Shown here in pieces: positions 1-25,400 of a stretch of 25,400 nt of DNA. Where the stretch lies: IMG/VR virus record IMGVR_UViG_3300033141_005567, positions 1 through 25,400 of that record. One strand, given 5' to 3'. The position numbers and the translations under genes were made by a program. Positions within the stretch are counted from its first letter, which is position 1, and each line of letters begins with the position of its first letter. Origin of the DNA: a virus. Under the pieces are notes generated by a model. That model did not search any database, had not been told where the DNA came from, and saw only the letters and a list, made by a program, of their open reading frames with translations.

Positions 1-612
1 GAACCGCTCGGGGGTGTACTTCCGCTTGGCCGCCTCCGTCGTCGACGAGAAGTGGCCGAAGCTGCCCGTGATGCACGTCTTGCCCAGGGCGAAGAGGGCG
101 ATGTCCTTCTTGAAGCCGCTGAGGGAGTCGATGTTGCCGCGGATGTGGTCGATGACCCGGTGGATGCCCACACTGAAGTAGATGCCGCGGAAGGTGCGCT
201 GGACGAAGTCGCCGGCCTTGGGGTTGTCGGCGACGAGGGCCTCGATCTCGCCGTCGGTGACACGGACGGACTTGTTCTCGATGATGGCGCGCGCCGTGTG
301 CCAGGCGTAGCGCAGCCGATCGTTGGCCACGACGCGGAGACCCTTGGTCTTATACATGTAGGCGACGACCGCGGACCCGCTGAACGCGTCGAGCACGCTC
401 TTGACACCCTCGGGCGTGCTGCGCCAGATCCAGTCCACGAGCTTCTGCTTCGAGCCGATGTAGGTGGCGACGTACTTCGGGCGCTTCTCCCCCTCGGTTT
501 CCTCGGCGAGGACCTTCTGCGCCGCCTCGGCATCGAGACCGGCGAGCAGCAGGTCCGCGTCGGCTTCGAGCAGGAAGCCGAGCCTGTCCATGTCGGTCGC
601 GAACACTTCCAT
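1..612 (-). CDS. DNA adenine methylase (D12/Dam-like), C-terminus outside the window
   Basis: The frame is open from an ATG at 612 to the window edge, giving 204 residues of a longer protein. The ATG follows a GGAG ribosome site at 8 nt spacing. YIGSK at residues 51-55 and the glycine motif DAFSGS at 75-80, followed by ND at 97-98, match the N-terminal and SAM-binding motifs of D12-class N6-adenine methyltransferases. The catalytic DPPY motif would lie beyond the edge and cannot be checked. In phages such enzymes methylate the phage genome, usually to evade host restriction or to mimic host methylation. It is the last minus-strand gene visible and lies left of the plus-strand island at 834-1535, so it is likely transcribed from its own leader. 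The class is fairly sure and the target sequence is unknown. Confidence 0.8.
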   Translation of the reverse strand, partial: MEVFATDMDRLGFLLEADADLLLAGLDAEAAQKVLAEETEGEKRPKYVATYIGSKQKLVDWIWRSTPEGVKSVLDAFSGSAVVAYMYKTKGLRVVANDRLRYAWHTARAIIENKSVRVTDGEIEALVADNPKAGDFVQRTFRGIYFSVGIHRVIDHIRGNIDSLSGFKKDIALFALGKTCITGSFGHFSSTTEAAKRKYTPERF

Positions 613-633
613 CCGAACCACTCCAGAACGAAA

Positions 634-713
634 CAAGCCCGACAACTGGGAGAGTCTCGCTCTCCAAGTCACCGGGCTTGATCCTTCAACGCCAGACGGC
701 CGAACCGTCAGGC
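634..713 (-). promoter_or_regulatory. structured leader with two hairpins upstream of the adenine methylase
   Basis: Two dyads precede the methylase start at 612. The first has an 8-bp outer stem, CAAGCCCG (634-641) with CGGGCTTG (673-680), enclosing an inner stem GGAGAG (49-54 of the 600s) with CTCTCC (660-665). The second is GCCxGACGG (691-699) with CCGTCxGGC (705-713) around a 5-nt loop. Read on the minus strand the first hairpin is followed by TTTCGTT, so it could be an intrinsic terminator, an attenuator or a structured 5' leader. The pairing is seen directly and the function is inferred. Confidence 0.45.
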
Positions 714-833
714 TTGAGTCGTCAATGCCGGGTCATCAGGCGTTCACAGCTTCTGTACCCCGCTTACCAGCAGTCCAAAGTCCTGCCCCCACCTTGTGCA
801 GCGTGCCGTCCAGTCAAGCTCGGCCGGGCCTGC

Positions 834-862
834 TTGACATCCCTGAAGTGCCGCCATATAGT
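834..862 (+). promoter_or_regulatory. near-consensus sigma70 promoter
   Basis: TTGACA (834-839) and TATAGT (857-862) are separated by exactly 17 nt. The -35 is perfect and the -10 differs from consensus at one position. A short imperfect dyad (CCCG then CGGG, about 864-878) sits over the expected start site and could be an operator. It points to the gene at 981. The rest of 614-980 holds the methylase leader hairpins and no convincing gene. Confidence 0.75.
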
Positions 863-980
863 ACCCGTCACAAGCGGGACGATAGGCATGCCGTCTAGAG
901 GGCCAGATCGGTACAGGGAAGGCGACACGTCGTTGATGAGAGTTGATCGCTCGAAGGCTGTGTAATGGAAAGCTGACACC

Positions 981-1535
981 ATGGGGCACGACTGGATCAA
1001 GGAACACGAAGACACGCGGGAGGGCCGTCGCAAGGCGGAGCAGGCGCATCGTGAGGCCGCGCAAGAAAGGATCGACTTTCTGGAGTCGACGTTCACTTCC
1101 CGACTTAGACCGGCGTTCGATAGGCTGGCAAACGCTGGGCTCGGCGGTCGCTGGGAATGGTCCGATTGGGGGTGGTGGTGCGAGTACAGCAAGGACGAGC
1201 TCACCTTCTATATCCGTTGTTTCCGAGGGCCATTCCCGAATGACGCGCCACACCGAATGATGCGGATACGCACTGGTATGCGTGAGGACGTGCTCAGGGT
1301 GATCTTCTACCATCGCTGGGGCAAGGACGAGTGCGACGAGGTCGCTCATTTCCGTGTTCCTTCTTCATACACGCCCACCGATGACGACAGCCGTCGATGG
1401 TTCGAGTTCCTGATGTTCGAGTCTGATTCGCCTGGTCGGAGCCCTCACAGAGTTGGCTGTATGCCTGTTGTTGCTTTCCTGTTGGCACCCGCGCTCGCTG
1501 GGCTACTCATCTTGGCAGCGGTGCTTCCCCATTGA
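981..1535 (+). CDS. unknown protein with C-terminal membrane anchor; moron-like
   Basis: This 184-residue protein is not a family I recognise. Residues 1-40 are highly charged and probably helical. Residues 55-150 are rich in Trp, Phe and Tyr and look like a compact soluble domain. Residues 162-182 are a continuous hydrophobic segment close to the C-terminus, so the protein is probably tail-anchored with the bulk facing the cytoplasm. The ATG follows a GGAAAG site. The gene is on the opposite strand from its neighbours, has its own sigma70 promoter at 834, and uses more A/T-ending codons than the head genes. Those are the usual signs of a moron, an independently expressed accessory gene such as a superinfection-exclusion or defence factor. 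That role is inference. Confidence 0.65.
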   Translation: MGHDWIKEHEDTREGRRKAEQAHREAAQERIDFLESTFTSRLRPAFDRLANAGLGGRWEWSDWGWWCEYSKDELTFYIRCFRGPFPNDAPHRMMRIRTGMREDVLRVIFYHRWGKDECDEVAHFRVPSSYTPTDDDSRRWFEFLMFESDSPGRSPHRVGCMPVVAFLLAPALAGLLILAAVLPH

Positions 1536-1548
1536 CCGCAGCATGCGG
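1536..1548 (+). terminator. weak hairpin after the moron-like gene
   Basis: CCGCA (1536-1540) pairs with TGCGG (1544-1548) around a 3-nt loop, starting directly after the TGA stop. There is no T-tract, so it may be only a partial terminator or chance. Confidence 0.25.
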
Positions 1549-1592
1549 GACCCCAACACCGGACCCCAGGCCTATCACCGTGCGAACCACAA

Positions 1593-1766
1593 TCACTGGG
1601 CTGGCAAGTCACCGTCCAAAGGCAGGTCCTTGTAGCGCCAGTGTCGCCGTGTCTCAGTCTCCACGTGAGTCACCTTCCCATGCTCGAACTTGATGATGAC
1701 TGTCCCGTAGAACCTCTGCAGGATCAGTCGCGCCAGGAACTTGAACAGCTTCTCGCCGGGGTTCAT
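1593..1766 (-). CDS. small YezD/DUF2292-like protein
   Basis: This 57-residue protein starts at an ATG that overlaps the previous stop by 4 nt (ATGA at 1763-1766) and is preceded by GGGAGG at good spacing. Residues 8-40 follow the pattern of the short DUF2292/YezD family: an N-terminal helix, then two strands with a turn (GTVIIKFEHGKVTHVE). Members of that family are small and functionally uncharacterised. It ends a chain of four coupled genes that begins with the MuF protein, so it is probably made with the head proteins. The family match is by eye and modest. Confidence 0.6.
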   Translation of the reverse strand: MNPGEKLFKFLARLILQRFYGTVIIKFEHGKVTHVETETRRHWRYKDLPLDGDLPAQ

Positions 1767-2095
1767 CGGATCCTCCCATCCCGGATCTGCTTGAACAGGT
1801 CCGCAAACAGCGCTTCCCGGCTGGGATACCGATCGGTCTCGACGATCTCGGAGCGCATGCCCGAGTATGGAGACAGCGTGTCGCGGTGATGCTCGAGGAA
1901 CTCGCGCCCCACATGTTCGACGCCGTTCTCGACCAGGCGGTTGATGACCCAGTCGGCCTCCTCCTGCTCCTCGGCATGGCCGGGCAGCATGCGGATCTCG
2001 ACGTCGAGCCCCGGGCTGTCGCCCACGCACCACACGCCGATGGGGACGTAGGCCTCGCCGACGAGCTTGTACTCGACCATGTAGAGGAACGTCAT
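1763..2095 (-). CDS. hypothetical protein, coupled to head genes
   Basis: This 110-residue protein has no recognised family. It has no signal peptide or membrane segment. The N-terminal half is strand-rich with a GVWCVGDSPG segment, and the C-terminal half is mostly charged helix. It overlaps the genes on both sides by 4 nt (ATGA at 2092-2095 and 1763-1766), so translation is coupled along the chain. An internal ATG at 2080 is an alternative start, but the overlap favours 2095. Its position right after the MuF gene makes a virion-assembly role or a partner role for the MuF effector domains conceivable, without direct support. Confidence 0.65.
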   Translation of the reverse strand: MTFLYMVEYKLVGEAYVPIGVWCVGDSPGLDVEIRMLPGHAEEQEEADWVINRLVENGVEHVGREFLEHHRDTLSPYSGMRSEIVETDRYPSREALFADLFKQIRDGRIR

Positions 2096-2568
2096 CCGAC
2101 ACCTGCCTCCGCCATGCGGGTGTACTCCTCGAGGAACTGGCGGTCGATCCGCTCGAAGAGCACCGCGTGCATTGCTTTGTAGCTTCGCCAGTCGGCGAAG
2201 AGTTTTCTCTCCTGGGGGTCAATCGCCGGCTCAATTGAGTTGGCGACATAGCTGTTGCCGTGTTCGTCCTCGAGCATCACGCTCTGGCCGTGGGGCTGCT
2301 CGGCCGTCGCGCCGCTGATGAGGTGCACGTACTGCATCCCCTGGTCGTAGCCGACCTCCTTGAACATCAGGGCGTAGCGCCAGAGCGCGACGTCGCCATC
2401 GGCGTCCACCTGCGGCATGGCCCGGAGCACCACGAAGCTGTCCACCTCGAACCGATGCGACCCGCCGTCGGGCAGGTAGATCGACATCGTCGCCCCGGGA
2501 GCGGTCACGGCGTCGAGCGCCGCCTGGAGCCGGGACTTCTCCGCCTGCACGATGTCCTTCATGCTCAT
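2092..2568 (-). CDS. hypothetical protein directly after the MuF gene
   Basis: This 158-residue acidic soluble protein has an N-terminal helix (residues 1-22), a strand-rich centre (28-110) and a charged helical C-terminus. I do not recognise its family. Its start overlaps the MuF stop by 4 nt (ATGA at 2565-2568), so its output is tied to that of the MuF protein. If the MuF enzymatic domains act as a toxin, this gene is in the place where a cognate immunity protein or chaperone would be expected. A minor structural protein is equally possible. Confidence 0.65.
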   Translation of the reverse strand: MSMKDIVQAEKSRLQAALDAVTAPGATMSIYLPDGGSHRFEVDSFVVLRAMPQVDADGDVALWRYALMFKEVGYDQGMQYVHLISGATAEQPHGQSVMLEDEHGNSYVANSIEPAIDPQERKLFADWRSYKAMHAVLFERIDRQFLEEYTRMAEAGVG

Positions 2569-5500
2569 GGCACCACCACGATGTCCTGGACGCGCCGCCC
2601 GTCGGGCAGCCGCGTGATCCCGTGTTTCTTGAAGGCCTGGATGACCTGGCGCCGCTGCGCCTCAGAGCCGACGGCAATGACGTCGATGTTGTCGAGCAGG
2701 GTGACCGAGTACTTGAAGATGGTCTCGTCGGAACCACCGCGCGACGCGATCTGCCTCCACTCCTTGACCGTGCTCTTGCGGTTCTTGCGCACCGTCTGGG
2801 CCGTCACGCGCCCGAACCGGTCGCCGCTGTAGGTGATGGCGTCCATGCGCCGAAGCATCCGCTTCTTGAAGTAGAGGCCGGGCGAGCTGGACCCGCCGCG
2901 CTGGCCGGGGAGCTTCCGGATGCGGGTGAAGAAGTACGCGGCGCCGCCGGTGTCCATATCCGACTCCGGCGACATGCCGCCAGTCTTCACCCCGATCCGC
3001 ATCTTCTCGATGGTCGAGGCCATCGCCCCGTTGTTGCCGAGCATCTCATCGAGGAACCCCGCCATGCCCGAATCGTCGGTGAGACGGTGGTAAAGGGCGT
3101 GGCCGGGGAGGTCCCGCTCAAGGTCCTCGTCCGAGATGTCGAACCGCATCTGGTGGCGGTAGCCGGCTCGCCTCGACGGATCGTCCCACTGCGCCTGGTG
3201 CTCGCCCATCGGGTCGTAGCCGGGCATGCGGGTGATGTCATCCACGCCGAGGCGCCGCTCCCAGTAGGAGCGCAGCCGGGCGATCCGCTCCTCCTTGCTG
3301 GCGCCCTTGCGGTCCAGCTCCCGCACGGCCTTCTTGTACTCCGCCGAGGTGTCCACCTTCAGCACGTAGGCCTGCTTCTGGAGATACAGCAGCTCGGCGT
3401 CCTCAGGCGTGGCGATGGTGGCCGTGATGCCCATGCGGTCCAGGCGCTCCATCACCTGCTCGAAGCGCTTGGGGTCGGGGTCGCCGTCGAAGTGCAGCTC
3501 GAACTCGCCCTGCTGGGCGTAGTAGTTCTGGCCGACCCACGGCTTGTAGGTGGCCGTGATCCCGTCGCCGAGGTCGATCTCATACTGGACGCCGTCCTTC
3601 ATGGACCGGCCGAATACCTCGCCGGTCGACGCGTGCTCCTGCACCACATGGAGGCGCCCCTTGCGCAGTTCCCGCAGCGGCATGCGGACCTTGGTCTTCC
3701 TTGCCGTGATGCCCTTGGCTGGCTCCGCGCGGTCGGGCTTGCTCTGGAACTGCTTGCGGTACTGGGTGAACTTGCCGGTGTACTTCTTGTTGGCCGAGGC
3801 GCCCTCCAGCACCTTCTCACACTCGGCTAGGTAGCCCTCCGCCATGGCGGCCACGTCCGGGTCGCTCGACTTCTGGAGCTTCCGGAGCTTGGCCCGCAGC
3901 TTGCGGACGCTCTCCAGCTTCTCCTGGTTGTAGGCGTAGTCGCCCTCGGTGACGTGGTGGTTGACGGTCTTCACGCCGCCCAGGATGGTGTCGTAGAAGG
4001 TGTCGTCCGGCAGCGTGTCGCCCACGTCGACGGTGAGCTTCTCGCCAGAGGTGACCGCCAGGCTCTTGAGCAGCTTCGGCTCGGCCTCGGGGCGGATCTT
4101 CATGCGGACCACGGTCCTGGGCTTCCCGCCCGCCGTCTCGACGAAGACCAGGGCGTTCTGGTCCTCCACGTCCTCGATGTCGAAGGGGACGACCTTCCCC
4201 TGCCAGCCTGCCCGCCGCGAATCCTCGAGGAGACCCGCCTCGGCCTTCCCGACGCGCGATGCCGGCTTCGGCTCCTCCTCCTCGAACCGGAAGCCCGGCT
4301 GTCCAAGGGCGCGGGCGTAGAAGCCCTCGAAGTCCCGGCGGATGCTTCGCTTTCGCTCGAGGGCTGCCCGGTAGAAGGCTTCCTTCTTGGCCTTGCTCCG
4401 GCCGAAGCGCCGGTCGGCGTAGGGGCGAAGCAACTCCAGGTACTCGTCGTCGCTGACCCGCTCGACCTCGCGGATGTGGCGCAGGGTCACCGACGGGTCC
4501 ACCCGCACCCGCCCCTGCTGGACGGCGCGGAAGACGGTGTTGTAGTACGGCTCGCTCTCGCCGTGGCCCGAATTGGGGTGGTAGTCGACGGACAGCTCGT
4601 CGTCGCCGAGGAACTTGAACAGCTGCCCCTTGTCGATGCCATAGACGCGGCCGCTTCGGGTACGGATGAACTGCTTGCCGTGCCCGTCGTGGTTCGAGAT
4701 GAGCCAGTCGATGACGTGCTCGCGCTGGAGCTGCTCGATGTCACGCGGCGAGAGGTCGCCAGGGTCGACGCCCGCGAAGTCCTTGTTGGACGCGACGTCG
4801 GTCCTCCACCGCTGGATGGAGCCGACCCGGCCGTCCAGTGTGATGACGCGCACCTCGATGGCTTCGGGGTCGATGAGTCTGCCGATCCGGTATCCGACCT
4901 CGTCGCCGTGTACTCGGAACTCCTCGGACGCCGGCTTGAAGAGCCACCGCTCCCCGGTCTCGTCCTCGTAGAAGTACTTGGTGTGGGCGCCCTCGATCTC
5001 GGCCCGACCCACGAGCCGGAACCCCCTGGGCTTCGCCTCCCACGCCTTGTCGGCTTCCTCGAACTGGGCGCCCTTCTTCGAGTAGACGACCGGCTTGGGA
5101 GGCGCGGGCTGGGGAGGAGCGACGGGAGCCGGAGCGGGCGCCGCGGGCTTCGGCTTGGCCTTCTGCTTCGCGGGCTTCTTCCCGCCATGCTTCTCGGCCC
5201 ACTTTGCCCACTTGGCCTCGATGCTGTCCGACGCGGCCTGCACCTTGGCGGGGTCGGTCTCGGTGAGCAGGGTCGTCAGCTCACCCTTGTTCGCCCACTG
5301 GTAGTGGGTCACGCCCGCCTTCTGCGCGACCTTCTTGACCTCGCCGGCGGACATTCCCCCGACCATCTTCTGGAAGATCTCCTTCTTGAGGGTCACTTCC
5401 TTCGCGTGGGCAGCCACCTCCGCCTGGGGCACGATCCCCGACGCGGCGATCTGGTCCTCGGCAGCCTTGACCGCAGCCAGGAACGAGGCGCTGTCCTCGG

Positions 5501-7169
5501 GCTTCTCCGGCACCTGCACGGCGGCGGTCTTCGCGGCCAGGGTCTCCTTGGCCTGCGCGACCTTCGCAGCCTGCTGGACGTGGACGGCCTGCTGAGCGGC
5601 CTCGTGGCCGGCCGACTTGTTGAGCGCCTTGACGAGCTGCGCCTTATCCTTGAGCGGGGTGATGCCGTGCTTCTGCTTCGCCGCGGCAAGCTGCGTGCCC
5701 TTGAGGCCGGAGTGATCGACCCCAGGCTCGATCTCGTCGAGCAGCTCGATGACGTCGGCCTTGGTCATGGAGATGGGGATCCCCTTGCCCTTGGCCATGT
5801 CCTGCAGCTCTTTGAACTTGAACTGCTCGTAGCCCTTGCCGGCCGGCGTCACGGCCTCGACGGCCTGCTGCTGCGCCGTGGCCGCATACTTGGCCGTGAG
5901 CAGGTCGATCAGGTCCTGCTTCGAGCGCAGCGCGCCGATCTTGTACTGGGCGACTTTGGCCTTGAGGTTCTTGCCGGTCAGCCCCAAGTGGTCCACGCCC
6001 GGCTCGGCCTCGTCGAGCAGCTTGAGGAAGTCGGCCTTCGTCCGGGCGATGGAGATGCCCTGCTTCTTCGCGGCCGTCTGGAGCTGCTTGACGGTGAGGG
6101 TCTCGAAGTTGCCCGTCTTCAGGGCCTCGTTGACGACCGCGACGTCCGCCTTGACCTCCTTGGCCTGCGCGTCGACGTCGTCGGGCGAGAGGATGCAGCT
6201 CGGCTGCGCGGCAGCGGCATGGGCGGCCAGCGCCCCGGCGCCGCAGATGGGGAGATCGACGACCGCCGTGTGCCCGCAGCGACAGTTCGGATGCTTCGGC
6301 TGGCCCGGGAATTTGTCGATGGGGTACACCTTGCCGTCGAGCGGCTCGCACTCGGCGCACATCCGCTCGTCGTCCATCGTCATCCATTCGAGCTTGCGGA
6401 CACCGACCGTCGAGTAGAACTTCCGCTGTCCCTGGCTGTGGGCGCGCATCGTCTCCGTGCGGGCGATCAGCTCCATCCGGGTCTGGGCCTTGCCGAAGAC
6501 CCTTTTGCCCGCGTGGCGGAAGGCTTCCTTGTCGATGACGACCGTGCCCATCTCCCGGGCGATGTCGCGGACGGACATGCCCGTGGCGATCCCGGCCTGG
6601 ATCGTGCGGTTGATACCGCTCGCCAGGTCCCGGGAGACGTCTCCGGCGAGTTGGATGTTGAACCGCGTCATGAAGTCGAGCGCCGACGTGTCGACGACGG
6701 TGAAGACGTTCGTCGTCATCTTGTCGATGCCCGCCTCGTCGAGGTCGCGGTAGAAGGGCAGCTGCGCCTCGACAAACTCCTCGATCCCGTGGCCGATGCC
6801 GCGCTTGAAGCTCTCCGTGCTGGCGCGCCCGAGGATCAAACGGTGCTCGTCGCGGACATGGGCGACGATGGCGCGGATCTCACCCTGGAGCCGCCGCAGG
6901 CTCCGCTGGCTCGCCACCTTGCCTTCGGGCAAGTCACCGAGGGTGCTGTAGTGGAGCAGAGCGGCCTTGACGTCCTTCTCGGCGCGGGCCAGCGCCTCAG
7001 TGATCTTGGCCGCCGTCTTCGCGCCGTAGGCGTTGCGCTTCCTATAGGCGCGCTCGGCCCACTCGCGGATGCGCTGTGCCTGCGGCTTCCTGGGCGCGGC
7101 CCGGGCGCGGAGGACGGCGGTCCCCGTCATGCCGGCATCCCTGAATGCTGTCTCGACAGCTACCGGCAT
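2565..7169 (-). CDS. giant MuF head morphogenesis protein with kinase-like and other domains
   Basis: This 1534-residue protein begins at an ATG 8 nt after AGGAG. A GTG three codons upstream is possible but has no ribosome site. Residues about 155-305 are the phage Mu gpF-like head domain, with the typical RTETMRAHS stretch and the Cys/His pairs CAEC (271-274) and HPNCRC (293-298). Residues about 350-530 and 605-650 hold SAP/HeH-like helix repeats that usually bind DNA. A Pro/Ala/Lys linker follows at 665-705. Residues about 717-955 look like a PI3/4-kinase or HipA-type kinase, with the FKPA lysine (745), SNHDGHG (825-831) and the metal-binding IDKG (845-848). The last 200 residues are an unknown domain. 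Plain MuF proteins are far shorter, so this is a fusion. It overlaps the portal gene by 10 nt and would be a minor capsid protein, possibly injected with the DNA. Confidence 0.85.
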   Translation of the reverse strand: MPVAVETAFRDAGMTGTAVLRARAAPRKPQAQRIREWAERAYRKRNAYGAKTAAKITEALARAEKDVKAALLHYSTLGDLPEGKVASQRSLRRLQGEIRAIVAHVRDEHRLILGRASTESFKRGIGHGIEEFVEAQLPFYRDLDEAGIDKMTTNVFTVVDTSALDFMTRFNIQLAGDVSRDLASGINRTIQAGIATGMSVRDIAREMGTVVIDKEAFRHAGKRVFGKAQTRMELIARTETMRAHSQGQRKFYSTVGVRKLEWMTMDDERMCAECEPLDGKVYPIDKFPGQPKHPNCRCGHTAVVDLPICGAGALAAHAAAAQPSCILSPDDVDAQAKEVKADVAVVNEALKTGNFETLTVKQLQTAAKKQGISIARTKADFLKLLDEAEPGVDHLGLTGKNLKAKVAQYKIGALRSKQDLIDLLTAKYAATAQQQAVEAVTPAGKGYEQFKFKELQDMAKGKGIPISMTKADVIELLDEIEPGVDHSGLKGTQLAAAKQKHGITPLKDKAQLVKALNKSAGHEAAQQAVHVQQAAKVAQAKETLAAKTAAVQVPEKPEDSASFLAAVKAAEDQIAASGIVPQAEVAAHAKEVTLKKEIFQKMVGGMSAGEVKKVAQKAGVTHYQWANKGELTTLLTETDPAKVQAASDSIEAKWAKWAEKHGGKKPAKQKAKPKPAAPAPAPVAPPQPAPPKPVVYSKKGAQFEEADKAWEAKPRGFRLVGRAEIEGAHTKYFYEDETGERWLFKPASEEFRVHGDEVGYRIGRLIDPEAIEVRVITLDGRVGSIQRWRTDVASNKDFAGVDPGDLSPRDIEQLQREHVIDWLISNHDGHGKQFIRTRSGRVYGIDKGQLFKFLGDDELSVDYHPNSGHGESEPYYNTVFRAVQQGRVRVDPSVTLRHIREVERVSDDEYLELLRPYADRRFGRSKAKKEAFYRAALERKRSIRRDFEGFYARALGQPGFRFEEEEPKPASRVGKAEAGLLEDSRRAGWQGKVVPFDIEDVEDQNALVFVETAGGKPRTVVRMKIRPEAEPKLLKSLAVTSGEKLTVDVGDTLPDDTFYDTILGGVKTVNHHVTEGDYAYNQEKLESVRKLRAKLRKLQKSSDPDVAAMAEGYLAECEKVLEGASANKKYTGKFTQYRKQFQSKPDRAEPAKGITARKTKVRMPLRELRKGRLHVVQEHASTGEVFGRSMKDGVQYEIDLGDGITATYKPWVGQNYYAQQGEFELHFDGDPDPKRFEQVMERLDRMGITATIATPEDAELLYLQKQAYVLKVDTSAEYKKAVRELDRKGASKEERIARLRSYWERRLGVDDITRMPGYDPMGEHQAQWDDPSRRAGYRHQMRFDISDEDLERDLPGHALYHRLTDDSGMAGFLDEMLGNNGAMASTIEKMRIGVKTGGMSPESDMDTGGAAYFFTRIRKLPGQRGGSSSPGLYFKKRMLRRMDAITYSGDRFGRVTAQTVRKNRKSTVKEWRQIASRGGSDETIFKYSVTLLDNIDVIAVGSEAQRRQVIQAFKKHGITRLPDGRRVQDIVVVP

Positions 7170-8758
7170 CCCGCACACTCCTCAGCGCCCATGGGCCTGC
7201 CAGCCGGGGTTTCGGCGGAGGCTGGCCGCGCCGTGGCATCTGCCGCTGGCGTCGTCACGGTGTCCTCGCTGGCCTCGAAGTAGCGGCAGGCATTGCTGTC
7301 GAACCGCGTCTCCGTCTCGCGGATGGAGCACCAGTTCTCGTCGGCGTCGAAGTACTCGCAGTCGTCGCAGATCGCCTCGGGGACGTCGACCCGGGAGAAC
7401 AGCCTCGTGGCCACCTCCAGACGCTCCGCCTCGGTCTGGTTCTTCTCCTGCGGGATGCCCAGCGCCTCGCGGGCGTACGCCGGGGTGATGACGCCGGCGT
7501 TGACCAGGTCGACGATGGGCTTGACCGCTTTCTCGTCGGTCAGCTCGATCTCCTTCCGCTCGGCCTCCGTCTGCACGGCCTCGACCTCGGGGTCGAGCTG
7601 CATCCGCACCTGGAGGCTCTTGCGGGAGATGAGCCGGCGGTCGTACAGCTCGACGAGCAGTTTCCTGAGATCGGCGTCGTCGCTGAGGTCCAGATCGTTG
7701 AAGAGCACCTCGACCGTCTTCTCTCCGTAGCCCTTCATCTCCTGCCAGTCGTCGAGCACCCAGCGAATGATCCGGCGGGCCACCCCCTTGATCTCGCCGA
7801 GCATGATGATCATTTTCTGCATCGACACCGACGCCGTGGCGAAGTTGGGGCCGTCGCCGGTGACGATGCTCCGTGCCAGGCCGAGGGCGACGATGACGTC
7901 TTCCTTGATCTCCTTGACCTTCTTCTCCGTGTCGAGCACCTCGCCCTCGGTGCCGTAGGTCTTCACGCTGCAGTAGAACGGGACGACCATCCCTGCCTTG
8001 AGGTCCATCTTGCTGAGCATGTCGCGCACGCGGTCGATCATCCCCTGGTCGGGCATGATGAGCTTCGAGCCGAACTGGCCGCCCACCTGGACGAAGCGCA
8101 GCGGCGTGGTCCACCGCTTGGCGATGGCCTGCTCGCTCTTGCGGTAGTCGCGGAGCAAGGCGATGGCGTGGAAGGCCGCGAGGACGATGCTGTTGCCGCG
8201 CGGCGAGAAGCTCGGCGCGTCCCACTTGAGGTGCAGGAGCTGCTCCAGCGGCAGCTCGACCCCCTCGCCGATGGCTCCCTCCTCGGGGAACTGTTTGACC
8301 TCGGTCAGCTCCCCCTGGACGACCTTGAGCTTGACCGACACCGGGTTGATGCACTGCACCGCGGCGATCTCGTCGCCCTTCTCGGTGTAGGTCTTGTAGC
8401 CCACGCAGTCGCCCTTGACGAGGAGCTGGAGGACCATGTCGCGCACGAAGGCGTCGAGGCCGACCTGCTCGGCAAACTCGCAGACCTCTGCCTCGATGTC
8501 CTCGTCCTCGCAGGTCAAGGCGACCTTGTCGCCTATCGCAAAAGTGCGCCAGGCGTTGACGGCGTTCTTGACGATGGGTTCCTCGGTGTAGTACTCCCAC
8601 GCCAGCTTCGCGCGCTCCTCCCACGTCTCCGGCACCGCCTCCTCGACGTTGAGCTTGCGGAAGGTGTCGGAGTCGAGGGCCGCGGCGGCCGCGAACTGGT
8701 CGGGAGTCACGGCGACCACCGTCAGCTTGCCGTCGTTGTCCTGGCAGATGATCTGCAC
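7160..8758 (-). CDS. phage portal protein
   Basis: This 532-residue protein starts at GTG behind GAAGGA. It has the usual portal layout: a helical N-terminus, a strand-rich wing around residues 110-200 (QLLVKGDCVGYK, then QLLHLKWDAPSFSPRGNS), the long helical stem and crown with alternating charged helices, and a flexible tail. Portals form the dodecameric ring at one capsid vertex through which terminase pumps DNA and to which the tail joins. The adjacent MuF gene supports the call. The C-terminus carries a compact four-cysteine motif (about residues 464-493, CDDC then C and C) and a last CAGC, which could bind metal and is not a standard portal element. The product call is secure, while the exact portal family is not. 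Confidence 0.85.
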   Translation of the reverse strand: MQIICQDNDGKLTVVAVTPDQFAAAAALDSDTFRKLNVEEAVPETWEERAKLAWEYYTEEPIVKNAVNAWRTFAIGDKVALTCEDEDIEAEVCEFAEQVGLDAFVRDMVLQLLVKGDCVGYKTYTEKGDEIAAVQCINPVSVKLKVVQGELTEVKQFPEEGAIGEGVELPLEQLLHLKWDAPSFSPRGNSIVLAAFHAIALLRDYRKSEQAIAKRWTTPLRFVQVGGQFGSKLIMPDQGMIDRVRDMLSKMDLKAGMVVPFYCSVKTYGTEGEVLDTEKKVKEIKEDVIVALGLARSIVTGDGPNFATASVSMQKMIIMLGEIKGVARRIIRWVLDDWQEMKGYGEKTVEVLFNDLDLSDDADLRKLLVELYDRRLISRKSLQVRMQLDPEVEAVQTEAERKEIELTDEKAVKPIVDLVNAGVITPAYAREALGIPQEKNQTEAERLEVATRLFSRVDVPEAICDDCEYFDADENWCSIRETETRFDSNACRYFEASEDTVTTPAADATARPASAETPAGRPMGAEECAGCR

Positions 8759-8773
8759 GGTTGGCTTCCTTCG

Positions 8774-9025
8774 CTACACCAGCTCGTCGCGCAGCCGCCG
8801 CAGGGTCTCGCCGCTGACCTCGACCCGCGTCACCAACTCCACGGTCTCGCCGCGCTCGGCGGCCTCGATCATCCTGTCGAGCTGCTCGCGGGGCATCGGC
8901 GGCTTGAGCGGCGGACGTGGCGCGGGGCCGGCGAAGACCAGCTTGGCGATGACCATGATCAGGAGCCGCCCGATCAGCTCCTCGGTGAGGATGGGACAGT
9001 CGTCGAGCGTGTCGGGGAACTTCAC
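8774..9025 (-). CDS. small hypothetical protein between lipoprotein and portal
   Basis: This 83-residue protein starts at GTG with a strong AAGGAGG site. Its GTGA start overlaps the lipoprotein stop at 9022-9025. A hydrophobic segment at residues 18-33 (LIGRLLIMVIAKLVFAG) is followed by a Pro-rich stretch and a charged helical C-terminus, so one membrane-associated helix is possible. No family is recognised. It sits 15 nt upstream of the portal and would be made just before it. With the two genes before it, it could belong to a lysis or envelope cassette, but no key residues are available to test this. Confidence 0.65.
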   Translation of the reverse strand: MKFPDTLDDCPILTEELIGRLLIMVIAKLVFAGPAPRPPLKPPMPREQLDRMIEAAERGETVELVTRVEVSGETLRRLRDELV

Positions 9026-9396
9026 TTCGTCACCTCCTTGGCAAGTCGGGCGAGCAGGAACGCCGGGCGCGCGACCTCGGCCATGTGGCGCGCGACCTTC
9101 TCGCGCCGGCCGGGCGCCGAAAGGGTCACGTCGCCCTCCGCCCGCGCGGCGGTCAGCTCGTCGTAGGCCTGGGTCTGCGCCTGGAAGTAGGCGTCGTAGA
9201 GCTGGCGGGCCTCGGCCATCTGTGCCTCGGTGGCCTCCCCCTTGGCGAAGGCCGTGCCGACGATGATGTAGGACTTGCGGGCCGCCGACTCCTCGACGCT
9301 GTAGGCGTCCTCGGCCTGGTCGAGCGGCGTGCCGCACCCGGCCAGGACGGTCAGGGCGCACAGCGCCAGCAGCAACGGCGATCTCGACCTCTTCAC
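9022..9396 (-). CDS. small phage lipoprotein
   Basis: This 124-residue protein starts at GTG 5-10 nt after GGAGG. Residues 1-5 are basic, 6-20 hydrophobic, and LAGC at 18-21 is a clear lipobox, so the mature protein would be lipidated on Cys21 and anchored to a membrane facing the periplasm or outside. The mature part is mostly charged helix (residues 30-90) and could form a coiled coil. Both ends overlap neighbours by 4 nt. A small lipoprotein beside a small two-helix membrane protein is reminiscent of an outer-membrane spanin next to a holin, but no paired inner-membrane spanin or endolysin is seen here, so the lysis role is only a suggestion. Confidence 0.75.
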   Translation of the reverse strand: MKRSRSPLLLALCALTVLAGCGTPLDQAEDAYSVEESAARKSYIIVGTAFAKGEATEAQMAEARQLYDAYFQAQTQAYDELTAARAEGDVTLSAPGRREKVARHMAEVARPAFLLARLAKEVTK

Positions 9397-9656
9397 TTGC
9401 CACCTCCTGCGCCATTCCCCCCGTTGTTGAGACGAGCTTTGTCGACGGCCGCCTCGGTGACCTGGTAACCGATGACGCTCAGCACCAGCGTCACGGCGCC
9501 CACGATCACCTGCACGGCGCTGTCCGTCTCCTCCGGCCCGAGCTTGCCGAGGATCACCAGGATGGAGACCAGGCACCCCGCCGCGGCCAGCAGGAACCGC
9601 CGGCTCGCCCAGCGGGACACCCGCTTCTCGTCAGTCCCGTCCGTCGTCTTCGCCAT
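9393..9656 (-). CDS. small membrane protein, holin-like candidate
   Basis: This 87-residue protein begins at an ATG preceded by GAAGGAGC. After a charged, basic N-terminus (1-20) come two hydrophobic helices, about residues 20-40 and 48-67, then a short polar tail rich in Gly and Asn. Two transmembrane helices with polar ends are typical of class II holins, which make lesions in the inner membrane at the end of infection, but they also occur in other small phage membrane proteins. Its stop overlaps the GTG of the following lipoprotein gene (9393-9396). No endolysin lies in the window. Membrane location is confident, while the holin call is tentative. Confidence 0.7.
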   Translation of the reverse strand: MAKTTDGTDEKRVSRWASRRFLLAAAGCLVSILVILGKLGPEETDSAVQVIVGAVTLVLSVIGYQVTEAAVDKARLNNGGNGAGGGK

Positions 9657-9657
9657 G

Positions 9658-10224
9658 TCACGCTCCTTCCGACTGCTGTGATGGGTCCAGCCCGTCCGCC
9701 TGCCACCAGGCGAAGGGCGGGTCGAACTCGATGACACCGTCCTCCAGCGAGTCCACGAACCGGGTGACGCCCTCGTACCGAGGGTCCCCATAGTCGTGGA
9801 ACAGGATGCGGCCACAGTGCCGCGTGTGGGCGAAGTCGAAGGCCACGCCCTCGTAGTGGTGGTCGCCGTCGACGAAGGCCAGGTCGAAGCGCAGGCGGTC
9901 GAGCAGCAGGCCCTTCGCGTGGTTGCTGTCCACGAGCAGCGACGCCACGTTCCCAACGCCCGCACAGGCCAGCACGTCCCGCACCAGGGGCGACGCCTCG
10001 ACGTCGATGGTGATGACCCACTCGGCGACCTGCGCCAGGACCGCGGCCATCACCCCGTGCCGCGTCCCGATCTCGACCACCAGCGCCGGCTGGAGCTCCG
10101 CCAGGCGTTCGAGCTGCCTGGCCACGGCCTCCGGGCCGCCGGCCACGGCCGCCGACGAGGTGAGCATGTCGCTCCCGAACCGGGAAGACAGGCGGCCCAC
10201 CAGCTCGTCCAGAATGTGTCTCAT
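9658..10224 (-). CDS. class I SAM-dependent methyltransferase (Methyltransf_24-like)
   Basis: This 188-residue protein starts at an ATG after GAGGAG. The SAM-binding loop VVEIGTRHG is at residues 49-57, an acidic residue ending strand 2 is at D74, and VDGDHHYEGV at 118-127 with LFHDY at 141-145 is the signature of the Methyltransf_24 group of small O-methyltransferases. The family usually methylates small molecules or sugars, with the DGDH segment near a metal or the substrate. The substrate here is unknown; it is not a DNA methylase by its motifs. It lies between the large terminase and the membrane protein genes, with gaps of 16 and 1 nt, so it is expressed with the packaging genes. Confidence 0.75.
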   Translation of the reverse strand: MRHILDELVGRLSSRFGSDMLTSSAAVAGGPEAVARQLERLAELQPALVVEIGTRHGVMAAVLAQVAEWVITIDVEASPLVRDVLACAGVGNVASLLVDSNHAKGLLLDRLRFDLAFVDGDHHYEGVAFDFAHTRHCGRILFHDYGDPRYEGVTRFVDSLEDGVIEFDPPFAWWQADGLDPSQQSEGA

Positions 10225-10240
10225 CGCTCCCGCTCCTCGC

Positions 10241-11917
10241 TCACCAGAAGATTGGGTCCGTCAGCCGCGGATAGACCGTCGGCGTGACCTCGTGCAGCCC
10301 GTCCAGCCGCTCCTGATCGCGGACGAGCATGGCGCAGCGCACCGCGTCGACGACGTGGTCGTTGCCCTTCGAGTAGATGACTCGCCCTCTGGACAGCGTG
10401 TAGGTGTGGGTGGTGAACTCGTCCTCGATCTCGATGTCGTCGACGGGGAGCAGCAGCTCCTTCCGCTGGAGGCCCCGGTTGATGAGGCTGGTCATGTACT
10501 CCTTGGTCCGCTTCTTGAGCGGCAGACCGTCCTTGAGCCCGATGGTGACCATGCCTCCGAAGTCATAGCCGTGGAGCCTGGCCTCGAGCTCCTGCTCGCG
10601 GTATTTGTCGAGGGTGGTCAGCTCCTGCACCACGGCCAGGCCGTTGCCGCCCTTGTCCACGCCGATGCCCATGGGCGCGTAGTAGCCGTCGAGCATGGCG
10701 ATGACCTCGGCGATGTGCGGGTAGGCCACGTGCTCCATGTGGACGCGGCACACGAGCTTCACCCGACGGCGCTCGTCCTCGCGGATCTCGCGGAGCACCA
10801 CGATCTCCGTGGGGTCGTTGGTGTAGCCCAGGTCGCCGCCGATCCAGAACGTCCCGTCCTGGGGCGCTAGGTTGAGCAGCATCTCCAGACGGTTGAAGAC
10901 CTCGTCCTCGCTCTCGCAGCCGGCCAGGCTCTCGCCGGTGATGACGATCTTCTGGTACTCGTCGATGTCCACGCGGCAACGATTGAGGTACTCGACGTTG
11001 AAGGCGCCGTAGCTGGGCTTGCCGTGCTCACCGGCCACCTCGTGCTGCCAGCCAGCCGTGTCCTTCCCGCCGTAGAACTCGACGAGCTCCGCCTCGCGCT
11101 CGCCGTTCCAGGCCGGGTTCAGCCAGCTCGGCCACCGGAAGACCCGCCAGTTCTGAGACTGGGTGAGCCGGTGGTAGGTGGTGTTCCGCAGGCCGTTGGG
11201 CGTCGAGTAGATGCGCAGGATGCCGCCGGCCTTCAGGCACTGGCGCAGCGCCCGCCACGCCTTCTCCGACAGCCAGGCGCCCTCGTCCACCCAGACGCGC
11301 TCGACGTGAAGCGAGCGGAACGAGTCGCCGTAGGCGCCCGCAGGGCGGAAGTAGAGGACGGAGCGGTTGGTGAACTCGACCCGGAAGTAGGGCTTGCGGA
11401 TGATCTTCGGCCGGCCCTGGCTGTTGACGGCGATGCTGGTGCTGAGGGCCTCGCACGTTTCGATCTGGTACTCGATCTCCTCGATGATCGTGTCCAGATG
11501 CCCCTGGTGCGGCGCGGCAATGAGTCCCTGGCCGCCGATGGTCGTGAAGGCGAAGTGCAGGGCGTCGGTGCTCAGCACTACCGTCTTCCCCGTGTCGCGG
11601 CCGTCCAGATGAATGATGTTCGGCTCAGGGCAGCGCAGGTCCTCGACCTGGTGCGGCCAGTAGCTCCGCCTCGAGCCGCCCCGATTGCGGAGGTAGTGCT
11701 CGCCCCAGAGCACGGGGTCCTGGAGCCGGCGGATGATGGCCTGGCGGTCCTCGTCGGGCAGGTCCGGCATGCTCGCCCGGCCGCCGCGCCGGGACGCATT
11801 CAGCATGGCGGCCCGCCGGCCGGGATCGTGCCAGAAGCAGTAGTCGCCCTCTTTCAGGGCCGCGGCCCGGCAGGGCTGCCCGTTGTCTCGCGTTGCCTTG
11901 CAGATTCTCTTGGCCAC
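10241..11917 (-). CDS. terL: terminase large subunit
   Basis: The 558-residue ATPase-nuclease drives DNA packaging. I chose the GTG at 11917 because GAGAGG lies just upstream. The longer open frame runs backwards through the divergent recombinase gene and is not real. The Walker A variant GRDTGKT is at residues 106-112, Walker B VWVDEG at 208-213, and the RNase H-like nuclease acids are D362 (GGDLGYTNDP), D421 (GVDKGG) and D524 (DHVVDA). An N-terminal extension holds C6, C16, C27 and H30, a probable zinc knuckle that is also found in the small subunit. A perfect 7-bp dyad lies 14 nt before the start. It is separated from the small subunit by 2.5 kb containing opposite-strand recombinase genes. 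Confidence 0.93.
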   Translation of the reverse strand: MAKRICKATRDNGQPCRAAALKEGDYCFWHDPGRRAAMLNASRRGGRASMPDLPDEDRQAIIRRLQDPVLWGEHYLRNRGGSRRSYWPHQVEDLRCPEPNIIHLDGRDTGKTVVLSTDALHFAFTTIGGQGLIAAPHQGHLDTIIEEIEYQIETCEALSTSIAVNSQGRPKIIRKPYFRVEFTNRSVLYFRPAGAYGDSFRSLHVERVWVDEGAWLSEKAWRALRQCLKAGGILRIYSTPNGLRNTTYHRLTQSQNWRVFRWPSWLNPAWNGEREAELVEFYGGKDTAGWQHEVAGEHGKPSYGAFNVEYLNRCRVDIDEYQKIVITGESLAGCESEDEVFNRLEMLLNLAPQDGTFWIGGDLGYTNDPTEIVVLREIREDERRRVKLVCRVHMEHVAYPHIAEVIAMLDGYYAPMGIGVDKGGNGLAVVQELTTLDKYREQELEARLHGYDFGGMVTIGLKDGLPLKKRTKEYMTSLINRGLQRKELLLPVDDIEIEDEFTTHTYTLSRGRVIYSKGNDHVVDAVRCAMLVRDQERLDGLHEVTPTVYPRLTDPIFW

Positions 11918-11931
11918 GGTCGCACCTCTCA

Positions 11932-11948
11932 GAAAGATTCCATCTTTC
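11932..11948 (-). promoter_or_regulatory. perfect dyad in the terL leader
   Basis: GAAAGAT (11932-11938) and ATCTTTC (11942-11948) form a perfect 7-bp inverted repeat with a 3-nt loop. It ends only a few bases before the terL ribosome site. A second dyad, GGGGC (11961-11965) with GCCCC (11973-11977), follows. They lie in the 144-nt divergent region between terL and the plus-strand recombinase genes and may be operators or an RNA hairpin controlling terL translation. Confidence 0.4.
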
Positions 11949-12061
11949 CCCTTGATACGCGGGGCGAATGAAGCCCCTATGTGTCCGAGCAATGCGGTGT
12001 CGAGCCCGTCGCAGTGACGAGCGGCCGCAGAAGCGTGGGCACCCACCGAAAGGAGAACACG

Positions 12062-12412
12062 ATGCCCAGCAAGCTCACCCTGAAGGACGCCGCGCCGCGG
12101 TTCATCGAGCACCTGCGGGCGGCAGGCAAGAAGGAGCAGACCCTCAGGACCTACGCCAAGGCCCTGGAGGTCGCCGTCGGCTTCTTCGGCGAGGGCAAAA
12201 CGCTCAAGTCGCTCTTCCCCGCCGCCGTGGGCCGCTTCCTGAACAGCGACGCGCTGCTCAAGAAGCCCAACGGCAAGGAGCGGGCGAAGCCGACCGTCGA
12301 CCAGATCGCCCGGGTCCTGCGGATGCTCCTGGAGTGGGCGCAGGCCCAGGGGCACGTCGAGAAGGTGGCGTTCCCGAAGGCCGCCATGCCCAAGCGCAAG
12401 CGAAAGGCATAG
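12062..12412 (+). CDS. stand-alone core-binding domain of a tyrosine recombinase
   Basis: This 116-residue protein starts at an ATG behind AAAGGAG. Residues 5-100 match the SAM-like N-terminal (core-binding) domain of phage integrases: AAPRFIEHLRAAGKKEQTLRTYAKAL, a central loop, and VDQIARVLRMLLEWAQAQG. The frame ends at a stop after a basic tail, and there is no catalytic domain or catalytic residue. A complete recombinase follows 4 nt later. It may be a DNA-binding partner that competes for or assists at the recombination site, or a remnant of a second recombinase. Upstream starts in the same frame lack a ribosome site and are not used. Confidence 0.75.
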   Translation: MPSKLTLKDAAPRFIEHLRAAGKKEQTLRTYAKALEVAVGFFGEGKTLKSLFPAAVGRFLNSDALLKKPNGKERAKPTVDQIARVLRMLLEWAQAQGHVEKVAFPKAAMPKRKRKA

Positions 12413-12416
12413 ACCC

Positions 12417-13301
12417 ATGCACACCAGGACGGCGATGGATCGCTTCCGCACACACCTCGAGGCCAACGCCAGCTCGACACACACCATCTCAAGCTACCTC
12501 CACGACCTGGGCCTGCTGGCCGAGGCGCTCGGAGCCGACGCTGAGCTCGAGGCCATCGGGACCGACGACGTCGCCCGCTTCCTGACGAGTGACCCCGTCA
12601 CGACCAAGGCCGACGGCTCGGCCAAGGCGCCGGGCTCGGTCGACAAGGTGAGGACCAGCGTCAAGGCATTCTTCCGCTGGGCGCACGAGTCGGGCCTCGT
12701 CGAGGCCAACCCGACCGCGGCCATCCGGCTGCGGCACAGGCGACGGCCGGCGCCCGATGTCCTCACGCACCAGGAGGCCCGCCACCTGGTCAAGACCATC
12801 GACCAGACCCGAGGCGCCAAGGCCCAGCGGGATGCGGCCCTCATCGACCTCATCCTCAACACGGGCCTCCGCGTCTCGGAGGCCCTCGGCCTCGACCTGG
12901 CCGACGTGAACGTAGCCGAGAGACATCTGACGGTGGCCGCCAAGGGCGGCGAGACCCACAAGGTGTTCCTCAATGCCAGGAGCCGGCGACGCCTCGGCGC
13001 CTACATCAGGAAGAGGAAGCAGGTCCTCGCCGAGAGCCAGGCGCTGTTCCTGTCCAATCGCCGCCGTCGGCTCTCGGTCCGCCAGGCGCAGCTCCTCGCC
13101 GAGGAGTGGCTGGCACGGGCCGGCATCGCCAAGAAGGTCACGGTCCACGGCCTCCGCCACACATTCGCCACGCTCCTCCTCGAGCGCACGGGCAACCTGC
13201 GGACCGTCCAGGAGGCGCTCCGCCATCGCAGCATCGCTACCACCGTGCGCTACACCCACCAGCCCAGCGAGGCCCTGACCGAGGCCCTCGAGGCCCTGTG
13301 A
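12417..13301 (+). CDS. tyrosine recombinase / integrase (XerC/D-like)
   Basis: This complete 294-residue enzyme has a core-binding domain at residues 5-100 and a catalytic domain at about 115-290. The active-site set is intact: R152 in NTGLRVSEAL, K176 in the beta hairpin, H244 and R247 in HGLRHTF, H270 in ALRHRS, and the nucleophile Y279 in TTVRYTH. The compact size and motifs are closest to XerC/XerD and integron- or phage-type recombinases. It cuts and rejoins DNA at a short site with two arms around a 6-8 bp spacer. It is in an operon with the preceding core-binding protein and is opposite in strand to the terminase genes on both sides. An ATG at 12435 is an alternative start. Confidence 0.93.
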   Translation: MHTRTAMDRFRTHLEANASSTHTISSYLHDLGLLAEALGADAELEAIGTDDVARFLTSDPVTTKADGSAKAPGSVDKVRTSVKAFFRWAHESGLVEANPTAAIRLRHRRRPAPDVLTHQEARHLVKTIDQTRGAKAQRDAALIDLILNTGLRVSEALGLDLADVNVAERHLTVAAKGGETHKVFLNARSRRRLGAYIRKRKQVLAESQALFLSNRRRRLSVRQAQLLAEEWLARAGIAKKVTVHGLRHTFATLLLERTGNLRTVQEALRHRSIATTVRYTHQPSEALTEALEAL

Positions 13302-13315
13302 TGCCGGCCCCGACC

Positions 13316-13349
13316 GCGCCGCCTCAGGCTCCACAGCCTGGGGCGGTGC
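13316..13349 (+). terminator. long hairpin after the recombinase gene
   Basis: Positions 13316-13330 pair with 13335-13349 to give a 15-bp stem with two G.U pairs and a CCAC loop, beginning 15 nt after the recombinase stop. It is followed by CTCTTC rather than a clean T-tract, so it is a probable but not classical intrinsic terminator. Confidence 0.55.
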
Positions 13350-13830
13350 CTCTTCGCCTCGAACCAGAGCGCATGAGAGCTGCCGAGCATGCAGAGAGAC
13401 GACAGAAGCACAGAGCTCAGGGAACGACAGGTCACCGAGAGGTGTGCTCGCCCACGCGGCATTCGTCGTAAGCCCGTGCCCCCGGCCGACCTGGGGCGGC
13501 GTACCCTCAAGCGACCCTCTTCTGACCCTCGAACACCCTCTCGACACCCGAGACGAAGAAGAACACTTATGCTGCCCCGACAGAGCGCCGACAGACCGGA
13601 GAGAGCGGGGCCGAGCGTCGCCGGCCTTCGTCGAGCCGGCGAAACTTCGATCAGACAACCCTTCGACCCGCCCGTTCCGAAAGCAGTCTCCGTCGATGAG
13701 CTGTCCGACTGCTCGCGTGCGCCCAAACAGTGCTTGACCCCCCGCCGGAGGCATTGCTTCGGCCGGATTCCTCGCAAGCAATGTCGGCGCCCCCTGCGGG
13801 TGCCCCTTCCGGGCCTCCCGGCGCGGCGCT

Positions 13831-14173
13831 CCGGCGCCCCGCGTCCATCGCTCCGTGACGCCCGTGGCCTCGCCCCCGGCGGCCGCCAGGCGGCCCACGT
13901 CGGCCCGTGTCGCGTTCCCTTGCGCCTCCACGGCCCTGGGGTCGAAGGCCCGTGCGAACGCCGCCCTGTGGCCAGCGCCGGCGACCGCTTGGCAGGCCGG
14001 ACTCACGCCGGCCCCAACGCACCGCGTCCATCGCCTTGGGACGGCAGGCGCCTCGCCCCCAACGGCCCACAGGCGGCCCCCGTTGGCCCGTGTCGCGTCC
14101 TTCGCCGGCCGCTCGGCTACAGGCTCGAAGGCCGGCCCGAACGCGGCCCTGTGGCCAGGGTGGGCCACCGTGA
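13831..14173. repeat. imperfect tandem duplication, 183-nt period, non-coding
   Basis: The block 13831-13990 aligns without gaps to 14014-14173 at a constant 183-nt offset. By hand count about 117 of 160 positions match, with long identical runs such as GCGTCCATCG. The mismatches fall about equally on all three codon positions, so although 183 is a multiple of three there is no sign of coding selection in any frame. The whole gap 13302-14424 has no gene I can support. It holds this repeat, the hairpin after the recombinase, a dif-like site and two hairpins after the small terminase. Confidence 0.7.
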
Positions 14174-14301
14174 CGTCGCCAGCGACTCCGCCGCGACCAG
14201 CCGCAGCCAAGGCGACCAGCAGCAGCGCCAGGGCCAGCGCCGCCCAGCCCGGCCGCTCGCCCCTCGAGGACCGGCACCACGTCGCGCCTGCGGCAGGGTG
14301 G

Positions 14302-14329
14302 ATTTCGCATTTCGGATCAAATGCGAGGT
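14302..14329. other. dif-like candidate recombination site
   Basis: Two 11-nt arms, ATTTCGCATTT (14302-14312) and AAATGCGAGGT (14319-14329), flank a 6-nt spacer CGGATC. The inner 8 bp of the arms are perfectly inverted, and 9 of 11 positions match overall. An 11-6-11 layout with an arm containing CGCAT is the form of XerC/XerD dif sites and of the core sites used by many tyrosine recombinases. One such recombinase is encoded 1 kb away. Use as attP is inferred and has not been shown. Confidence 0.45.
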
Positions 14330-14371
14330 TCTCGGCCCTCCGGCCCACATCGCGGCTCCGTAAGTCCACAC

Positions 14372-14411
14372 GTCCCGCGGACCTGCGGGACCGCCGTCCG
14401 AGCAGCGGTCC
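14372..14411 (-). terminator. two overlapping hairpins downstream of the small terminase
   Basis: GTCCCGC (14372-14378) pairs with GCGGGAC (14385-14391), and GGACCGC (14388-14394) pairs with GCGGTCC (14405-14411). Both are perfect 7-bp stems that share bases, so only one can form at a time. They lie 14 nt past the small terminase stop, where a terminator or processing site is expected. Neither has a T-tract. Confidence 0.4.
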
Positions 14412-14424
14412 ATCAAATCTGCAG

Positions 14425-14973
14425 TTACTTCTGCGTTCTGTCGGCATCGCTGGCTTCTCCTGGCTCGTCGGTGGCGTCCTTCCCGCCCTTGCCGCTGTCC
14501 TCAGTGCTGGCCTTCCGGACCTCCCGAAGCAGATCAGCCGCCCACTGGGCCGGCGTGGTCGCCATCTCCTTGCCATCGCTCTCGCGGGTGATCTTCGTGG
14601 CCTTGAGGTCCTTGAGGCTGTCGCGAACGATCCTGGCCTGGACGTTCGCCGCGTCCTCTTTGCCCGCCTTCTGCGCCCTGACGAACTGCAGGAAGGCCAT
14701 GGCCGCCATGTGGACGGCGACCTCGTCTGAGGAGTCGTTGAACTCGAAGTCCTCGCGGATCCTGGCGACGAACCCATCGTAGACCGCCTGCTCTTCCTCG
14801 TTGAGCACGCGCGCGGCGTAGGCCCCGTGGATCAGCGAGTTGAGGTTGCCCTTCGTCGCGCCGCCGCGAGCGCCGTGCATGTAGCAGACCCGCTTGCCCG
14901 GTGCGGCCGGGCGCTTGCACCGCTCACCGCTTTGCTTGCTCTTCGCCGTGCATCGTCTGCTGTCGTCAACCAT
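14425..14973 (-). CDS. terS: probable terminase small subunit with N-terminal zinc knuckle
   Basis: This 182-residue protein has C8, C19, C30 and H33 near the N-terminus (RCTAKSKQSGERC, then CYMHG). These are followed by GGATKGNLNSLIHGAY, a stretch typical of small terminase subunits and related phage DNA-binding proteins of this zinc-knuckle type. The rest is charged helix suited to oligomerisation. Small terminases recognise the packaging start site and load the large subunit. The same cysteine spacing occurs at the N-terminus of TerL, which supports the pairing. The ATG at 14973 has only a weak ribosome site (GAGAAA). An intrinsic terminator lies just upstream at 15022, so the gene probably has its own late promoter. 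The recombinase genes separate it from terL. Confidence 0.7.
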   Translation of the reverse strand: MVDDSRRCTAKSKQSGERCKRPAAPGKRVCYMHGARGGATKGNLNSLIHGAYAARVLNEEEQAVYDGFVARIREDFEFNDSSDEVAVHMAAMAFLQFVRAQKAGKEDAANVQARIVRDSLKDLKATKITRESDGKEMATTPAQWAADLLREVRKASTEDSGKGGKDATDEPGEASDADRTQK

Positions 14974-15021
14974 TGATGGTTTCTCATGGGGCGGCCCGTC
15001 GTTGCCGCCGGCTCGCAGAGG

Positions 15022-15047
15022 AAACAGAAAAAGCCCTCACTCAGGGC
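15022..15047 (-). terminator. intrinsic terminator after the lipoprotein gene
   Basis: On the minus strand GCCCT and AGGGC form a 5-bp stem with a 5-nt loop followed by TTTTTCTGTTT. The stop codon of the lipoprotein gene at 15037 lies in the loop. This is a standard rho-independent terminator and separates the regulatory genes from the terminase gene. Confidence 0.8.
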
Positions 15048-15561
15048 GCACAGAAGGCGGTTGCGACGTGCGGCCATCGCCATCGATGGCGTCGAGCCAC
15101 GCGCGCACCGCCGGGTCCACGTCAGGATGCTCGGCGATCCGTTCCAGCGGAGGCCCGATGACAGCCGTCACCGTGCCGTCACGCTGGCGCTGGAAGAAGA
15201 AGGGCCTGTCCTCGGGAACGGGAATGCACAGCCGCTCGGTCAGGAACTTGGCCGTGCTCACACGCTCGACGAACCGATTAGCCACGTGCGCCGCCGCGAG
15301 GCCGAGCACCGAGAGGGTCGGGTCCGTTCCCTGCGCCAGCGCCGTCACGCCGGAGACAATGGCGAGAGGCCCGGTTGCTTCCTTGAGGACGCTCGTGTCC
15401 TTGGGCTGCTGCTTCGGCTCACTGCTGTAGAAGTCCACCGTGATCTCGTAGGTCTGCGCCGGGCGCACAGGCTCCCGCCCGCGCGAGGCAGGCGGGAACG
15501 AGCAGCCGGCCAGAGAGACCAGAATGGAGAGGAGGATGGCGACCGTCGCGGCGTGCCTCAT
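15037..15561 (-). CDS. phage-encoded lipoprotein
   Basis: This 174-residue protein starts at an ATG behind GGAG. A basic N-terminus, a hydrophobic core at residues 5-18 and the lipobox LAGC at 17-20 predict a lipidated, membrane-anchored protein. The mature part has a short Pro/Arg-rich linker, a possible hydrophobic helix at about 68-95 (ATGPLAIVSGVTALAQG and following) and an acidic C-terminus. No family is recognised. In phages and prophages small lipoproteins are often lysogenic-conversion or superinfection-exclusion factors, and this gene lies beside a regulator and ends at its own terminator, which would fit independent expression. That role is inferred. A longer upstream ATG would remove the signal peptide, so I rejected it. 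Confidence 0.75.
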   Translation of the reverse strand: MRHAATVAILLSILVSLAGCSFPPASRGREPVRPAQTYEITVDFYSSEPKQQPKDTSVLKEATGPLAIVSGVTALAQGTDPTLSVLGLAAAHVANRFVERVSTAKFLTERLCIPVPEDRPFFFQRQRDGTVTAVIGPPLERIAEHPDVDPAVRAWLDAIDGDGRTSQPPSVRPE

Positions 15562-15572
15562 GGCGACTGCTC

Positions 15573-15723
15573 CGATACAACGATGAAGCCCTTCGGGTCC
15601 GGGCTGACATGCAGCAAGGCCAGAGCCGGAACGCGTTTGCCACATGTATCGTGTGGTCGCGATCGGCCTGGCCTTGGCCAGTCCGGGCCCCGAAGGGCCT
15701 CAGTCACCTATTCGGTTGTATCG
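15573..15723. repeat. interrupted inverted repeat in the 234-nt gap before the lipoprotein gene
   Basis: CGATACAAC (15573-15581) and its complement GTTGTATCG (15715-15723) bracket a second inverted pair, GCCCTTCGGG near 15588 and CCCGAAGGGC near 15689. A third TGTATCG lies inside at about 15646 within the dyad CCACA/TGTGG. The minus-strand hairpin GGCCC-TTCG-GGGCC (15686-15699) would be very stable. No gene is present in 15562-15795. Confidence 0.5.
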
Positions 15724-15795
15724 AAGCGGTCGCCTATGTGGTCGCACTACAGTCGATGTGGCGAGCAGCCCATTTGGGCGCTGCTGCGCAAGAAG

Positions 15796-16083
15796 CTACC
15801 ACTGGAATTCCGGCGTTTCAAGCGAAATCTTTTTACTTTTTTTCGCCTGCGCCTCCCGCTGCTCCTGGATGATCTGCTGCACGCGCCGTCGGCTCAACCC
15901 GCTCAACTGGGCGATCTCGCGGGTCGACACGGCCTGCTCGCTGAGGCGCAGGATCAGCTCGGCGCGCTGCTTGTAGTAGCCGTCGGTCTTGGGGATGTAG
16001 ACCATGCCCACGCAGTACTCCCGCACCTTCTGGAGGAGCTCCTTGGGCATCACCGACGCGGCGTTGACATATGGATGCTTCAT
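15796..16083 (-). CDS. small helix-turn-helix protein, CD3324/Mor-like
   Basis: This 95-residue protein starts at an ATG behind AAGGAG and overlaps the previous stop by 4 nt (ATGA at 16080-16083). Residues 12-32 (MPKELLQKVREYCVGMVYIPK) and the helix-turn-helix at about 41-75 (AELILRLSEQAVSTREIAQL, then LSRRRVQQII) match the CD3324 group of small proteins related to the Mor transcription activator. Such proteins bind DNA and regulate phage or mobile-element genes. The C-terminus is basic and includes a run of seven A residues in the coding strand. It lies between the replication module and the terminase genes, the usual place for a switch to late expression. The target is unknown, though the GGGTAGAC repeats upstream are candidates. 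Confidence 0.75.
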   Translation of the reverse strand: MKHPYVNAASVMPKELLQKVREYCVGMVYIPKTDGYYKQRAELILRLSEQAVSTREIAQLSGLSRRRVQQIIQEQREAQAKKSKKISLETPEFQW

Positions 16084-16679
16084 TCGCTGTCTCCTTGTTC
16101 CTGCTGGCCAGGGCCTCGGCAGATCTCGACGAGGCTGCCTTCGAGGGTCTGGGCCGTCTGGGCCATGAAGTGGATCTCTTCGGGGGTGAACTCGAGGCGC
16201 TTCTTCCCGGTGCGCTCCGGCACCAGCCACACGTGCTCGGCGCAGAGCGGGGTCTCGATCTCGTAGGCCACGCCCTGGGCCTTGAAGTCCTCGATCTGAT
16301 CCTGAGCCAGGAGAGCCGCCGGAGTCTGTCCCTCGGTGTCATCGTCGGCATCGGCCTTTGTGTCAGGAGAGCGGGCGCGCTCGATCCTCTTGTTGGCCAG
16401 GTGCTCGGCGATCAGGCTGACCACGCGTCTGAGGAAGACGTTGGCCTGGCAGAAGGACCCCGCGTCCCGGTATTCGCAGTGGGTGCAGTCGAAGCGCCTG
16501 AGCGGGTCCTCCTCGTGGACGCAGCGCTTCCCCTCGGCGTAGAGCTCGTAACATCGCGTCAGGACCTTCGACCACTGCTCCTGGAGCTTGCGCATCGGAT
16601 CGGCGTCGTCACGCGGCTTCTCGGCGCCGGCGTCCGAGGCCTCCGTCGGATTCCCGGCGTCCAGGTAGTTCCTCACCAT
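16080..16679 (-). CDS. cysteine-containing hypothetical protein
   Basis: This 199-residue protein starts at an ATG behind GAGGAG. Residues 43-77 hold five cysteines (C43, C53, C65, C68, C77, with a central CTHC pair), which suggests a zinc-binding fold. A flexible acidic segment (about 105-120) separates this from a C-terminal domain (125-185) with the pattern of a strand-rich module. I do not recognise a family. It is translationally coupled to the helix-turn-helix protein that follows. It is the first gene after the GGGTAGAC repeat region and its transcript would begin inside those repeats, so it is probably controlled by them. Confidence 0.7.
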   Translation of the reverse strand: MVRNYLDAGNPTEASDAGAEKPRDDADPMRKLQEQWSKVLTRCYELYAEGKRCVHEEDPLRRFDCTHCEYRDAGSFCQANVFLRRVVSLIAEHLANKRIERARSPDTKADADDDTEGQTPAALLAQDQIEDFKAQGVAYEIETPLCAEHVWLVPERTGKKRLEFTPEEIHFMAQTAQTLEGSLVEICRGPGQQEQGDSE

Positions 16680-16701
16680 CGCGGTCTCCTCGTGGCGTTA
16701 T

Positions 16702-17047
16702 GGGTAGACACTGGCTGCTTCCGGGCACAGCGTAGGCAGACATCGGAGCGGTCGACAGAGCGGTCTACCTGCAGCTAAGTTCTTGCTGGCCAACGTCTTG
16801 CTTCGTTCGTGGGTAGACAGGTAGACCGATCTCGAGGGTAACGGGGCCCGTATATGGGTACTGCGCGGATCTCTGACTCCGGGGATGTCGAGACCCAAAG
16901 CCTTACGTGACTCTTGTTGTACTGAGAAAGAGTCTACCCAACTACCCATGACTCTCACATGCTCCTGACAGACAAGGACTTGAGCCTGGGTAGACCTGGG
17001 GGTAGACCGTGGGTAGACCGGGCATGCAGGTCGACCCGTCTACCCAC
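16702..17047. repeat. GGGTAGAC repeat cluster, candidate replication origin or operator region
   Basis: The gap 16680-17050 has no supportable gene. GGTAGAC occurs nine times here: plus strand at 16702, 16811, 16820, 16988, 17000 and 17011, minus strand at 16763, 16932 and 17038. Seven copies are the full GGGTAGAC. Three plus copies are spaced 12 and 11 nt apart, about one helical turn. The outer pair GTGGGTAGAC (17009-17018) and its complement (17038-17047) form a 10-bp hairpin 3 nt after the primase-helicase stop. Iterons beside a replication gene often mark an origin, and operators of the next genes are the alternative. Confidence 0.65.
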
Positions 17048-17050
17048 AGC

Positions 17051-20000
17051 TCACGCGAACAGGTCCATGTCGGCTCCCACACCGCCAAGAACTCCTTCCG
17101 CCATGCAGTAACAGGCGATCCTCTCGCCGTTCACCCGCAGCCTCCACGTGCTCTTCGCCGGCCCTCCACCGTCGTTGGGGACGACCAGGCCGTCCGCGAA
17201 GAGTTGCGCGCTGATGCCGCGCGTGCTGTACTCGAGCGAGCGACCGCCGCGGCGCAGATACTCGGAGACCTCCTTGATCGCCACGTCGCGGACGATGTAG
17301 ACCCTGTCCTCGTGCGCGTAGCCGACGATGTCCGCCGACGCGACGTCCGCTCTGAAACTGAAGCGCCCCGCTCCGGTGGGCTGAAGAGTCCCGAGGGTCA
17401 GGCGTCGGGTCGCAAGGAGCGAGCGGAGGACATCGAGGAAGATCACGCTCGCACGTTCGTCGCGGACCATGGCGCCGGTCTCGCCGATCGCGCCCAGCGC
17501 CCACTCGGAGTGTTCGCGCACGTGTTGCTCCGCCTGCCCCGCAGAGACCACGCCCCGTTCCTCGAGGAATCCGAAGAACAGGTTCAGGCCGGTGAGCATG
17601 AGGGCGAAGTTCTGAAGGATGCGGGGGCGGTTCTCCATCTGCGCGCTCCCCAGCGCCGCGTCGAGCCGCTGATAGTAGGAGGCGACGAGGCCATCGAGCT
17701 GCTCGTCGGGGATCCTCTGGGTCCACGCGACGTAGTGCGCCATCAGCCCGCGGTACAGATGCTGGCGCTCCAGGCACCGCGCGTAGAGGTCGCTGAGCTC
17801 CGGGGTATAGCGGTTCGCGTCGAAGCTGACCTCGATCATCCGGGCGAGGTTCGACGCCTCGCCCTCGGGGAGGTCCTCGCCCGTCACGAGCAGCATCCCT
17901 CGGATCATCTCGCCTTCCTTGAATTCGGCGTTGCGCTTGAGGCGGCCCCGCTCGTTGCCGTCGGCGTATCCCTGAAGGATGCGGCGCGCGTCGTTCCACT
18001 GGTAGGCGCCGACGTTCGACCTCTTGAAGTCGTCGGTGACGAACAGCGCGCCGCTGAAGTAGAAGCCGGCCTTCTCGATCCGCTTCGGCGTGTTGCCCCA
18101 GGCCACGAGCGTGCCCTTGTCTTCGAAGCGCCCGAAGAAGTTCTGGTAGAGCTGAGCGACGGCGGTCTTGCCCTTGCCCGTCACGCCGCTGCAAAAGAGG
18201 ATGTAGGGGTTGTAGCGCGTGCGCAGGCGATGGTACACGGGGGCAAGGAACGTGTGAGCCGCCAGGCAGCGCGAGATGTGGATGGGCGCGAGGGCGAACA
18301 GTTCCTCGAGGATATGCCTGCCGACGAGAGCCACCTCCTCCGGCGACGCCACTGCGAGGTCGAGGCGCCGCACCGACTTGTTCTCGATGTGCGAGAGGTC
18401 GCAGAGCAGGTCGCCGCCGTCGTTCGGCCGGATCTCGCCGTCCTTGATGATGACCGACGGCGTGACGTAGCCCCACTTGGGGTGCGGTCCGAAGCACTGG
18501 AGGAAAGTGGTCCGCGGGTACTCGGCGAAGTGGACGCAAGTGTTCCGGATCCGCTCGAGGTCGATGGTCTCGAACTCCAGCATCGGGCCGGCGATGCCGC
18601 CCAGGCAGCGCGCCAGCAAATGGGCGCTGTAGAAGTCGTCCGACGCCATGGTGAAGGGAAAGCGCCTGCCGCCGTGGACGTGGATCGTCCCCTTGACCTG
18701 GCTCGTCGGCGTCCCGACGCCGTGGTCGACGATCCGTTCTTCCTCGATGGCCAGGCGGAAGTTCGAGATCGGCACCTCGCGGGTGAGGCGCTGTGCCACT
18801 TCGCCCTCCCACTCCCGCAGCTCGACCACGCGGTCGCCGCGAATGGCAAGCACGGCGTGCTTCCAGCGGTAGACCGACTCGTCCGTCGCAGCGTCGCGCG
18901 CACGCTGCTGCTTGGCTTCTCTCGCCTTGAGCGCGTGCTTGACGCTGTCGTCCAGCAGCCTCTTCGTGGGCTTGAGGGCGCCGCTGTAGTGCGCCTGCAG
19001 GAGGGCCTTGCATTCGTCCTGCCGGAGCGGGTCCAGCTCCGCGATGGCTTTGATCACGGGCCGCATCGCCTCGTTGCGGGCCCGGACCGTGGCCGGATGG
19101 GGGTCGAGCTTGCCGATCTGCCAGTGGACGGGAGACAGGGCTTCGGCCATCAGACCTCGGAAGTCGTCGGTCGACGCCGTGAGGAAGTACTCGTTGACGT
19201 CGATCTTGGCGTCGGCGAGGAGCTGCTCGGTCTGCTCCCGCTGGGCTTCGTCCAGGCCCTCCTTGGCGGCGTCGAGCGCCTTGGCCTCCATCCCCGCGTG
19301 GATGCCCAGCTCTGCCAGTTCGCCGCGCGCCTGCTCCTGCGTGGCGCCCAGGGGCAGCTCGACCAGCCGGACGTCGACCCCGTGCCTGCTCAGGTAGCTC
19401 GCGGTCTTGAGAGCGCCGGCCAGGCCGACGCCGCTGACCTCGTTGTCCTGGCAGATATAGACCCGCTGGGCGCCGCGGACGAGCGCGAGCAGCTTCTCGT
19501 GGTCCTGGTCGCGGAAGGTCACCGTGACGGGCGAGACGGTAGGGACGCCGCGCTCAGCCAGGGCGATGCAGTCGGTCACCCCCTCGGTGATGACGACCTC
19601 GCTCGGGCCGGTGGCCAGGCAGTCCTCGTTGTAGAAGATGTCGTTCTGGATGGCTGGTGAGATGTAGGGCCGCCGCGTCGAGTGGGTGGGGAGCTTCTTG
19701 TACTTGGCCTTCTCGTAGTCCTTGGCCGGCGTCCACGGCGTCTTGCGGCCGATCAGATAGACGACCCAGCCCTGCTTCCAGTAGGGGAAGACAATACGGC
19801 CGCGGAGGAAGGGGTAGAACTCGCCGTCGTTGCCGCGCACGTAGAGGCCCGTGCGGTCGATGACCTTGCGGTCGTGGTTCTTCTCTCCGACCAGGTAGTG
19901 GTCGACGAGGCCGGTGTTGCCGGCGAAGCCGATCTTGAGCCGCTCGATGGTGTCGCGGCTGATGGCGTAGTGCTCGGTCAGCCAGCGCAGCGCTTCATCG

Positions 20001-20461
20001 TTAGCCAGCAGCTTCTGGTGGTAGTGCTCCGCCGCGTCGGTGAGCACCGCGAAGACAGCATCCGCTTCCTGGCGTCGGGCATCGGCCTTCTGCTGCTCCT
20101 CGGGGGAGAGGCCGAACTCGGTGAGTGGCGGGAGATCCTGCAGTGAGGCGAGGTAGTCCCGTGCCTGCCGGTGGCTCTCCGGCATCGGACCCTTGTGGTG
20201 GCTGGTGACGTGGCCCGACTGCACGAACTCGACGAAGTGCAATACGTCGCCGCCGACGTCGCAGCCCTTGCACCAGAAGGCCTGCTTCTCCGTGTCGACG
20301 ATCAGCGAGGCCTTCGATTGGCTGGCGTGGTGGGGACAGTCGAACCGGAGGGTGTGGCCATGCTCCGCTGTCAGGCGGTCTTCAAGGAGCCGGCGCGCCA
20401 CGGCGCCGATGTCGACGGCCGCGATCCGGTCGTAGTAGTCCCTGACGGTGTTCGGGTCCAT
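17051..20461 (-). CDS. primase-helicase fusion
   Basis: This 1136-residue replication protein has a CHC2-type zinc finger at residues 42-67 (CPHH, then CKGC). A linker and RNA-polymerase-like region run to about 280. A TOPRIM fold lies at about 287-370 with E293 in TEG and QDNE at 338-341. A superfamily 3/AAA-type helicase domain spans about 720-900, with Walker A GVTGKGKT (759-766), Walker B FVTDD (807-811) and a TGED sensor-like segment later. It would unwind the fork and prime synthesis in one chain, as phage primase-helicases do. The C-terminal 200 residues are helical and may be a DNA-binding domain. The GGGTAGAC repeats lie just past its end. No DNA polymerase is visible. Confidence 0.88.
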   Translation of the reverse strand: MDPNTVRDYYDRIAAVDIGAVARRLLEDRLTAEHGHTLRFDCPHHASQSKASLIVDTEKQAFWCKGCDVGGDVLHFVEFVQSGHVTSHHKGPMPESHRQARDYLASLQDLPPLTEFGLSPEEQQKADARRQEADAVFAVLTDAAEHYHQKLLANDEALRWLTEHYAISRDTIERLKIGFAGNTGLVDHYLVGEKNHDRKVIDRTGLYVRGNDGEFYPFLRGRIVFPYWKQGWVVYLIGRKTPWTPAKDYEKAKYKKLPTHSTRRPYISPAIQNDIFYNEDCLATGPSEVVITEGVTDCIALAERGVPTVSPVTVTFRDQDHEKLLALVRGAQRVYICQDNEVSGVGLAGALKTASYLSRHGVDVRLVELPLGATQEQARGELAELGIHAGMEAKALDAAKEGLDEAQREQTEQLLADAKIDVNEYFLTASTDDFRGLMAEALSPVHWQIGKLDPHPATVRARNEAMRPVIKAIAELDPLRQDECKALLQAHYSGALKPTKRLLDDSVKHALKAREAKQQRARDAATDESVYRWKHAVLAIRGDRVVELREWEGEVAQRLTREVPISNFRLAIEEERIVDHGVGTPTSQVKGTIHVHGGRRFPFTMASDDFYSAHLLARCLGGIAGPMLEFETIDLERIRNTCVHFAEYPRTTFLQCFGPHPKWGYVTPSVIIKDGEIRPNDGGDLLCDLSHIENKSVRRLDLAVASPEEVALVGRHILEELFALAPIHISRCLAAHTFLAPVYHRLRTRYNPYILFCSGVTGKGKTAVAQLYQNFFGRFEDKGTLVAWGNTPKRIEKAGFYFSGALFVTDDFKRSNVGAYQWNDARRILQGYADGNERGRLKRNAEFKEGEMIRGMLLVTGEDLPEGEASNLARMIEVSFDANRYTPELSDLYARCLERQHLYRGLMAHYVAWTQRIPDEQLDGLVASYYQRLDAALGSAQMENRPRILQNFALMLTGLNLFFGFLEERGVVSAGQAEQHVREHSEWALGAIGETGAMVRDERASVIFLDVLRSLLATRRLTLGTLQPTGAGRFSFRADVASADIVGYAHEDRVYIVRDVAIKEVSEYLRRGGRSLEYSTRGISAQLFADGLVVPNDGGGPAKSTWRLRVNGERIACYCMAEGVLGGVGADMDLFA

Positions 20462-20485
20462 GGCGGCGCGGCTCCGCGACGGCGG

Positions 20486-20755
20486 TCACCTGCGGAAGAA
20501 GGCCAGCACCGCATCGTCGATGATCTTCTTCGCCTCGCGGGTGATGGGGCAGAAGTAGTAGTGCTCGCGCCCGTTGTGGCTCAGCTTCTTGGGGAACCGC
20601 GTGTAGAAGCCGCCGTCGTCGCCTCGGAACACGGCGATGTTGGTCAGGAGCACGCCCCCGTTGAGCACGCACGACGCCCATCCTGCGGGGCCGCGGTCGG
20701 GATAACGGGAGAGACGGACGTCAACCTCGGACACCATGATGCTCGCCTGCGGCAT
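20486..20755 (-). CDS. SpoVG-like nucleic-acid-binding protein
   Basis: This 89-residue protein starts at an ATG behind GAGGAGG. The SpoVG pattern is clear: a first strand VSEVDVRL (8-15), a second hairpin with LLTNIAVFRGDDGGFYTRFPKK (36-57) and the C-terminal helix PITREAKKIIDDAVLAFF (70-87). SpoVG family proteins are small site-specific DNA/RNA-binding regulators, common in Gram-positive bacteria and in some phages. Length matches the family. It sits 24 nt before the primase-helicase within the replication block, so a role in replication control or as a transcript-binding regulator is likely. An internal ATG at 20737 would give a shorter form. Confidence 0.75.
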   Translation of the reverse strand: MPQASIMVSEVDVRLSRYPDRGPAGWASCVLNGGVLLTNIAVFRGDDGGFYTRFPKKLSHNGREHYYFCPITREAKKIIDDAVLAFFRR

Positions 20756-20795
20756 GGGATCGCCTCCTCACCGATGTGGATTCGCCTGGTTCTCG

Positions 20796-21035
20796 TCACG
20801 CCTCCGCCCCGGCAAGCAGCTCCGCCGGCGAGACGAACTGCCCGTCGATGCGGATGACCGGGGCCGCGTTGCCCTGGAACGCAAGCTGCGCGATCACCTC
20901 GACTGCGTCGGGGTCCTCCCCGAGCGATGCGGCGCCCAGGGAGCGCTCCTCGAATCCCTCGTCGCGGAAACGCTCTTTGGCGGCCTCGCAGTGGCCGCAG
21001 CCTTGCAGCGTCCAGATCGTGATCGTTCGACTCAT
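20796..21035 (-). CDS. glutaredoxin-like thiol oxidoreductase
   Basis: This 79-residue protein starts at the ATG at 21035 behind AAAGGA. A longer frame to 21083 has no ribosome site and would overlap the previous gene. The redox motif CGHC is at residues 13-16 after the first strand (ITIWTLQG), and the cis-proline of the thioredoxin fold is at P59 in AAPVIRIDG, followed by FVSPAEL. Size and motifs fit the phage glutaredoxin/NrdH type, which reduces ribonucleotide reductase to supply dNTPs. No reductase gene lies in the window, so the partner would be a host enzyme or outside the window. The gene sits 17 nt after the helicase gene stop. Confidence 0.8.
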   Translation of the reverse strand: MSRTITIWTLQGCGHCEAAKERFRDEGFEERSLGAASLGEDPDAVEVIAQLAFQGNAAPVIRIDGQFVSPAELLAGAEA

Positions 21036-21052
21036 GGAGATTCCTTTCCGGG

Positions 21053-22687
21053 TCATGCCCACAGGATGGCGCCCAGGAACCACGCCGGCAGCATCTTGCG
21101 GGCCATCTTCACGAACTTCTCGAAGTCCGAATCCAGAATGTAGGTCTGGGCGTAGTCGGTGTCCGATCGCACCGAGCGCCCGTAGCTCTGCACGAGCTTC
21201 AGCGCCGTCAGCCAGAGGTAGTAATGCCAGTTCTCCTTCGTCCGCAGCTTGAGCTGCTTGTCGCTGTTGGCGTTGGGATAGGGCACCTTGCAGATGATCT
21301 GGAATCGGGAGAGGTCGTCCTTCAGATCGAGGCCCTCGTGCATGGCGGGCGCCACGATGACGGCGCTCTCGCGCGCGGCATGCTCCGCCAGCAACACGTC
21401 CTTGTTGGGGAAATCCTCCTGAAAGAGGAGCCGCTGCCGGTACGGTCGGGCGATGTGATCGCGGATGTAGTGGGCGATGGAGAAGGCGTGGGTGTGGATG
21501 ATCCCGCGATCGGTTGCGTGCAGGTCAAGGGCCTTCTCGATCTTCCGCACCAGCAGCGGCAGCGTGGCACGCCGGTTCCTGTAGGCCATGCTCCCCGCGT
21601 AGCGGAGCCGGATCGGGCGGTTGGCCATCGGGAAGGTGTTCGGCACGCGGATGTACTCGACGTCTTCGAGGGGGATGCCCAGGTTGTCGCAGAAGACGCG
21701 ATGGCTGAGGATCGTCGCCGACATCAGGAGCACGTGGGCACCGTAGTCGAACAGCAGCTTGGGCGCGTGCTGGCGCACGTAGAGCGGCTTGAGAGCCACG
21801 GTGCGATAGCCGCCGCGCTCCTCGTGCTTCTTCCACTCGGCGACGTACTCGGTGCGCCTCATCTCGGCTACGAAGGCGGCGAGGCGCAGCTTGACCTTCT
21901 CCCACTTCTCGACGGCGTCGGTGTTCCCCACGCGCCTGGACGCAGTGATCTTGGCCTTGACGCGATCGGCCAGGCCGATGTCCTCGAAGTACTGGCGGTA
22001 CTCCTCCGGCGTCTCGTACCTGGGGAACTTGATCCCTTGGTCGCGGAAGTCGCGGTCCGAGAGCGAGATCTCGACGAAGCCCATCAGCTGGCTCTCGATG
22101 TTGTGGGCCTCGTCCACGATCAGCAGGCGCCGCCTGCCGAACTGCTTCGCATAGTTCGCCTGGAACAGGAAGCTGCTGAAGTTGAACAGGGCATGGGCAG
22201 CGTCCTGCGCCTCGCGCAGCCGGCGGAAGTAGGGGCAGAAGATCCAGTCGAGGCCGTCGTAGGCCTCCGCCAGCTCCGTGTCGAAGCAATCGGGCAGCTT
22301 CGAGCTGCCCATCTGCTTGCACAGGCCGCGGTGGGCGTAAGCCAGCTCCTCGCCCGGCTTCTTGTCCTTGTTGAGGAGCCAGCACTCATAGGCATTGCGG
22401 CCCTTGAGGTCCACGAGCACGTCGCCGAAGTCGCGCACGTACTGGGTCTGCAGAGCCTTCTGGGCCGTGATGATGTACGACCGGCCGATGTGGTTGGCGA
22501 TGGTCCAGGCGATCCCAGACTTGCCGCCGCCGGTGGGCACCTCGATGATGACGAAGCGCTTGCCGCGCTCGAAGGCCTCGACGATGCGGAGGATGGTTTC
22601 CTTCTGGTACGGGCGGTAACTGGGGTATGGGAAGTGGTCGAGCACACCAGCCGGCGCCTCGACGACTGGCTCAGTCGCTGTTGCCAT
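21053..22687 (-). CDS. DinG/XPD-like superfamily 2 helicase
   Basis: This 544-residue protein starts at an ATG behind GAGGAA. Walker A PTGGGKS is at 51-57, the DEAH box VDEAHN at 191-196, and motif VI QSYGRSVRS near 502-510. Four cysteines C102, C123, C134 and C151 lie between motifs Ia and II, in the place where XPD and DinG helicases bind a 4Fe-4S cluster. These helicases move 5'-3' on single-stranded DNA and act on forks, D-loops or R-loops. It overlaps the ERCC4-type nuclease gene by 17 nt, so the two are co-translated. It probably serves phage recombination or replication restart. Confidence 0.88.
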   Translation of the reverse strand: MATATEPVVEAPAGVLDHFPYPSYRPYQKETILRIVEAFERGKRFVIIEVPTGGGKSGIAWTIANHIGRSYIITAQKALQTQYVRDFGDVLVDLKGRNAYECWLLNKDKKPGEELAYAHRGLCKQMGSSKLPDCFDTELAEAYDGLDWIFCPYFRRLREAQDAAHALFNFSSFLFQANYAKQFGRRRLLIVDEAHNIESQLMGFVEISLSDRDFRDQGIKFPRYETPEEYRQYFEDIGLADRVKAKITASRRVGNTDAVEKWEKVKLRLAAFVAEMRRTEYVAEWKKHEERGGYRTVALKPLYVRQHAPKLLFDYGAHVLLMSATILSHRVFCDNLGIPLEDVEYIRVPNTFPMANRPIRLRYAGSMAYRNRRATLPLLVRKIEKALDLHATDRGIIHTHAFSIAHYIRDHIARPYRQRLLFQEDFPNKDVLLAEHAARESAVIVAPAMHEGLDLKDDLSRFQIICKVPYPNANSDKQLKLRTKENWHYYLWLTALKLVQSYGRSVRSDTDYAQTYILDSDFEKFVKMARKMLPAWFLGAILWA

Positions 22688-23138
22688 CGGTTTCCTCGTG
22701 ATGGTGGCGCCAGAAGTGGCGCAGCAGGTGGTAGACCATCGAGCGGCAACGGCGGCGGTCCTCGGCCAGGAAGAAGGGAAGCCGGTGCTTCACCGACCAG
22801 CCCAGGATGGAGCCGATGGCCGACATGGGGTGGACGCGCGAGAACTCGGTGCCGTGGAGGATGTCCGACAGGCAGGCCTCGATGACGACGGCGGCGTAGT
22901 CCATCGCCGCCAGCCGCTCCAACTCCCGCTCGAACCGCTCCCGCTCCCGCCCGACGCAGGCGTAGAAGTCGCCGAGCGTCTTCCGTTCGATGGCCACCCG
23001 CCCTTCCATCCCAGCCACGCTGTAGTCGCCTGTGGCCAGGGCTTTCCGCGTCGAACCGGGGAAGCCGAGCGGAAGGGATTCCCGCGTGTCGACCACGATG
23101 AGCGCGGAGGTGAACTTGGGCTTGCGGGTGCGGACCAC
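22671..23138 (-). CDS. ERCC4 (XPF/Mus81)-type nuclease
   Basis: This 155-residue protein starts at GTG behind AGGAGAGG. The nuclease core is complete: VVDTRE (15-20), TGDYS (36-40) and the signature IERKTLGDF (50-58), containing the ERKxxxD motif. This family cuts branched DNA such as flaps and fork structures. Only the nuclease domain is present, without the helix-hairpin-helix pair or the helicase-like domain of cellular XPF, as in many phage versions. Its last 17 nt overlap the XPD-like helicase gene. The pair is likely a fork- or recombination-processing module. Confidence 0.88.
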   Translation of the reverse strand: MVRTRKPKFTSALIVVDTRESLPLGFPGSTRKALATGDYSVAGMEGRVAIERKTLGDFYACVGRERERFERELERLAAMDYAAVVIEACLSDILHGTEFSRVHPMSAIGSILGWSVKHRLPFFLAEDRRRCRSMVYHLLRHFWRHHHEETDGNSD

Positions 23139-23181
23139 GACCCTCTCCTGCGTCGGACGGTGGGCGAAGCTGGGGGCGGTA

Positions 23182-23646
23182 TCAGAACTGGAAGTCGTCG
23201 TCCGCGCCTTCAGACGCGGCCGCCTGGGCCTCCTCGATCCGGGCGAACCACTTCACGCGGTTCCGCGTCCGCCCCTCGTACTCCTCCTGCCCGACGCGGA
23301 GCACGGCCTTCTTGTGCATGAGCTTGTTCTTGGCCTTCAGGAGCTCGCTGGCCGTCTTCGCCTCGTAGCCGAGGATGGCCAGGTCGCGCTTGACGTAGGG
23401 CAGGTTCTTCTCGGTCAGCCAGAACGTGTGGTAGACGAACCTGTCCTCACACTCGCCCTTCACCACCTCGAACTGGACGTTGAGGCCGAGGTTGTCGTTC
23501 GACGACTTGACGATCTCCGCGTCGACCACGATGCACTCGTAGTCGTCCTCGGGCAGCGGCTCGAAGCTGCCTTCCGCGGCGGCCTCGGTCTCTTGCCATT
23601 CCTGATCCAGCTCCTTCAGACGCTTGAGAATGTCCTTGTCGCCCAT
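23182..23646 (-). CDS. DUF669 single-stranded DNA-binding protein
   Basis: This 154-residue protein starts at the ATG at 23646, 8 nt after AAGGAG; a GTG one codon upstream is also possible. Residues 1-25 are a charged helix. The DUF669 body (about 28-135) contains DYECIVVDAEIVKSSNDN and NVQFEVVKGECEDRFVYHTF, and the protein ends in an acidic tail finishing DDDFQF. That tail resembles the acidic C-terminus that SSBs use to recruit partners. DUF669 proteins are regularly found beside phage annealing ATPases, as here. Its role is to coat single-stranded DNA during replication and recombination. Confidence 0.82.
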   Translation of the reverse strand: MGDKDILKRLKELDQEWQETEAAAEGSFEPLPEDDYECIVVDAEIVKSSNDNLGLNVQFEVVKGECEDRFVYHTFWLTEKNLPYVKRDLAILGYEAKTASELLKAKNKLMHKKAVLRVGQEEYEGRTRNRVKWFARIEEAQAAASEGADDDFQF

Positions 23647-23672
23647 CACTCAGTCTCCTTGTGTGGTATAGG

Positions 23673-24545
23673 TTAGTCGGCGGTCGACTCCGCGCCGTCC
23701 TTGCCGTCCTTCTTCGCCTTGCCGGCTGGCTTCTCCTCCTTCGTCTTCTGGTCGTCGTCGGGGGCCTTGATCCCGAAGATCTTCCGGTAGAGATCGGTGA
23801 GGTCGGCGGACTCGACGGGGTCCACCGCATGCACGCGCGTCTTGGCCACGAACTCGCGGCCGCCGGCGAAGCAGAGCTCCCGCTCCCCGCTGTTCCGGTT
23901 GATCACCAGGCGCGCGACCATGTCGACCAGGCCGCAGGCCTCGAGGGCAAACTTCTTCGAGAGCATCGGCACGGCCTTGGTCTGGGTCTCCGACTCACTG
24001 ACCTGGATGTCGAGCGGCATCTCGAGGGCGGTGAAGATGACCGAGATGCCCTGGTTGCGGAGGTCCCGGAACCGGCGCACGTACTCGCGCATCAGCTCCG
24101 AGGTCTCGCCGTACTCCTTCATCGAAAGGAATTCCTTGCCCTTGGTGTGCTTGCGGAAGATCTGGAGGGACTTCTCCAGCTCCGTCAGCGAATCGACGGC
24201 GACGAACCGGTACTTGAGGGATCCGTCCCGGAGCCCCTGGTAGATCTCCTTGAACTCGGAGAAGGACGCGGGGCGCACCACCAGGTGCTCGGTCTCGGAC
24301 AACGTCTCGGAGCCCGCGTCCATGTCGATCAGGAGCGTCTTGCCCACGGGGAGGGTCCCGATGGCGTGCGTCTTCCCCACCCCCGAGTCGCCGAAGATGA
24401 GGAGGCTCTTCCCCTCGGTCCGCAGCGTGTTCGCCTTGACGATGGTCACAGCCATGCGCCCGTCTCCTTCCAGTTCCCGAAAGATGTCCTCGAGGACGTC
24501 GCGGACCGTCGGGAATCCCGCCGCGACGCCGGTCTCCGAATCCAT
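23673..24545 (-). CDS. Sak4-like RecA-fold ATPase, probable single-strand annealing protein
   Basis: This protein has 290 residues from the ATG at 24545 (GGGAGG upstream). An ATG at 24455 with a stronger AAGGAG site gives 260 residues and closer to the usual family start, so the first 30 residues are uncertain, though their codon use looks coding. Walker A FGDSGVGKT is at residues 51-59 and Walker B VAVDS at 115-119. The pattern is that of the phage nucleotide-binding AAA_24 group, which includes Sak4-type recombination proteins. The C-terminus is a Lys/Asp/Glu-rich tail. It lies 27 nt before the DUF669 gene, the usual partner. It likely promotes annealing of SSB-coated DNA. Confidence 0.8.
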   Translation of the reverse strand: MDSETGVAAGFPTVRDVLEDIFRELEGDGRMAVTIVKANTLRTEGKSLLIFGDSGVGKTHAIGTLPVGKTLLIDMDAGSETLSETEHLVVRPASFSEFKEIYQGLRDGSLKYRFVAVDSLTELEKSLQIFRKHTKGKEFLSMKEYGETSELMREYVRRFRDLRNQGISVIFTALEMPLDIQVSESETQTKAVPMLSKKFALEACGLVDMVARLVINRNSGERELCFAGGREFVAKTRVHAVDPVESADLTDLYRKIFGIKAPDDDQKTKEEKPAGKAKKDGKDGAESTAD

Positions 24546-24561
24546 TCCCCTGCCCTCCCGA

Positions 24562-25059
24562 TCACCGGATCGAGATGGTCTGCCTGTCGGTCACCATCGT
24601 CACGCCGGGCAGCACCTCGCCCGTGGCCTTGAAGTGGGCGTTGATGGCGGTCCGGTCGACCTTGACCTCGGTGATCTCGCGCTTGAACTCGCCGGGCACC
24701 CGCTCGGCGTCTTCGACCACGCAGGACACGGGCGCCTTGCGCAGCGAGACGGTGAGCAGCTCGCCCTTGACCTTGGAGGTGCCCGTGCTCTGGAGGGCGT
24801 GGAGCAGGTAGGCCTTGAGCCACCCCACCTTGCGGTCGAGCGTGCCCTGGCGATCGGCCAGGCGCTTCCGCTCCGCCTTGATGGCCTCGACGTCGGCCTC
24901 GAGCGACTTGGCGAACTTGGCCACGGTCTCGACCTTCGTGCGGAAGTCGCCCTCGATGCCGATGAGGATGTCCCACTGCTCCTCGGTGAAGTCCTCGTCG
25001 GCCCCTTCGATGATGTCGAGCGCCTGCTGGTACCTCTGGGCGAGGTCGTAGAGCCTCAT
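24562..25059 (-). CDS. Gp157-like phage protein
   Basis: This 165-residue protein starts at the ATG at 25059 behind GGAGGA. A longer frame runs into Asp-Arg-Thr repeats and is not coding. The first 20 residues (MRLYDLAQRYQQALDIIEG) and the long coiled coil at about 36-90 match the siphovirus Gp157 family. A strand-rich C-terminus with KVKGELLTVSLRKAP then DAERVPGEFK follows. Gp157 proteins lie beside annealing and ssDNA-binding genes and are associated with phage recombination and resistance phenotypes in some hosts, but the mechanism is not settled. Here it opens the visible recombination cluster, 16 nt before the Sak4-like gene. Confidence 0.82.
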   Translation of the reverse strand: MRLYDLAQRYQQALDIIEGADEDFTEEQWDILIGIEGDFRTKVETVAKFAKSLEADVEAIKAERKRLADRQGTLDRKVGWLKAYLLHALQSTGTSKVKGELLTVSLRKAPVSCVVEDAERVPGEFKREITEVKVDRTAINAHFKATGEVLPGVTMVTDRQTISIR

Positions 25060-25144
25060 GGGTGTTCTTCCTCCGTGCTCTGGGGTTCTGTCGTCTGTCC
25101 TGTCTCTGTCCGTTCTGTCGCAGGCTGTGCGTTCAGGATGCTCC

Positions 25145-25400
25145 TCACCTGACCCCCGTAGGGGATGTGACGCCGTCGCCAACAGGCTCCTTGGGCTCGG
25201 CGACGCGCTCGACGCTGTAGACCTGGTCGCCGAACTCCTTGGTGATATAGGACACGAAGAGCTTGGCGATGTGGCGCCCGACCTCGGTGTCGCGGTCGAT
25301 CTCGACGACCCGCGCCACCTTGTCGATGCGGAACTTCGCATCCAGCCGCATGGCGGCCTCGCCGAAGACATTCTCCGTATTGATGGCGGCCAGGAGCAGG
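25145..25400 (-). CDS. hypothetical protein, N-terminus outside the window
   Basis: The frame is open from the right edge to a TGA at 25145, giving about 85 residues. An ATG at 25351 exists but lacks a clear ribosome site, and the codons before it read as ordinary protein, so the gene probably begins outside. A strand-helix pattern is seen (KFRIDKVARVVEI, then HIAKLFVSYITKEFG) and a disordered Pro/Gly tail. It is not recognised. Between this stop and the Gp157 start (25060-25144) the DNA is rich in TCTGTC-type repeats and holds no gene. Confidence 0.55.
   Translation of the reverse strand, partial: LLLAAINTENVFGEAAMRLDAKFRIDKVARVVEIDRDTEVGRHIAKLFVSYITKEFGDQVYSVERVAEPKEPVGDGVTSPTGVR

Follow-up and report, generated by a model that had tools for sequence, protein, structure and literature searches.

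Introduction

The closest described systems to the locus reported here are the replicons of PICI/SaPI, of PLE and of P4. In the pri-rep-ori arrangement of PICI/SaPI the iterons are recognized by the C-terminal domain of the helicase (PMC6092414, PMC7581432), and PICI origins, said to be unlike other known bacterial replicons, lie 3′ of the initiator and have an AT-rich stretch with one set of iterons on either side (PMC6092414). The RepA domains of PLE covary with their origins, and only cognate pairs replicate (PMC8263062). In P4, crr lies directly after the alpha gene, 46 bp past its stop, and contains the same type-1 repeats as ori, some 4.7 kb away. Here we describe an array of repeats that follows a primase-helicase gene in a 25.4-kb fragment of a tailed phage (an IMG/VR record, analyzed over 25,400 nucleotides and hereafter called the window), which carries portal, head, large terminase, helicase, Sak4-like and Gp157 genes. 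The array is, in our assessment, very probably an iteron replication origin bound by the C-terminal winged helix of the adjoining primase-helicase. This assignment covers the 25.4-kb fragment alone, and other origins may exist beyond or besides the array.

Results

The Array and Its Neighborhood

An earlier note, made from the letters alone, had described nine copies of GGTAGAC beside the primase-helicase gene, seven of them extended and in both orientations, in a gap free of genes, and this description is confirmed. The two strands of the window together contain 12 GGTAGAC (expected 1.47 ± 1.37; 12 reached in no shuffle), nine within 16703–17044 and three across the remaining 25 kb. All seven copies of the extended form GGGTAGAC in the window, five on the plus and two on the minus strand, fall inside the array. 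Simulation of 300 windows by a Markov model gave at most two GGTAGAC in any 342-bp stretch, and the top 7-mer count per 342 bp was 9 in the real window versus 4–6 in 20 simulated ones. The array begins 6 bp past the primase-helicase stop (17051, minus strand) and ends short of a 199-aa gene that starts at 16679 on the minus strand; GC-by-frame between the two genes is flat, as for noncoding DNA.

The features are collected in Table 1. Copies beginning at 16989, 17001 and 17012 are spaced by 12 and 11 bp, about one helical turn, as the earlier note had it, and the inverted pair 17009–17021/17035–17047 indeed forms a hairpin, folding at −27.9 kcal/mol. This hairpin is not part of the layout conserved among the arrays of relatives; its reading as a transcription terminator was rejected, a terminator-like site not being found there. 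The degenerate copy GGGTAGTT, missing from the first list of copies, completes the second core tandem pair.

Table 1. Coordinates of the array, its iteron copies and the proposed initiator in the window
Feature	Position	Strand	Remark
Iteron array, proposed replication origin	16701–17047	.	nine GGTAGAC plus degenerate copies
Iteron copy	16703–16709	+	part of GGGTAGAC beginning at 16702
Iteron copy, outer inverted	16763–16769	−	center 112 bp away
Iteron copy, left core tandem pair, member 1	16812–16818	+	
Iteron copy, left core tandem pair, member 2	16820–16826	+	
Central spacer between inverted core pairs, proposed unwinding region	16827–16931	.	105 bp, AT-richer than genome
Iteron copy, right core tandem pair, inner member	16932–16938	−	
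Degenerate copy GGGTAGTT, right core tandem pair, outer member	16940–16947	−	read from the sequence; place predicted by shared layout
Iteron copy	16989–16995	+	
Iteron copy	17001–17007	+	
Iteron copy	17012–17018	+	within one 13-bp hairpin arm
Iteron copy	17038–17044	−	within opposite hairpin arm
Primase-helicase, 1136 aa, proposed initiator	17051–20461	−	DnaG-type zinc ribbon, DNAG_N, Toprim-like, P-loop ATPase, C-terminal domain
C-terminal part of primase-helicase, proposed iteron reader	17054–17329	−	inferred from classes A and C

The primase-helicase gave zinc ribbon, DNAG_N and phage-primase matches, together with a Toprim match under the curated cutoff, and a P-loop (GVTGKGKT) is visible in its sequence; domain searches returned no match to D5_N, DUF5906 or Pox_D5, and a profile comparison of the protein with P4 alpha gave no support. 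No match came from a nucleotide search of known phages with the window or from a search with its helicase half alone, and a protein search of known phages gave partial matches only, below 30% identity; one of three records examined had host-like genes around dnaG. PDB sequence searches with the C-terminal half or domain returned nothing significant and a fold search no match at E ≤ 0.001, its weak matches including winged-helix proteins. The predicted model of the window's own C-terminus is poor (pLDDT 47). Elsewhere in the window, a small HTH_23 protein at 15796–16100 (minus strand), labeled CD3324-like in the earlier note, is 50% identical in the closest relative, and a 1537-aa protein at 2565–7178 (minus strand), with head-morphogenesis and endonuclease VII-like matches, is probably a multidomain head protein.

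Arrays in Related Loci

Related primases were gathered from viral contigs and prokaryotic genomes, and after duplicate removal 126 loci were assessable, namely those whose gene is closed and followed by 600 bp or more. An array of 5–13 exact copies of one 8-mer is present in 104 of the 126 and, by the same exact 8-mer detection, absent from 22; since the relatives were collected via the primase, the linkage of array and primase is partly by construction, which the covariation within the protein (see below) is not. Outside the array the same loci mostly hold 2–4 copies of one 8-mer (5–7 in six of the 104), and Markov sequences hold at most four. The C-terminal halves of the proteins fall into three main classes, the pair formed by the window and its closest relative, and a few single loci. 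The arrays usually span about 300 bp and lie mostly at or within 200 bp past the primase stop, some following 0.6–2.8 kb later, and in most class B loci (many from Acidobacteria) within the terminal 400 bp of the gene's own open frame. Genome contigs of bacteria and of archaea likewise have comparable arrays close to relatives of the primase; Desulfosarcina alkanivorans is one carrier of such an element.

The letters differ from locus to locus. In the initial set of relatives nearly every locus had an array near the primase with a different word each time, and the arrays of all relatives comprise more than 30 distinct words, closely related words being counted as different in the exact 8-mer detection. 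The closest relative, L026, runs collinear with the window, at 80% identity in the helicase and mostly 72–88% in the primase domain, and has 13 copies of AGCCGGGA where the window has GGTAGAC; it also has an extra 207-aa ORF between the array and the 199-aa gene. The earlier note had proposed lack of conservation in relatives as evidence against its reading. Applied to the word this yardstick would mislead, since conservation lies in place, span, layout and copy number and not in the letters.

Several further observations were made on these loci. In the class B loci L061, L066, L133 and L153, for example, the array sits inside the final ~400 bp of the primase-helicase frame, and the class B origin may thus lie within coding sequence. 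A protein of about 265 aa (L107:11789–12619 and 93 other loci) follows directly after the array in most loci, even where the array sits 2–3 kb from the primase; it has no significant Pfam, PHROG or NCBIfam match and was not found in the window. Locus L009 has two arrays of one word, at 12344–12634 and 13594–13896, about 1.2 kb apart. Elements within one host assembly usually carry different words (L124/L152, L110/L113, L119/L129, L135/L148 and L154/L157; L138/L159 have one word in common), as if same-word origins were incompatible.

A Shared Layout Around an AT-Richer Center

Irrespective of the word, the arrays have a common layout, a near-dyad of the form (>,>,<,>>)-about 110 bp-(<<,>,<,<) around an AT-richer center. 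When the core pair is used to set the direction of each word, copies in most arrays lie at approximately −150>, −130>, −110<, −62> and −53> on one side and at 53<, 62<, 110> and 130–150< on the other, and those of the window at −162>, −154>, −135<, −124<, −112<, −64> (degenerate) and −56>, and at 56<, 64<, 112> and 173<. Layout was tested on 47 class/8-mer representatives, some of which are one word in two registers, with about 35 distinct words underneath. Coincident copies between classes numbered 5.51 versus 3.91 ± 0.03 after shuffling. The window against the 46 other arrays gave 5.20 versus 4.11 ± 0.35, the best of 150 shuffles reaching 5.46; this figure comes from a direction-free test that allows either word direction, a fixed direction being one that would favor the window.

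From −100 to +100 the center has a GC content 10–13% below that of the locus (mean over 46 arrays). The center of the window's array is only moderately AT-richer, with a GC deficit of up to 21% in one 40-bp bin. Cumulative GC skew, which the earlier note had named as a check, has its minimum in the window at 17374, near the array and in a broad trough, but the family-wide change in skew is weak (positive in 29 of 41, mean +0.023 ± 0.007).

In Classes A and C the Word Follows Mainly the C-Terminus of the Primase-Helicase

The class of the window has two members, the window itself and L026, and the covariation analysis therefore draws on the other classes. In class A, the last ~100 aa explain word identity best once the rest of the protein is controlled for (partial r 0.52; 0 of 500 permutations), and most other segments give a partial r of about zero or negative. 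Class C, which has a VapE-like domain, shows its strongest signal in the last 60 aa (0.64, 0 of 300) and a second, weaker one at residues 301–360, and in class B covariation is spread and not confined to the C-terminus. Among pairs with C-termini at least 90% alike, which are not independent of one another, 97 of 101 have their word in common; of the remaining four, two are wing changes in class A and two belong to class C. A conserved protein downstream of the array was considered as reader in class A and rejected (r = 0.03 given the primase C-terminus, 0.51 conversely).

Close pairs locate the change further. L113 and L120, 97% identical in the primase domain, have the wing NHR or KRY and the word TGCCGAAAG or TGTAGAAAG, respectively; in L105 and L112 (98%) all differences lie from just ahead of the wing onward, and the words are TGAGAAGG and GGTGAAAGG. 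In the AlphaFold model of the class A C-terminus (pLDDT 86) the elements follow one another as in a winged helix, and the swapped residues fall in the loop of the last hairpin, between the final two strands. In natural pairs differing mainly at the wing, half of the word differs; on this model, the half in common would be read by the recognition helix. By analogy with these relatives, and because the last 60 aa are the most diverged end of the window protein against that of L026 (28% identity), we infer that the window's own C-terminus is the iteron reader.

Discussion

Across the relatives the array keeps its place, span and layout around an AT-richer center, and its word covaries with the primase-helicase C-terminus. 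In the replication origin that we propose, the C-terminal winged-helix domain would bind each copy of the word, and the two tandem pairs, inverted to each other at a distance of about 110 bp, would together with the outer copies position two facing helicase assemblies. The AT-richer center between these assemblies would melt, the helicases would load there and the fused primase would start both strands, giving a bidirectional start. The word could drift or be swapped provided that the reading domain and every copy changed in concert, and each phage would thereby have a private origin.

It is unlikely, though worth weighing, that the array is a crr-like helper or copy-control site, to which the initiator binds while synthesis starts elsewhere as in P4. 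The array could be such a site because the cluster behind P4 alpha, placed much as the array is, is crr, needed in cis, and not the mapped ori. Against this, the array is made of two facing halves around an AT-richer center, one array half is matched in full by P4 ori more often than by a crr half, and a scan for clustered words found no other array of GGTAGAC. The earlier note had left the choice between an iteron origin and a multisite operator. An operator or silencer for the downstream 199-aa and CD3324-like HTH regulator genes, bound by that regulator, is highly improbable: the array does lie upstream of both genes and the regulator does carry an HTH_23 domain, but L026 has a further ORF between array and 199-aa gene, arrays recur in some 100 loci collected by primase with a word that follows the primase C-terminus, and a sigma-70-like promoter was not found in the array region. 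The origin is favored over the operator because the array tracks the primase-helicase and not the regulator operon. Repeats also occur at packaging (pac) and partition sites, and a weak small-terminase match lies at 14425–14973, about 2 kb off, but a site bound by small terminase or a Par-like protein has the slimmest prospect of all, given the position of the array after the primase, the covariation of its word with the primase C-terminus and the comparable arrays that genome contigs of bacteria and archaea have close to relatives of the primase.

Whether the replication origin proposed here is an instance of something general is, in our view, evenly balanced: fused primase-helicases with unlike helicase parts, from phages, prophages and archaeal elements, may share one fixed origin geometry, with a short wing-to-word code by which each lineage could rewrite its iterons in concert. 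If true, this would provide private, mutually noninterfering origins with a word predictable from protein sequence. The origin proposed for the window and its relatives would, judged against the open-access literature, carry a type described as satellite-exclusive over to about 100 phage and prophage loci. As a natural data set of considerable size, these loci pair an unchanging geometry with an initiator wing and an origin word that vary jointly, so that the coevolution of an initiator with its ten or so binding sites becomes directly testable.

As in PICI/SaPI, the array of the window lies immediately 3′ of a fused primase gene and consists of two iteron sets flanking an AT-richer stretch, only moderately so in the window. 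Reading of the iterons by the initiator's C-terminus is suggested here by covariation in relatives. The window differs in that it comes from a tailed phage, with portal, head and terminase genes of its own, and not from a satellite, and in its DnaG-type primase, those of SaPIbov1 and SaPI5 being of the archaeo-eukaryotic type (PMC7581432). With P4 it shares a Toprim primase fused to a P-loop helicase and 8-bp repeats. All six type-1 repeats of P4 ori coincide with an array half in 16 of 47 arrays (null mean 0.8), but only four of the six do so in the window's array. P4 differs in splitting its sites between ori and crr, and P4 alpha, like the relative L164, carries D5_N/DUF5906 and Pox_D5-type domains, which the window protein does not. 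PLE differs by its RepA_N initiator and its three semipalindromic iterons of ~30 bp, and has no primase-helicase fusion. Membership in PICI or P4 is not assigned, the window being no satellite and D5/Pox_D5 being absent from its helicase part. Taken together, the comparisons with PICI, PLE and P4 suggest that it works like a PICI/P4 replicon, and we conclude that the array appears to be organized like the replicons of PICI/SaPI and P4, although its carrier is a tailed phage and the primase beside it is of the DnaG type.
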